Below are positions 1-58,381 of a stretch of DNA of 58,381 nucleotides, piece after piece (position 1 is the stretch's first letter; every line of letters starts with the position of its first letter). Position numbers and translations under genes: made by a program. Location of the stretch: assembly GCA_903845115.1 (NCBI GenBank), contig CAIMWE010000169.1:1-58381 (forward strand), in the 5' to 3' direction. This stretch comes from an uncultured Acidobacteriota bacterium. Lineage in GTDB: Bacteria > Acidobacteriota > Thermoanaerobaculia > UBA5066. The notes beneath the pieces are model-generated. The model was not told the DNA's origin. It did not search any database and was given only the letters and a program-made list of their open reading frames with translations.

Positions 1-294
1 ACAGTGACGTGCGCGCATGGCGCCTGCGAGGCGCTTTCAAGGCGCGCCGACGCAGGCTGGAGTTGGCTCTCCGCCGAGGAGGCGCAACGCAGAAATCGCC
101 CGCAGCCGCCTTGCGCCCTCTGGGTTCGGGCGGCGCGCGGCGATCTGCTTTGTTGTCGCTCCTCCGAGGTCGGACCGCCACGTTCGTCGCGACGCCGCGC
201 ACCTGGCCGCGCGGCGCTCCGAACGCACGTCATCGTATTTAGGGAGCGGGGTACTAAGTACTGAGGCCGCTTCCGCCGGGCTGACCGGAGCGGC
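1..294. other. gene-free edge with a hairpin
   Basis: I see no convincing gene here; the open frames are GC-rich shadows with no recognisable motif. Bases 23-56 can fold into a hairpin: CCTGCG at 23-28 pairs with CGCAGG at 51-56, and inside it GGCGC at 30-34 pairs with GCGCC at 44-48. A short palindrome, GTACTAAGTAC, lies at 251-261, just past the end of the leftward operon. Neither has a T-run, so a terminator role is only possible. Confidence 0.5.
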
Positions 295-2301
295 CTATCT
301 CGCGGACCTGGCCGCGTTCAGGGCGGCCCGGCTCTTCTCCGACAGCCGGGAAGGGTCTCCCCCGCTCCTCGCTGCGTCCGCGTACCTGTCGAGGGCCTCC
401 ACGGGTCTTCCCTCCCGGAGGAGGAAGTCGCCTTCCACCTCCTTCACCGCCGGGTCCGCCGGCGACAGCCTCCTTGCCTGGGCCAGGGCCTCCCCCGCCG
501 CGGCCCGGTGCCCGAACGCGTCCTCGTACAGGGACCGCTGGAGGCGCATCCCGGCCATGAGTGGCCGGACCTTTTCCTCGTAGACGCCGTCCTCGGGAAG
601 CCCGTCCCGGCCCGACGCGGTGAACGTGACGGCGGCGTCGGGAATCCAGACCGCCGCCGCGCCTCCGCTCGGAAGGACCCGGTACCCGATCCCCGACGGG
701 ACGAGGGCGGCCCTGGGCGGAAGGTGCCGCCCCATCACCGACCCGACCCAGACGACGTCCAGGCCCCGTCCCCAGGCGCTCTCGGTCAGCTTCTTCGTGA
801 AGGCCTCGTAGAGCCCGCTGAGCTCGTCCGGCTGGTACGGGCGGCCCTCCTCGAAGTCGGCGAGCTTCGTCCGGTAACGCCGGAGCTCGTCCTCCGCGCC
901 CGCGAGCCTCGCCGCCTGCCGGCGCGCCAGGGCGTCCAGGTACCAGCCACGCCGGAGGAGGAGGATGTCCAGCACGAGGACGTCGTCCCGGCGCCCGTCG
1001 ACTTCCTGGGCCGCCAGGACCGGCGAGTAGAGGTTCCACTCCGTCGTGATGACGAGCGCGCCCGGGGGCGACGACGCCAGCAGGTTCGCCGCGGCCTCCG
1101 GCGCTCTCCCGTCGAACCGGCGTCCGGATCTGCCGTGGACGTTCCGGGCGCAGACCGCGAGCGCCGCGACGGCGGCCGCCGCGAGGATCCCCCGTTGCCA
1201 GCGGAGGCGTTCCGGACCGGGCCGCTCGGCGAGGAACGCGGCCCCGGCGGCGAACGCCAGGGCCGTGACGAGGAAGACCGGGATGTAGTAGGCCGCCTGG
1301 TCCTCGGCGATGTCGTACCGGACCGCGAAGGCGACGTCCCCGAGGGCCGCCGCCAGGATTCCCCACCCGGCCGGCCGCTTCCTCAGCAGAAGGGCCGCGA
1401 GGCCGGCGGCCGCGACGATCAGGCCGAAGGCCGAGAACTCGGCTCCGTAGGCCTGGAGGAACCGCTCCGCGTGCGCGAGGGTCTTCTCGACGGAGCTCTC
1501 GAGGTTCACCTGGTAGTCGCGAGCGGAGACGTGGACCCAGAAGCGGCGGAGGCTGGAGGGGTTCCCCCAGTTGAGCGGCGGAGCGACCGCCGCCCGGAGG
1601 GGCAGCAGCGAGTAGGAGAGGAGTCCCGGTACGCCCCCCACCGCCAGCAGGAGGACTCTCCTCCCGGCTTCCCTCGGCTCCTCGTCCTCCCTCCACAGCA
1701 GTAGCAGCAGCCCCGGGACCACGACGGCCATCGTGGCGTGGTGGACCGCGAGGCCGGCTCCGACGAAGAGTCCCGCACCCGCGGTGAGCCTCCGGCGCCG
1801 GGGCGCGTCGGACTGGCCTCCCGCCGCGATCGAACAGGCGAAGGCCCCGGCGAGGCAGACGACGTGGAGAGCGTAGACCTCGATGGAGAGCGAGAAGTCG
1901 AACAGGGTCGGCCCGAAACCGGCGAGCAGCCCCGCCAGGGCGGCCAGGAGGAGCCGCCTCCCTTCCGGCGCGGAGGGATTCGTCCGGTCCAGGAGAGCCT
2001 GGGCCGCCCACACCATCAGGGCGGCCGCCGCCCCGTCGCAGACCGAGGAGAAGAGGTTCAGGGCCGAGGCGGGCCCCAGGCCGAAGGGCTTCGCGAGGGC
2101 GAGCCAGAGTCCACCCGAGAAGAGGTAGAGGGGAAAGCCCGGCGGGTGGGCCACGCCGCCGCGGGAAACAGCGGTCAGCAGCTCTCCGGCGTCGGCGAAC
2201 ACCACCGAGGGCGCCCGGCAGAAAGCGGCCACGGCCGCGACGAGCGCGCCGGTACCGAGGGCCGTCCCCACCCGGCCGCGGCGCGTGGGGCTCCCGGTCA
2301 C
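295..2301 (-). CDS. DUF2723 family polytopic membrane protein
   Basis: A 668-residue multi-spanning inner-membrane protein. The N-terminal part has the family marks: DAGELLTAV around residue 37 followed by HPPGFPLYL around residue 52, then many hydrophobic segments, and a soluble C-terminal third ending in a TPR-like helical stretch. DUF2723 proteins are related to the TMEM260/GT-C type glycosyltransferases, so a lipid-linked sugar transferase role on the periplasmic side is likely, but the acceptor is unknown. The GTG start overlaps the coaD stop by four bases (GTGA), so it is the last gene of a coupled operon. Confidence 0.8.
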   Translation of the reverse strand: MTGSPTRRGRVGTALGTGALVAAVAAFCRAPSVVFADAGELLTAVSRGGVAHPPGFPLYLFSGGLWLALAKPFGLGPASALNLFSSVCDGAAAALMVWAAQALLDRTNPSAPEGRRLLLAALAGLLAGFGPTLFDFSLSIEVYALHVVCLAGAFACSIAAGGQSDAPRRRRLTAGAGLFVGAGLAVHHATMAVVVPGLLLLLWREDEEPREAGRRVLLLAVGGVPGLLSYSLLPLRAAVAPPLNWGNPSSLRRFWVHVSARDYQVNLESSVEKTLAHAERFLQAYGAEFSAFGLIVAAAGLAALLLRKRPAGWGILAAALGDVAFAVRYDIAEDQAAYYIPVFLVTALAFAAGAAFLAERPGPERLRWQRGILAAAAVAALAVCARNVHGRSGRRFDGRAPEAAANLLASSPPGALVITTEWNLYSPVLAAQEVDGRRDDVLVLDILLLRRGWYLDALARRQAARLAGAEDELRRYRTKLADFEEGRPYQPDELSGLYEAFTKKLTESAWGRGLDVVWVGSVMGRHLPPRAALVPSGIGYRVLPSGGAAAVWIPDAAVTFTASGRDGLPEDGVYEEKVRPLMAGMRLQRSLYEDAFGHRAAAGEALAQARRLSPADPAVKEVEGDFLLREGRPVEALDRYADAARSGGDPSRLSEKSRAALNAARSAR

Positions 2302-2792
2302 GCGGACTTGGTGCCGTTCGGCAGCTTCCGGACGAGGGCGCGGTGGACGATCGACGGCACGAGGCCCGACACGTCCCCTCCGAGCTGGTGAACCTCCTTT
2401 ACGAGCCGGCTGGAGAGGTACGAGAGGTCTTCCTTCGGGGTCAGGAAGATCGTCTCGACCTCGGGGTCGAGCTTGCGGTTCATCAGGGCCATCTGGAACT
2501 CGTACTCGAAGTCCGACACGACCCGGAGGCCCCGGACCACGACGTTCGCCCGCTCGGCGCGGAGGAAGTTGACGAGAAGGCCCGAGAAGGCCTTGACCTT
2601 GACCTTCGTCTGGCGCCGGAAGATCGCCTCGATCATGGCGATCCGCTCGTCGACGGTGAACAGCGGGGCCTTTTCCGTGTTGATCAGGACCGCCACGAGC
2701 ACGCGGTCGAAGATCCGCGTCCCGCGCCGGATGAGATCGACGTGACCGTTCGTGAGCGGGTCGAAAGAGCCTGGGTAGACGGCGACTTTCAT
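2298..2792 (-). CDS. coaD: phosphopantetheine adenylyltransferase
   Basis: A 164-residue cytoplasmic enzyme of normal family length. It transfers AMP from ATP to 4'-phosphopantetheine, the fourth step of coenzyme A synthesis. The N-terminus AVYPGSFDPLTNGHVDLI has the nucleotidyltransferase (T/H)xGH signature TNGH, and VVRGLRVVSDFEYE plus the LSSRLVKE segment near the C-terminus are typical of CoaD. I chose ATG at 2792, where ATGA overlaps the stop of the upstream permease gene; longer in-frame readings only translate permease sequence in the wrong frame. Its place inside an ABC transporter operon is unusual and probably reflects simple co-transcription. Confidence 0.96.
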   Translation of the reverse strand: MKVAVYPGSFDPLTNGHVDLIRRGTRIFDRVLVAVLINTEKAPLFTVDERIAMIEAIFRRQTKVKVKAFSGLLVNFLRAERANVVVRGLRVVSDFEYEFQMALMNRKLDPEVETIFLTPKEDLSYLSSRLVKEVHQLGGDVSGLVPSIVHRALVRKLPNGTKSA

Positions 2793-3655
2793 CTGTTCTC
2801 CGGAGATTCTAGGCTGGAGAGGGCTTCCCCGAGGGCTCGGGCAGAAAGCAGGAAGAGGAGCAGGGCGACGGCGGGGGCGGCCGCGCACCACCACCCCTCG
2901 GAGAACGATCCGCGCGCGTCTGCGATGGCCCGCCCCCACGAGGCGGTCGGCGGGGGGACGCCCACTCCCAGGAAGGAGAGGGACGCCTCGGTCATCACCG
3001 CGTCGGCGAGGACGTAGGGGGCTCCGGCGACGGCGGAACCGGAGGCGTGCGGCAGGACGTGGCGGGCCAGGATCCTCCACCTCGAGGCGCCCGCTGCCCG
3101 GACCGACTCCACGAAGTCTTCCGTCCCCACCCGGCGGGCCTCCGCCCTGACGAGCCGGGCGGAGGCCGTCCACCCCGTGAGCCCGATCAGGAGGGGCGCG
3201 GTCAGGCCGCTGGCCGGGAAGAACGCGGCCCCCGCGGCGACCAGGACGAGCGGCGGCACGGCCTGGACGACGTCGATCGAGAAGAGGGCCGCCCGGTCCG
3301 TGAGTCCCCCCGTGAACCCCGCCAGGGCGCCCACGCCGATTCCGGCCGTGACGGCGATGAGCGCCGCCAGGAGACCGGCCCCCACCGAGACCCGGCTGCC
3401 GTGGATGACGCGGGCCAGGACGTCCCGCCCGAGCTCGTCCGTTCCCAGCCAGTGGGCCCTGCCCGGCGGGGAGAGCCGCCCTTCCAGGACGACGGCGTCG
3501 GGGTCGTAGGGGACGGGTGCCGTCAGGGCCGCGCGACCCGGCGCGCCCGGCACCCAGGGACGCGACGTCGCGACGAAGGGAGCGGCGAGGGCGAGGAGGG
3601 GGAACACCCCGGCGGCCAGGAGCGCCCGGCGGAGCCCGGAGGGGAGGTGCCTCAC
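2789..3655 (-). CDS. ABC transporter permease, DppC/OppC type
   Basis: A 288-residue inner-membrane permease of the peptide/nickel (BPD_transp) family, second of the permease pair. It has an N-terminal membrane segment, the LGTDELGRDVLARVIHG segment shared by OppC/DppC proteins, several further hydrophobic spans, and an EAA-like cytoplasmic loop (VESVRAAGASRWRILARH, about residue 185) for ATPase contact. Start GTG at 3655 overlaps the upstream permease stop (GTGA). No ATP-binding subunit is encoded in this cluster, so the pair must borrow ATPases encoded elsewhere. Confidence 0.88.
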   Translation of the reverse strand: MRHLPSGLRRALLAAGVFPLLALAAPFVATSRPWVPGAPGRAALTAPVPYDPDAVVLEGRLSPPGRAHWLGTDELGRDVLARVIHGSRVSVGAGLLAALIAVTAGIGVGALAGFTGGLTDRAALFSIDVVQAVPPLVLVAAGAAFFPASGLTAPLLIGLTGWTASARLVRAEARRVGTEDFVESVRAAGASRWRILARHVLPHASGSAVAGAPYVLADAVMTEASLSFLGVGVPPPTASWGRAIADARGSFSEGWWCAAAPAVALLLFLLSARALGEALSSLESPENR

Positions 3656-4638
3656 CGGGCCGCCTCCGGCCCGGTGACGGTCCGGGCTCCTCCGGCCAGG
3701 CGCGGGTCGAGAGCCGCCGCGGCCAGGTCCGACACGATGCTTCCCGCCACGACGACGCCGGCCGCGAGCAGCGTGAGCCCGAGAACGGTCGGCGTGTCCC
3801 GGGAGAAGACGGCCTCGGCCAGGAGGGCTCCGGTCCCTCGCACGGAGAAGAGCCGCTCGACCAGGACCGACCCGGCCACCGTCACCGGCAGGAGGGTGGC
3901 GACCAGGGCCGCGAGCTGGGCCCCGGACCGGTGCATCGCCCGGGCCACCTCGGCGGCGGCATCGTCGCCTCTCGCCCTCCCGGCCGCCGCGGCGCTCGAG
4001 CCGAACGCCTCGACGAGAATCGACCGCACGACCCGCGCGGCCGGGGCCGCCGCGCCGAGAGCGAGCGCCAGTACCGGAAGGACGAATCCCGCCGGACCTT
4101 CGTCGACCCCTCCGAGAACCGGAAAGAGGCGGAACCGGACGGCGAAGAGGAGGAGGAGCGCCAGCCCGATCACGAAGGGGGGCGAAGCGAAGAGGAGGTC
4201 GAGGGCGAGCCCGGAGGCGCGGTCGAAGAGCCCGCCCCGCCGCCGGGCGGCCACGATGCCGACCGGCAGGGCGATCAGGAGCCCGAGCGCGAGGCCGGAG
4301 ACGTTGAGCGCCACGGTCGCCGGGAGGGTCTCGCCGATCCGCTCCCGGACGGGTCGTCCGTCCTGCAGGGAGCGACCGAAGTCGAGGAGAGCGGCCCGGC
4401 GGAGCCACGCCGCGAAGCGGGCGGGAAGGGGGCGGTCGAGGCCGTACTCGGCGCGGAAGGCGGCCACGGCGCCGGGCGAGGCCGCCCCCCGGCCCGCCTG
4501 CCGGCCGAGCGAGAGCGAGGCCGGATCCCCCGGAGCCGCGTTCATCAGGAGGAAGACGACCGCGGCGACACCCACCAGGGTGGCCAGCCCCCGGACCGTC
4601 CGGCGCAAGGCGAGCCCGATCATCTCCCCGGGCCTCAT
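3652..4638 (-). CDS. ABC transporter permease, DppB/OppB type
   Basis: A 328-residue inner-membrane permease, first of the pair. The N-terminal membrane span and NAAPGDPASLSLG are characteristic of the DppB/OppB family, followed by a periplasmic stretch ending YGLDRPLPARFAAWL and five or so more spans. It should form the translocation channel with the following permease and take substrate from the binding protein encoded just upstream. ATG at 4638 overlaps the binding-protein stop (ATGA); a second ATG at 4623 is a less likely start. Its EAA-type loop is less well preserved than that of its partner. Confidence 0.86.
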   Translation of the reverse strand: MRPGEMIGLALRRTVRGLATLVGVAAVVFLLMNAAPGDPASLSLGRQAGRGAASPGAVAAFRAEYGLDRPLPARFAAWLRRAALLDFGRSLQDGRPVRERIGETLPATVALNVSGLALGLLIALPVGIVAARRRGGLFDRASGLALDLLFASPPFVIGLALLLLFAVRFRLFPVLGGVDEGPAGFVLPVLALALGAAAPAARVVRSILVEAFGSSAAAAGRARGDDAAAEVARAMHRSGAQLAALVATLLPVTVAGSVLVERLFSVRGTGALLAEAVFSRDTPTVLGLTLLAAGVVVAGSIVSDLAAAALDPRLAGGARTVTGPEAAR

Positions 4639-6221
4639 ACGGGGCTCTTCGAGCGAACCGTCCGCCACGATGCCGCACCCGGCCAGAAGAGGGAGAGCCC
4701 GATCGGAGAGGTGGCGGCTCCCTGGATCCGGCGGTTCAGGCCCCACTTCACCGGGACGCAGTGCAGGAACGTGACGGGCTCGTCGTCCCGGATCAGCCGC
4801 TGGATCTCCGCGTAGAGGGGCCTCGCCTCCTGGCGGTCGAACGTGCCCCTCAGCTGCTCGATCAGGGCGTCCACGCGGGCGTTCCTGTAGAAGACCGAGT
4901 TCCAGCCGTTCGGCGGGGACTGGGACGAGTGCCAGTTCGGAAACAGGTCCGGGTTCGGGTCGAGGCTCATGGCCAGGAAGCACGCCTCGAAGCTCCCGTC
5001 GTCCACCGCAGACGAGAAGGCCGCCCACTCCATGGGCCGGAGCGTCATCTCGATGCCGGCGACCCGGAACGCCTGCTGGACGGTCTCGGCGATCTGCCGC
5101 AGGACGTCGCTGCCTCCTCCCAGGGAGAGAGCGAAGGCGAAGCGGGCGGCCCCCTTCTGCCGGACCCCGCCGGTTCCCCGTCGGAAGCCGGCCTCGTCGA
5201 GGGCGGCCGCGGCGGCCGCGGGGTCGAACGCGATCGGCTCGAGGGCCGGGTCGTAGGGCCAGAGGCCCGGCGGGAGCGGCCCGTTCGCCGGCCGGGCCAG
5301 GCCCCCGTAGAGAGCTCGCGAGATCCCCTCGCGGTCGATCAGCTGGGTGAGGGCCCGCCGGACCGCGGCGCTCTCGAACAGCGGAAGCCGGTTGTTCCAC
5401 CCGATGTAGGTGTAGCTGAGGTCGTTCCAGAGGACGGCCCTCACGTCGCCCTTCTCCCGGTCGACCTCGGCGTACTGGGGCTGGGTGAGCCGCGCCTCGT
5501 CGACCGCCCCGGTGCGGAGCGCCTCGAACGCCACGGCGGACTCCGGCACGACCCGGAAGACGAACCGGTCGGCAGCCCCGCGGGGCCCGGACGCGCGCGG
5601 GTTCCGCTCCAGCTCGAGCGAGGAGCCCGCCGTCCACCGCGCGAGCCGATACGGTCCGTTCGAGAGGGGCGCCCGGTTCAGCGGGTTCGATCCGATGGCG
5701 GTCCCGCGGTAACGGGCCGCGGGGAGGAGCGGAAGGCTGAAGGCGTCGAGCCGCGTCGAGCTCGCGGTGCGAAACGTGACGCGGGCGGTCCGGTCGTCCA
5801 GCTTCTCGGCCTTCTCGAATCCTTCGAAGAGCCCCCTTCGGTTCACGGCCGGCGTCTTCGGGTCCACGAGCGTCTCGAGCGTGAAGACGACGTCGTCGGC
5901 GGTGACCCTGGCCCCGTCTTCCCACATCGCGTCCGGCGCGAGCGTCACGGTGAACGACCGGTGGCTGGCGTCGGGCAGGACCGATTCCGCCAGGCCCGGG
6001 ACGAGCGTCAGCGACGAGTCGTAGTCGAGGAGATTCCGGGAGACGAGAGCCAGGACCGTCAGATCCGGGTCGCCGGTCGCCAGGAGCGCGTTCAAGGTCT
6101 TCGGCTCCCCTTCCAGCCGGCGGACGATCGTGCCACTCCCCTTCTCCGCGTGGCGCCCGCACCCGAGCAGGGCGCTCGCGACGAGGGCCGCAACGAGCCG
6201 TCCCGCCAGGCGGGGGCTCAT
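4635..6221 (-). CDS. extracellular solute-binding protein, family 5 (peptide type)
   Basis: A 528-residue periplasmic lipoprotein. The N-terminus has a signal peptide ending in the lipobox ALLGC, so it should be anchored by its cysteine. The body follows the SBP_bac_5 pattern: EPKTLNALLATGDPD near the N-terminus, the domain containing MWEDGARVTADDVVFTLE, and the C-terminal lobe with FLHCVPVKWGLN. Such proteins bind di- or oligopeptides or nickel and deliver them to DppB/DppC-like permeases, which are encoded directly downstream. The ATG overlaps the stop of the upstream propeller gene. Confidence 0.9.
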   Translation of the reverse strand: MSPRLAGRLVAALVASALLGCGRHAEKGSGTIVRRLEGEPKTLNALLATGDPDLTVLALVSRNLLDYDSSLTLVPGLAESVLPDASHRSFTVTLAPDAMWEDGARVTADDVVFTLETLVDPKTPAVNRRGLFEGFEKAEKLDDRTARVTFRTASSTRLDAFSLPLLPAARYRGTAIGSNPLNRAPLSNGPYRLARWTAGSSLELERNPRASGPRGAADRFVFRVVPESAVAFEALRTGAVDEARLTQPQYAEVDREKGDVRAVLWNDLSYTYIGWNNRLPLFESAAVRRALTQLIDREGISRALYGGLARPANGPLPPGLWPYDPALEPIAFDPAAAAAALDEAGFRRGTGGVRQKGAARFAFALSLGGGSDVLRQIAETVQQAFRVAGIEMTLRPMEWAAFSSAVDDGSFEACFLAMSLDPNPDLFPNWHSSQSPPNGWNSVFYRNARVDALIEQLRGTFDRQEARPLYAEIQRLIRDDEPVTFLHCVPVKWGLNRRIQGAATSPIGLSLFWPGAASWRTVRSKSPV

Positions 6222-8500
6222 CTCTTCGGAAACTCCCTCGGGTACTCGACGGCGATCGCCGCGACGTTGCCGGACCCGTCGACGACGCGAATGCCGAGGA
6301 CGGCCGGGCCCGGCGGGACGGCGACCCGCATCGTGAACGGCTCGACCGGAGAGTCGAACGCCCCGTCGTCGGCCGCGAGCAGCCGCCAGCGGTCGGCGTT
6401 CACGGACCCCTCGGCCTTCACGACCGGGGAGAGGCTGTCCGTCGCGACGAGACGGACGACGAGCTCCCCCCCCTCGATCGCCCTCGACTCGACACGGATC
6501 GCGGGCGGCGTGTTGTCGACGACGAAGAGGTCGCTCTCTTCCGATGCCGTCAGCGCCTCTCCCTCGACATTGCCCAGGCGGTCCGACGCCGTGACCCGGA
6601 ACCGGTACCGGCCGTCCGGGACGGCGGTCGAGTCGAACGACAGGAACGACTCCTCGATCTCCTTCCGGATGACGAACGACGGGCTCCCGGAGGCCAGGAG
6701 GAGATCCACCTGGTACCGGAGCGGGTCGCCGTTCGGGTCCGTCCCCTTCCACGTGAAGGTCCGGAACCCCTTCCGGTAGAGCTTCCGGCCCCCGGCGTCC
6801 GCCGTCTCCTTCGGCGGCTCGACCCCCGCGAAGATGCCGTTCTCGTCGGGGTTGGTCACCGACAGGACGGAGGGCCCCGAGGAGGCGCCGGCACGCGGGA
6901 AGACCGCCCCGGGCTCCAGGACCGTCAGGCTCTCCAGAATGGGCCTGGCGTTGCGGTCGGAGTAGAAGATCTCGACCCTCTCGAGCGACGGGCCAGGCTT
7001 CCCTTCCGGCGCCTTCAGCTCCACCTTCCACTGGAAGAAACGGGCCGGCGGCAGCGGTCCGGCCCCGGTCCTTTCCGCGCGCCCGTCGGCGCCCACCGGC
7101 ACCCAGGGGCTCCACGTGCCGTCCGCCTTCTGGCTGTTGCCCGAGCGGACCCAGAAGGCGACGGAGCCCCCGGGAACCGCCTCCCCCTCGAAACCCAGCC
7201 GCCCGAAGAGGGCGAGGCGGCCGGCGTCCTTCACCGCGGCGATGAAGGTCCCCGCCCGGAACGGGCCGCCTTTCCTCTCTCCCAGGAAGCCCGGCGGGCT
7301 GGAGGCCACCACCTCCATCCCCGCGGGAGAGCGGTGGGTGGAGACCACGACCCTCTCCTCGGTCTGCGCCTCCAGCCGGAGGTGCCTGTTCTCGAGCGAA
7401 TAGATCCTGCCCCGGGGACCGGTGGCGAGGATAAGGCGGCCGGAAGCGGCCTCGAGGCGCATCGAATAGACCACGTCCTCCGGGAGGTTCCACGCGGGCT
7501 CGACGAAGCCGTCCGGACGGACGACCACCATCTCGGTCGAGCTCGCGGACGGGGCGCTGGCCGACGCTGAAGGCCTCGCGGGGCTCGTCGCCACCGAGAC
7601 CGTCCCCCGGGGGATCTCCTCGCGGGCCGCGGACGGAGTCGGCGACGGAGTGGGCGCCGGAGCCCGCCTCGAATCGGGGCGCGCGGTCCCCCCCGAGGTC
7701 CCGTCCGCCTGGACGGCGGCGACATGGAGGGAACCGTCTCCGGCCACCACGAGCGACGTCACCTCCGGCTTGTCGGAGTCGTAGAGGGTCCGGGCCCTGC
7801 CGTCCGGCTGGATCGCCAGGACGAGCCCCTTGTCCGAGGTCCCGGCGTAGAGAGCGCCCCCCGGCCCTGCCGCGAGGCTGCGAATGTGAAGGTCCTCGGC
7901 CTCGTAGAGGAGGCCCATCTTCCCGGCGCGGTCCCTCCGGTAGATCCTCCCCTTGGGCCCGGTCCCGACAAAGAGCGACCCGTCGGCCCCAAACGCCAGG
8001 CTCCAGATCGAAGCCTCTCCGGGGTTCCCGATCTCCGTGCCGCCCCGGAGGGGGTCCTTCGCGGCGGCGTCCACGGCGTAGAGCTTCCCGTCCGGCGAGG
8101 TCCCGCAGACCACGGTTCCGTCGGGCGCAACCGCCACCGCCGTCACGTTCGGCTCGGGGGCGGTGAAGAGGAGCGACACCTTCCCGCCCTCGACCAAGTA
8201 GAGCCGGCCCTGCCCCCCGCCGGTGGCCACGAAGACCCTCCCCCTGGCGTCGGCTGCCGAAGCGAGCACCGAGGCCCCGGCCCCCTCCTCCGGCCAGGCG
8301 GCCGGAATCAATGCCGGACCGATCGTCAGGCGTCCCTGCGCGGAGAGCGCCGTTCCCCGGAACTCCCCGCCCAGGAAATCCCGGGCCGACGCCGTCGCCG
8401 CGGACCGGGTCGCCGCGGAGGCCGACCCCGCCAGCAGCGGCACCGCGAGAAGCGCCGCCACGGTGCGGAGCACCGGCGTATTCAGGCCCGTTCGATCCAT
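6218..8500 (-). CDS. secreted beta-propeller protein with Ig/Fn3-like C-terminus
   Basis: A 760-residue exported protein of unknown function. Residues 1-30 form a signal peptide. Residues about 60-270 contain repeated propeller-blade units (for example GRVFVATGGGQGRLYL, DGSLFVGTGPKGRIY, GGALYAGTSDKGLVLAI). A Pro/Ser/Ala-rich linker follows, then the C-terminal half shows beta-sandwich units including VVDNTPPAIRVESR. The layout resembles cell-surface or periplasmic sensor and scaffold proteins; no catalytic motif is visible. Translation is coupled to the downstream binding-protein gene by ATGA, which suggests a role in the same periplasmic peptide-handling process, but this is inference. Confidence 0.75.
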   Translation of the reverse strand: MDRTGLNTPVLRTVAALLAVPLLAGSASAATRSAATASARDFLGGEFRGTALSAQGRLTIGPALIPAAWPEEGAGASVLASAADARGRVFVATGGGQGRLYLVEGGKVSLLFTAPEPNVTAVAVAPDGTVVCGTSPDGKLYAVDAAAKDPLRGGTEIGNPGEASIWSLAFGADGSLFVGTGPKGRIYRRDRAGKMGLLYEAEDLHIRSLAAGPGGALYAGTSDKGLVLAIQPDGRARTLYDSDKPEVTSLVVAGDGSLHVAAVQADGTSGGTARPDSRRAPAPTPSPTPSAAREEIPRGTVSVATSPARPSASASAPSASSTEMVVVRPDGFVEPAWNLPEDVVYSMRLEAASGRLILATGPRGRIYSLENRHLRLEAQTEERVVVSTHRSPAGMEVVASSPPGFLGERKGGPFRAGTFIAAVKDAGRLALFGRLGFEGEAVPGGSVAFWVRSGNSQKADGTWSPWVPVGADGRAERTGAGPLPPARFFQWKVELKAPEGKPGPSLERVEIFYSDRNARPILESLTVLEPGAVFPRAGASSGPSVLSVTNPDENGIFAGVEPPKETADAGGRKLYRKGFRTFTWKGTDPNGDPLRYQVDLLLASGSPSFVIRKEIEESFLSFDSTAVPDGRYRFRVTASDRLGNVEGEALTASEESDLFVVDNTPPAIRVESRAIEGGELVVRLVATDSLSPVVKAEGSVNADRWRLLAADDGAFDSPVEPFTMRVAVPPGPAVLGIRVVDGSGNVAAIAVEYPREFPKR

Positions 8501-8519
8501 TCCGATCCTCCTCCGACCT

Positions 8520-10424
8520 TCAGTCCCTCTGCTTCTCGATCTCGATCTCGATCCGGACCATCCCCGAGACGGGCAGGTCGAGCGTCTCCCCCGACTCCGC
8601 GACGATTCGCCCCTCGACGTCTCCCCCCGAAAGCTCGCCGGGCCGCCGGGGAGCGAGGAGCCCCGCGACGGACGGAGGAACCGAAGAGAGGGTCCGGTTG
8701 CCTGTCACGGCGCCCCGGGAAGGGACGACCGCGAAGGCCGTGAGCCGGCTGGCCGGCGAGATTGATCCGAGGAAACGCCTCAGGTCCTCGAACGACCTCG
8801 GCTCCGCCGGGTCCGACCCGGTCCGGATGGCGGTCGCGTTCGAACCGTCCGCGACCAGGACGGTCGCCTTCCCCTCGGGGGTCTCCCTCGGGATCTGGAG
8901 TTTCAGGAGCCGGGTCGCGTCCGGTTCCCGCCGTCCCGAGAGACGGACCGACACCGTGACGGTCCCCCCTGGCGCCACCTTCCTCGCAGACGTGGCGGCC
9001 TCCACGATCCGGAGGCGCCGCTCTCCCGGCACGCTCCGGAAATCCAGGTCGACCCCCTCGACTCCAGGGTCGACGAAGTCGTTGTCGGCCACCATCGTGG
9101 TGAGAAGGACCGACGACAGGAGCGCGATCTCGCGGGCCCTCGGGCCGGAAGCGGTGTCGGACCATTCGATCGGCCCTCGGGCCGTCCGGATCCGGATGGC
9201 GTACCGAAGGGTCCGGTCGGGAGGGGTCGGGTCGACGCTCCGGAGGGCCCCGTCCGCGGTGAGCGCGAGGAGCGCCGGGAAGATTCGCGGGTGCGACGCG
9301 AGCCGGAAGGAGAGCTCCCGGCGGAGGCCGTTCTCGCCGTCCTCGAACCGGACCGCGACCGGGAGCGTCCGCGCCGCGCCGTCGCTCCGCCCCGCCACTC
9401 CGGCGTCGCGGTCCCGGGTCAACCGGTAGGCGACGGAGAGCGGGACCGCCACCTTGAACGACTGCAGGTAGCTGGGCAGGATCGTCAGGACCTCGGCCTT
9501 CGAGACCGGCAGGTCGACGTCCCCGAAGTCGAGGAAGGGGTGGCCGAACGCCAGGAACCTCCCGTCGGGAAAGACGTGCGTCACCGTTCCGACGGCCGCG
9601 AGCTGGAAGTCCCCGTTCACCAGGAGCGCGGCGATCGACGAGCCCGGCTCGAGGGGCTCGGCCGACGCCGAGGGGGGCGCCCCCGGACCTGGCAGGGCCG
9701 GCGCGGCGAGCGGCCGCCCGATCCCCAGCCGGGAGAGAGAGGAGCCGAACCGGTCGATCGTCGCGGCAGGGAAACCTCCCGCGAGGGAGCCGAGGAGCCC
9801 CCCTTCCGTGCCGGCCGCGCCCTCTTCCGGGAACAGGGAGACCGTGGCGCTCTGGAGCCTCAGGAGATGCTCCGCGTCGGATTCGTCCGGCCCGCGCGGG
9901 AGCCACGCCGTCAGCGCGGCCCGGCGTCCACCGGCGCCGCTCCGGGCCCCGCTCGCGGTCCGGTTCTCGATCTGGAGCATCGCCTCGATGGGAGTGACGC
10001 CGCCGATCGGGCTCTTCGAGAACCCCCATCCCACGGAGATCGCCCCCGCCAGCCTCCCCTCGAAGTAGACCGGGCTGCCGCTCATCCCCGCGGCCACGCC
10101 GCTCTCCTCCAGCCCGTGGCCGGAGACCTTCACGTAGATGCGGGCCCGGTCGGGAGCCACGTCCGGCTGGACCCCGATCACCTCGACGCCGAATCTCTCC
10201 ACCTTCCCGCCCTGGAAGACGCTCAGCCCGTACCCTTTCATTCCGGACCTCACCTCGGAGAGAGGGAGGAACTCGGGAGGAATCTCCGCGGCCGGCGCGA
10301 GCGCCGCGGCCAGGAGGAGGCCGGCCAGCCCCGCGGCCCCGGCCCGCCCGACACGCTTTGACCCTTTCGAAGCAAACGTGCTACCTTGCCTTGCATCGGG
10401 CCGGCTACGGTCTACGCTAAACAA
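8520..10424 (-). CDS. SpoIVB-type S55 family serine peptidase
   Basis: A protein of about 634 residues. A signal peptide (GLAGLLLAAALAPAAE) leads into an S55 domain: PLSEVRSGMKGYGLSVFQG, IYVKVSGHGLEESGVAAGMSGSPVYFEG in two overlapping stretches, with the GMSGSP motif holding the catalytic serine. The remaining ~450 residues are beta-rich and unassigned. In Bacillus SpoIVB cuts a sporulation regulator; here, in a non-sporulating context, the substrate is unknown. There is no ATG or GTG before the signal peptide: only TTG codons at 10424 and 10445 fit, so the start is uncertain. Either reading overlaps the divergent tolQ promoter. It heads the leftward operon, 19 bases upstream of the propeller gene. 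Confidence 0.82.
   Translation of the reverse strand: MFSVDRSRPDARQGSTFASKGSKRVGRAGAAGLAGLLLAAALAPAAEIPPEFLPLSEVRSGMKGYGLSVFQGGKVERFGVEVIGVQPDVAPDRARIYVKVSGHGLEESGVAAGMSGSPVYFEGRLAGAISVGWGFSKSPIGGVTPIEAMLQIENRTASGARSGAGGRRAALTAWLPRGPDESDAEHLLRLQSATVSLFPEEGAAGTEGGLLGSLAGGFPAATIDRFGSSLSRLGIGRPLAAPALPGPGAPPSASAEPLEPGSSIAALLVNGDFQLAAVGTVTHVFPDGRFLAFGHPFLDFGDVDLPVSKAEVLTILPSYLQSFKVAVPLSVAYRLTRDRDAGVAGRSDGAARTLPVAVRFEDGENGLRRELSFRLASHPRIFPALLALTADGALRSVDPTPPDRTLRYAIRIRTARGPIEWSDTASGPRAREIALLSSVLLTTMVADNDFVDPGVEGVDLDFRSVPGERRLRIVEAATSARKVAPGGTVTVSVRLSGRREPDATRLLKLQIPRETPEGKATVLVADGSNATAIRTGSDPAEPRSFEDLRRFLGSISPASRLTAFAVVPSRGAVTGNRTLSSVPPSVAGLLAPRRPGELSGGDVEGRIVAESGETLDLPVSGMVRIEIEIEKQRD
10358..10387 (+). 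promoter_or_regulatory. probable sigma-70 promoter of the tol operon
   Basis: TTGACC at 10358-10363 and TACCTT at 10382-10387 are 18 bases apart and lie about 40 bases before the tolQ start. The block is more AT-rich than its surroundings. It sits inside the 5' end of the divergent S55 peptidase gene. Confidence 0.5.
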
Positions 10425-10425
10425 G

Positions 10426-11118
10426 ATGACAGAGAACTCAGGCAACGTCGTTCAGCTGTTCCTGGCCGCCGGGATGACCGCGAAGGTCGTCCTCGGGATT
10501 CTCGGCATCTTCTCTCTTGCGTCCTGGGCGATCATTCTCGGAAAGGTCTGGAGTTTCTCACGCGCCGGGTCCGATTCGCGAGATTTCCTGGCCCACTTCC
10601 GCCGCAGCCGCAAGTTCGCCGACGTCCTCGGCGTCTGCGATCGGTGCACGGCCAGCCCGCTCGTCGGGATCTTCCGGGCCGGCTACACGGAGCTCGAGCA
10701 GCAGGTGAAGGCGGGCCGCGACGTGGCGCCGTCCGACACCGGGCGACTCTTCGTGAAGAGCCTCGCGGGGATCGAGAGGGCGGTCGAGCGCGCGGCGGCC
10801 GTCGAGACGACGCGCCTCACCCGATACCTCCCGTTCCTCGCCACCACGGCTTCCGCCACCCCCTTCATCGGCCTCTTCGGGACGGTCTGGGGGATCATGA
10901 GCGCCTTCCGGCAGATCGGTCTCTCGGGCTCCACCTCGATCGTCGCGGTTGCCCCCGGGATCTCCGAGGCCCTCGTGAACACCGCGGCGGGGCTCGTGGC
11001 CGCCGTCCCGGCCCTGATCGCCTACAACAACTTCAACGGCCGGCTCCGGGTCGTCAAGGCGGAGATGCGCGACTTCGCCCTCGAGTTCCTGAACCTCGCC
11101 GAGCGACACTTCACCTGA
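10426..11118 (+). CDS. tolQ: Tol-Pal proton channel subunit TolQ
   Basis: A 230-residue inner-membrane protein of the TolQ/ExbB/MotA channel family. Three membrane spans are visible: residues about 12-34, then one in FLATTASATPFIGLFGTVWGIM, read here as FLATTASATPFI plus GLFGTVWGIM around residues 145-165, and one in AAGLVAAVPALIAYN near 190. With TolR it conducts protons to energise TolA during outer-membrane constriction at division. The gene order tolQ-tolR-tolA-tolB-pal-cpoB identifies it as TolQ rather than ExbB. ATG at 10426 has no strong ribosome-binding site. Confidence 0.93.
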   Translation: MTENSGNVVQLFLAAGMTAKVVLGILGIFSLASWAIILGKVWSFSRAGSDSRDFLAHFRRSRKFADVLGVCDRCTASPLVGIFRAGYTELEQQVKAGRDVAPSDTGRLFVKSLAGIERAVERAAAVETTRLTRYLPFLATTASATPFIGLFGTVWGIMSAFRQIGLSGSTSIVAVAPGISEALVNTAAGLVAAVPALIAYNNFNGRLRVVKAEMRDFALEFLNLAERHFT

Positions 11119-11128
11119 GACGGCGGGA

Positions 11129-11551
11129 ATGGCCTTCAAGCTCGACGACGACGCCGACGCCTACTCGGACATCAACGTCACCCCTCTCGTGGACGTCATG
11201 CTCGTGCTGCTCGTCATCTTCATGGTGACGACGCCGCTCCTCCACCAGGGGATCGACGTGAAGCTCCCGAAGTCGGTCGCCCAGAACCTCCCCAAGACGC
11301 CCGAGGACCCCCTCATCCTCTCGATCACGAAGAGCCAGCTCTACTACCTGAACGAGACCCCCATCCCCAAGGCGCAGCTCCGGGACCGGGTCAAGCTGAT
11401 CCTCAAGAACCGCAGGGACAAGGCCGTCTACCTCAAGGCGGACCGGAACCTCCCGTACGGGGTCGTGGTGGAGACGATGGACACGCTGAACCGTATCGGC
11501 GTCGAGAACCTCGGGATGGTGACGGAGCTCAAGAGCGAAGGCGACAAGTAG
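11129..11551 (+). CDS. tolR: Tol-Pal proton channel subunit TolR
   Basis: A 140-residue ExbD/TolR protein with one N-terminal membrane helix and a periplasmic domain. The helix starts INVTPLVDVMLVLLVIFMV, with Asp22 in the position of the proton-path aspartate of Escherichia coli TolR (Asp23). The C-terminal part (VVVETMDTLNRIGVENLG) is the usual periplasmic dimer fold. It follows tolQ by ten bases and precedes tolA by three, so the three are one transcript. Confidence 0.94.
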   Translation: MAFKLDDDADAYSDINVTPLVDVMLVLLVIFMVTTPLLHQGIDVKLPKSVAQNLPKTPEDPLILSITKSQLYYLNETPIPKAQLRDRVKLILKNRRDKAVYLKADRNLPYGVVVETMDTLNRIGVENLGMVTELKSEGDK

Positions 11552-11554
11552 GCG

Positions 11555-12322
11555 ATGGCCGCAACGGTCTCGGACGTCCTGGCCGAGAGGGCAGCCGCCG
11601 GGCAGCCTCCCCGGCTGGTCGTGGTCCTTCTCTCGACGGCGGCCCACCTGGCGTTCATCGGGGGGCTCCTCCTCATCTCCCGTCCGAAGCCGCTCACCGT
11701 CATCCCGATGTCGCTTCCCGTGCGGGTCGTCTCCCCCTCGTTCCTGGAGCGGCCCGGAACCCCCGCCGCCTCTTCCGCCCCGGCGAAGCCGGCCGCCCCT
11801 TCCGCCGCGGAGGCGAAGAAGCCGGCCATCGAGAAGCCGGACGAGAAGCCGCGCGCCAGCGAGAAAGCCCTTCCGCTCCCGGCCGCGAAGAAGGAGAAGG
11901 TCTCCGCCAAGGCCAGGGGACCCGTGCTCCCCGACAAGGCCGCCCCTCGCCCGGCGGCCGGACCGGCCCTCGACCTCCCGGCCGCCAGCGGTACCGGCGG
12001 GGAGAACGGCGCCGTGGGCGGGTTCGGGGCGGCAGTCTCGTTCTTCGACGCGGACTTCCCGTTCGCCTACTACGTGGAGCAGCTCCAGGCGCTGATCGGC
12101 GCCAACTGGCTGAAGCCGCCCGTCCCCGACAAGACGTCGGTGGTGGTGGCGTTCCGGATCCTCCGCTCCGGCCAGATCACCGACGTGAAGATCGAGACGC
12201 CCTCCGGCGTCTCCGTCTACGACCGGGCCGCCTCCCGCGCCATCTACGCCGCCAACCCCTTGCCACCCCTTCCACCCGAGTACCACGGGGATGCGCTCGG
12301 GGTCCACATCCGCTTCCAGTGA
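11555..12322 (+). CDS. tolA: TonB/TolA family energy transducer
   Basis: A 255-residue protein with a single N-terminal membrane helix (LVVVLLSTAAHLAFIGGLLL), a long Pro/Ala/Lys-rich periplasmic spacer (about residues 60-140), and a C-terminal TonB-like domain from about residue 165 (ALIGANWLKPP, then GQITDVKIETPSGVSVYD). It should span the periplasm, driven by TolQR and contacting TolB/Pal. The C-terminal fold is TonB-like, as in many bacteria whose TolA is not recognisable by the E. coli domain, so the name rests on the operon position. Confidence 0.85.
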   Translation: MAATVSDVLAERAAAGQPPRLVVVLLSTAAHLAFIGGLLLISRPKPLTVIPMSLPVRVVSPSFLERPGTPAASSAPAKPAAPSAAEAKKPAIEKPDEKPRASEKALPLPAAKKEKVSAKARGPVLPDKAAPRPAAGPALDLPAASGTGGENGAVGGFGAAVSFFDADFPFAYYVEQLQALIGANWLKPPVPDKTSVVVAFRILRSGQITDVKIETPSGVSVYDRAASRAIYAANPLPPLPPEYHGDALGVHIRFQ

Positions 12323-12342
12323 GCCCACGACGGAGGTCTCCA

Positions 12343-13743
12343 TTGAAGAGTCCAGCAAACGGTCCGCTCCTCGCCCGACTTCCCTTCGCCGCCGCGGTCC
12401 TCTGCTCCCTGGCGGTCCTGGGGCTGCCGGCCCTGACCGGGAACGGGCAGACGAAGCCCCAGGACCAGGTCGCGCCCCCTCCGCCGAAGGACGTCTCCCT
12501 CGTCATCTCGCAGGAAGGGGCTCGCCGGATTCCGCTGGCGATCCCGCCGGCCATCGCTCCCCTCAACCCCGAGCTCCAGGGGCGGCTCGTCGACCCGTTC
12601 CACCGGACGCTCACGTCGGACCTCGGCAGCATGGCCACGTTCATCCTGGCCGACCCGTCGCTCTTCCCGAAGGGGGCCCGGCCCACCGTGACCCGGGAGC
12701 AGGGAGACGCCTGGATCGCCTCGGGGGCGCAGTTCCTCCTCGACACCCAGATCCAGCTCTCCGAGACGCAGGCCCAGCCCGGAACGGGCCAGGTGATCGC
12801 CGTCGCCCAGCTCGTCGACCTCCGGACCCTGAAGGTGATCCTCTCGAAGAGCTACACCGGCACCCCGGCGGCGGTCCGCAAGATCGCCCACACGCTCGCG
12901 AACGACCTCGCCCGGCAGTTCACCGGACAGCCCGGGCCCTTCCTCTCGAAGATCGCCTTCGTGTCGGACCGGGACGGCGGCCAGACCAAGGAGATCTACG
13001 CGATGGACTGGGACGGCGAGGGACAGCGGCGCCTGACCGGCCACCGGAGCCTCTCGCTGGCGCCCGACTTCTCCTACGACGGCAGCAAGATCGCGTATCA
13101 GTCGTTCAACCGGGGCCCCTCGGGGATCTTCGTGATCGCGAGCGACGGTGGCGCCGCGAAGCAGGTCCCGCTCACGACGAGCCTCAACGCCTCCCCGTCC
13201 TTCTCGCCCGACGGGAAGCAGATCGCCTTCTGCGGGAGCGTGAAGGGGAACCCGGAGATCTTCACGGTCAACGCGGACGGGTCGTACCTCAAGAGGCTGA
13301 CCGACAGCCCCGCCATCGACTCCACGCCCCGGTGGTCCCCCAACGGCCGGGAGATCGCGTTCACGTCGAACCGGCAGGGCGGCCCGCAGATCTACCTGAT
13401 GGACGCGGAGGGGGCCAACGTCCGCCGGATCACCTTCGCGGGCACCTGGAACGACGAGGCGTCCTTCTCCCCCAAGGGGAGTCAGCTGGCGTTCTCGTGC
13501 CGCAACGAGGGGGACTTCCAGATCTGCGTCCTGGACCTGCTCTCCGGCCGGACCTTCCAGATCACGAACGGGGGAGCGAACGAGAATCCGACCTGGTCCC
13601 CGGACGGCTCGAAGATCGCCTGGGAGGTCCGCCGCGGCGACTCCTCCCAGATCGCGGTCGCGAACCCGGACGGAAGCGGGATGAGAGTCATCACTGCGCT
13701 GGGGAACAACACGTCGCCCACCTGGTCCAGAAACCTCGACTGA
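12343..13743 (+). CDS. tolB: Tol-Pal translocation protein TolB
   Basis: A 466-residue periplasmic protein: signal peptide, an N-terminal domain (about residues 50-190), then a six-bladed propeller with repeated DGSKIAY / SPDGKQIAF / SPNGREIAF / SPDGSKIAW units, as in TolB/PD40 proteins. It docks on Pal and is displaced by TolA. I chose TTG at 12343 because GGAGG lies six bases upstream (12332-12336); a GTG at 12319 overlapping the tolA stop would give eight extra arginine-rich residues before the signal peptide and has no such site. Confidence 0.92.
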   Translation: MKSPANGPLLARLPFAAAVLCSLAVLGLPALTGNGQTKPQDQVAPPPPKDVSLVISQEGARRIPLAIPPAIAPLNPELQGRLVDPFHRTLTSDLGSMATFILADPSLFPKGARPTVTREQGDAWIASGAQFLLDTQIQLSETQAQPGTGQVIAVAQLVDLRTLKVILSKSYTGTPAAVRKIAHTLANDLARQFTGQPGPFLSKIAFVSDRDGGQTKEIYAMDWDGEGQRRLTGHRSLSLAPDFSYDGSKIAYQSFNRGPSGIFVIASDGGAAKQVPLTTSLNASPSFSPDGKQIAFCGSVKGNPEIFTVNADGSYLKRLTDSPAIDSTPRWSPNGREIAFTSNRQGGPQIYLMDAEGANVRRITFAGTWNDEASFSPKGSQLAFSCRNEGDFQICVLDLLSGRTFQITNGGANENPTWSPDGSKIAWEVRRGDSSQIAVANPDGSGMRVITALGNNTSPTWSRNLD

Positions 13744-13752
13744 GAGACCTTC

Positions 13753-13787
13753 TTGACGATGTCATTCAATCGAGAATGGTCTAGAAT
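13753..13787 (+). promoter_or_regulatory. possible internal promoter before pal
   Basis: An AT-rich block within very GC-rich DNA: TTGACG at 13753-13758 and TAGAAT at 13782-13787. Their spacing (23 bases) is too long for a pair; a weaker TGTCAT about 16 bases before TAGAAT is the better -35. It would give pal and cpoB their own transcript. Confidence 0.35.
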
Positions 13788-13799
13788 GAACTCATCGAC

Positions 13800-13814
13800 G
13801 TCTCGGACCGAGAC
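13800..13814. promoter_or_regulatory. perfect 15-base inverted repeat before pal
   Basis: GTCTCGG, one A, then CCGAGAC. It lies 13 bases after the TAGAAT of the possible pal promoter, a position suited to an operator or to an mRNA hairpin in the pal leader. Confidence 0.35.
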
Positions 13815-13845
13815 CTCTCATCTGCTTACGGAGGTAGTTAGACAA

Positions 13846-14400
13846 ATGAAGAAAGTATTCCAGCCCGCGAGTCTGCTTCTCCTGGGGGCGTTCGCGCTTC
13901 TCACGACAGCGTGCACCTGCACGAAGCCGAAGCCGGCCCCGCCCCCGGAAGTCAAGGTCGCCCCGACTCCGGCCCAGACCCCGGTTCCGGTGAAGCAGGA
14001 AGAGGTCAAGGCCGTGCCGGTCGAGAAGCCGGCCGAGCCGGACATCGAAGCTCTCAACAAGGCCGGATACCTGAAGGACGTCTTCTTCGACTACGACAAG
14101 TTCGCCGTCCGGGCCGATCAGCGCGACGGCCTGGCCGTCAATGCCGAGTGGCTCAAGAAGTACGACAAGGTCAAGATCCGGGTCGAAGGCCACTGCGACG
14201 AGCGGGGCACGGCCCAGTACAACATGGCCCTCGGCGAGAAGCGCGCCAGCGCCGTCAAGGACTACCTCGCGTCGCTCGGGATCGATGCCGGCCGCATCGA
14301 GACCGTCTCGTACGGCAAGGAAAAGCCCTTCGTGAAGGGCCACAACGAAGAGGCCTGGGCCCAGAACCGGCGCGGCCACTTCGTCATCACCGCCAAGTAG
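13846..14400 (+). CDS. pal: peptidoglycan-associated lipoprotein Pal
   Basis: A 184-residue outer-membrane lipoprotein. The signal peptide ends in a lipobox (LLTTAC), followed by a Pro/Lys-rich linker and an OmpA-type peptidoglycan-binding domain: VFFDYDKFAVRADQ, VEGHCDERGTAQYNMALGEK, and the C-terminal NRRGHFVI. These hold the residues that bind diaminopimelate in the family. ATG at 13846 has GGAGG about 11 bases upstream. Pal tethers the outer membrane to the wall and is released by TolB. Confidence 0.96.
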   Translation: MKKVFQPASLLLLGAFALLTTACTCTKPKPAPPPEVKVAPTPAQTPVPVKQEEVKAVPVEKPAEPDIEALNKAGYLKDVFFDYDKFAVRADQRDGLAVNAEWLKKYDKVKIRVEGHCDERGTAQYNMALGEKRASAVKDYLASLGIDAGRIETVSYGKEKPFVKGHNEEAWAQNRRGHFVITAK

Positions 14401-14420
14401 GACGGGAGGACCGGTCACCC

Positions 14421-15308
14421 GTGCTGATGCATTCGCGGCATCCTGGTTGCTCCGCCGGCCCCGGCCAGACCCGCAGGACGAGCGCCCCCCGAGCGGGGGC
14501 GCTCCTCTTGTGGGCGGCGATCGTTCCGCTGACCGTCGGCTGCGTCAGCGGCAGTGACATCGAGGGACTCCATCGCCACGTCGGTGACGTGGAGAAGAAG
14601 GTGGACGAACTCGCCAAGCAGTCCAGCTCGAAGGAAGAGGTCGCCCGCCTGAACGAGAGCCTCTCCCGTCAGTCGGGCGTCCTGCTCCGCTCCAACGCCG
14701 ACCTGGGCGCGAAATTCGACGAGCTGACGCGGGAGCTCCAGACTCTCGCGGGGAAGCTGGAGGACGCCAATCGGCGCCTCACGCAGCTCTCCCAGCAGAT
14801 CGCAGAGGCCCAGGCGCGGATGCCCTCGTCGGGCATTCCGGCGCCGACGCCCGCCGGCGCCGACGCGAAGCCTCCGGCAGCGGGGGCGCTGGTGACCCCC
14901 GTGCCCGTGCCGTCGAAGGGGCCCTCGCCCGCCGACGTCTACTCGCAGGCCACCGCCGACTACCAGCGAGGCCAGTTCGAGCTCTCCCGCCAGGGATTCC
15001 AGGAGTACGCCGACACCTGGCCCAAGACCGACGTCAGCGACGACGCCCTCTACTGGGTCGGCGAGTGCTGGCTCGCGGAGAAGAAGCCGAAAGAAGCGAT
15101 CGCGGCGTTCGACCGCCTGTTCAAGCTGTACCCGGACAGCGGCAAGGCCGCCATCGCCTCCCTGAAGAAGGCCCTCGCTCACCTCGATCTCGGCGAGAAG
15201 GGCCAGGCGATCGCGAAGCTCCAGGAGGTCGTCCACAAGTACCCAGGAACGGACGAGGCCAAGAGCGCCCGGCAGCGCTTGAAGAGCCTGGCCGTCGACA
15301 CCCGCTAG
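14421..15308 (+). CDS. cpoB: cell division coordinator CpoB (YbgF-like)
   Basis: About 295 residues. A signal sequence with a lipobox-like PLTVGC is followed by a coiled coil (about residues 45-135, heptad-rich, ending in QQIAEAQARM), a Pro/Ala linker, and a C-terminal TPR domain with three repeats (YWVGECWLAEKKPKEAIAAF and neighbours). This is the CpoB/YbgF layout and it closes the tol-pal operon as in proteobacteria. CpoB links peptidoglycan synthesis with Tol-driven constriction. GTG at 14421 lies ten bases after GGGAGG; ATG at 14427 is the alternative. Confidence 0.9.
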   Translation: MLMHSRHPGCSAGPGQTRRTSAPRAGALLLWAAIVPLTVGCVSGSDIEGLHRHVGDVEKKVDELAKQSSSKEEVARLNESLSRQSGVLLRSNADLGAKFDELTRELQTLAGKLEDANRRLTQLSQQIAEAQARMPSSGIPAPTPAGADAKPPAAGALVTPVPVPSKGPSPADVYSQATADYQRGQFELSRQGFQEYADTWPKTDVSDDALYWVGECWLAEKKPKEAIAAFDRLFKLYPDSGKAAIASLKKALAHLDLGEKGQAIAKLQEVVHKYPGTDEAKSARQRLKSLAVDTR

Positions 15309-15335
15309 CGACACCCCCGAAGACGATGACCCGAG

Positions 15336-15352
15336 CCGCCCGTGCAGGGCGG
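15336..15352 (+). terminator. hairpin after the tol operon
   Basis: CCGCCC and GGGCGG with a five-base loop (GTGCA), 27 bases after the cpoB stop. There is no T-run, so termination is only inferred from its position ahead of the rpsT promoter. Confidence 0.3.
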
Positions 15353-15364
15353 TGAGGGAAAGGC

Positions 15365-15373
15365 TGCGATAAT
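15365..15373 (+). promoter_or_regulatory. extended -10 promoter of rpsT
   Basis: TGCGATAAT, an extended -10 (TGn plus GATAAT), 28 bases upstream of the rpsT start. No clear -35 is seen, which an extended -10 can tolerate. Confidence 0.45.
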
Positions 15374-15400
15374 CAGTCACAGAAAGGGACGAACCGAGAG

Positions 15401-15670
15401 ATGGCCAACACGAAGCAAGCGAAGAAGAGAGCCGCCCAGAGCATCCGGAAGCGCGACCGGAACCGGTCGGTGAAGACCACCACCCGCGGAGCCGTCCGCG
15501 AACTTCGGTCCACCGCGGGAACGGGAAGCGCCGCCGAGGCGGTCGCTCTCCTGCCGAAAACCGTCTCGGCCCTGGACGTCGCGGTCCGGAAGGGCGTCCT
15601 CCACAAGAAGACGGCCTCCCGCCTCAAGTCGCGAGTGACCAAGGCTGCGGCGAAAGCCGCCCAGAAGTAG
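15401..15670 (+). CDS. rpsT: 30S ribosomal protein S20
   Basis: 89 residues, normal length, very rich in Lys/Arg/Ala. The start MANTKQAKKRAAQSIRKR and the end KSRVTKAAAKAA are diagnostic of bS20, which binds 16S rRNA at the base of the small subunit. It is a single-gene unit, convergent with lptE. Confidence 0.97.
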   Translation: MANTKQAKKRAAQSIRKRDRNRSVKTTTRGAVRELRSTAGTGSAAEAVALLPKTVSALDVAVRKGVLHKKTASRLKSRVTKAAAKAAQK

Positions 15671-15680
15671 ACCGGACGGG

Positions 15681-15704
15681 GCGGCCGGGCCCGACTCCGG
15701 CCGC
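15681..15704. terminator. hairpin between convergent rpsT and lptE
   Basis: GCGGCCGG (15681-15688) pairs perfectly with CCGGCCGC (15697-15704) around an eight-base loop. It lies between two converging genes, so it could act in both directions; there is no T-run. Confidence 0.4.
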
Positions 15705-15720
15705 TCGGACCCTGGTACTA

Positions 15721-16257
15721 CTAGAAACCTTCCAGCAGGGTCGTGACCAGGCTTCGCGCGAACGGCCGCGCCAGAGTGTCGATCGCGGTGGTCTCGACGT
15801 TGATGTACTCCGTGGACGGAGGGACCTTGTACGGCTGCCGGAACGAGAAGGACGAGTTCTCGAAGAGGACCTTCTCTGCCGACCGCTCAGTCAGGACGAT
15901 CGCCGCGGTCACCGCGATCTCGTACTCGAGCGCCCGGCCCGCTTCGTCGAATCGGACCGCCTGGACGCCGTAGGAGACGAGCCGCCCTTTCAGCTCCGAG
16001 TCGGCCTCGGCCTCTCTCGAGACCGGCTTCAGCCGGGAACGGGCTGAGAGCTCCCGCAGGACGGCGTCCGTCAGGATCTGCTCGAGCCCGACGCGCGTCG
16101 TCTCGTTCACGAACGTCCGGACGAAGACGGTCCGGACCTCCGCGGGTAGCGTCCCTTTCCCTGCCCCCACCAGGGCGTAGCCGCATCCGGCGCCCGGGAC
16201 TCCGAGGAGCGCCGCCGCCAGGAGCGCCGCTCCCCGCCCCGCCAGGGTCGCGGACAT
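15721..16257 (-). CDS. lptE: LPS-assembly lipoprotein LptE-like
   Basis: 178 residues. The signal peptide ends in a lipobox (VPGAGC) followed directly by GYALVG, and then VRTVFVRTFVNETTRVGLE, the pattern of the LptE/RlpB family of outer-membrane lipoproteins that plug LptD during lipopolysaccharide export. Its position downstream of leuS is the same as in many proteobacteria (leuS-lptE), which supports the call. ATG at 16257, two bases after the leuS stop. Confidence 0.87.
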   Translation of the reverse strand: MSATLAGRGAALLAAALLGVPGAGCGYALVGAGKGTLPAEVRTVFVRTFVNETTRVGLEQILTDAVLRELSARSRLKPVSREAEADSELKGRLVSYGVQAVRFDEAGRALEYEIAVTAAIVLTERSAEKVLFENSSFSFRQPYKVPPSTEYINVETTAIDTLARPFARSLVTTLLEGF

Positions 16258-16259
16258 CC

Positions 16260-18731
16260 TCACCTGACGACGAGGTTCAGAAGCCGTCCCGGCACGAAGA
16301 CGGTCTTCACCCTCTCCTTCCCCGTCACCCAGCGGCTGATCGTCTCGTCGGCCAGCGCGGCCCTGACGAGCTCTTCCTCCCCGGCGTCGCGGCGGAGGAC
16401 CACCTGCCCCCTGAGCTTTCCGCTGACCTGGACGGCGAACGCGACCGTCTCCTCCTCCGCGAGCGACGGGTCGAACGCCGGCCACCCTTCGAGGAGGAGG
16501 CTCCTGGTGCCGCCGAGGCGCTGGTGCATCTCCTCCGAGAGGTGAGGCGCCACCGGGTGGAGGAGCGCGACCAGCGTCCTCAGGGTGGCGGCCTTCTCCC
16601 CCGCTTCCGCTCCCGGGTCACCGCACAACTCCGCCGCGTGCCGGGAGAACTCCATCAGGTGGGCCACCGCCGTGTGGAACGAGAAGGCCTCGAAGGCGGC
16701 CGTCACCTTGCGGACGGCGATGTGGCGTCGCCTGGCAGCGGCGGCGGCCGGGTCGGCCGGGTCCCTCCTCGGGTCGGCCCCGGACGAGAGGAAGCCCTCC
16801 ACGGTGCCCCGCACCCGGTAGAGGAAGCGCTCGGGTCCGGCGATGCCGTCGTCGTTCCACTCGGTCTCCTTCTCGGGGGGCCCGAGGAACAGGACGTACG
16901 CCCTCACGGCGTCCGCGCCCTTCTCCGCGATCAGCGGGTCGAGGGAGACCGCGTTGCCGCGCGACTTGGACATCTTCTCGACGCGCCCGCCCGGGGATCT
17001 CCTGGTGATCATCCCCTGGTTGAACAGCGCGGCGAACGGCTCGTCGAAGGAGACGAGGCCGAGGCTCTTGATCACCCGAACGAAGAACCGGGCGTAGAGG
17101 AGGTGGAGGATCGCGTGCTCGATCCCTCCGATGTACTGGTTCACCGGGGCCCAGCGGGCCGCGATCGACGGGTCGAAGGGACGGTCCGCGTTCTTCGGGT
17201 CGAGGTAACGGATGAAGTACCACGAGGAGTCGACGAACGTGTCCATCGTGTCCGTCTCGCGGCGTCCGGGCCCGCCGCACCGCGGGCACGCGGCCCGGAG
17301 GAAGGACTCCACCTTGTCCAGCGGGTTCCCCCCCTTGCCGGTGAAGGGGGCGTCGGGCGGGAGGATGACCGGGAGGTCCTTCTCCGGCACCGGGACCCAC
17401 CCGTCCTTCTCGCAGTGGATCATGGGAATCGGGGTGCCCCAGTACCTCTGGCGCGAGATCAGCCAGTCGCGGAGCCTGAAGCGAACCTTCGCCCCTCCGA
17501 GCCCCTTCTCCTCCGCCGCGAGCGCGATCGCTTCCCCGGCTTCCGCTGAAGGCACGCCGTCGTACGGCCCCGAGTTGACCATCGTCCCCTCGCCCGTCCA
17601 GCAGGCGATCGCGGGATCGGCGGAGGCCGGGCGCTTCACGACCTCGACGATGGGGAGGCCGTACTTCGTGCAGAACTCGTGGTCCCGGGTGTCGTGCCCC
17701 GGCACCGCCATGAGGGCGGCCGTTCCGTAGTCGGCGATGACGAAGTTCGCGATCCAGACCGGGACCTCCGCTCCGGTGAACGGGTGCCGCGCCGTGAAAC
17801 CGGTGAACCGCCCGTCCTTTTCCGCGGTCTCCGACTCCCTGGCGATCCGGTCCTGGCTCCGCACGGAGCGCACCCACGCCTCGAGCGCCGCACGGTCGGG
17901 GTGGCCGGCCAGGAGGCGCGGGACGAGGGGGTGCTCCGGAGCGAGGATCAGGGCCGTGACCCCGAACACGGTGTCGGGGCGGGTCGTGAAGACGCGGACC
18001 GTCTCTCCCAGGGCGGGGACCACGAAGTCGAGATCGGCACCCACGGACCGGCCGATCCAGTTCCGCTGCATCGTCCGGACCTTCTCCGGCCACTTCTCCA
18101 GGCCGTCGAGGCCCTCGAGGAGGCTGTCGGCGTAGTCGGTGATCTTCAGGAACCACTGCTCGAGCTCCCGCTGGGTGACCGGGCTCTTGCACCGCTCGCA
18201 CGTGCCGCCTTCGGCCTGCTCGTTCGCGAGGACCGTCTCGCAGGAGGGGCACCAGTTGACGGAGGCCTTCTTCCGGACGGCCAGCCCCTTCTCGAGCATC
18301 TTCAGGAAGAACCACTGGTTCCAGCGGTAGTACTCGGGCTCGCAGGTCGTGACTTCCTTGCTCCAGTCGTAGAGGACCCCCCACGCCCGGAACTGTTCCT
18401 TCATCGCGGCGATGTTCGCCAGCGTGGAGGTCCGGGGGTGGATCCCCTTCTGGATGGCGTAGTTCTCCGCGGGCAGGCCGAACGCGTCCCACCCCATCGG
18501 ACAGAAGACGTTCTGGCCTCGCTGGCGGAGGAACCGGTGCAGCGCATCCGTGAGGAAATAGGTCCGGGCGTGGCCGACGTGCAGCCGGTCGCCGGACGGG
18601 TACGGGAGCATGACGAGGAGGTAGGTGCCCTTGACGGCCGGATCCGAGGTGTCGACCCGCGCAAGCTGCTCCCGCTCCCAGATCTCCTGCCACTTCTTTT
18701 CGATCGCGAGGTTGTCTTCGTAGTTACTCAT
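16260..18731 (-). CDS. leuS: leucyl-tRNA synthetase
   Basis: 823 residues, class I synthetase that charges tRNA-Leu. Visible: [16 protein letters not shown] (HIGH motif, here HVGH), the two zinc-binding CxxC pairs (CPSC and CERC near residues 160-180), the editing (CP1) domain with [12 protein letters not shown], the leucine-specific region, KMSKSRGN, and the C-terminal anticodon-binding domain. ATG at 18731 gives the usual MSNYEDN-type start; a TTG 21 bases upstream is less likely. It overlaps the cheB relic by eight bases and is probably co-transcribed with the chemotaxis genes. Confidence 0.97.
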
Positions 18732-18891
18732 GAAAGCGCGACAGTGTAGCAAGCGGGAACCGCCGATCCAGCTCGCGGCCGATCTCGCCGAGCGGGAGGA
18801 CGAGGGCCCCGCTCGCGGCCCGCGCCGCCACTGCGGGCATTCCCTCGATGAGACGCTGGAAGGCCGAGTCGTCGACGACCAGCACCTGCAC
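18724..18891 (-). pseudogene. cheB relic (internally deleted methylesterase)
   Basis: A 55-codon open frame begins GTG ten bases after the cheR stop. Its first residues, [13 protein letters not shown], match the start of the CheB receiver domain. They run straight into [18 protein letters not shown] and GEIGREL, which match the very C-terminus of the CheB methylesterase domain (GMP...VLPLxEI). The ~300 residues between are missing, in frame. The position directly after cheR is where cheB normally lies. I infer an in-frame internal deletion of cheB; a short expressed peptide cannot be excluded. The frame ends inside the leuS start. Confidence 0.6.
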
Positions 18892-18901
18892 GGACGCGGC
18901 T

Positions 18902-19723
18902 CTACTTCCGGTAGGCGACGTCGTGGCTCAGCCGGACCATCGTCAGCGGCGTCAACGATGCCGCCAGGACGTCGGAGGGGCCGAGGAGCAGGTACCCGCC
19001 GGGCTTCAGGCGGGAGGAGAAGAGCGCGATCGCCCCGTCGCGAGCCTCCCGGTCGAGGTAGATCAGGACGTTCCGGCAGACGATCACGTCGAACGCGGGT
19101 CCGTCCGGCTTCTCGAGCGCGAGGGGCCGCGCTTCGAGCTGGACCGAGGAGCGGATCTCGTCCTTCACCTCGAGCGACCCGTCCGGCAGCAGACGGAAGA
19201 ACCGCTCCCGACGCTCGGGCGAGGTCTCGCGCAGGGAGTGAACTCCGTATCGCGCCACCCGGGCCTTCCGGATGAACGCCGGCGAGGCGTCGGATCCCCG
19301 GATCCGGACCCCTCCGAAGAGGGCCGCACCCTTCTCGGCGAGGACCATCGCGAGCGTGTAGGCCTCTTCCCCCGTCGCGCAGCCGGCGGACCAGACGTCG
19401 AGGGCTTCCCCCGTCCCCACGGCGAGCCGCCGTTCGGGAACGATCTCCTCGGAAAAGGCGAGGAGGCCGGCGGCGTCGCGGAAGAAGTAGGTCTCCCCGT
19501 TCACGGCGGCATCGAGGAGGCGGCCGAACTCCGAGGACTCCGGGGAGCCCTCCCGAAACCGGACGTAGAGCTCGTAGAAGGAACCGGCCGCTCTCGCGTC
19601 CGCGGCAAGGCGGCTCTCGAGGCGCGGGCGGCGCGATTCGTCGATGACCAGCCCGGTCCGCTTCCGGACGAGCTCCGACAGCAGGCCGAAGACCGGGTCG
19701 CCCAGCGAGACGGCCCGGGCCAT
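18902..19723 (-). CDS. cheR: chemotaxis protein methyltransferase CheR
   Basis: 273 residues. It would methylate glutamates on chemoreceptors using S-adenosylmethionine. The N-terminal helical domain is followed by [18 protein letters not shown], the SAM motif [16 protein letters not shown], and [14 protein letters not shown], all typical of CheR. The start ATG overlaps the HEAT-protein stop (TGATG). No intact cheB follows, so demethylation must come from elsewhere or be lost. Confidence 0.93.
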
Positions 19724-21930
19724 CACGACCGCCCTCTCGCCGGGGACGAGAGCGCCAGCGCCCAGCGCCGCTCGGCCCTGGCCGGAGCCGTTCTCCACTC
19801 TTTCCGGACCGCCTTCTCGAACCGCCCAGCGAGGGCCGCCGCGGCCTCCCGCGCCCCGGCAGACACCTTCTCTTCCGCGAGGAGGAGGTTCAGCGGAGCG
19901 ACCGCGGACTCGTCTCCCGCTGCGGACACGGCCCCGAGCAGGGCCTCCAGGGCCGAGGGGTCGGTCTCCGAGGCGAGGGCTCGCGACAGCGCGTTCGCGA
20001 CGGCTCCCGAGCGCCACGCGGCCCCGTTCTGCCGCACCAGCTCCGCGGCGGCCCGACGCACGGCAGGCCTCGGATCGGCCAGCGCGAGCGCCGCGACGGC
20101 CGACGCGGGCTCCGGCCTCGCCACGGCCTGAGCGAGCAGCGCCGCTCGCGCCGTCTCGGTCTCCTCGTGACTCACCGCGAGCGCCACGCTCTCCGCCGCG
20201 TCGGCGTCCCCGGTCCGCGCGATCTCCTCGAGAGCCGCGAGCCGTATTTCCTCCCCCTGTGCCAGGAGCTCCTCCGCCATCCGCGGGCGGTCCGGTCCCG
20301 CGAGCGCGATGATGGCGGCCCCTGCCGCCGATGCCGCCGGCGCCTCGTCCGCCAGGAACACCAGGCAGTCCCTCCAGCCGAAGGGAAGGTCCTCCCGCCC
20401 TCGCTCCGCCCAGCGCGCGACGGTCCGGAGGGCCGCGGCCCGGACGGCGGGAGCCGGGTCCTCGAGGCATCCCCTGATGACGTGTGCGGGAAACGCCAGC
20501 CGGCCGGCGGCCGCCCGGACCGCGGCGGACCGAACGTCGGGATCGGGCGACCCCATTGCGCCGACGAGGGCAGCCTCCGGACCCGGCCCGTCGACGTCAC
20601 CGAGCGCCAGGAGGGCCCCGACCCTCCCGGGCCCGTCGGCACCTTCGGCCCGGTCGAGCAGCGCCCTGACCTGGGCGTCTCGCCGGTCCGGGGGCGTGTC
20701 CGGGGCGGAAGCCGCGAGAGCGAGAGCCGCCGGAAGAGAGGTCTCGGGATCCTCTTCCGCCAGGATGTCGATCAGGTCGGAGAGACGGGCCGTTCCCGGC
20801 GGCAAGCTGTTCAGCACGGCCGCCCGGACGGCGGAAGCCGGATGGACGAGGAGCGGAGCGAGGAGAGAAGGCTCGTCCAGCTCCATCACCCGATCGACGA
20901 GCACGAGCGCCGGCTCTGGGTCCTCGCTCTGCAGGACGGCGTGGAGCGCTTCCTCGATCTGCGAACGGGACAGGCAGGCGAGGCACGAGAACCCGTCCGG
21001 GAACGGACCGGCCCGGAGGATCTCCAGACACGCTCCACTGAGGTCGAGGAGGAGGACGACGTGCGCGGCATCGCTCCGGAACCCGGGCGAGGCCTGGTCG
21101 GACGCCACGATCTGGACGAGCGCGTCCAACGCCCCGGGCCACAGTCCCCGGACGAGACCGGCGGTCTCCTCGGTCCCCGCCTCCAGGCCGCTCCGGAGAG
21201 CGCGGACGAGGTCGGCGTCCGGCCCCTCCTGGGCCGCGATCCGGGCGAGCTCGTCGACCGACCTCGACGTCCCGAGCCTCGCCATCGCCCGGAGCGCGCT
21301 CCGGCGAAGGGCCGGGTCGGCGATCCGGGCGACCAGGAATCCAGACGTGTCGGGGTCGCCGATCTCTCCCAGGGCCTCGATCGCGTGGACCTTCGTCCAG
21401 GTGGTTCCGTGCTCGAGGTGGAGAAGGAGATCGGGTACCGCCTCCCGCCGCTTCGTGCGGCCCAGCGAGAGCAGGAGCGCCGCGCGGACGTTCGCGTCCC
21501 TCTCCCTCTCGAGGGCCGCGCTCAGGGCGCCGACCGAATCGTTCACCGGTCCGGCCGGGGGAAGGCTCATGGCCCCGGCGAGCCTCACGTCCGCCGAAGG
21601 GCTCTCGAGGGCCTGGAAGAGGAACCGGGCTCCGGGACGTCCGGCGGCGGAGAGGAGCGCGACCGCCGCCCCGCGGTGACCCGCGTCGGCCTCGTCGCCG
21701 AGAGCGGCGAGACAGAATTCCCCGACCCTGTCCGTCAGGCGGCCGGCGAGAGCCGCGACGGCGCGATCGCGGACCCGGTAGTCGGAGTCGTGCAGCATTC
21801 CGAGGAGCAGGGTCTCCGCCTCCTCTCCCGGGATGTCCGCCATGAGGGCCGCCGTTCGCCAGCGGACGGTCGGATCCGGCACCCCGGAGTCGGCGGCCAG
21901 CGAGGCGAGCGGACCGGAGAGGTCCTGCAT
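19723..21930 (-). CDS. large HEAT-repeat protein of the chemosensory operon
   Basis: 735 residues built almost wholly of HEAT/PBS-lyase-like helical repeats, for example [54 protein letters not shown] and [14 protein letters not shown]. No signal peptide or membrane span, so it should be cytoplasmic. HEAT arrays are protein-binding solenoids. It sits between cheW and cheR with start/stop overlaps on both sides, so a role as a scaffold or output adaptor of this pathway is likely. Myxococcus Che7 also includes a HEAT-like protein (Cpc7), which is a known parallel, not proof of orthology. Confidence 0.8.
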
Positions 21931-22358
21931 CACCGCTTCCCCCCTCCGAGCACTTCTTCGACGGTGACGATCCTCAGGGCCGGCCCGTCGCCGGGAGCGC
22001 CCTCCCGGACGTTCCCGCCCTCGGGCGAAGCGAGCACGCCCGCCTCGTCGGAGATCTCCTCGACCGACTCGATCCGGTCGACCAGCAGCGCGTGCCGCTC
22101 CCCCTCGAGAATCACGAGGAACTGCCCCGTCCTCTCGCCATCCCTCTCCGTCGGGCCGCACCCCAGGGCCCGGGCGACGTCGAGGACGCCCAGGGGCTCG
22201 CCGCGCACGAACGTCACCCCGGCATATTCCGGGGGGGAGCCGGGGAGCGGGACGATCTGCCGCGCCCGGGCCGCCCCCTGGACGCGGTCGACGGCCAGCC
22301 CGAAGCGCCCGCCGCCCACCCGGAAGACGAGGTAAGGCGAGCCGGCGTTCGGGCTCAT
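21930..22358 (-). CDS. cheW: chemotaxis adaptor CheW
   Basis: 142 residues, a single CheW domain linking receptors to CheA. YLVFRVGGGRFGLAVDRVQG opens the fold, split here as YLVFRVGGG and RFGLAVDRVQG, and VRGEPLGVLDVARALG and ALLVDRIESVEEI are the usual later strands. ATG at 22358 overlaps the cheA stop (ATGA), and its own stop overlaps the HEAT gene start. Confidence 0.93.
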   Translation of the reverse strand: MSPNAGSPYLVFRVGGGRFGLAVDRVQGAARARQIVPLPGSPPEYAGVTFVRGEPLGVLDVARALGCGPTERDGERTGQFLVILEGERHALLVDRIESVEEISDEAGVLASPEGGNVREGAPGDGPALRIVTVEEVLGGGKR

Positions 22359-24391
22359 CTCACCCCTCCCGCGAAGGCCCCGCGGGGAAGCGCGCTCGAC
22401 AGCAGGAGGCCGGCGTCGATCGTGAGCGCCAGGCTCCCGCCGGGAAGCTCCGCGGCTCCCGTGACCTCGCGGCTCCGGGGGATGACGTCGGCGAGAGGCT
22501 TGACGATCACGTCCTCCATCCCCTCGATCGACGAGACGGTGAAGCCCGCCCTCAGGGGACCCTGCTCGACCACGACGACCGTCTCGTCCAGCGCCTTCCC
22601 CGGCGATCCCAGCCCGAGGTGAGCGGCGAGGGAGAAGAGCGGCAGCGGCTCCCCCTCGTCCTCGGTCACCAACGATTCGCCCCGCCGCTCGACGCGTGCC
22701 GGATCGGCCCGGAACGCCCTTCTCACGCCGGAGGTCGGCAACGCCAGGAAGAAGCCTTCCGCGCGGACGAGAAGGGACTCCACCAGGACGAGCGTCATCG
22801 GCACCTGCACCTCGAAGGTCGTCCCCTTGCCCGGGGTCGAGGTCACGCGGACGTCGCCCTTGAGCTTCGCGAGGTTCGCCCGGACGACGTCGAGGCCCAC
22901 TCCCCGCCCCGAGATCGCGCTGACCGTCTGGGCAGTGGAGAAGCCCGGCAGGAAGACGAGGTCGAGCGGATCGACCGGATCGGGCTCGAAAGGAGAGAGG
23001 AGGCCCTTCTCTCGCGCCCGACGGACCAGCCTCTCTCCCTCCATCCCGCGGCCGTCGTCGGCGAGCGTGAAGGCGACCGAGCGCCCTCTGGTTTCCACGA
23101 CGAGCGTCAGGCGCCCGGCCCTGGGCTTTCCCGCAGCCTCCCGCTCGGCGGGGAGCTCGATTCCGTGGTCGAGGGCGTTCCGGACGATGTGGAGGAGCGG
23201 GTCGGTCAGCTCCTCCGCAAGGACCTTGTCGATCTCGGTCTCTCCCCCGAAGACGTCGAACGTCACCTCCTTGCCGAGGGAAGGGGCCATCGAGCCCACC
23301 ACGCGGGAGAGCCTCGCGGTCAGCTGCTCGACCGGGACGAATCGCGTCGCCAGGGCCGCCCTCCCGAGAGCCGTGACGGTCCGGTCGAGGTCGGCGAAGG
23401 CCTTCTGCGCCTCGAACCGTGCGGCCCGGTCGGTGGCCGTCGCGAGGACCTTTCCCAGCGAGCGCTTCAGCGCCCAGCGGGAGAACGCCAGCTCGCCGGT
23501 GAGGTTCACCAGGAGCGCCAGCTTCTCGAGCGGGACACGGACCGTCCCTCCCATCGGCCGGAAGGACGGACGCCCGTCGCGACCGGGGACGAAAGCCGGC
23601 AGCTCGGGGACCGCGCCCGGCGCCTCGGGCTCGCGTCCCCCTCCCTCGAGCACCTCCACCACCGAGGCCCCGGCCCGGGACGAGACCCCGTCGAGCGGCA
23701 GATCCGCGGGGAACCCTCCGAGGAGCCGGAAGACCATCCTCGACGGGTCCTTTCCCGCTCCACCCGGAAACGTCCCGACCAGCTCTCCGCTCCGGGAGAC
23801 CTCGTCCATGGCTTTCCGGAGTCCCTCGTCGAACGAGTCGAGAGGCAGCTCCAGCGTCAGGAAGGCCAGGCGCCTTCCTCTCCTCGCGCACTCCAGTAAC
23901 CGGTGCCTCTCGTAATCCGTCAGCATCCGGTCCAGGTCCGGCGGAAGGCGCGGAGCGTCGCCCGCAGCCGCCGCGTCTCCGGAGCGCCCCGCGGCCACGG
24001 TGCGGAGAATCCTCTCGGAGGCCCCGTGCGGGAGCTGGGGATCCGGCTCCCCTGCCTCGATCCTCGCCGCCGCCCCCGCGATCGCCTCGAGCGCTGCCGC
24101 GACGACCTCCAGCACCTCGGTCGAATGGTCGATCCGGCCCATCCGCAGGGCGTCGAGAAGACCCTCCAGATCGTGCGCGAGCCCGGCGAGCCGGGAGAAT
24201 CCCGCCATCGCCGAGAGGCCTTTCACCGAGTGAATGGCACGAAAGAGAGCGTTGACCGAGCCCGCGGGAGCCTCCCCCCCCGCCTTTCCGAGCAAGGCGA
24301 CGGCGTCCCGCGATTCCTCGAGCAGGCCGTCCATCTCGGCCAGGAAGTCCTTCCGGTCGAGCGCCTCGAAGCCCCGACCCGCGCGCTTCAC
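22355..24391 (-). CDS. cheA: chemotaxis histidine kinase CheA
   Basis: 678 residues. The N-terminal Hpt domain holds the phosphorylated histidine (His54 in AIHSVKGLSAMAGF). A middle region with no clear P2 domain is followed by the P3 dimerisation helices, the HATPase core (IVRNALDHGIELP, ADDGRGM, GRGVGLDVVRANL), and a CheW-like C-terminal domain. It would pass phosphate to the response regulator encoded just upstream. Start GTG at 24391 overlaps that gene's stop (GTGA). Confidence 0.94.
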   Translation of the reverse strand: MKRAGRGFEALDRKDFLAEMDGLLEESRDAVALLGKAGGEAPAGSVNALFRAIHSVKGLSAMAGFSRLAGLAHDLEGLLDALRMGRIDHSTEVLEVVAAALEAIAGAAARIEAGEPDPQLPHGASERILRTVAAGRSGDAAAAGDAPRLPPDLDRMLTDYERHRLLECARRGRRLAFLTLELPLDSFDEGLRKAMDEVSRSGELVGTFPGGAGKDPSRMVFRLLGGFPADLPLDGVSSRAGASVVEVLEGGGREPEAPGAVPELPAFVPGRDGRPSFRPMGGTVRVPLEKLALLVNLTGELAFSRWALKRSLGKVLATATDRAARFEAQKAFADLDRTVTALGRAALATRFVPVEQLTARLSRVVGSMAPSLGKEVTFDVFGGETEIDKVLAEELTDPLLHIVRNALDHGIELPAEREAAGKPRAGRLTLVVETRGRSVAFTLADDGRGMEGERLVRRAREKGLLSPFEPDPVDPLDLVFLPGFSTAQTVSAISGRGVGLDVVRANLAKLKGDVRVTSTPGKGTTFEVQVPMTLVLVESLLVRAEGFFLALPTSGVRRAFRADPARVERRGESLVTEDEGEPLPLFSLAAHLGLGSPGKALDETVVVVEQGPLRAGFTVSSIEGMEDVIVKPLADVIPRSREVTGAAELPGGSLALTIDAGLLLSSALPRGAFAGGVR

Positions 24392-24810
24392 GCCTTTCCT
24401 CTGTCTGATTCGAGGACCTCGGTGAGGAGGCGGTCGAGCGTCTCCGCCTCGAAGGGCTTGGCCAGGTACCCGTCCGCTCCGGCGGTCCGGGCGAGAAGGA
24501 TGTCCTCGGCCTCCCTTTCCGTGGAGATCGCGACCACCGGGAGCATCCTCTGCTCCGGCCTCGCCCGGATGAGCCGGATCAGCTCCAGGCCCGACAGCGA
24601 CGGCATGTTCACGTCGGTGAGGACGAGGTCGAACGGCTGCCGCGGCAGGAGGCGAAGAGCCTCGAAGGCGTCCGAGGCCTCGGTGATCACCGCCCGGCGG
24701 CCCTGCCGTCTCCCGCTCGAGATCACCGCGTCCGAGATGAGGAGCCTGGCCGCCGGCGAGTCGTCGACGACGAGGACGCGAAGCACGGGAGTATCGGCCG
24801 GGAGGCTCAT
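24388..24810 (-). CDS. single-domain response regulator (CheY-like)
   Basis: 140 residues, only a receiver domain. Acidic pocket Asp16-Asp17 in VLVVDDSPAAR, phosphorylation site Asp66 in LVLTDVNMPS, and Lys118 in YLAKPFE. There is no output domain, so it should act by protein contact, as CheY does on the flagellar motor, or as a phosphate sink. It is translated directly ahead of cheA, its likely kinase. ATG at 24810 overlaps the transglutaminase stop. Confidence 0.9.
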   Translation of the reverse strand: MSLPADTPVLRVLVVDDSPAARLLISDAVISSGRRQGRRAVITEASDAFEALRLLPRQPFDLVLTDVNMPSLSGLELIRLIRARPEQRMLPVVAISTEREAEDILLARTAGADGYLAKPFEAETLDRLLTEVLESDRGKA

Positions 24811-25694
24811 CGCCGGTACCCGGCCTCGGCCGGCGCCGGACCCGCGGAGCGGGGGCGGCCCAGGGCCACTCCCTGCCCGACCAGGTCCAGCCTCGGCCTC
24901 CGCAGCTCCGCGGTCCTGGAGAGCACGGCCAGGCCGAAATCGGGGCCCGGGGGGCCCGGAAGGGCGAGGTACCGGGCCGTCACCGTATTGGCCAGCCCCG
25001 CCGGGTCTGAAGGAACCCAGCCGAGTCCCGCGACGTAGGCTTCGATCCACCGGTGCCGCACCCCGGAGATCGCCGCATCCCAGTACCCCCGGGCTTCTTC
25101 CGGGAGCTCCTCGGGGGTCGAGGCCGTCAGGATGCCGGTCACCTGCCGGGCCGGGATTCCGGCCCGGGCGATCAGCTCCTCCGCGAGGAGCGATCTCCCG
25201 ACGCACGAGCCTCGCCCCCGGGCAAGGGTCGCCGCCGCTGTCTCCGCTCCCAGCCCGGGGCGCTCGTAGTGGATCCGGCGCGAGGTGTAGCCGACGACCC
25301 GCTCCACGGCCTCCAGGGCGCTCCTGGCTCCTCGCGTCAGGAACCGGGAGAGCCGGTCCAGGTCCTCGTCCGGCCGCCGCGAAACGGTCCCTTTCAGCTC
25401 TTCCGGGAGCGAGGAGGCCGGGACCGGGAAAGCCTGGTCGTCCCGCAGCGGCCGCCCGTCCACCACGACGCGGACGTCCAGCGTCGTGCCGTCCGGGGAC
25501 GAGAGCGCGACCCGGTAGCCCGGGTTCTCGATGGGCCTCACCTGTTTCCACGGACTGGGCCCGTTCAGCCGGTAGAGGGCCGCCTCGGACTCGGGGGCGG
25601 CCCCGCCGACGGGGGCCGGAGCGCCGGACGCCTGCCAGGCCAGGAGCGCTCCCGGGAGAACCAGCCCGCCCAGCCCGCCCAGCCTGAATCTCAT
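24807..25694 (-). CDS. exported transglutaminase-like protein
   Basis: 295 residues with an N-terminal signal sequence (LGGLVLPGALLAWQASG). The transglutaminase-core triad is visible: Cys164 in ARGRGSCVGRS, His214 in GVRHRWIEAYV and Asp230 in VPSDPAG. Such domains act as cysteine proteases or cross-linkers, often on periplasmic proteins. It is the first gene of the chemosensory stretch (seven bases downstream of nusB, overlapping the response-regulator gene), an unusual partner for a cytoplasmic chemotaxis pathway; its substrate is unknown. Confidence 0.82.
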   Translation of the reverse strand: MRFRLGGLGGLVLPGALLAWQASGAPAPVGGAAPESEAALYRLNGPSPWKQVRPIENPGYRVALSSPDGTTLDVRVVVDGRPLRDDQAFPVPASSLPEELKGTVSRRPDEDLDRLSRFLTRGARSALEAVERVVGYTSRRIHYERPGLGAETAAATLARGRGSCVGRSLLAEELIARAGIPARQVTGILTASTPEELPEEARGYWDAAISGVRHRWIEAYVAGLGWVPSDPAGLANTVTARYLALPGPPGPDFGLAVLSRTAELRRPRLDLVGQGVALGRPRSAGPAPAEAGYRR

Positions 25695-25701
25695 CCCGGC
25701 C

Positions 25702-26157
25702 TCATCTCCGGGTCCGATCCCTCCGGGCGCCGCCGGCAGGGGCGCCCGGGTCGAAGGTCGCGCGCCGGATGCCGTCGAGAACGCCGTTCACGAACGGTCC
25801 CGAGGAAGGGGTCGAGAACTTCTTGGCGATCTCGACCGCCTCGTCGATGACGACCGCGTGAGGGGTGTCGGGCTCGAAGAGCAGCTCGTAGAGAGCCAGG
25901 CGGAGGAGGTTCCGGTCGACGGCCGCCATCCGCCCCAGACGCCAGTGCTCGGACCTCTCCGACAGCTTCGCGTCGAGCTCGTCGCGATGCTCGAGCGTCC
26001 CGAGCACGAGGAGGGAGGCATATTCCTTCACCTCCGGAGTCGCGTCGACGTACTCCCCCGTCCGCTCGAACATCTCGTCCGCACGTGTTCCGGCCAGGTC
26101 GTTCTGGTAGAGGAGCTGGAGGGCGAGCTCCCGCGCCTTTCGCCGCCGTCCGCTCAA
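25702..26157 (-). CDS. nusB: transcription antitermination factor NusB
   Basis: 151 residues, all-helical NusB fold. RRRKARELALQLLYQND opens the protein; ERSEHWRLGRMAAVDRNLLR and VVIDEAVEIAKKFS follow, and SGPFVNGVLDGI is the typical end of the fold. It forms the boxA-binding complex with NusE in rRNA antitermination. The start is TTG at 26157, with GAGGA five to six bases upstream. It follows ribH by 13 bases, the common ribH-nusB arrangement. Confidence 0.95.
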   Translation of the reverse strand: MSGRRRKARELALQLLYQNDLAGTRADEMFERTGEYVDATPEVKEYASLLVLGTLEHRDELDAKLSERSEHWRLGRMAAVDRNLLRLALYELLFEPDTPHAVVIDEAVEIAKKFSTPSSGPFVNGVLDGIRRATFDPGAPAGGARRDRTRR

Positions 26158-26170
26158 AGGGTCCTCGTTC

Positions 26171-26659
26171 TCAGCGGCGGGTCGGTGGGGGGACCGCCGC
26201 CAGGCGGGCCCTCAGGTCAGCCACCTCCACCGCCGCCATCGCCGCTTCGGAACCCTTGTTCCCGCCCTTCGCGCCGGAGCGCTCGAGGGCCTGCTCGAGG
26301 GTGTCGCAGGTCAGGATCCCGAATCCGATCGGGAGGTCGATCTCCAGCGAGACCTGGAAGACTCCCTTGGACACCTCGGCCGACACGTACTCGAAGTGAG
26401 GCGTCCCGCCCCTGATGACGGCGCCGAGGGCGAGGAGGGCGTCGAGAGGCCGCGACCTCGACAGGTCCCGCAGGGCGAGCGGGATCTCCCACGCCCCGGG
26501 TGTCCGCACCACGTGGAGGTCCGCGTCGCTCGCGCCCAGGCGCCGGAGCGTGTCGAGCGCTCCCTCGAGCAGGCGGCCGACGACGATGTCGTTCGTCCTC
26601 GAGGCGACGATTCCGAACCGCCGCCCGGCGGCGTTGAGATTCCCTTCGATCACGGCCAT
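26171..26659 (-). CDS. ribH: 6,7-dimethyl-8-ribityllumazine synthase
   Basis: 162 residues. It condenses 3,4-dihydroxybutanone 4-phosphate with the ribitylamino pyrimidine in riboflavin synthesis. Family marks: PGAWEIPLALR, ALGAVIRGGTPHFEYV (with the catalytic His), IGFGILTCDTLEQALER, and KGSEAA. Other rib genes are not in the window. ATG at 26659. Confidence 0.96.
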   Translation of the reverse strand: MAVIEGNLNAAGRRFGIVASRTNDIVVGRLLEGALDTLRRLGASDADLHVVRTPGAWEIPLALRDLSRSRPLDALLALGAVIRGGTPHFEYVSAEVSKGVFQVSLEIDLPIGFGILTCDTLEQALERSGAKGGNKGSEAAMAAVEVADLRARLAAVPPPTRR

Positions 26660-26702
26660 GACGGGCTCAGTGTAGCACCCGCGCGGCCCGTTTCCGGCCC
26701 GC

Positions 26703-27731
26703 TCAACCGGCCGCCCACAGCTCCGCGACGCCCGCGTGGGGCCCGTCCAGCGTGAAGTTCTCGCGGTACCTGGCGACGAAGGCCTCGGGCGTGTACCTCT
26801 CCGGCTGCGGGCCGAGGCTCTCGAGCGCGAAGACCGCGGCCACGGCGCCCACCCGGCCGGCCACGTCCCACGGAAGGCCTCCGAGGCGGGCGGCGATGAG
26901 CCCCGCCCGGAACGCGTCGCCCACCCCGGTCGGGTCGACGGCCTCCCCGCGGACCGCCGCGGCCGGGATCCGCATCGTGACGGCCCCCTGAGGGGCGTCG
27001 GGGGTCCCTCCCCGGAGGGCGATCGTGGAGCCCTCCGCCCCCCGCGTCATGATCACCACGGGCACGCGCGAGAGCAGCTCGGTTTCCGAGAGGTCCGTCT
27101 TCTTCTCGAGGATTCCGAACTCGTACTCGTTCCCGATCAGGATCTCCGCCCCCGCGAGCCCCTCCAGGATCTCCTCGCGGGAGAGCCTCGCCAGCTGCTG
27201 GCTGGGGTCGTAGACGAAGGGGATTCCCATGGCCCGGCATTCGCGCGCGTGAGCCACCATCGCGGCGGGGTCGTTCGGCGAGATCACCGCGAGGGCGATC
27301 CCCGTGTGCTCGAGCGACCGGAACGAGAGGCTCGCGGCCCGGGCCATCGCCCCCGCGTAGAAGGTCGCGATCTGGTTCTGCTCCGTGTCGGTCGACACGA
27401 AGAAGGAGGCCGTGAAGACGTCCTTGTGGATCACCATCCCGGAGACGTCGACCCCCTCGTCCCGGAGCCAGTCCCGGTAGTCCGCGGCGTCGGCCCCGGC
27501 CGTGGCCAGGACCGCCGCGGCGGCCCCCAGGAGGGCCAGGTTGTAGGCGATGTTCGGGGCCACGCCGCCCCGGACCTTTCGCATCTCGTCGACGAGGAAC
27601 GAGACCGAGAGGCGGTGCATCCGGTCCGGGACGACGACGTCGACGAACTTCCCGGGAAAGGACATCAGGTAGTCGTACGCGACCGAGCCGGTCACGACGA
27701 CGGTCTTCTTCTTCGAGGTCTTGTCGATCAT
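26703..27731 (-). CDS. PfkB family carbohydrate/nucleoside kinase
   Basis: 342 residues. The ribokinase fold is marked by GGVAPNIAYNLALLG near residue 56 and the anion-hole and catalytic signature DPTGVGDAFRAG near the C-terminus, where the Asp in GVGDAF is the base. ISPNDP and VYDPSQQLARLS resemble the adenosine-kinase branch, so adenosine or a related nucleoside is the likely substrate, but a sugar cannot be excluded. ATG at 27731; a 61-base gap separates it from the oxidoreductase upstream. Confidence 0.85.
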   Translation of the reverse strand: MIDKTSKKKTVVVTGSVAYDYLMSFPGKFVDVVVPDRMHRLSVSFLVDEMRKVRGGVAPNIAYNLALLGAAAAVLATAGADAADYRDWLRDEGVDVSGMVIHKDVFTASFFVSTDTEQNQIATFYAGAMARAASLSFRSLEHTGIALAVISPNDPAAMVAHARECRAMGIPFVYDPSQQLARLSREEILEGLAGAEILIGNEYEFGILEKKTDLSETELLSRVPVVIMTRGAEGSTIALRGGTPDAPQGAVTMRIPAAAVRGEAVDPTGVGDAFRAGLIAARLGGLPWDVAGRVGAVAAVFALESLGPQPERYTPEAFVARYRENFTLDGPHAGVAELWAAG

Positions 27732-27792
27732 TTCCAGTATCTCTCCGTCTCTAGCAAAAGCCGGTCGCGGCCCGCCCGGCCGGCCAGCGCCG

Positions 27793-28743
27793 TCATCGAC
27801 CCTTCCCCATCTCCTCGAGGATGTCGAGCGCCAGCCCGAGGGCGGCCCGCCCGGCCTCCCCCGTCACCTCCGGCTCGCTCCGATCCCGGCAGGCCTTCAC
27901 GAACGCCGTGTCCTCGGCCGTGAGCGGGTCGGTCGGCGTGACCGCCACGGGCCAGTCGACGATCCGCGGAGGGCCCGTCACGCGGTCGAGGCGGAACGCC
28001 CTCACGTCCCTCTTCTGCGTGTCGATCGAGAAGTACCAGTCCGGCTGGAAGAAACGGAACTTCCGCGTCCTCTCCTGCGAGACCCGGGAGGCCGTCAGGT
28101 TGGCCACGCAGCCGCCCTCGAACGAGAGCCGGACGGAGGCGATGTCGACCTTGCCCGAGAGGATCGGGACGCCGACCGCCCTGATCTCCCGGACCGGGCG
28201 CCCGACCAGGTCCAGGGCGATGTCGAGGTCGTGGACGAGGAGGTCGAGCACCACGTCGACGTCCAGCGCCCTCGGGACGAACGTCCCCAACCGGTGGGCT
28301 TCGATGAACTTGACCTCGGTGACGAGCGGGCGGACGGCGGCGACGGCCGGGTTGAAACGCTCGATGTGCCCGACCTGGAGGACCCGGCCGCGCGCCCGCG
28401 CGGTCTTCACGAGAGCGTCGGCCTCGGCGAGGGTCGACGTGACCGGCTTCTCCACCATCACGTCGGCGCCCCCTTCCAGGAGCTCCGACGCGACGGCCGA
28501 GTGCGTCACCGTCGGCGTCGCGACGACGACCGCCGTCGCGCCGGCCTCGAGGAGCGCCTTCACGGAAGGCCGGCGGACCATTCCCTTGCCGCCGTGGGCC
28601 TTCTCGATCTCGGCCGCGGCGTGGTCGTCCAGCTCCACGAAACCGACGGGTTCGACCCCCTCGATCTCCGTGAGGATCCGGGCGTGATGCCGGCCGAGGT
28701 ACCCGCACCCGACCACGCCGGCACGTATCTTCTGGGCGGTCAT
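27793..28743 (-). CDS. Gfo/Idh/MocA family NAD(P)-dependent oxidoreductase
   Basis: 316 residues. The N-terminal Rossmann fold begins [17 protein letters not shown], and the family motif [13 protein letters not shown] (the EKP lysine) lies near residue 98. The C-terminal alpha/beta domain includes a DxxxHDLD segment ([16 protein letters not shown]). The substrate is probably a sugar or sugar nucleotide; in related bacteria such genes are found near lipid A or polysaccharide genes. It is divergent from ileS with 71 bases between the starts. Confidence 0.85.
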
Positions 28744-28814
28744 CTCCGTCCTCCCTCGCGGCGGAGTCTAACCGCTTGTGCGGCGGGCGCTCCCCGCGTA
28801 ACCTCGCGCGGCTC

Positions 28815-31760
28815 ATGGACGAACGCGACTACAAGGACACCCTTCTCCTCCCGAAGACCCCGTTCCCGATGAAGGCCGATCTCCCGAAGCGTGAGCCGGC
28901 GCGCCTCTCGCGATGGATCGACTCCGACCTGTACGGCCAGCTCCGGCGGGACCGCGCCTCGAAGGGGGCTCCCCGGTTCATCCTCCACGACGGCCCCCCC
29001 TACGCGAACGGGAAGATCCACATCGGGACCGCCCTGAACAAGATCCTCAAGGACGTCGTCGTCCGGGCGATGACCCTGGAAGGGTACGACGCCCCGTACG
29101 TCCCGGGTTGGGACTGCCACGGACTGCCGATCGAGCTGAAGGTCGACAAGGAGCTAGGGCCGAAAAAGAAGGAGATGTCGGACGTCGAGATCCGGCAGGC
29201 CTGCCGGGCCTTCGCCGAGAAGTGGATCGACATCCAGCGGACCGACTTCGTGAGGCTCGGGATCCTCGGCACCTGGCAACAGCCCTACCGGACGATGGAC
29301 TTCGGCTACCAGGCGGAGATCGCCCGGGCCTTCGGCCTCTTCGTGGCCAAGGGGCTCGTCACCTTCGGCTTCAAGGCGGTCCTCTGGTGCTGCACCTGCC
29401 GGACGGCCCTCGCCGAGGCCGAGGTCGAGTACGAGGACCGGACCGACCCGTCGATCTTCGTCGCCTTTCCGATGCCGGAGGGCGACGCGGTTCGCTCCCT
29501 CTGGGGCGACCTGGTCTCCCCCTCCTCGAGGCTCTTTGCCGTCATCTGGACGACCACCCCCTGGACGCTGCCCGCGAACCGGGCGATCTGCGTCGGTCCC
29601 GAGGTCCCCTACGTCCTGGCCCGTCGGGACTCCGACCCGGATTCGCTCTACCTCGTCGCCGAGCCGCTCGTCGAGACCGTCGGGAAGGCCGTCGGGTTCC
29701 CCGACCTGAAGGCGGTCCCGGGCTCCCGCCGGACGGGCGCCGCCATCGCCCGGGCCAACCCTCCCTATCGCCGCCCCTTCGACACCGACGGGAAGTCGTT
29801 CGGCTTCCTGACCGGCGAGCACGTCTCGACGACCGACGGGACCGGCCTCGTCCACACGGCCCCCGGGCACGGCCGGGAGGACTACGACGCCGTCCGCCGG
29901 GCCGGCTTCTCGGTCGACGACCCCGCCCTCTGCCCCGTCGACGAGAACGGCCGCTACGACCGGAACGCCCCCGAGGCGCTCCGGGGCAAGCGGATGGTCT
30001 CGGCCCGGAAGCCGGAGGACGACGCCAACAGGGCCGTCCTCGAGGTCCTCGCCCAGGGCGAGGCCTCCGGCACCCGGCTCCTCGCGAGGGCCGACTATCC
30101 CCACAGCTATCCCCACTGCTGGCGCTGCAAGGAACCGGTCATCTTCCGGGCCACGCACCAGTGGTTCATCGACCTCGGCGCCCTCCGCGACGGCGCCCTC
30201 CGCGAGATCCGGGAGAAGGTCGAGTGGATCCCCGCCTTCGGCGTCAACCGGATCGGCGCGATGGTCGAGAACCGTCTCGAGTGGACGATCTCCCGCCAGA
30301 GGCGCTGGGGCTCGCCGATCACCTTCCTCTCCTGCCGGACCTGCGGCGCCGACGGGAAGGTCGTCCACTACCCGCCCGCGGACGACGAGGGCGCCAGGGA
30401 GGCCTTCTTCTCCCACGTCGTCGCCACCTTCCGCGAGCACGGCGCCGACGCCTGGTACGACGACGTCCGGTTCCCGGCGGCCGCGTTCCTGCAGGCCGGG
30501 TCCCGCTGCCGCGCGTGCGGCGGAACCGATTTCGAGAAGGTCCGCGACATCCTCGACGTCTGGTTCGATTCGGGGGTCTCGCACGCCGCGGTCCTCGCCT
30601 CCTCCGCCTACGGGATCCAGAACCCGTACGACGAGAAGACCGCCGCCCCGGTCGTCTACCTCGAAGGACACGACCAGCACCGCGGCTGGTTCCAGTCCTC
30701 GCTCCTGACCTCGGTCGCGCTCCGCGACAGGGCGCCCTACGCCGCGGTCATCACCCACGGCTTCGTCGTGGACGGCAACGGCAAGAAGATGTCCAAGTCG
30801 GTCGGGAACACGGTCGAGCCGCAGGAGGTGATCGCCTCCCACGGGGCCGACGTCCTCCGTCTCTTCGTCGCCATGACGGACTACACCGACGACATCCGGA
30901 TCAACAAGGAGATCCTGACCCGCACGTCCGAAGCGTACCGGAAGCTCCGGAACACCGCCCGCTGGCTCCTGTCGGTCCTCTTCGACTTCGACCCGGCCCG
31001 GGATGCCGTCGCCGACGCCACCCTCGCCTCCTTCGACCGCTACATCCTGGCGCGGGCCGGCTCCCTCGTCTCCGAAGCGAAGGGAGCCTACGGTCGGTAC
31101 GAGTTCCACACGGTCGTCAGGCACCTCCTCGACTTCGCGACCGTCGACCTCTCGGCCCTCTGGTGCGACGTCCGGAAGGACGCCCTCTACTGCGACGCCG
31201 CCGGCTCGGTCTCCCGCCGGTCCGCTCAGACGGCCGCCTACCGGATCGTCGAGACGATGGCGCTCCTCCTCCAGCCCATCTGCCCCTTCACCGCCGAGGA
31301 GATCTGGGAGAGCTTGCCGGGGACCCGGGGGCCCGTCGTCCTCGAGTCCTTCGCCCGGCTCGCGCCGGTCGAGTCGACCTCCGCGGCAACCGCGTCCTGG
31401 GAGCGGCTCCTCCTCCTCCGGGCGGAGTTCCAGAGGCGGCTCGAGCCGCTCCGGAGGGACGGGATCGTCGGCACGTCGGCCCAGGCCGCCGCCCGGCTGA
31501 CCAGGAGCGACGAGCTAGAGAAGGACCTTGCCGACGCCGGCGTCGGCCTGCCGGAGCTGGCCGAGCTCTTCATCGTCCCGGCCGTCTCCTGGACCGATAC
31601 CGCCACGCCGACGGCTCTCTACGGCGGGACGGGCCTGGACGTGGCGCCGGCCGCCGGGACGAAGTGCCCCCGCTGCTGGCAGGTCCGGACCGACACCGTC
31701 GCCTCGGGGCTCTGCACGCGCTGCGACTCCGTCGTCAAGGGGGCGCGGCAGACCGCGTGA
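28815..31760 (+). CDS. ileS: isoleucyl-tRNA synthetase
   Basis: 981 residues, class I synthetase that charges tRNA-Ile. [19 protein letters not shown] carries the ATP-binding motif as HIGT rather than HIGH. The editing domain ([15 protein letters not shown]), [19 protein letters not shown], the anticodon domain, and a C-terminal zinc motif (CPRCWQVR and CTRCD) are all present. ATG at 28815 gives the usual short N-terminal leader before [14 protein letters not shown]. It starts the ileS-lspA-lgt-rluD operon. Confidence 0.97.
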
Positions 31761-32266
31761 GCTCGGCACCTCTCCTCCGGGTCGCTTACTTCTCTCTCTC
31801 GGCCTTGGTCGTCCTCTTCGACCAGGTGACGAAGGGTCTCGTGGTCGCGACCATCCCGCTCTACCACTCGATCCCCGTGATCCGGGGGTTCTTCGAGCTG
31901 ACCCACGTCAGGAACACGGGCGCGGCGTTCGGGATCTTCGCCTCCCTCGCCTCGCCGTGGCGCGGCTTCTTCCTGAACGCCGTCGCCCTCACCGTCTTCG
32001 TCGCCGTCCTCGTCTGGGCCCTCCGCTCTCCGGCCGGCGCCGGGCGCCTCCAGACCGGCCTGGCCCTCATCCTCGGCGGAGCCGTCGGGAACCTGATCGA
32101 CCGGTTCCGCTTCGGCTCCGTTACCGACTTCCTCCTCTTCCACGTCGGCCGGTACGAGTGGCCGTCGTTCAACGTCGCCGACAGCTCCATCACCGTCGGC
32201 GTCTTCCTTCTCGCCTGGGTCCTCTGGACCGAAGCCCCGGCGGAAGAGACTCCCGCCTCGAGCTGA
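31757..32266 (+). CDS. lspA: lipoprotein signal peptidase
   Basis: 169 residues with four membrane spans. It removes the signal peptide of diacylglyceryl-prolipoproteins. The aspartyl-protease motifs are present: the conserved FDQVTKGLV and [10 protein letters not shown] segments, [19 protein letters not shown] (first catalytic Asp in NLIDR) and [11 protein letters not shown] (second, in NVADS). GTG at 31757 overlaps the ileS stop (GTGA); ileS-lspA linkage is common in bacteria. Confidence 0.95.
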
Positions 32267-32285
32267 GGCGGCCGGAGAAAACCTC

Positions 32286-33071
32286 ATGTACCCCGAACTG
32301 TTCCACCTGGGATCCTTCGCCCTCCCCACCTACGGGTTCCTCATGGCCACCGGCTTCCTCTCCGCGCTCTTCCTGCTGCGCAAGAGGGCACCCCGCTTCG
32401 GGCTCTCCCCGGACGACGCCGCCGACCTCGGCGTGTGGGTCCTCCTCGCGGGGCTCGTCGGGGCCAAGCTCCTCCTCCTCATCGTCGAGTGGAAGCGGTT
32501 CAACCTCCTCGAGGGCCGGTCGCTCCTCGAGCTGCTCCGCTCCGGCGGCGTCTTCTATGGCGGCCTCATCGGGGCGATCGTCGCCGCGGTCGTCTTCCTC
32601 CGGATCCGGCGGCTCGACTTCTGGGCGGTCGCCGACGCCGTCGCCCCCTCCATCGCGCTCGGCCAGGCGATCGGGCGGCTCGGCTGCTTCGCGGCGGGCT
32701 GCTGCTGGGGGAAGGAGTGCCACCTCCCATGGGCGATCACCTTCACCAACCCGATCGCCGAGCAGAACGTCGGGGTCCCGCTCGGGGTCCCGCTCCACCC
32801 GACCCAGCTCTACGAGGCGATCGGCACGCTCCTCCTCTTCGGCCTCCTGCTCCTCTTCGAGAAGCGCCGTTTCTCCGGCGAGACCTTCGCCCGCTACGTC
32901 ATCGGGTACGCGCTCCTCCGCGGCGCCATCGAGCTCTTCCGCGGCGACCCCCGCGGCGAGGTCTTCGGTCTCATGTCGACCTCCCAGTTCATCGCCCTCT
33001 GCGGGCTGCTCGTCGGGGTGGCGATCCTCGTCTGGCGCCGGAGAATGCCGGCGTCCCTCGAAGCGGCTTGA
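32286..33071 (+). CDS. lgt: prolipoprotein diacylglyceryl transferase
   Basis: 261 residues, polytopic inner-membrane enzyme that moves diacylglycerol from phosphatidylglycerol to the lipobox cysteine, the step before LspA. GGVFYGGLIGAI, the signature IGRLGCFAAGCCWG (with the conserved Arg), HPTQLYEA and the final spans are typical. Its position directly after lspA puts two sequential steps of lipoprotein maturation in one operon. Confidence 0.95.
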   Translation: MYPELFHLGSFALPTYGFLMATGFLSALFLLRKRAPRFGLSPDDAADLGVWVLLAGLVGAKLLLLIVEWKRFNLLEGRSLLELLRSGGVFYGGLIGAIVAAVVFLRIRRLDFWAVADAVAPSIALGQAIGRLGCFAAGCCWGKECHLPWAITFTNPIAEQNVGVPLGVPLHPTQLYEAIGTLLLFGLLLLFEKRRFSGETFARYVIGYALLRGAIELFRGDPRGEVFGLMSTSQFIALCGLLVGVAILVWRRRMPASLEAA

Positions 33072-34078
33072 CGACGGAGCCAAGGGCTCCCGCGGCTCGC
33101 CGGCAGTTCCGCGCCGATCGCGGCGACGCCGGCGAGCGCCTCGACCTCGTCCTCCTCCGTCACCTCGCCGACATCCCGGGGATCTCGCGCACGAAGATCC
33201 AGGAGTGGATCGAGGCGGGCCTCGTGCAGGTCGGGGGGAGACCGGTGCCCAAGACCTCCGCCCGCGTCCAGGCCGGGGACGAGGTCGACACCGTCATCCC
33301 GCCGCCCCCCCCTCCCAGGCCAGAGCTCGTGGCGCAGGAGATGCCCCTCTCCGTCGTCTACGAGGACGACCACCTCCTCGTCGTCGACAAGCCGGCGGGC
33401 CTCGTCGTCCACCCGGCCGTCGGGCACTGGGACGGGACCCTCCTCAACGCGCTCCTCTGGCGCTCCCGGGAGTGGGGCGGGAGCGCCGAGAGGCCGGGGC
33501 TCGTCCACCGCCTCGACAAGGACACCTCGGGTCTCCTCATGGTCGCCCGGACCGACGCGGCCCACGCGGGCGTGGCGAAGGCGATGAAGAACCGGACGAT
33601 CGAGAAGGAGTACCTGGCGGTCGTCTACGGCAGGACGCCGGTCCAGAAGGGGAAGGTCGAGCTGGGAATCCTGCGCGACCCGAGGGACCGGAAGCGGATG
33701 ACCTCCTCGCGGACCGAGGGGCGGCCGTCGACCACCCTGTACGAACGGCTGGCCGAGTCGTCCGGGGCCCGCGCCGGGCTCTCCGCCGTCCGGTGCATCC
33801 TCCTGACCGGCCGGACCCACCAGATCCGGGTCCACCTGAAGGCGATCCACCTGCCGATCGTCGGCGACGCGACCTACGGTGCGCCGCGGTGGAAGGGGAT
33901 CCAGGACGAGGGGCTCGCCGCTGCCTGCAGGGACTTCCCCCGCCAGGCGCTCCACGCGCGGCGCCTCGCCCTGAAGCACCCGGTCACCGGGGAGCCGATG
34001 GAGTTCGTCGCCCCGGTGCCGGCCGACATCGCGTCGCTGCTCGTCGTCGCGGATCTTCGACTCGCCGGCATCCGGTGA
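33068..34078 (+). CDS. rluD: 23S rRNA pseudouridine synthase, RluA/RluD family
   Basis: 336 residues. An N-terminal S4 domain (GISRTKIQEWIEAGLVQV, about residues 35-85) is followed by the catalytic domain with PGLVHRLDKDTSGLLMVA, where the Asp in HRLDKDTSG is the nucleophile, and GRTHQIRVHL near the end. The layout fits RluD, which modifies helix 69. I chose TTG at 33068, which overlaps the lgt stop (TTGA). Its last ~31 codons and the following 27 bases are duplicated at 37866-37986. Confidence 0.9.
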   Translation: MTTEPRAPAARRQFRADRGDAGERLDLVLLRHLADIPGISRTKIQEWIEAGLVQVGGRPVPKTSARVQAGDEVDTVIPPPPPPRPELVAQEMPLSVVYEDDHLLVVDKPAGLVVHPAVGHWDGTLLNALLWRSREWGGSAERPGLVHRLDKDTSGLLMVARTDAAHAGVAKAMKNRTIEKEYLAVVYGRTPVQKGKVELGILRDPRDRKRMTSSRTEGRPSTTLYERLAESSGARAGLSAVRCILLTGRTHQIRVHLKAIHLPIVGDATYGAPRWKGIQDEGLAAACRDFPRQALHARRLALKHPVTGEPMEFVAPVPADIASLLVVADLRLAGIR

Positions 34079-34105
34079 TTCCCGGCCCTCCCTGCGCCCC
34101 CGGGC
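33985..34105 (+). repeat. 121-bp direct repeat, copy 1 (rluD 3' end)
   Basis: The last part of rluD, its stop codon, and 27 bases beyond match 37866-37986 with five mismatches by my count. This copy is the one in the functional gene. Confidence 0.85.
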
Positions 34106-34120
34106 GCCGGCAGCGGGGGC

Positions 34121-34281
34121 GCGACCAGATGTAGAGAAGATTCCCACATGGTTCGTACAAGTTACCTGACACGCGGAATCCGCGTGTCGGCGTATCCTCA
34201 CTGGTCAGCGCCGCCGGAAGGGACCGAGGGTTCCTGCCGGCGGAGGAAGCCAGGGAAATGACGGGGAGGTATCCGTGCGGC
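34121..34281 (+). repeat. ~160-bp repeat, copy 1, upstream of sensor kinase
   Basis: Starts GCGACCAGA and ends GTGCGGC; matches 40558-40717 over its length, with long identical blocks (CATGGTTCGTACAAGTTAC, GCCGGAAGGGACCGAGG, GGAAGCCAGGGAAATGACGG). It contains a perfect nine-base-pair hairpin at 34168-34188 and a second nested one, CCGCCGG at about 34211 with CCGGCGG at about 34237. It ends about 65 bases before a sensor kinase start, as does copy 2. It may be a mobile-repeat remnant or a shared leader. Confidence 0.8.
34168..34188. terminator. perfect hairpin within the repeat
   Basis: GACACGCGG and CCGCGTGTC around a three-base loop AAT, 90 bases after rluD. In copy 2 of the repeat only the inner GCGGAATCCGC survives. 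No T-run; it may end the ileS operon or be the palindromic core of the repeat. Confidence 0.35.
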
Positions 34282-34346
34282 ATGGTACGGTCCCTGTGAC
34301 AGAGCGTGCGCCAGGGGTCTGCCCCCCCCCCGCATAGGACCCCATC

Positions 34347-37079
34347 ATGAAGCTCGACGTTCAGTCCCTACGCGAGGAAGCCGAGCGGCGATTCGCGGAT
34401 GAGGAAGGATCGGCCCGCAACCTCTCGGCGGTGGACGCTCTCTCTCTCCAGCACGAGCTGGGAGTCCATCAGATCGAGCTGGAGCTTCAGAACAAGCAGC
34501 TGCGCCGAACCCTGGACGAACTGGAGGCAGCCCGGGAGAAGTACTTCGACCTCTACGACCTGGCCCCGGTCGGCTACGCCCTTCTGACTGATACGGGTTT
34601 CATCCAGGAGGCGAACCTGACGCTCGCGAGCCGCCTCGGGGTCTCCCGGACAACACTGATCGGGCGTCCTCTCAACCGCTTCGTCGACCCCACCAACGCA
34701 GACGCTGTCACCCTTCAGCTTCGACGGCTTTTCAAGACCGGGGAGCCATCGTCGTTCGAGGTGGGCATGGTGATGGAGGGCGGCACCCCGTTCCAGGGTC
34801 GGCTCGACGCCGTCGTCCGCGACGACTCCTCCGGGTCGAGGTACTGTCGCGTCACGCTGACGGACGTGACCGAGCGCAAGCAAGCGGAGCAGGCCCTGTG
34901 GGAGAGCAATGCGCGCCTCTCCCTCTTCGTCGAGCATGCTCCGGCCGAGCTGGCCATGTTCGACCGGGACATGCGCTACCTGGTGGCGAGCCACCGGTGG
35001 AAGGAGATCTACCGGCTCGGCGACCGGACGCTCCTCGGCGTCTCGCACTACGAGGTCTTCCCGGAGATCGGCGAGACCTGGAAGGCCGTCCACCGCCGTG
35101 CCCTGGCCGGAGAGACGATCAGGAACGAAGGCGAGCCGTTTCCGAGAGCGGACGGGAGCGTCCAGTGGCTCCGATGGGAGGTCTTGCCCTGGACCGAACA
35201 GGGCGGCTCGGTGGGCGGCATCCTCATCTTCTCGGAGGACATCACCGGGGCGAAGCGGGCCGAGGAGGCGCTCCGCCTCGGCGAGGAACGGCTTCGCCTT
35301 TCGCTCGAAGCGGCCCGGATGGGCGCATACCACTGGATCGTCAGCACCGAGGAGATCGTCTGGTCCGACATGTACCGCCGCCTGTTCGGCCTGCCGCACG
35401 GGTCCCCGGCCAGCTACGACCGGTGGCTCGCCTGTCTCCACCCGGACGATCGCGAACCCGCCGACCGCACGGTCCAGCGCGCCATGCAGGATCGCACCGG
35501 ATTCCAGAGCGAGTACAGGATCCGGCGAGCCAACGACGGCGCCGAGCGCTGGATCGCGGCTCGCGGGAGCTTCTTCTACGACGAGGCCGGAACGCCGGTC
35601 CGGATGGAGGGGGTTGTCTCGGACGTCACGGAGGCGAGGGAGGCGGCCGAGGCCGTCCGAGCCAGCGAGGAGCGGTTCCGGAGGCTCTTCGAAGAATCGA
35701 TCGTCGGAATGGTGCTCCACAGCACGGACCTGATGGTCATCGAGGCTAACGAGGCCTTCGCGGATTTTCTCGGATACTCCTGCGACGAGATCGCCGGGAT
35801 GTCCATCCGGGACTTCACCCATCCCGCGCACATCGAGGCGGACACGAAGGGGCTTGCGGCCCTCTTCCGCGGCGAGACGACGAAGTACCAGACGAGGAAG
35901 CGCTACCTCAGGAAGGACGGGGCGACCGTCTGGGGGAGCCTCGGCGTCGTGGCGATCCACGACTCGAGGGGTGCCTTCCTCCACTCGTTCGCGACGATCG
36001 AAGACGTCACCGCCGTGGTGGAGGCGGAAGAGTCCCTCCGCCAGAGCTTCGCCCGCCTGGTGACCGCGAATATGGAGCTGGCCCGCACCTCCCGGATGAA
36101 GGACGAGTTCATCGCGACGATGAGCCACGAGCTGCGAACGCCGCTCGGGGTCATCCTGACGATGTCGGGTCTCCTCCAGGAGGAGCTCGATAGTCCTCTC
36201 CCTCCGTCGTCGCTACGAAAAGCGAAGGCGATCGAGGAGAGCGGACGGAATCTCCTCAGCTTGGTCAACAGCATCATCGACTTCGCCCGGATCGATGCCG
36301 GGAAAGTCCAGGCGGAGACGGAGTCCGTCTCGGTGGCTGAGGCCGCAAGAGCCGCCCTGGCCCCCTTCGGAGAAACGGCCGAGCTGAAGAGAGTCGAGCC
36401 CTCCCTTTCGATCGACCCGCGGGACCTTCAGATCGTCACGGACGGCCAGCGCCTGGTCCAGCTCCTCCGGATCCTCGTCGGCAACGCGGTGAAGTTCACC
36501 CCCGAGGAAGGACGGGTCGCCGTCGAGGCCATCGGCGACCCGGCGGCCGGGAAGGTCCGCATCTCCGTCCGGGACACCGGGATCGGCATCGACAAGGCGA
36601 ACCTGGCGCGGATCTTCGAGCCGTTCGTCCAGCTGGACGCCCGGATCAGCCGCGCCTTCGGAGGGGCCGGGATGGGCCTGGCGCTCGCCTCGCGCCTTGC
36701 GCGGCTGATCGGCGCCTCGATCGACGTCGAGAGCGAGGTCGGGAAAGGAAGCACGTTCACCGTCTCGCTCCCGTGGTCTCCTCCGGGCAAGAGCGATGGG
36801 GAGCCGGCGGGAACGGCGGATTCCGAGGGAACCTCGAGCAAGACGGCCGAGTCGGTGCCACCTCAGGGGGTGCGAGCTCAAACGCCGCTCATCCCCCGGG
36901 AGGTCTGGGAACATCTCAGGGAGGCCATCGTGAGCGCCCACCTGGACCGGATCGACGTCGCGGTCGAGCGCCTCGCCCATCACGACCCGGAGACGGGACA
37001 GCTCATCCGCGAGCTACTCGACCGGTTCGAATACGAGAAAGCCATCCTCCAGTGTGGGCGATCGGGGTCAGGTCTCTAG
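34347..37079 (+). CDS. multi-PAS sensor histidine kinase
   Basis: 910 residues, no membrane span or signal peptide, so cytoplasmic. Four PAS domains are seen in order (about residues 70-185, 190-315, 316-440 and 445-570; ends marked by VTLTDVTERK, ISEDIT-like FSEDITGAKR, VVSDVTEARE and TIEDVTAVVE). A HisKA domain has His594 in MSHELRTPLGV, and the HATPase domain has GNAVKFTPEEG, DTGIGID and GAGMGLALASR. A helical tail (HLREAIVSAHLDRIDVAVE) resembles the linker often found after receiver domains. The last codons and stop lie in a GGGGTCAGGTCT repeat, so the C-terminus appears replaced. No partner regulator is adjacent. Confidence 0.88.
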   Translation: MKLDVQSLREEAERRFADEEGSARNLSAVDALSLQHELGVHQIELELQNKQLRRTLDELEAAREKYFDLYDLAPVGYALLTDTGFIQEANLTLASRLGVSRTTLIGRPLNRFVDPTNADAVTLQLRRLFKTGEPSSFEVGMVMEGGTPFQGRLDAVVRDDSSGSRYCRVTLTDVTERKQAEQALWESNARLSLFVEHAPAELAMFDRDMRYLVASHRWKEIYRLGDRTLLGVSHYEVFPEIGETWKAVHRRALAGETIRNEGEPFPRADGSVQWLRWEVLPWTEQGGSVGGILIFSEDITGAKRAEEALRLGEERLRLSLEAARMGAYHWIVSTEEIVWSDMYRRLFGLPHGSPASYDRWLACLHPDDREPADRTVQRAMQDRTGFQSEYRIRRANDGAERWIAARGSFFYDEAGTPVRMEGVVSDVTEAREAAEAVRASEERFRRLFEESIVGMVLHSTDLMVIEANEAFADFLGYSCDEIAGMSIRDFTHPAHIEADTKGLAALFRGETTKYQTRKRYLRKDGATVWGSLGVVAIHDSRGAFLHSFATIEDVTAVVEAEESLRQSFARLVTANMELARTSRMKDEFIATMSHELRTPLGVILTMSGLLQEELDSPLPPSSLRKAKAIEESGRNLLSLVNSIIDFARIDAGKVQAETESVSVAEAARAALAPFGETAELKRVEPSLSIDPRDLQIVTDGQRLVQLLRILVGNAVKFTPEEGRVAVEAIGDPAAGKVRISVRDTGIGIDKANLARIFEPFVQLDARISRAFGGAGMGLALASRLARLIGASIDVESEVGKGSTFTVSLPWSPPGKSDGEPAGTADSEGTSSKTAESVPPQGVRAQTPLIPREVWEHLREAIVSAHLDRIDVAVERLAHHDPETGQLIRELLDRFEYEKAILQCGRSGSGL

Positions 37080-37084
37080 ACTGT
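37064..37084 (+). repeat. short REP-like boundary repeat, copy a
   Basis: GGGGTCAGGTCTCTAGACTG. Its first 12 bases are identical to the repeats at 44238 and 47914. It overlaps the last codons and TAG stop of the sensor kinase. Confidence 0.65.
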
Positions 37085-37135
37085 GATTTTCGGGGTGGGG
37101 GCCAGGCGGCGGCCCCTCAGCCGGATCACTCGGAG

Positions 37136-37525
37136 CTACCGAGCGGGCTTCCATGTGGCAGAGGTTTCATCCTCGTACTCCCGGATCAACCCTGGCTGGA
37201 CGATCCAGAGCTTCCCTCCGAGGTCCGTTCTTGTCAGTCCCTCGACGAGGGCAGCCACGGCCGCCTCGAGATGTTCGCGTCCGCACCTTCGGGGAAGCCG
37301 GAGGATGGCGATTCCCTCGTTCTCCGCAGGACGGTAACGAACCGTGTTCGCGAAATCGAGATCGAGTGTCACAAGTCCCCGCTTTTCGCGCCGGCAAGCT
37401 TCGAGGACGTCTTCATCGGACGCAGACGTCATCCCCTGCTCGAAGACTGTCGAGACGTCATGGCCCGACCGAAGCAACAGTGCCGCGCAGGCCTTCCCCA
37501 GGTTTTCGTCGAGCTTCAGCCTCAA
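37136..37525 (-). CDS. DUF5615 PIN-like toxin
   Basis: 129 residues. LKLDENLGKACAALLLRSGH at the N-terminus and GLVTLDLDFANTVRYRP in the middle are the hallmarks of the DUF5615/Mut7-C-like PIN fold, whose acidic residues (Asp in LDEN, Asp in TLDLDF) are thought to bind metal for RNA cleavage. The start is TTG at 37525, overlapping the DUF433 stop by four bases. The pair looks like a VapBC-like toxin-antitoxin module; toxicity is inferred from family. Confidence 0.82.
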   Translation of the reverse strand: MRLKLDENLGKACAALLLRSGHDVSTVFEQGMTSASDEDVLEACRREKRGLVTLDLDFANTVRYRPAENEGIAILRLPRRCGREHLEAAVAALVEGLTRTDLGGKLWIVQPGLIREYEDETSATWKPAR

Positions 37526-37782
37526 GATGCCCGTGAGAGGGGAATCTCGATGAAGCGCTCCCGGGCCAGCTCGGCACCCCAGGCTATGCAGGCCCGGATG
37601 TCATCGCTCGTGAGGCCCGGGTACTCGTTGAGCAACTCCTCCATCGTCGACCCCGATGCCAGGAAGTCGAGGATGAGAGAAACCCAGATCCGGTGACCAC
37701 GGATACATGGTTTCCCGAAGCAGATTTCCGGATCCACGGTGATCCGGCCCAGAAGCTCTTCTCTCGTCATGACGAGCTTCAT
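37522..37782 (-). CDS. DUF433 antitoxin-like protein
   Basis: 86 residues. ITVDPEICFGKPCIRGHRI followed by ILDFLASGSTMEELLNEYPGL, taken in two parts (ILDFLASGST, MEELLNEYPGL), is the DUF433 signature: a small helical DNA-binding domain with a winged element. It precedes and overlaps the DUF5615 toxin gene, the usual order in these modules, and would neutralise the toxin and repress the operon. ATG at 37782; ATG at 37770 is possible. Confidence 0.85.
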   Translation of the reverse strand: MKLVMTREELLGRITVDPEICFGKPCIRGHRIWVSLILDFLASGSTMEELLNEYPGLTSDDIRACIAWGAELARERFIEIPLSRAS

Positions 37783-37807
37783 TCTATCTAATCCGTGTGG
37801 GATGGCC

Positions 37808-37830
37808 GGTCTCTAGGTTCTTGGTTACTG
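37808..37830 (+). repeat. degenerate REP-like repeat, copy b
   Basis: GGTCTCTAGGTTCTTGGTTA resembles the core of the copies at 44238 and 47914 (GGTCTTTAGGTT then TAGGTTA) but has lost the GGGGTCA start. It lies upstream of the DUF433 gene and 36 bases before the duplicated rluD end. Confidence 0.4.
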
Positions 37831-37865
37831 GCCTGGATCGAGGTCCACCGGGATGACCTCTCGGC

Positions 37866-37986
37866 CACCGGGGAGCCGATGGAGTTCGTCGACTCGGTGC
37901 CGGCCGACATCGCGTCGCTGCTCGTCGCCGCGGATCTTCGCCTCGCCGGCACCCGGTGATTCCCGGCCCTCCCTGCGCCCCCGGGC
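37866..37986 (+). repeat. 121-bp direct repeat, copy 2 (orphan rluD 3' end)
   Basis: A headless copy of the rluD 3' end, including the in-frame stop at 37958-37960 and the same 27 bases after it. Five mismatches to 33985-34105 by my count; most fall in third positions or are conservative, so the copy looks like a diverged duplicate. Homology stops abruptly on both sides. Confidence 0.85.
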
Positions 37987-38224
37987 TCCGCGAGGGAGGG
38001 CGTCCCGCGGAATCGAGCGTAGGCCTCGCGGCTTCCCTGCTGCCCGGGGGCCCCGACGGGCGCCTTCTTGGGGGCGGGAATCGACGCTACTATCCCCTCG
38101 TTCTGCATTCGATGAACGAAGCGCTGGAGCCAACCCCGAAAAGGGGCACGCGACGCACCGAGAGGCCGTCTCCGCTCTTCGTTTCGGTTGACGCCTCCCG
38201 TGACCCCGCTCTCCCGGAGGACGA
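37987..38224. other. intergenic stretch before the Ser/Thr kinase
   Basis: Contains an open 38-codon frame from ATG 38112 (MNEALEPTPKRGTRRTERPS...) whose stop at 38226-38228 overlaps the apparent kinase start. This could be the true N-terminus of the kinase if a one-base frameshift exists near 38225, or just leader. TACTAT at about 38088, with TTCTTG 17 bases upstream, could be its promoter. Confidence 0.4.
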
Positions 38225-39673
38225 CTGACGGACTCCACCGGCATCTTCACGCTGGCCCGGACGCTGCTCGGGGCGCGCTACGAGTTCCTCGAGGTCCTCG
38301 GACAGGGGGGCTACGCCGTCGTCGTCAAGGTCCGCAACCGCCGGCTCGGGCGGGTCGAGGCGCTCAAGGTCCTGAGGGCCGGGGAGATCGACGACCCCAA
38401 TTTCGCCACGCGGTTCCTTCACGAGGCCCAGCTGGCCGCCTCCCTCGACCACCCGAACATCGCCTCGGTATACGACTCGGGCGAGACGGAAGGGGTCCTG
38501 TGGTACACGCTGAGGTTCATCGAGGGAGAGCCGCTCTCGAAGGCCGCGGCGGCCCACGGCATCCCCGAGGGTCCGGCCGTCGCCCGCCTCGCCTTGCCGC
38601 TTCTCGACGCCCTCGCCTACAGCCACGAGCGCGGGATCGTCCATCGCGACGTCAAGCCCGACAACATCCTGGTCGACCGCCGGGGCGTTCCGTACCTCCT
38701 CGACTTCGGGATCGCCAAGTCGCCGGAGAGCCTCTCGCACACGATGGCCGGCGCGATGATCGGGACCCCGGCGTACGTCTCGCCCGAGCAGGCCCGCGGA
38801 GGCGAAATCGACTCGCGCTCCGACCTCTACTCGTTCGGCGTCACCCTGTACTACGTCCTCTCTGGAAAGTACCCGTTCGAGCTCACGGGAGGCGTGCACG
38901 CGGTCTTCCGGAGGCTCTCGGAGGACCCCCTCCCCCTCTCGTCCCATCGGCTGGACGTTCACCCGGCGCTCCAGGCGGTCGTGATGAGGGCTCTCGAGCG
39001 CGAGCCGCGAGACCGTTTCGCCACGGCGCTCGAGATGAAGGCCGCGCTGGAGGCGTACCTCGCGGAAGAGGAGAGGAGGACGGCGGTCGCGGCGACCGTC
39101 CCCCCCGTTCCTGCGCCCGCCCCCAGGAAAGTGTGGCCCTACCTGGTCGCGGCCTACGTCCTCGTCCTCTGCCTGGTAGCCGGTCTCTACCTGTGGAGAA
39201 GGGGCGGTCCGGCCGGCGGGACTCCCCGACCGGCCGACACTTCCCCGACGGTCCCGCCCCTGCCCGGACCGGAGAGCAGGCCCGAGACCAGCCCCGCGGC
39301 CAGGGCCTCCCCGCTGCCGTCCCCCCTGGAAGGGCCTTCCCGGCCGACGGCGGTCCCGGCGCCCCGCTCGACGCCGCTCCCGCCGACCCCGATCGCGGTG
39401 CAGGCACGCCCGGTCCAGGCCCCCGAACGCATCCCTTCCGACGACGCTCTCCCGGCCGGCCTGCCGGAGAGCTGCGTCCGGGCGATGGTCGACGTCTCCT
39501 TCACGGTCGGCGTCGACGGCCTCCCCGTGGGCCCGAGGGTCATCTCGAGGGACCATGTCGAATGCCAGCCGTTCGCGCTGCTGGTCGTCGCGACCTGGAA
39601 GTTCCGGCCGGCGCTCGATTCTCGGGGACAGCCGGTCCCTTCCCGCCCCATCGCGGCCGCCATCCAGTTCTGA
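38225..39673 (+). CDS. membrane Ser/Thr protein kinase with C-terminal TonB-like domain
   Basis: About 482 residues. An N-terminal Hanks-type kinase domain: GQGGYAVVVKV (Gly loop), EALKVL (ATP Lys), HRDVKPDNIL (catalytic loop), DFG, and GTPAYVSPEQA. After it come a membrane helix (VWPYLVAAYVLVLCLVAGLYL, ending near residue 320), a Pro-rich periplasmic linker, and a domain resembling TonB C-termini (DGLPVGPRVISRDHVECQPF, WKFRPA). No ATG, GTG or TTG precedes the Gly loop in this frame after the TGA at 38201. CTG at 38225, next to GGAGGA, is the best start; a frameshift from the 38112 frame is the alternative. Confidence 0.78.
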   Translation: MTDSTGIFTLARTLLGARYEFLEVLGQGGYAVVVKVRNRRLGRVEALKVLRAGEIDDPNFATRFLHEAQLAASLDHPNIASVYDSGETEGVLWYTLRFIEGEPLSKAAAAHGIPEGPAVARLALPLLDALAYSHERGIVHRDVKPDNILVDRRGVPYLLDFGIAKSPESLSHTMAGAMIGTPAYVSPEQARGGEIDSRSDLYSFGVTLYYVLSGKYPFELTGGVHAVFRRLSEDPLPLSSHRLDVHPALQAVVMRALEREPRDRFATALEMKAALEAYLAEEERRTAVAATVPPVPAPAPRKVWPYLVAAYVLVLCLVAGLYLWRRGGPAGGTPRPADTSPTVPPLPGPESRPETSPAARASPLPSPLEGPSRPTAVPAPRSTPLPPTPIAVQARPVQAPERIPSDDALPAGLPESCVRAMVDVSFTVGVDGLPVGPRVISRDHVECQPFALLVVATWKFRPALDSRGQPVPSRPIAAAIQF

Positions 39674-39712
39674 CGGTTTCATCCGGGCGGGATTCAACCC
39701 CTCATTTTCCCT

Positions 39713-39742
39713 TTGTCGGGGATTCCAGACTAATCCTACAAT
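39713..39742 (+). promoter_or_regulatory. probable promoter of the OmpA lipoprotein gene
   Basis: TTGTCG at 39713-39718 and TACAAT at 39737-39742 are 18 bases apart in an AT-rich block; AGGAG follows at about 39749 and the start codon at 39761. Confidence 0.55.
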
Positions 39743-39760
39743 TGCTTCAGGAGTGTACTC

Positions 39761-40444
39761 ATGATGAAGAGCCTGAAACGTGCCTCTATCGCCGTCGGGA
39801 TCGCGCTGCTGGGAGCCTGCGCGAGCAAGCCCGTCCCGCCGCCGGCCTCCTATGCCGTGGACGTGGTATCCGAGCCGGCCGGCGCGGCCGTCTCCTTTCA
39901 CGGCAAGCCGGTTGGGACGACCCCGTTCTCCTTCAACGTCGGCTCCGAGAAGGATCTGATGGACGTGGCCGCCACCAGCGCGGACAAGTCGGTCATGGAG
40001 AAAAGGATTCGCTTCGTCTCCCAGGACCGGGCGCAGCTGACGTTCCGGTTCGGGACCGATCCCTCGGCCCTGTCGAAGAAGCTCGGCCTCACGAAGGTCC
40101 TCGTCCTGGAGAACTCCGAGAAGATCTCGTTCGACAGCGGGAAGTCCGTCCTCAAGGAGGAGGGGATTCCCGTCCTTCAGCGGGAGGCGGCGATCCTGAA
40201 GACCTACTTTCCCACGGTCGACGTCTTCGTCTGCGGCCACACCGATTCGACGGGAAGCGACAGCACGAACCTGAAGCTCTCTCTCGAGCGCGCGAGGTCG
40301 GCGGCCGCCATCCTCTCCGCCGAAGGGGTGCCGAAGGAACGGATGAAGATCGAGGGATTTGGCAAAGAATTTCCGGTCGACTCGAACGACACGCCGGCCG
40401 GGCGAGCTGCGAATCGCCGCACGGAATTCGTGCTGCCGCAGTAG
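39761..40444 (+). CDS. OmpA family lipoprotein with PEGA domain
   Basis: 227 residues. Signal peptide with lipobox (ALLGAC), then a PEGA domain (VVSEPAGAAVSFHGKPVGTT, residues about 35-55), then a C-terminal OmpA domain: ISFDSGKSVLKEEG, VCGHTDSTGSDSTNLKLS and ANRRTEFVL, with the peptidoglycan-binding Asp and Arg. It should sit in the outer membrane and hold the wall. PEGA domains often occur with Ser/Thr kinases in acidobacteria and myxobacteria; here the kinase-TonB gene is directly upstream, but a separate promoter is present. Confidence 0.9.
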   Translation: MMKSLKRASIAVGIALLGACASKPVPPPASYAVDVVSEPAGAAVSFHGKPVGTTPFSFNVGSEKDLMDVAATSADKSVMEKRIRFVSQDRAQLTFRFGTDPSALSKKLGLTKVLVLENSEKISFDSGKSVLKEEGIPVLQREAAILKTYFPTVDVFVCGHTDSTGSDSTNLKLSLERARSAAAILSAEGVPKERMKIEGFGKEFPVDSNDTPAGRAANRRTEFVLPQ

Positions 40445-40512
40445 CACGACGGCACGCTTCTCCCCGACGAGGACGTCGAGGCCGGTCCGCAACGGCCGGC
40501 GGGGTACTAGAG

Positions 40513-40543
40513 CCCGGAGCGGGAGGTCCAGTCCCGTTCCGGG
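40513..40543 (+). terminator. strong hairpin after the OmpA lipoprotein gene
   Basis: CCCGGAGCGGGA pairs with TCCCGTTCCGGG through 12 positions, one of them G-T, around a seven-base loop. It lies 69 bases past the stop and just before the ~160-bp repeat. Followed by TCTCCCC rather than a T-run. Confidence 0.5.
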
Positions 40544-40557
40544 TCTCCCCGTGTCAG

Positions 40558-40717
40558 GCGACCAGAAGTAGGGGGATTCCTCCATGGTTCGTACAAGTTA
40601 CGTGGCAGGCGGAATCCGCGTAGCGGCGTATCCTTTCCCTTCAACTCCGCCGGAAGGGACCGAGGGGTCCTGTCGGCAGAGGAAGCCAGGGAAATGACGG
40701 GGAGGCCTGGGTGCGGC
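40558..40717 (+). repeat. ~160-bp repeat, copy 2, upstream of CHASE sensor kinase
   Basis: Same element as 34121-34281, same orientation, ending 61 bases before a sensor kinase start. The identical blocks are interrupted by diverged patches (for example the hairpin arm changes from ACACGCGG to GGCAGGCGG), and a GGACC-GAGG-GGTCC hairpin is perfect here but has one mismatch in copy 1. Confidence 0.8.
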
Positions 40718-40778
40718 GTTCTTCCTTGACGGGTCCGACCCGGCAGGGTTCCGGAGCTAGCCGCCCGTCCATGAAGCG

Positions 40779-43700
40779 ATGAACTCCCCGAGCGCTCGGC
40801 TCCGCCGCCTCCTCTCGAGATCCAGAGTTGCCCCCTGGCTCCCCTGGCTTCTCGCCGCCGCGCTCCTCGCGGGGGTCGCCTGCGCCTGGTTCGTGGTCCG
40901 GAAGGCCCAGGAGCGGCGCATCGGGGACGGCGTCGGCGAAGAGGTCGAGAGGGTGTCGGAGCGGATCGCCCGCCGGATGGCCTCTCACCGGCAGATCGTC
41001 GGCGGGGCCAGCAAGTTCGTCTCCCTCCAGGCCGGCGCGTTGACCCGTGGGCAATGGAAGGAGTACGTGGAGTCCCTCGACCTGGGCCGGATCTATCCCG
41101 GCTTCCAGGCGATGGGATACGCGGAGTGGGTGCCGACGGGGGAACTCGCGGCCCACGTCGGGCGCCTGCGGGCGGAGGGCTTCCCCGACTACGAGGTCCA
41201 CCCCGGCGGCCCGCTGCCTCCCGAGGGGGGGTCAGCTCGATCATCTTCATCGAGCCGTTCGACGAGCGGAACCAGCGGGCCTTCTCGAAGGACATGCTCG
41301 CGGAGGCGGTCCGGAGAGAGGCCATGGCGCGGGCCCGGGACACCGGGGCCGCCGTGTTGAGCGGCAAGGTGACGCTCTACCAGGAAACGGAGAAGCAGGT
41401 CCAGGCGGGGACCATCCTCTACGCCCCCGTCTACAGACCGGGGATGTCGGTCGCCACCACGGTCCAGCGGCGGGCGGCCCTCGTCGGGTGGACCTACCTG
41501 GCGTTCCGGATGGAAAACCTGCTCGACGCGATCGTCGAAGAGTCCGAGAAGCACCTGAACATGGAACTCTACGACGGCGATGCGCCGCGGAGAGAGGATC
41601 TCCTCTTCAGCTCGTCCGACGGCACCTCCTACCGGCCGGAGGAGTGGACGAGGCACAGGGTCTTCCAGCACGACGGGCGGACCTGGCTGCTCACCGCCGC
41701 GCCCCGGGCCAACTTCGTCGCCAGCCTCCGCGGCCACGGCCAGGTGGTCATCCTGGTCGGCGGCCTTCTCGCCACCCTCGTCCTCGTTCGGCTCTACCTC
41801 TCTCTCTCCAGGGCGGAGCAGCGGGCCGTCGCGGTCGCCGCCGACCGGCAGGAGAGGCTCCTCCTGCTCCTCGATTCCGTGCCGGACCTCGTCTTCTTCA
41901 AGGACATGGAGGGGATCTACAGGGGCTGCAACCCCTCCTTCGCCGAATTCGTGGGGCGCCCCCGGGAGGAGATCGTCGGGAAGACGGACCACGACCTCTT
42001 CGGACGCGAGGTCGCCGAGTCGTTCCGGAAGCACGACGAGGCGATGCTCCGGGAGCGCCGGCCGCGCCAAAACGAGGAGTGGATCTCCTACCCCGACGGC
42101 CGGCGGATCCTCGTGGACACGCTCAAGACCCCCTACCACGGCTCGTCCGGCGAGGTCCGGGGGGTCCTCGGGATCAGCCGCGACATCACCGACCGCAGGA
42201 AGGCGGAGGAGGCGCTGGCGGCCGAGAGGGAGAGGCTCGCCGACATCGTGGAGGGGACTGCCGCGGGGACCTGGGACTGGGATGTCCGGACGAACCAGGT
42301 GAAGCACAACGTCCGCTGGTGCCAGATCCTGGGCCTGGACGAGTCGTGGCTCGAGCATCCGATGGAAGGCTTCTCGGCGAGGCTGGCGGAGGAGGACAGG
42401 GAGGAGATCCAGCGGAAGATCCGCGCCTGCCTGGAGGGGGGCGGCCAGTACGAGAGCCTCCACCGGATGTGCCACGCGGAGGGCCGAGCGATCTGGGTCC
42501 TCGACCGGGGGAAGGTCGTGGAGCGGGACGAGGCGGGGAATCCCCTCCGGTTGGTGGGGAGCATTTCCGACATCTCGGACCTCGTGGCGGCCGAGCAGGC
42601 GCAGGAGAAGGCCACGGCCGACCTCCGCGCGGCTTTCGAGGAGGCCGGCCGCCTCAATGCCCGGCTCGTGGAGGAGACCGCTCGCGCGAACGCGATGGCG
42701 GAGCAGGCGCAGTCCGCCACCGCCGCCAAGTCGTCGTTCCTGGCCAACATGAGCCACGAGATCCGGACCCCGATGAACGGTGTCATCGGGATGGCCGGCC
42801 TGCTCCTGGACACCGACCTGGACGAGCGCCAGAGGCACTTCGCGGAGGCCATCAGAGTCAGCGGCGACTCCCTCCTCTCCCTGATCGACGACATCCTGGA
42901 CCTCTCCAAGGTCGAGGCGGAGAAGCTCGAGCTGGAAGAGATGGACTTCGACCTGGTCGAGCTCCTCGAGCACGTCGCCGCCCCGTTCGAGGTTCTCTGC
43001 GACGGGAAAGGACTCGCCTTCACCCGCTCGGTGGAGCCGGGGACGCCCCTCCTCCTCCAGGGCGACCCGTACCGGCTCGCACAGGTCCTGCGCAACCTGG
43101 TGGGCAACGCCATCAAGTTCACCTCCGACGGGGAGATCGCCGTTGCCGTCGGGATCGTTCCGGGCGACGGGGCGGATCCCCTCCTGAGCTTCCGGGTCAC
43201 GGACACCGGGATCGGGATCCCGGCCGGGAAGATGGACTCCCTCTTCCGGGACTTTACCCAGGTCGACGCCTCCACCACACGGAAGTACGGCGGCACCGGG
43301 CTGGGGCTGGCCATCAGCCGCCGGATCGTCGAGCTGATGGGGGGAGAGATCGGCGTCTCGAGCCGGGAAGGCGAGGGCTCGGAGTTCCGGTTCACGGCGC
43401 GCTTCGGCAAGCCGCAGGAGGTGGCGGGGGCGGCCCGAACACCGGCGGAGAGGAAGCCCGGGAGAGCCGGCCAGGGACGGGACTACGGGGGCGCGAGGGT
43501 CCTCCTCGTGGACGACAACCAGATCAACCTGGAGGTGGGCGCGGCCCTCCTGAGGAAGCTGGGCCTCGACGTGGAGGCCGCCCGGAACGGCCGGGAGGCG
43601 GTGGCGGCGTGCCGGCGGTCGCCGTACGCCCTGATCCTGATGGACATCCAGATGCCGGAGATGGACGGGCTGGAGGCGACGGCGGTGATCCGGGACCCCG

Positions 43701-44260
43701 GGGCGGGGGCCCTCGACCCGACGGTACCGGTCGTCGCCATGACGGCCCACGCCATGAAGGAAGACAAGGCGAGGTGCCTGGCGGCCGGGATGAACGACTA
43801 CGTGTCGAAGCCGATCAACTCCGACACGCTGGTCCGCGTCCTGGACCGCTTCCTCCTCGGCCGGGAGGCGGCCGCGACCGGTGCGACGCCGTCCCGAGAC
43901 GCGCCCGCCCTCTCCGCGCTCCCGGTCTTCGACGCCGAGCAGCTCCTCACGCGCCTCCAGGGCGACAGGGAGACGGCCGGGGAGGTCATCAGGATGTTCC
44001 TCGAGAGCGGCCCGGAGGAGATGGAGCGCCTGCGCGCCCACCTCGAATCGGGAGACTCCCAGGCGGTCGGCCGCGGCCTCCACACGCTGAAAGGTGCTGC
44101 CGCGACTCTGGGGTGCGAGGCCTTCCGGGCGAAAGCGGCGGACCTAGAGTCGGCCCTTCGCTCCGGAGGGGTCGCCGCGGTCGCCGAGGGGTTCGCCTCC
44201 CTCCGGCAAGAATTCCGGAGGCTCAGCGACCTCGATTGGGGTCAGGTCTTTAGGTTGTAG
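40779..44260 (+). CDS. CHASE-domain hybrid sensor histidine kinase, frameshifted
   Basis: About 1,160 codons if read through one frameshift. Order: membrane helix ([21 protein letters not shown]), periplasmic CHASE domain ([14 protein letters not shown]; then [17 protein letters not shown]), second helix ([19 protein letters not shown]), two PAS domains, HisKA (His about 660 in [12 protein letters not shown]), HATPase ([10 protein letters not shown]), receiver ([13 protein letters not shown]) and Hpt ([11 protein letters not shown]). The frame shifts at 41225-41231, seven G: eight would join PEGG to VSSIIF. So this is a one-base deletion, a sequencing error or a phase-variable tract. The stop lies in the repeat at 44238. 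Confidence 0.85.
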
Positions 44261-44264
44261 GTTA
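44238..44264. repeat. short REP-like boundary repeat, copy c
   Basis: GGGGTCAGGTCTTTAGGTT followed by GTAGGTTA. It differs at one base from the 27-base copy at 47914. It supplies the last codons and TAG of the hybrid kinase and, on the other strand, the TAA of the aldehyde dehydrogenase gene. Confidence 0.75.
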
Positions 44265-45797
44265 GATCTCCAGCGTGATCCCCTGGGCCAGCTCGAGCCG
44301 GCCGCTGAAGTTCAGGGCGTTCGTCTGGCGGCGCATGTAGGCCTTCCAGGCGTCCGACCCGCTCTCGCGGCCGCCGCCGGTCTCCTTCTCGCCGCCGAAC
44401 GCCCCGCCGATCTCGGCGCCGCTCGTCCCCGTGTTGACGTTCGCGATGCCGCAGTCGCTCCCTTCGGCCGAGAGGAAGAGCTCGCTCTCCACGAGGTCGT
44501 TCGTGATGATGGCGCTCGAGAGGCCCTGCGGGACCCCGTTCTGGAGGGCGATCGCCTCCCCGATGGTCTCGTACGTCATCAGGTAGAGCACCGGGGCGAA
44601 CGTCTCCTCCTGCACCATCGGGAGGTCGTGCGGCACCTCGACCATGCAGGGGGTGACGTAGCAGCCGCCGGGCCTCTCCAGCTTCTCTCCGCCCGAGAGG
44701 ACCTTCCCGCCCTGGGCCTTCACGGTCTCGATGGCCTTCAGCATGGTGGCCACCGCGTCGGTGTCGACGAGCGGGCCCATCAGGGTCGCGTCGTCCAGCG
44801 GATCGCCGATGGTCGTGGCGGCGTAGAGCGCCTTCAAGCGTTGGACGAACTCCTGGTAGACCGAACTCTGGACGATCACCCGGCGAGTGGAGGTGCAGCG
44901 CTGGCCGGCCGTCCCGATCGCCCCGAAGTAGACGGCCCGGACGGCGATCTCGAGATTGGCCTTGTCGCTCACGATGACCGCGTTGTTGCCGCCCAGCTCG
45001 AGGATGAGCCGGCCGAACCGTTCCTGGACGAGCTTGCCCACGTGCCGGCCGCCGGGGACCGAGCCGGTGTAGGAGACGAGGGCGACGCGCGAGTCGGTGT
45101 TGATGAGGTCCCCGATGTCGCTCCCCCGTCCGATCGCCAGGCTGCAGATCGCCGGGTCGTGGCCGAGGCGGCTCAGGATGCGCTGGGCGATCCGGGTGAC
45201 GGCGACCGCCGTGAGGGGCGTCTTGCTCGACGGCTTCCAGAGGACCGTGTCGCCACAGACGAGGGCGAGCGCGGTGTTCCAGCTCCAGACGGCCGCCGGG
45301 AAGTTGAAGGCAGTGATGACTCCCACGACGCCGAGCGGGTGCCACTGCTCCTGCAGCCGGTGCCGCTGCCGCTCGCTGGGCATCGTCAGGCCGTAGAGCT
45401 GGCGGCTGAGTCCCACGGCGAAGTCGCAGATGTCGATCATCTCCTGGACCTCGCCGATCCCCTCGCGGAGCGTCTTCCCCATCTCGAGGCAGACGAGCCG
45501 GCCGAGGGGATCCTTCTGCGTCCGGAGCTCGTCGCCCAGCGCCTTGACCACCTCACCCCGCTTGGGAGCCGGGACGCTCTTCCACGGCGCGAAGGCGGCG
45601 TGCGTCCTCGCCAGGATCGAATCGAACTCGGGCCTGGTGACGTTCACGACCTCGGCCAGGGGCGCGCCGTCGACCGGCGAGACCACCGACTGCACCTTGC
45701 CGCTCCCGAGCCACTCCCCCGCGAACCCGCCCGCGTTCCTCTTCCCGATCCCCAGCTCCGCCAGGACCTCGGCCGTCATTTCCGTCGTCGTACCCAT
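44262..45797 (-). CDS. ALDH7-type aldehyde dehydrogenase
   Basis: 511 residues. ITAFNFPAAVWSWNTALALV and the absence of a long leader point to the ALDH7/antiquitin branch, which oxidises alpha-aminoadipic semialdehyde (piperideine-6-carboxylate) in lysine breakdown. Catalytic Cys301 lies in GTAGQRCTSTRR and the general base Glu267 in LILELGG; the NAD-binding Lys is in LWKPSSKTPL. ATG at 45797 follows GGAG by six bases. No other lysine-catabolic gene is adjacent. The TAA stop lies within the short repeat at 44238-44264. Confidence 0.9.
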   Translation of the reverse strand: MGTTTEMTAEVLAELGIGKRNAGGFAGEWLGSGKVQSVVSPVDGAPLAEVVNVTRPEFDSILARTHAAFAPWKSVPAPKRGEVVKALGDELRTQKDPLGRLVCLEMGKTLREGIGEVQEMIDICDFAVGLSRQLYGLTMPSERQRHRLQEQWHPLGVVGVITAFNFPAAVWSWNTALALVCGDTVLWKPSSKTPLTAVAVTRIAQRILSRLGHDPAICSLAIGRGSDIGDLINTDSRVALVSYTGSVPGGRHVGKLVQERFGRLILELGGNNAVIVSDKANLEIAVRAVYFGAIGTAGQRCTSTRRVIVQSSVYQEFVQRLKALYAATTIGDPLDDATLMGPLVDTDAVATMLKAIETVKAQGGKVLSGGEKLERPGGCYVTPCMVEVPHDLPMVQEETFAPVLYLMTYETIGEAIALQNGVPQGLSSAIITNDLVESELFLSAEGSDCGIANVNTGTSGAEIGGAFGGEKETGGGRESGSDAWKAYMRRQTNALNFSGRLELAQGITLEI

Positions 45798-46373
45798 CGT
45801 TGTCTCCTAGTGCGGGAGTTATAGGGCGGCCGTTCGTATTCAACAAGTTCGCCGAGGGGCGGATTCGCCTCGGGGCGACTGGTCGAGTTCGGCTGCAGCG
45901 TCCTCGTGCACAACATTCAACCCTTCCTTACGGCCCACTCGGGGACCGGGATGGACTTCCACCTGGGCCACGAGCTGTTGACGCCGCTGCTGCGCGCGGC
46001 CGCCCGGACCACCGCCGGGAGATCCTGGTGGCCCTGGGCGAGGACAGGGCGGGCATCGAGCTGCCGGTCCACACGGTCCACGGGATCGGGTACGTCTTCT
46101 CGGGAGAGTCAGCCGTCACGTCCCGATGATCTGGCCGGAAGACGTTCATTCGTAAGCTCTTCTCAGGAATCCAGTAGCAAGATCCCGGACAATGCCGTAA
46201 CATATCGACCATTGGATCCAGCTGGCACGGGGGTTCTCGTCACCGGAAGTCAGACACTGGGGCCGGAATGGTCGTGTGCCTCCCGGAGGAGTTCGCGAGC
46301 GGCGTCCCTGGGCCGCCCGAGGGACTGATTGGAGGGAGCTTCCCGACTCTTCTGAGGAGGAGGAGGAATCGAA
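45798..46373. other. 576-bp stretch with gene debris
   Basis: No intact gene. The first half holds remains of a winged-helix regulator (listed separately). The second half (46135-46373) is lower in GC, codes nothing I recognise, and leads to a purine-rich ribosome-binding site at about 46356-46367. A TGGCAC at about 46223 resembles half of a sigma-54 site, but the -12 part is missing. Confidence 0.5.
45866..46133 (+). pseudogene. remnant of an OmpR-type winged-helix domain
   Basis: One frame reads HRREILVALGEDRAG and then VHTVHGIGYVFSGES, which match the start and the end of an OmpR/PhoB DNA-binding domain, but the recognition-helix part between them is missing. A second frame nearby gives VLVHNIQPFL and GHELLTPLLRA. 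I infer a decayed response regulator, perhaps once the partner of one of the sensor kinases. Confidence 0.4.
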
Positions 46374-47906
46374 GTGAGAAGAATCAAGGAATCCATGCCC
46401 AGAGGGCGAAGCGCTCTTGCCTGGAGTCGTGCCGTCCGGTTGGCCGCCGCCGGCCTGCTGTTCGCATCGGGTTCGGCACCCGCGGGGGTCTCCGTGACCG
46501 AGTCGTTCCAGAACAGCACGGCACCGGGCTGGACGTTCATCGGGAGCGCGGTGCTAACGGGCAACGGAGTCATCGATTCTGCCGGGGCCGGGTGGCTTCG
46601 CCTGACGAGCGCAGCCGCCACTCAGGCCGGGTCGGCCATCTACGACACCGCCTTTTCCAGCGACGACGGCGTCACGGTGAACTTCACCTACGCGACCTAC
46701 GGCGGATCCGGCGCCGACGGATTCACCTTCTACCTCATCGACGGGAGCACCGCCTCTCCCACCGTCGGCACGACCGGCGGCGCGCTCGGCTACGCCTCGG
46801 CTGATGGGACAAAACCGGGAGTGACGAACGGCTACGTCGGAATCGGATTCGACGAGTACGGGAATTTCAGCGCAGCCCCGGTCGGTACCTGCAACCCGAG
46901 CTGTCCCTTGAAGAGTCCGAACTCGGTCGCCATCCGCGGCTCGGGCAGCCTGCTGACCGGATTCAATTATCTGACCAAGGCATCCGCCACCATCGGCACG
47001 GCGAGCAGGTTATTGGCGAAGGCCGTCACCGTCACCGTCGTCAACAACAAGATCACCGTCGTCCACGCCGGCACGACGGTGATCGACCAGTACGACCTCT
47101 CGACGGCCGTCGGACAGAGCACGACTCCCCGCACGTTCAAGATGGGCTTCTCGGCGAGCACCGGGGGGTCCACGAACGTTCACGAGATCCGGGGCCTCAG
47201 CGTGGCCGGCGTGAAGACGAGTACGTCGGTTGGCCTCGTCTCCAGCGTGAATCCGTCGGTTCTCTTGCAGTCGGTGACGTTCACCGCGACCGTGAGCCCC
47301 TCGGCAGCGACGGGCACGGTGACCTTCCTGGACGGCGCGACCTCCCTGGGGACGGCGAACGTCGCCGCCGGCGTGGCGACCTTCACCACGTCGGCCCTCG
47401 GCCTGGGCACCCACCCCATCACCGCGGTCTACAGCGGAGACACGACCTACGGCATCAGTTCGGCCGGCCTGGACCAGGTGGTGAGCGCCGGGGCGGCGGG
47501 CCAGCTGGCCTTCACGACGAACCCCAGCGGGACGGGGACAGCCGGGACGGCGTGGGCACAGCAGCCAGTCGTGACGGTCCAGGACGCCTCGGGCAACACG
47601 GTGCCGAGCTACACGACGGCCGTGACGCTGGCGCTGGCGAGCGGGAGCGGGACGCTGACCTGCACCACGAACCCGGTGACCCCGGTGAACGGCGTGGCGA
47701 CCTTCGCCGGCTGCAGTGTGACGGGCCTGGGCTCCTTCACCCTGAAGGCGACGTCGGGGAGCTTCACGAACACGACAACCAATCCCCCGGTGGTCATCAC
47801 CGCGCCAACGGGAGAGGCCATCCCGACCCTCGGGACGATGGGGCTGGCCGGGCTAGGGCTACTCCTGGGGCTCGCCGGGATCCTCGCGATGCGGAGAATC
47901 GGCTAG
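46374..47906 (+). CDS. secreted lectin-like/Ig-like protein with IPTL-CTERM tail
   Basis: 510 residues. Signal peptide, then a legume-lectin-like beta-sandwich (about residues 40-270: GADGFTFYLIDGS, YVGIGFDEYGNFS), an Ig-like domain (VSPSAATGTVTFLDGATSLG, about 290-365), a further beta-rich unit, and a C-terminal sorting signal: IPTLGTMGLAGLG, hydrophobic helix, MRRIG. IPTL-CTERM tails are cut by an exosortase-like enzyme and go with surface or extracellular-matrix proteins. Start GTG at 46374 after AGGAGGAGGAGGA. The coding sequence uses more GTG, ACG and GGG codons than the core genes. No sorting enzyme is in the window. Confidence 0.85.
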   Translation: MRRIKESMPRGRSALAWSRAVRLAAAGLLFASGSAPAGVSVTESFQNSTAPGWTFIGSAVLTGNGVIDSAGAGWLRLTSAAATQAGSAIYDTAFSSDDGVTVNFTYATYGGSGADGFTFYLIDGSTASPTVGTTGGALGYASADGTKPGVTNGYVGIGFDEYGNFSAAPVGTCNPSCPLKSPNSVAIRGSGSLLTGFNYLTKASATIGTASRLLAKAVTVTVVNNKITVVHAGTTVIDQYDLSTAVGQSTTPRTFKMGFSASTGGSTNVHEIRGLSVAGVKTSTSVGLVSSVNPSVLLQSVTFTATVSPSAATGTVTFLDGATSLGTANVAAGVATFTTSALGLGTHPITAVYSGDTTYGISSAGLDQVVSAGAAGQLAFTTNPSGTGTAGTAWAQQPVVTVQDASGNTVPSYTTAVTLALASGSGTLTCTTNPVTPVNGVATFAGCSVTGLGSFTLKATSGSFTNTTTNPPVVITAPTGEAIPTLGTMGLAGLGLLLGLAGILAMRRIG

Positions 47907-47913
47907 GAGGATG

Positions 47914-47940
47914 GGGGTCAGGTCTTTAGGTTATAGGTTA
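47914..47940 (+). repeat. short REP-like boundary repeat, copy d
   Basis: GGGGTCAGGTCTTTAGGTT followed by ATAGGTTA, seven bases after the stop of the IPTL-CTERM gene. It matches 44238-44264 at 26 of 27 bases. Confidence 0.75.
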
Positions 47941-47977
47941 CGTGACCGTGGGGACCCGAGGGGTCAGAGGAACGGGT

Positions 47978-48740
47978 TCACACTCGACGCCTTTCTGACG
48001 GACCTCCGTCGCTCGCGCTTGCCCAAGAAGTCCTTGCGGTCATCGCCCAGCAGCTCCTCGCCGGCCCGGTTGAACACGACGAACCGCAGGTCTTGCGCCT
48101 CCTTGAGGAACACCATGAGCGGGACGTTTTCCACGATCGACTCGATGAGCTGTCTCGACTCCTGAAGCTCCCGATCCGCCCGCTTGCTCTCCGTGATGTC
48201 CCGCAGGAAAGCGACGAGTCTTCCGCCCTCGGCGAGCTGGTGCTGGACGCTGACCTCGACATCGAAGAAGCTCCCGTCCTTGCGCCGGTGCCGGGAGTCG
48301 AACCGATCCCCGCTCTGCGCCGCCATCTTCCGGATGCGGGCGGCGGTGTCGTCGGCCATCTCGATACCTCGAGGTCCGAAATGCGCATGGCCAGCAGCTC
48401 CGGCGCGCTGTAGCTGCTCATCCGGCAGTAGGTCTCGTTGACTTGCAGGAGGCGCCCCTCCAGGTCCGTCGTCCGGAATCCGTCCATGGCCGTCTCAACG
48501 ATGGCCCGGTGCCGCTCATTGCTCTCCCGCAGCGCCGCTTCCGCCTGCTTGCGAGCGGTGACGTCGCTCAGGACGAGGCGACTCACGAGCGCCCTGTCCT
48601 CGCCCTCTGCCGCGGCGGCCGCCAGGCGCGCCCAGAAGAGCGGGCCGTCCTGCTTCACCATCCGCAGCTCTCTTTCCTGCGGGGCGCCGGTCGCCAGGAT
48701 CGGGCGTCCGATCGGGACTGGCAATCCCGGATGTCCCGAT
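47978..48740 (-). pseudogene. decayed PAS sensor protein
   Basis: Two or three PAS domains in two frames. The upstream part (ELRMVKQDGPLFWARLA, VLSDVTARKQAEAALRES, ETAMDGFRTTDLEGRLLQ) runs to about 48360. There the frame must shift to continue as ADDTAARIRKMAAQSGDRF, RRKDGSFFDVEVSVQ and DITESKRADRELQ. The C-terminal kinase domains are absent, replaced by a short Arg-rich tail, and the N-terminus is open toward the glycerol dehydrogenase promoter. It is a fragment of a sensor kinase. Confidence 0.7.
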
Positions 48741-48806
48741 CCCTCCGGGTAGACTCCGGGGGCAATTTTCCACCTGACCGACGATGGTCGCTCCGAGGAG
48801 GCGCAG

Positions 48807-49940
48807 ATGCTCTCTGTCTTTTCCTGTCCGAGCCGCTACACGCAGGGTCTGAACGCGACGGCGCAGCTCGGAGCCGAGATCTCTTCCCTGGGCCTTTCGG
48901 GACCGCTGCTCGTCGTGGCCGCGCCGTCCGCGCTCCGCGCTCTGGCCGACTCGTGGAGGGAGACCTTCGAGAGGTCGGGGATGGCGTACGCCGTCCTCAC
49001 CTTCGGTAGAGAGTGCTCGCTCGCCGAGATCGAACGGGTGAAGGAGGCGGCCCGCGCGGCGAAGGCACGCGTCGTCGTCGGGGCCGGAGGCGGCAAGGTG
49101 CTCGACGCCGCACGCGCCGCGGCGGCCGACCTTCACCTGCCCGTCGTCTGCTGTCCGACGATCGCCTCGAGCGACGCGCCGTGCAGCGCGCTCTCCGTCA
49201 TCTACACCGAGGAGGGGGTCTTCCAGGAGTTCCGGATCTACGGCCGCAACCCGGACCTGGTGCTCGTCGACACCCGGGTGATCGCCGAGGCCCCGCCCCG
49301 CTTCCTGATTTCAGGAATGGGAGATGCGCTGGCGACCGTCTTCGAGGCGAGGGCGTGCGTGCTCGGGAACGTGAAGAACATGAGGGGCGGGGCTTCGACC
49401 CGGGCGGCGCTGGCGATGGCGGAGCTGTGCTACCGGACGCTCCTCGAGGACGGCGTGGACGCCCTCCAAGCTGCAGGGGCGCGCAGGGTGACCCCGGCGC
49501 TCGAGCGGATCGTCGAGGCGAACACGCTCCTGTCGGGGCTCGGGTTCGAATCCGCGGGCCTGGCGGCGGCGCACTCCGTCCACAACGGGCTGACCGCGGC
49601 AGCCGCGACCCGCCCGTTCCTGCACGGCGAGAAGGTCGCGTTCGGGACGCTCGTCCAGCTCGTGCTCGAAGGAAAGGGGAAGGAGGCGGTCGAGGAGGTG
49701 CTTCGCTTCTCCGCGTCGGTCGGCCTCCCGATGACCCTCGCACAGGTCGGCCTCTCGGATCCCGACCGGCTCCTCCTCGATTCCATCGCGGCCCGCGCGA
49801 CCGCCCCCGGCGAGACGATCCACCACGAGCCGTTCCCGGTCACCCCCTCGATGGTCGCGGAAGCGATCCTCGGAGCCGACGCGATCGGCAGGGGTTGGCT
49901 GGCCTCGGCCACCTCGGGGGCTGGGGAGGGCGTTCGATGA
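48807..49940 (+). CDS. gldA: glycerol dehydrogenase family protein
   Basis: 377 residues, zinc-dependent group III alcohol dehydrogenase that oxidises glycerol to dihydroxyacetone with NAD. The dinucleotide loop is VVGAGGGKVLDAAR; the zinc ligands are Asp173 (SGMGDAL), His256 (AAAHSVHNGL) and His273 (FLHGEKVAFG). CCPTIASSDAPCSALSVIY is the usual substrate-side loop. ATG at 48807 with GAGGAGG just upstream. It is a single gene, next to the PAS debris. Confidence 0.92.
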   Translation: MLSVFSCPSRYTQGLNATAQLGAEISSLGLSGPLLVVAAPSALRALADSWRETFERSGMAYAVLTFGRECSLAEIERVKEAARAAKARVVVGAGGGKVLDAARAAAADLHLPVVCCPTIASSDAPCSALSVIYTEEGVFQEFRIYGRNPDLVLVDTRVIAEAPPRFLISGMGDALATVFEARACVLGNVKNMRGGASTRAALAMAELCYRTLLEDGVDALQAAGARRVTPALERIVEANTLLSGLGFESAGLAAAHSVHNGLTAAAATRPFLHGEKVAFGTLVQLVLEGKGKEAVEEVLRFSASVGLPMTLAQVGLSDPDRLLLDSIAARATAPGETIHHEPFPVTPSMVAEAILGADAIGRGWLASATSGAGEGVR

Positions 49941-50124
49941 CGACGGAGAGGTAACCGAAAAGTCAAAGTTCCTATCGCTGGGGCCATTCGGGATGTGAGA
50001 TCCTTCGCGAGCCCTGCCGAGCCTGGAAGACAGCAGAGGCATCCGGTGACGAGCCGCCGTGGTCGGCCCAGGACCCGCGGGCCGCACCCCGGCCGACTTC
50101 CCGAACGAACGGAGGGCAGGCGAG

Positions 50125-51402
50125 ATGGCGTCGCGAACGGTCGGGGTCGAGGAGAAGCTCCCGCTCCTCCAGATGATTCCCCTCAGCCTCCAGCACCTCT
50201 TCGCGATGTTCGGCGCGACGGTGCTCGTCCCGTTCCTCTTCAAGGTGGACCCGTCGACGGCCCTCCTCCTCAACGGCGTCGGGACGCTCGTCTACCTCGT
50301 CGTCGCGAAGGGGAAGATTCCCGCCTATCTCGGTCCGAGCTATGCCTTCATCTCGCCGGTCTTCGCCGTGATGGCGCTTCCCGGGGGCGGGTACAACGAG
50401 GCGCAGGCGGGCTTCATCGCCTTCGGGATTTTCTTCATCGTCGTCTCGCAGATCGTCCGGGTGGCGGGGACGGGCTGGATCGACGTCCTCTTCCCCCCGG
50501 CCGCCATGGGGGCGATCGTCACGGTGATCGGTCTCGAGCTGGCGCCCGTCGCCGCGAAGATGGCGGGCCTCACGGGCGACCCGCTCGCGGACTACGGGAT
50601 ACCGGCGGGAACCGCCGTCGCCATCTCCATGCTGACGCTCGCGGTCACGGTCGTGGCGACCCTCTTCGGCCGTGGCTTCCTCTCGACGGTCCCGATCCTC
50701 CTCGGCGTCGCGTCGGGCTACGCCGCGTCCCTCGCTCTCGGCATCGTCGACAGCTCCGGGATCGGAGCCGCCCCGTGGCTGGCCCTCCCCCGTTTCCACG
50801 CGCCCGTCTTCCACGCGGAGGCGATTCTCATGATCCTCCCCGCCGGAGTGGTCACGCTCGCGGAGCACATCGGCCACCTCGTCCTCACTGGGCGCATCGT
50901 GGGGAAGGACCTCGTGAAGGACCCTGGGCTCCACCGCTCCCTCCTCGGCGACGGAATCTCGAACGTCCTGTCGGGGCTCTGCGGGGCGACGCCGAACACG
51001 ACCTACGGCGAGAACATCGGCGTGATGGCGATCACGCGGGTCTACAGCGTCCGCGTGCTCGGCGGGGCGGCGATCCTCGCCGTCCTCATCTCGTTCTCGG
51101 GAAAGGTCGCCGCCCTCGTCCGGAGCATCCCCACTCCGGTCATGGGAGGCGTCTGCATCCTCATCTTCGGCGTGATCGCCTCGGCGGGGATCCGGATTCT
51201 CGTCGAGACACGGGTCGACTACACGCAGCCGTCGAACCTCGTCCTGACGTCGATCATCTTCGTCGCCTCCCTCTCCCACGCGGCGGTCCACATCGGGGCC
51301 GTCACGCTGCAGGGGATGGCTCTCGGCACGGCGGCTGCGCTCGTCCTCAGCCTCCTGCTCGCCCTCTCGAGGCTGAGGACCGTCCGCCCTGCGGCGGGCT
51401 AG
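50125..51402 (+). CDS. uracil/xanthine permease (NCS2 family)
   Basis: 425 residues with 12-14 membrane spans. QHLFAMFGATVLVPFL, GPSYAFISPVFAV, VTLAEHIGHLVLTG and SGLCGATPNTTYGENIGVMA are the NCS2/UraA signatures; the Glu in LAEHIGH and in TTYGENIG bind the nucleobase and proton. UraA-like length and the NTTYGEN motif favour uracil over xanthine. ATG at 50125 has GGAGGG upstream. It converges on a secreted nucleoside-phosphorylase-like gene, hinting at base salvage. Confidence 0.92.
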   Translation: MASRTVGVEEKLPLLQMIPLSLQHLFAMFGATVLVPFLFKVDPSTALLLNGVGTLVYLVVAKGKIPAYLGPSYAFISPVFAVMALPGGGYNEAQAGFIAFGIFFIVVSQIVRVAGTGWIDVLFPPAAMGAIVTVIGLELAPVAAKMAGLTGDPLADYGIPAGTAVAISMLTLAVTVVATLFGRGFLSTVPILLGVASGYAASLALGIVDSSGIGAAPWLALPRFHAPVFHAEAILMILPAGVVTLAEHIGHLVLTGRIVGKDLVKDPGLHRSLLGDGISNVLSGLCGATPNTTYGENIGVMAITRVYSVRVLGGAAILAVLISFSGKVAALVRSIPTPVMGGVCILIFGVIASAGIRILVETRVDYTQPSNLVLTSIIFVASLSHAAVHIGAVTLQGMALGTAAALVLSLLLALSRLRTVRPAAG

Positions 51403-51424
51403 CTCTCGCCCCGCGGGAGGGGGT

Positions 51425-51455
51425 CCGGGGGAATCCCCGCGCGGGGTTCCCCCGG
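51425..51455. terminator. bidirectional terminator hairpin
   Basis: CCGGGGGAA-T-CCCC (51425-51438), loop GCGC, GGGGTTCCCCCGG (51443-51455): a 13-pair stem with one bulged T, between two converging genes (stops at 51402 and 51463). Confidence 0.65.
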
Positions 51456-51462
51456 GAAAGAC

Positions 51463-52704
51463 CTAACGCCGCGCGAGCATCTTCAGCACGGGCGCCGCCG
51501 CGTTGGCGGCCGCGAACGCAGAGCCGGACTCCTTGAAGCCGAGGAGGATGTCCTCCATGGCGGTCGGGACGTGTCCCGTGGAGTCGGGGGCGGGCCTGCC
51601 GTCGGGGAGCAGCGGCTGGTGGTCGTAGTTGCTCGCCCCCCGGACCACCGCCATCGGGATCCGCAGGTGCCTCTTCTTGGCCCACCGTTCCACGACGCTC
51701 ATCCAGGCGGTCGACTCCATGGCCGAGAAGGAGATCACGTCGTTCTCCGTCACCGGGACCACGGCGACCTTCGCGGAGTTGATGAGCCCCGCGATGTACT
51801 GGCGGGCCAGCCTGTCCTCCACGGCGCCGTGGAAGAAGTTGTTGCCCGAGACCTCGCCCCCGCAGACGGTGTAGTCGAAGACCATCGCCTCGCGGACCTG
51901 CGCATCGGAGAAGTAGCGCTTCACGTTGTCGAGGGCGTCGCCCGAGGGCCTGTCCCAGCGGATGGTGTCGGCCGCCGCCAGGATCTCGTCGGCGAGCCCC
52001 CGGCCCGCGATGACGTACTGCTGGACCCCCTCGAACCCGATGACCCCTCCCCCGGAGCTGGGCTTCATGTCCCACCAGCCGCCCTGGGGGTCGTTCAGGT
52101 TGCCGGATGCCTCGGCCGACCGCCGCCAGTCGTCCACCGCGTTGAAGTGCAGGTCGTAGTCCCAGGCCATGGTGCCCACGCAGACGTCGCCGATCATCAC
52201 CGGCCGGGGATTGGTCCTGAGCTTGCCGGTTCCGGGGTCCACGATCCCCCCGATCGCCGGAGAGGCCCCTCCGATGCCGGCCCAGATGACCTCGCGGATC
52301 CGCGTCCCGTACCAGGAGAGGAGCTCCTGCATGCAGGGGCCGGAGTTGGCCGCGCCCGTCCCGGTGGTGACGACCACGACGGGTTGCCTGCTGATCGTCC
52401 CCTCGTACACCGCCCCGCAGTAGGTCGCCTCCCTGGTGCGGTTGATCTTGTGGGCCAGGACCTGCAGGAAGGGCTGGGTTTCGCCGCCGTTCGCGTCTCC
52501 GAACGCGGTCAGGATGATGGAGACCCGTCCAAAGGGATGCCAGTTGTTCGTGCACGGCTGGCCCGGGTCACAGCCCGGTTCGGCGGTCACGTCGGAGGCA
52601 GCCGCTGGGGCTGCCAGGCAGAGGCCGACGACCAGGCCGAGAAGCAGCAGGCTGAAACCGGGACCCTTCCCGGCAGGCGTAGACGCAAGCGAAGTCTTCA
52701 ACAT
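51463..52704 (-). CDS. secreted nucleoside phosphorylase-superfamily protein
   Basis: 413 residues with a clear signal peptide (LLLLGLVVGLCLAAPAAAS). TTGTGAANSGPCMQELL, IWAGIGGASPAIGGIVDPG and FSAMESTAWMSVV follow the PNP/UDP-phosphorylase fold, close to bark-storage-like and nucleoside-permease (NUP) proteins. The phosphate-site GTGxxN and the Glu in MEST are present, so a periplasmic nucleoside hydrolase or phosphorylase role is plausible, feeding the base permease encoded on the other strand. The exact substrate is not known. Confidence 0.75.
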   Translation of the reverse strand: MLKTSLASTPAGKGPGFSLLLLGLVVGLCLAAPAAASDVTAEPGCDPGQPCTNNWHPFGRVSIILTAFGDANGGETQPFLQVLAHKINRTREATYCGAVYEGTISRQPVVVVTTGTGAANSGPCMQELLSWYGTRIREVIWAGIGGASPAIGGIVDPGTGKLRTNPRPVMIGDVCVGTMAWDYDLHFNAVDDWRRSAEASGNLNDPQGGWWDMKPSSGGGVIGFEGVQQYVIAGRGLADEILAAADTIRWDRPSGDALDNVKRYFSDAQVREAMVFDYTVCGGEVSGNNFFHGAVEDRLARQYIAGLINSAKVAVVPVTENDVISFSAMESTAWMSVVERWAKKRHLRIPMAVVRGASNYDHQPLLPDGRPAPDSTGHVPTAMEDILLGFKESGSAFAAANAAAPVLKMLARR

Positions 52705-52778
52705 GGGCTTTCCCTCCCCTCGTGGCTAAAGGATACCCCTCACCGACACGACTCCTCCAGGAGGGATTTCGGCGTCCT

Positions 52779-52940
52779 CTACCCAAGCTGACGCCGCGGA
52801 GCGAGCACGAGCACACACTTCCCTTCCCTGACTTCCTGGGCCTGAAGGTCGCGCACGATGGCATCGACGTCGTGACGAAAACGCACAGCGTGCTCTTCAC
52901 GGAACCGGTGGATCTCGTCCAGGATCGGGTCGTCATGCAT
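52779..52940 (-). CDS. small partner protein of a PIN toxin
   Basis: 53 residues. DDPILDEIHRFREEHAVRF, DVDAIVRDLQAQE and the basic end LAPRR match the small proteins that commonly follow VapC-like PIN genes. Its ATG at 52940 overlaps the PIN frame by eight bases. It appears intact although its toxin is truncated. Its role (antitoxin or accessory) is inferred. Confidence 0.6.
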   Translation of the reverse strand: MHDDPILDEIHRFREEHAVRFRHDVDAIVRDLQAQEVREGKCVLVLAPRRQLG

Positions 52941-53244
52941 GAGTCTCTCCAAGTAGCTCCTCGGGCGTACAGATGGTCGGAAGGTCATTTCCGGAGCGCG
53001 CCGGTTCGACGCGTAGGCGACGGACGATCTCGCCATTCGCAATGTGCCGGCAGTTCGACGTGAGGAGAAACTCCATACCGTGGACCGTGGCGATCGCTAC
53101 GTGCAGGGCGTCGCCGGTGGCCTTTGGCGGCAAGAGACCGGCCGCCAGGAAGCCGTGTTCGTGGCCGGAACGGGCTCGCACCTGCTCCGTTGCCCCCGTC
53201 ACCCTGCCGGGGCTCGGAACCCACGAGTTCCCGTGTATATTCAT
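52933..53244 (-). pseudogene. PIN-domain toxin, N-terminus lost
   Basis: The last ~65 residues match VapC-type PIN proteins: LPPKATGDALHVAIATVHG, LLTSNCRHIANGEIVRR and PTICTPEELLGE. The N-terminal strand with the first catalytic Asp is missing; upstream sequence in this frame is unrelated. The deletion point coincides with the start of the amidohydrolase cluster on the other strand, which suggests that insertion of the cluster cut the toxin gene. Confidence 0.65.
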
Positions 53245-53297
53245 TGTGATCAGAGCCAGAGGGCGCTCGGAAAGCGCTGCTCGAGGAGTCCAGAGTG

Positions 53298-55052
53298 ATG
53301 AAGTCGGCCGGTCGAGTCGTTCGTTTCCGCATGCCGCGGTACGTGGTGCGCACCCTGATCGCCGCTGCGCTGGCAGGGTTCTCGGCCCCCGCGGCGCAGG
53401 CCGCGGCACCCGGAACCGGGAGCGCGGACACCATCTTCGTCGGCGGTGCGATCGTGACCGTCAACCCGACGGCGCCGCAAGTCCGCGCGCTCGCCGTGAA
53501 GGGCGGCATCATCGTCGGACTCGGCGACGAGAAGGCCGTGCGGGAGCAGTGGACGGGGACGACGACGCAGGTCGTCGACCTCAGGGGCGGCACGCTGATG
53601 CCGGGGTTCGTCGAGCCGCACGTCCACTTCATCGGGACGGCGATGCAGACGCTGCTGGCGCTCGACGTGTCGAACTTCGAGTTGCCGTACGACACGCTCG
53701 ACACCATCGTCGCGAAACTGACGGCGCACCTGAAGACGCTGCCGCCCGGGCAGTGGCTGACGGCCTTCGGCGTCGACCCGTCGCGCACCATCCCCTTCAT
53801 GGCGGCGCTGACGGCCGACATCCTCGACAAGGTGTCGACCGACGTGCCGATCTTCGTGCTCAACCAGTCGGGCCACATCGCTTACGTCAACCACAAGGCG
53901 CTCGACGCGGCCGGCATCGGCAGGGACACGCCCAATCCGCCCGGTGGGGGCGTCTACGTCAAGGATGCGCGGGGCAACCTGACGGGCGAGATGCTCGAGC
54001 TGTCGTCGTACCTCCGGTTCCAGGCCAAGATGCCGGTGCCCACGCGTGACGAGATCATGGCGGTCCTGATGCGCAACGCCCGCAACATCGCGGCCACGGG
54101 CATCACCACGTGTGCCGAGATCGCGCTCGGCACGGCGTTCGGCTTCGACAACGAGATCGCGATGCTGAAGGCGCTCGAGGCCAACCCGGCGATGCCGCTG
54201 CGCCTGCGCGTTTACCTGTACGGGCCGGCCGTGCCCAGCGGCTACACGGTGCGCCCGGGCGATGGCGACGACCGCCTGCGCTTCGTCGGCGTGAAGTTCG
54301 TCGCCGACGGCTCCAACCAGGGGCTGACCGGCGCGCTGAACGCGCCGTACACGTATCCGAAGGGAACGACCAATCGCGGGACGCTCGACTACGCGGAAGC
54401 GGACCTCCTCGGCCAGGCGCGGCCGTTCTTCGACCAGGGCTGGCAGCTTTCCATCCACGCGAACGGCGATCGGGCGATCGACCAGACCCTGGCCATCTAC
54501 GGCCAGCTGCTCGCCGGCAATCCCGATCCGATCAAGCGGCGGCTGCGCATCGAGCACTTCACCATCACCACCGAGGCGCAGGTGGACCGCGTGAAGCAGC
54601 TGGGCATCACCCCCGGCATGACCATCGGCCACGTCGATTTCTGGGGCCAGCCGTTCCACGACCAGATCATCGGGCCCGAGCGCGCGCGGCGGATCGACCC
54701 CACGGGCTCGCTCAAGAAGCGCGGCGTGCATTTCGCGTTCCACAGCGACTCGCCGGTCTCGCCGTTCGCACCGCTACGCTACATCTCGGACGGCGTGACG
54801 CGGCGGTGGCAGACGCCGCCGCGCACTGTCCTTGGCCCCGACCAGCGGATCACCATCGACGACGCGATCCGCGCCGTCACGCTGGACGCCGCCTACCAGA
54901 TGTTCGTGGACGACAAGGTCGGCAGCCTCGAGGTCGGCAAGTGGGCCGACTTCGTCGTCCTGGCGAAGAACCCGCGTACGACCGACCCGAAGGACATCGT
55001 GCACATCAAGGTGCTGGAGACGTGGCTGTCGGGCGTCAAGCAGAGCTTCTGA
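53298..55052 (+). CDS. exported amidohydrolase (YtcJ/Amidohydro_3 type)
   Basis: 584 residues with a signal peptide (LIAAALAGFSAPAAQAAA). Metal-dependent amidohydrolase: His108 and His110 in PGFVEPHVHFIG, IHANGDRAID, IEHFTIT, and HSDSPVSP carry the expected metal and catalytic residues. YtcJ-like enzymes hydrolyse N-acyl or formyl groups; the substrate is unknown. ATG at 53298; a GTG one codon earlier is possible. Leu is mostly CTG and Arg mostly CGC here, unlike the CTC/CGG-rich core genes. First gene of a three-gene cluster. Confidence 0.88.
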   Translation: MKSAGRVVRFRMPRYVVRTLIAAALAGFSAPAAQAAAPGTGSADTIFVGGAIVTVNPTAPQVRALAVKGGIIVGLGDEKAVREQWTGTTTQVVDLRGGTLMPGFVEPHVHFIGTAMQTLLALDVSNFELPYDTLDTIVAKLTAHLKTLPPGQWLTAFGVDPSRTIPFMAALTADILDKVSTDVPIFVLNQSGHIAYVNHKALDAAGIGRDTPNPPGGGVYVKDARGNLTGEMLELSSYLRFQAKMPVPTRDEIMAVLMRNARNIAATGITTCAEIALGTAFGFDNEIAMLKALEANPAMPLRLRVYLYGPAVPSGYTVRPGDGDDRLRFVGVKFVADGSNQGLTGALNAPYTYPKGTTNRGTLDYAEADLLGQARPFFDQGWQLSIHANGDRAIDQTLAIYGQLLAGNPDPIKRRLRIEHFTITTEAQVDRVKQLGITPGMTIGHVDFWGQPFHDQIIGPERARRIDPTGSLKKRGVHFAFHSDSPVSPFAPLRYISDGVTRRWQTPPRTVLGPDQRITIDDAIRAVTLDAAYQMFVDDKVGSLEVGKWADFVVLAKNPRTTDPKDIVHIKVLETWLSGVKQSF

Positions 55053-55086
55053 GCACCGCCCATCCACGAAACACGAAAGGACTACA

Positions 55087-55959
55087 ATGACCACAGTGAA
55101 GACCACCAGCATCGAACGATTCCTGCCAGTCGGTGCGGCTCTCGCGACGGGGCTGCTGCTCGCGTTCGGGGGCGGGAGCGCGCTGGCGCAGACGGGCTCC
55201 GGCGCGTCCGTCGCGGCCACCGGCGGACCGCCCGGCGCCGAGGCGCGCGCCCTCGCCGACAAGCTCGCGAACCCGATCGCCAACCTGATCTCGGTGCCGT
55301 TCCAGTTCAACTACGACCGCGGCATCGGTCAGGATCAGGAAGGGCACGTGTGGTCGATGAGGTTCCAGCCGGTCATTCCATTGACGGTCAACAAGGAGTG
55401 GAACTACATCGTCCGGCCGATCGTGCCGGTCGAGTGGGTGCGCGACGTCAACGGCTTCAGCGGCACCGGAGTCGGTCCGATCGCCGTCGAGACGTTCTTC
55501 TCGCCGAACCGGAGCGACGACCTCATCTGGGGCGTGGGGCCGTACCTGTCGTTCCCGTCGGCGTCCGGCCCCGAGTACGGCAGCAAGCAATGGGGCGCCG
55601 GCGTCAGCTTCGTCGCCCTGTTGCGCCCCGGAGCGTGGACGATCGGCCTGCTCGGCTACCAATCGTGGAATGCCGGCGGATCCGAGATTGCCGGCACGAC
55701 CAACACGACGTACTGGCAGCCGGTCGTCGCCTACGTGACCAAGAACGCGTGGACCTTTTCGCTGAACACCGAGTCGAGCTACAACTGGGATGTGCACCGG
55801 GCGTCCAACCCGATGAATTTCATCGTGTCGAAGCTCCTCTACCTCGACAAGCTGCCGGTGTCGTTCTCGCTCGGTGCCCGCTATTACCTGTCCAGCACGC
55901 CGGGCGGCGCCGAAGGCTGGGGCGGCCGCGCCACGGTCACATTCGTGTTCCCGAAGTGA
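55087..55959 (+). CDS. outer-membrane beta-barrel, transporter family
   Basis: 290 residues with a signal peptide ending near ALAQT. LADKLANPIANLISVPFQFN, then alternating amphipathic strands (RFQPVIPLTV, NYIVRPIVPVEWV, GAGVSFVALLRPG) and a final aromatic strand ending VTFVFPK with an antiparallel barrel finish. This is the pattern of a widespread outer-membrane family (often labelled transporter or, wrongly, neuromedin U). It sits between two exported amidohydrolases, so it may admit their substrate across the outer membrane. ATG at 55087. Confidence 0.78.
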   Translation: MTTVKTTSIERFLPVGAALATGLLLAFGGGSALAQTGSGASVAATGGPPGAEARALADKLANPIANLISVPFQFNYDRGIGQDQEGHVWSMRFQPVIPLTVNKEWNYIVRPIVPVEWVRDVNGFSGTGVGPIAVETFFSPNRSDDLIWGVGPYLSFPSASGPEYGSKQWGAGVSFVALLRPGAWTIGLLGYQSWNAGGSEIAGTTNTTYWQPVVAYVTKNAWTFSLNTESSYNWDVHRASNPMNFIVSKLLYLDKLPVSFSLGARYYLSSTPGGAEGWGGRATVTFVFPK

Positions 55960-55990
55960 GCGGCCCGGCTCTTGAACTAGAGGAGTCGAA

Positions 55991-57940
55991 ATGAAAGCCA
56001 TCCTCGCTGCCTGCCTCGCCGCCAGCTCGGCCGCAGGTTTCGCTCACGCCCAGACGTCGACGCTGCAGGACTTCACCGCGGCGATGGCACCGCTGCCCGG
56101 CATGACGATCTACACGGCAAAGGAGATCGTCACGATGGATGCCAGCCGCCCGACGGCCACGGCGGTGGCCGTCGTCGGCGAGCGCATCTTCGCCGTCGGC
56201 ACGCTGGAGGGGCTGCAGCGGACCGCGGGTACGCAGCCGTACACCGTCGACCGGACGTTCGCGAACAAGGTGATCACGCCGGGGCTGATCGCCCAGCACA
56301 TGCATCCGGCGCTCGCAGCGCTGACGATGAAGACGGAGATCATCTCCATCGAAGACTGGGTGCTGCCGACCGGCACGATCCCTGGCGTGCGCGACCGCGG
56401 CGGCTACCTCAAGCGGCTGCGTGAAGCGGAGGCGAAGCTCGCCGATCCGGACGCGCTGCTCGTCACCTGGGGATACCACCCGTATTTCCACGGCACGCTA
56501 ACCCGCAAGGACCTCGACGCAATCAGCGCGCGACGCCCGATCTTGCTCTGGCACCGCTCCGTGCACGAGTTCGTCCTGAACACGCCGGCGCTCGCGAAGT
56601 ACGGCCTCGACGCCGCGTTCATCGCGAAGCAGGCGGCGAGCGCGCAGAAGATGATGGTCCTCGCCGACGGACACTTCTGGGAACAGGGCATGTTCCCGAT
56701 CCTGCCGCAGATTTTGCCGGCGTTCGCGACCCCCGAGCGGCTGCGCGGCGGCCTCGAGTTCATGAAGACGTATGTGCACGCGAACGGCATCACCGCCATC
56801 TGCGACCCGGGCGCGGTACCGGTCAAGGCACTGCAGGATGCGCAGAACGCCGTGTTCGGCGGCGCCGACACGCCGTTCCACGACTACCTGATCGCCGACG
56901 GCAAGACGATGGGCGAGCGCTTCGGCGCCGGCGACCTCATCGGGGAGACCGAAAAGCTGTACGTACTCGGTTCGGGAAACACGTCATACCTGACCAAGCA
57001 GGCGAAGCTCTTCGCCGACGGCGCGATCTTCTCGCAGAACATGCAGCTGAGGGACGGCTATCTCGACGGTCACAAGGGCAGCTGGATGATGGATCCCGAC
57101 CTGTTCGCCAAGGTCTTCCGGAAGTACTGGGAGGCCGGGTGGCAGATCCACGTCCACCAGAACGGCGACGCCGGCCTCGACATGCTGCTGGACAGCCTCG
57201 AGGACAACATGCGCCGGACGCCGCGGTACGACCATCGGACAGTCGTCGTGCACTTCGGCTTCTCGGCCAAGGACCAGGTCGAGCGTATCAAGCGGCTGGG
57301 CGCGATCGTCAGCGCGAACCCGTATTACGTCACGGCGCTGGCCGACAAGTACAGCGAGTCGGGCGTCGGCCCGCAGCGGGCCAACGAGATGGTTCGCCTG
57401 GGCGACATCGAGCGCGCCGGACTCCACTACTCGCTGCACGACGACATGCCGATGGCCCCGTCGCAGCCGCTGCTGCTGATGCACGCCGCCGTGAACCGCA
57501 CGACGTTCTCGGGCCGCGTCGCGGGACCCGACCAGCGCATCAGCCGCGAAGGCGCGCTGCGAGCGGTGACGATCGAAGCCGCCCATTCGCTGCGGCTGGA
57601 GAAGAAAATGGGGAGCATAGAGCCCGGGAAACTCGCGAACTTCACTGTGCTCGACGAAAACCCCGTCACCGTCGCGCCCGATAAGATCAAGGAGATCCGG
57701 ATCTGGGGCACGGTCTACAAGGGTCGCGTGGCCCCGGTGCCGCGTACCGTTGCGGGTCAACGGACCGCGATCGGACCGATCGATCCGTGGCTTCCTTCGG
57801 ACGCCGCTCAGGCGGTCGCCGCGGGCGAAGTCGACGCCGACGGCGGCGCCCACCACACGGGCTGCGAGCTCAATCGCTTCCTCGTCGCGGCGGTCGATCC
57901 GTTGCCCGCGAGCCGCGCCGACGCCCCCGGCACCGACTGA
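55991..57940 (+). CDS. exported amidohydrolase family protein, second copy
   Basis: 649 residues with a signal peptide (ILAACLAASSAAGFAHA). Metal-site motifs: His103 and His105 in GLIAQHMHPAL, IHVHQNGDAGLDMLL, VVHFGF, and LHDDMPMAPSQP. It is only distantly similar to the first amidohydrolase and lacks the Pro-Gly-Phe-x-Glu context, so it is not a recent duplicate. A Cys/His-poor, Ala-rich tail of ~60 residues extends past the normal end. It follows the barrel gene by 31 bases in the same likely operon and shares its CTG/CGC-rich codon use. Confidence 0.85.
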   Translation: MKAILAACLAASSAAGFAHAQTSTLQDFTAAMAPLPGMTIYTAKEIVTMDASRPTATAVAVVGERIFAVGTLEGLQRTAGTQPYTVDRTFANKVITPGLIAQHMHPALAALTMKTEIISIEDWVLPTGTIPGVRDRGGYLKRLREAEAKLADPDALLVTWGYHPYFHGTLTRKDLDAISARRPILLWHRSVHEFVLNTPALAKYGLDAAFIAKQAASAQKMMVLADGHFWEQGMFPILPQILPAFATPERLRGGLEFMKTYVHANGITAICDPGAVPVKALQDAQNAVFGGADTPFHDYLIADGKTMGERFGAGDLIGETEKLYVLGSGNTSYLTKQAKLFADGAIFSQNMQLRDGYLDGHKGSWMMDPDLFAKVFRKYWEAGWQIHVHQNGDAGLDMLLDSLEDNMRRTPRYDHRTVVVHFGFSAKDQVERIKRLGAIVSANPYYVTALADKYSESGVGPQRANEMVRLGDIERAGLHYSLHDDMPMAPSQPLLLMHAAVNRTTFSGRVAGPDQRISREGALRAVTIEAAHSLRLEKKMGSIEPGKLANFTVLDENPVTVAPDKIKEIRIWGTVYKGRVAPVPRTVAGQRTAIGPIDPWLPSDAAQAVAAGEVDADGGAHHTGCELNRFLVAAVDPLPASRADAPGTD

Positions 57941-58029
57941 GCGTCGGCGGTAGCCAGAGCTTCGATTTTCGGATAGCGGTGAGAGGGACGGCCGCACGCC
58001 GGAGGCCTCTCCCGCGAGCGTGGCGCTCT

Positions 58030-58381
58030 TCAGCCGGCAATCCGCGAAGGGAGCGAGAACGAGAACGTCGCTCCCCGATCGAGCTCCCCTTTCGCAAAGA
58101 CGCGGCCGCCGTGGCGCGTGACGATCCGCCGGACGAGAGCGAGACCCACGCCGGTCCCCTCGAACTCGTTGTGCTCATGGAGCCGGTGGAACACACCGAA
58201 GAGCTTGTCGACGTATCTCATGTCGAACCCGACCCCATTATCACGGACCCGGTACACCGACTCGTCGCCCATCACGCTCCCCTCGATCCGGATCTCGGGC
58301 CGCTCGCGCATCGCCGAGAACTTCACCGCGTTCGACAGCAGGTTCTCCCAGACCTGCCCCAGGAGGACGGCGTCGCCGTTG
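58030..58381 (-). CDS. sensor histidine kinase, C-terminal part (cut by window edge)
   Basis: The frame is open to the last base, so the gene starts outside the window. The 116 residues seen are the HATPase domain: VWENLLSNAVKF, RVRDNGVGFDMRYVDKLFG, FEGTGVGLALVRRIV and RGATFSFSLP. The GFDMRYVDKLFGVFHRLH form is typical of phytochrome-like or PAS kinases. Confidence 0.9.
   Translation of the reverse strand, partial: NGDAVLLGQVWENLLSNAVKFSAMRERPEIRIEGSVMGDESVYRVRDNGVGFDMRYVDKLFGVFHRLHEHNEFEGTGVGLALVRRIVTRHGGRVFAKGELDRGATFSFSLPSRIAG

Follow-up and report, generated by a model that had tools for sequence, protein, structure and literature searches.

Between cheR and leuS in the genome of an uncultured Acidobacteriota bacterium, at the place expected of cheB, lies a frame of only 55 codons. 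What this frame once encoded, how its middle was lost and why its two ends remain are the questions raised by the locus. The window considered here is a 58,381-nucleotide stretch, contig C169 among the 305 into which this 5.85 Mb genome is assembled, and the features discussed are collected in Table 1.

Table 1 Coordinates of the cheB remnant and neighboring features within the window
Feature	Position	Strand	Basis or remark
leuS, leucyl-tRNA synthetase	16260..18731	(-)	68-76% identity to relatives' leuS
cheB remnant	18724..18891	(-)	55 codons, GTG start at 18891, TAA stop 18726-18724
3' piece, last ~40 codons of CheB methylesterase and stop	18724..18849	(-)	alignments; family lengths; shuffles
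TACACT, -10-like element of leuS	18743..18748	(-)	11 bases before leuS ATG, inside remnant
5' piece, codons 1-14, start of CheB receiver domain	18850..18891	(-)	aligned with 10 CheBs; shuffles
cheR, open, full length	18902..19723	(-)	PF01739 E 9.8e-44; alignment
HEAT-repeat protein (frame; likely start near 21935)	19723..22161	(-)	PF13646 E 2.2e-29; kept in relatives
cheW (upstream limit approximate)	21930..22358	(-)	PF01584 E 1.6e-16
cheA	22355..24391	(-)	Hpt, HATPase_c and CheW domains
cheY-type response regulator	24388..24810	(-)	PF00072 E 1.1e-23

The frame between cheR and leuS

The remnant begins 10 bases beyond the cheR stop (18902), and its translation consists of 14 receiver residues followed directly by 41 residues from the end of the CheB methylesterase. 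When aligned with 10 CheBs from relatives, residues 1-14 pair with residues 1-14 of these proteins, and residues 15-55 pair with their last ~40 residues. The alignment score of the N part was reached by none of 2000 shuffles, as was that of the C part, and removal from the C part of the stretch that also encodes the leuS -10-like element left a score reached by none of 5000. In a comparison of the 589 stop-to-stop frames of 35-400 aa within the window for likeness to both CheB ends, the lower score of the remnant is 52 and that of the next best frame is 29; no other frame among the remaining 588 clearly resembles both ends. The alignments and shuffles agree with the first-pass annotation, which had described a receiver start and a methylesterase end joined in one frame. 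As that annotation also noted, the remnant stop overlaps the leuS start: the TAA and the leuS ATG (18731-18729) lie within 8 shared bases, ATGAGTAA.

The remnant shares with an ordinary CheB (receiver plus CheB_methylest, PF00072 and PF01339) the N-terminal 14 residues, the C-terminal ~40 residues and the place after cheR, but differs from it in lacking ~300 residues, including the phosphorylated aspartate and the catalytic part. In agreement with this difference, no PF01339 match to the catalytic domain is present at the remnant locus, no PF00072 match to a receiver with a phosphorylatable Asp is seen where only 14 N-terminal residues are left, and no Pfam family scores above the cut-off for the remnant. 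As read from these alignments, the frame is a cheB pseudogene stub that has lost both the phosphorylated aspartate and the catalytic part, and is no longer a CheB. No paper on this cheB remnant was found within one library and the terms used.

The missing 0.9 kb and the same interval in relatives

Of the 13 other genomes in the family comparison, eight have an intact locus, four lack the block and one, from the same genus (G001), is unreadable at the cheB site. In the eight (G003, G004, G005, G006, G007, G009, G011 and G013), cheR is followed by a full-length cheB (351-363 aa) and this in turn by leuS; the locus of G005 is divided between two contigs, the second of which carries the complete cheB. 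At the level of the order, the locus was read in two of five genomes (G014 and G016), and the cheB between cheR and leuS encodes 345 and 341 aa. A full-length CheB (341-363 aa) rather than the short frame therefore occupies this place in all 10 relatives with a readable interval (eight from the family, two from the order). The case that the first-pass annotation named as refuting, relatives that carry the short frame without likeness to their own CheB ends, is not encountered among them.

Relative to the family cheB lengths, 891-933 bases are missing from the remnant. Because a full-length cheB stands at this place in the eight family and two order relatives, an in-frame loss of ~0.9 kb that cut an ordinary cheB to a stub is quite probable. 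The proposed course starts from a chemosensory operon, cheY-cheA-cheW-HEAT-cheR-cheB, probably non-flagellar, with an ordinary cheB as its last gene; one internal deletion in this cheB, frame-keeping by chance, would have produced the pseudogene. This explanation as a whole is held with good confidence, based on the homologous ends, the synteny, the lack of another orthologous cheB and the open neighboring genes. The deletion junction can be placed only approximately, near 18849/18850. The remnant resembles other in-frame internal-deletion pseudogenes in that both ends are in one frame, the middle is gone and the neighbors are intact, but differs from them in that its 3' end probably doubles as the leuS promoter region. 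A search of the relatives' cheB genes, which are not the ancestor, revealed no direct repeats longer than 5-7 bases at the break end points in eight relatives, and no recombination route is thus evident.

The deletion is known from one assembly, and an assembler that dropped ~0.9 kb or joined strain variants while a complete cheB exists in the cell would leave the same picture. A single assembly in 305 contigs gives room for such an artefact, but several features make it unlikely. The end points are without a long repeat in the eight relatives (5-7 bases at most), 14 other window frames, each compared with five matching relatives, show no length difference greater than 11 aa, and the alignment with the same-genus contig runs unbroken through 9.4 kb of the block. 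In addition, the frame is kept across the junction, for which the chance is 1/3. The repeat and frame-length checks speak, though not conclusively, against careless assembly. The preferred reading is that the in-frame deletion would be present in the organism and not in the assembly alone.

The identity of the C piece to the eight family CheBs is 0.33-0.61, compared with 0.39-0.61 between intact CheBs of different genera; the lowest value, 0.33 against L007, is slightly under the intact range. For the N piece, the identity is 0.64-0.71, compared with 0.64-0.86. Since the retained ends diverge about as much as intact CheBs do between genera, no decay after the deletion is visible in their sequences, and a young deletion probably accounts for its absence. 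The cheY, cheA, cheW, HEAT and cheR frames are all open. Relative to G001, dN/dS is 0.10 for cheY, 0.18 for cheA, 0.28 for part of the HEAT gene and 0.10-0.18 for five neighbor genes, values that average over a time possibly longer than that since the deletion. By this measure, cheY and cheA are under purifying selection. Across the family and the order, this chemosensory operon regularly includes the gene for the HEAT-repeat protein.

The deletion is seen only once because the sole same-genus genome breaks off before the site. The match of this genome (G001, with a completeness of 77%) to the window spans the 9.4 kb at 83%; its contig stops short of cheR, within the HEAT gene, and neither cheR nor an orthologous leuS nor any CheB match is present in its assembly. 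In a sister genus (g2), the loss is larger: in all four genomes (G002, G008, G010 and G012; loci L097, L098, L099 and L100), a transglutaminase gene is followed directly by leuS, the whole che block is absent, and no MCP match is found. Based on these four genomes, che loss recurs in the family. The relatives thereby show both the intact cheB state and the complete removal of the block. The cheB stub is an ordinary gene-loss event, cleanly recorded, and provides a clean, probably recent snapshot of chemosensory gene loss.

The leuS upstream region and the retained 3' end

The three bases ahead of the -10-like element inside the remnant are TGC, which resembles the context of an extended -10 (TGC-TACACT, 18751-18743). 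In 15 leuS upstream regions, from the window, the eight family genomes, the four without these che genes and two of the order, a TANNNT is found 9-13 bases before the leuS ATG in every case, against 0.31 expected in a shuffle control, a figure that serves as a guide only, as the shuffles preserve the composition in bases but not in dinucleotides, and the 15 genomes are relatives of one another. Within the family, the element reads TACACT or TAGACT. A generic sigma-70 two-hexamer scan of 18500-19100 found no promoter, and for this reason the element rests on its conservation across genomes. Its position relative to cheB varies: the window, L006 and L008 have it within the cheB frame and L007 at the cheB stop, and in the other genomes it lies in the cheB-leuS spacer or is present without any cheB.

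According to PMC3160421, a bacterial TANNNT ~12 bp before a start most probably marks a leaderless gene, and Acidobacteria are listed there among the groups with such genes; the same layout is described for Deinococcus-Thermus in PMC12340547. The leuS gene is like the leaderless genes of PMC3160421 in having the -10-like element 9-13 bases before its ATG in 15/15 genomes. This arrangement suggests that leuS is leaderless in this lineage. In addition, leuS probably has its own promoter, and the cheB 3' end probably survives as the carrier of the -10-like element. Because the probable leuS promoter is located within it, the cheB tail probably had to stay: as holder of this promoter, the 3' end would be kept, since further deletion would harm leuS, which is essential. 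At the 5' end, the boundary would simply be where the break fell. The locus suggests that a deletion can be held back by the promoter of an essential gene downstream, and that the end of a pseudogene may look conserved for reasons that have nothing to do with the former protein.

The first-pass annotation had instead raised the possibility that the overlap couples leuS translation to the remnant. Of the nine family genomes in which the junction is present, only three (the window, L006 and L008) have overlapping cheB and leuS frames; in the others, 14-37 bases separate the two. Coupling is therefore not a conserved feature, and it is not accepted as the chief explanation for the survival of the 3' end, given that the -10-like element is found in 15/15 genomes, including four without this cheB. 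Similarly, it is very improbable that the stub persists because it functions, be it as a small protein or as a translated leader coupled to leuS. The frame is open, its ends are not visibly decayed, its codon-position G+C is gene-like (0.80/0.45/0.82) and the 8 bases are shared with leuS. However, the phosphorylation site and the catalytic part are gone, no Pfam family exceeds its cut-off, the overlap is limited to the three genomes, leuS has its own conserved element even where cheB is absent, and the absence of decay is explained by a young deletion.

Demethylation and the receptors of the pathway

A domain search of the assembly identified four other CheB_methylest domains and seven CheR domains, the latter including the cheR of this cluster. 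None of the four other CheBs groups with the leuS-cluster CheBs, whose family clade has a support of 100/100, and the top two full-length matches elsewhere in the genome reach 40% and 36% identity to a family CheB. Two of the four share a frame with a CheR domain (C194 and C132) and two adjoin another cheA (C211 and C67). All four are thus of other lineages, and the search shows, at the level of sequence, that an orthologous cheB is absent elsewhere in the assembly. These domains, together with the ~4% of the genome that is missing by the completeness estimate and could hold a copy, are what a relocation of cheB, with the stub left behind, could appeal to. Such a move is hardly to be expected, as the four CheBs fall outside the leuS-cluster clade and have CheR or cheA partners of their own; if they act on the receptors of this pathway, as they may, this would be substitution instead. 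Relocation is not supported.

The output of the pathway is probably non-flagellar, because no flagellin match was found in any of the 14 family genomes (G000 and the 13 others), and a pilT-family match is present in all 14. Type IV pili are a possible, unproven output, as pilT is also found in the genomes without che genes. The receptors of the pathway are likely those on contigs C82 and C273, because the two main receptors of G004, a genome with one CheR match and one CheB, are orthologous to them. A third, weaker MCP match in G004 is of a kind not found in the window genome. Based on a consensus for methylation sites that is presumed here, the C82 receptor has a putative methylation-site motif at -141 and +161 from the hairpin tip. 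Most of its orthologues likewise have putative motifs at these two positions (8/9, and 8/8 of those having sequence there). The C273 receptor, which has a C-terminal SBP_bac_5 domain, belongs to a group that keeps a putative motif at +161/162 in 6/6 members.

Of the proposal that demethylation is lost from this pathway, the loss of the dedicated demethylase stands. Lost adaptation is not established, as four CheB_methylest domains, an open cheR and receptors with putative methylation sites are kept. Three readings fit the sequence: a CheB from another cluster may now demethylate these receptors, the loss may be recent, or the pathway may have lost adaptation. In the proposed course of events, the function would have been taken over by another cluster's CheB or lost while CheR still methylates. 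A pathway with its own CheR and no CheB of its own, in which demethylation would be cross-pathway or receptor methylation one-way, with the 55-residue stub maybe still translated, is a rather doubtful proposition. The remnant raises the question of whether one CheB serves several pathways in a cell.

Two further observations concern the MCPs of this family. A short, divergent MCP-like protein (~400 aa; L126, L125 and L127) is encoded in several family genomes and was not found in the window genome. Finally, L053:694-3528 encodes a receptor whose SBP_bac_5 solute-binding domain is C-terminal to the MCP signalling domain, an apparently unusual arrangement, and has orthologues in the family.
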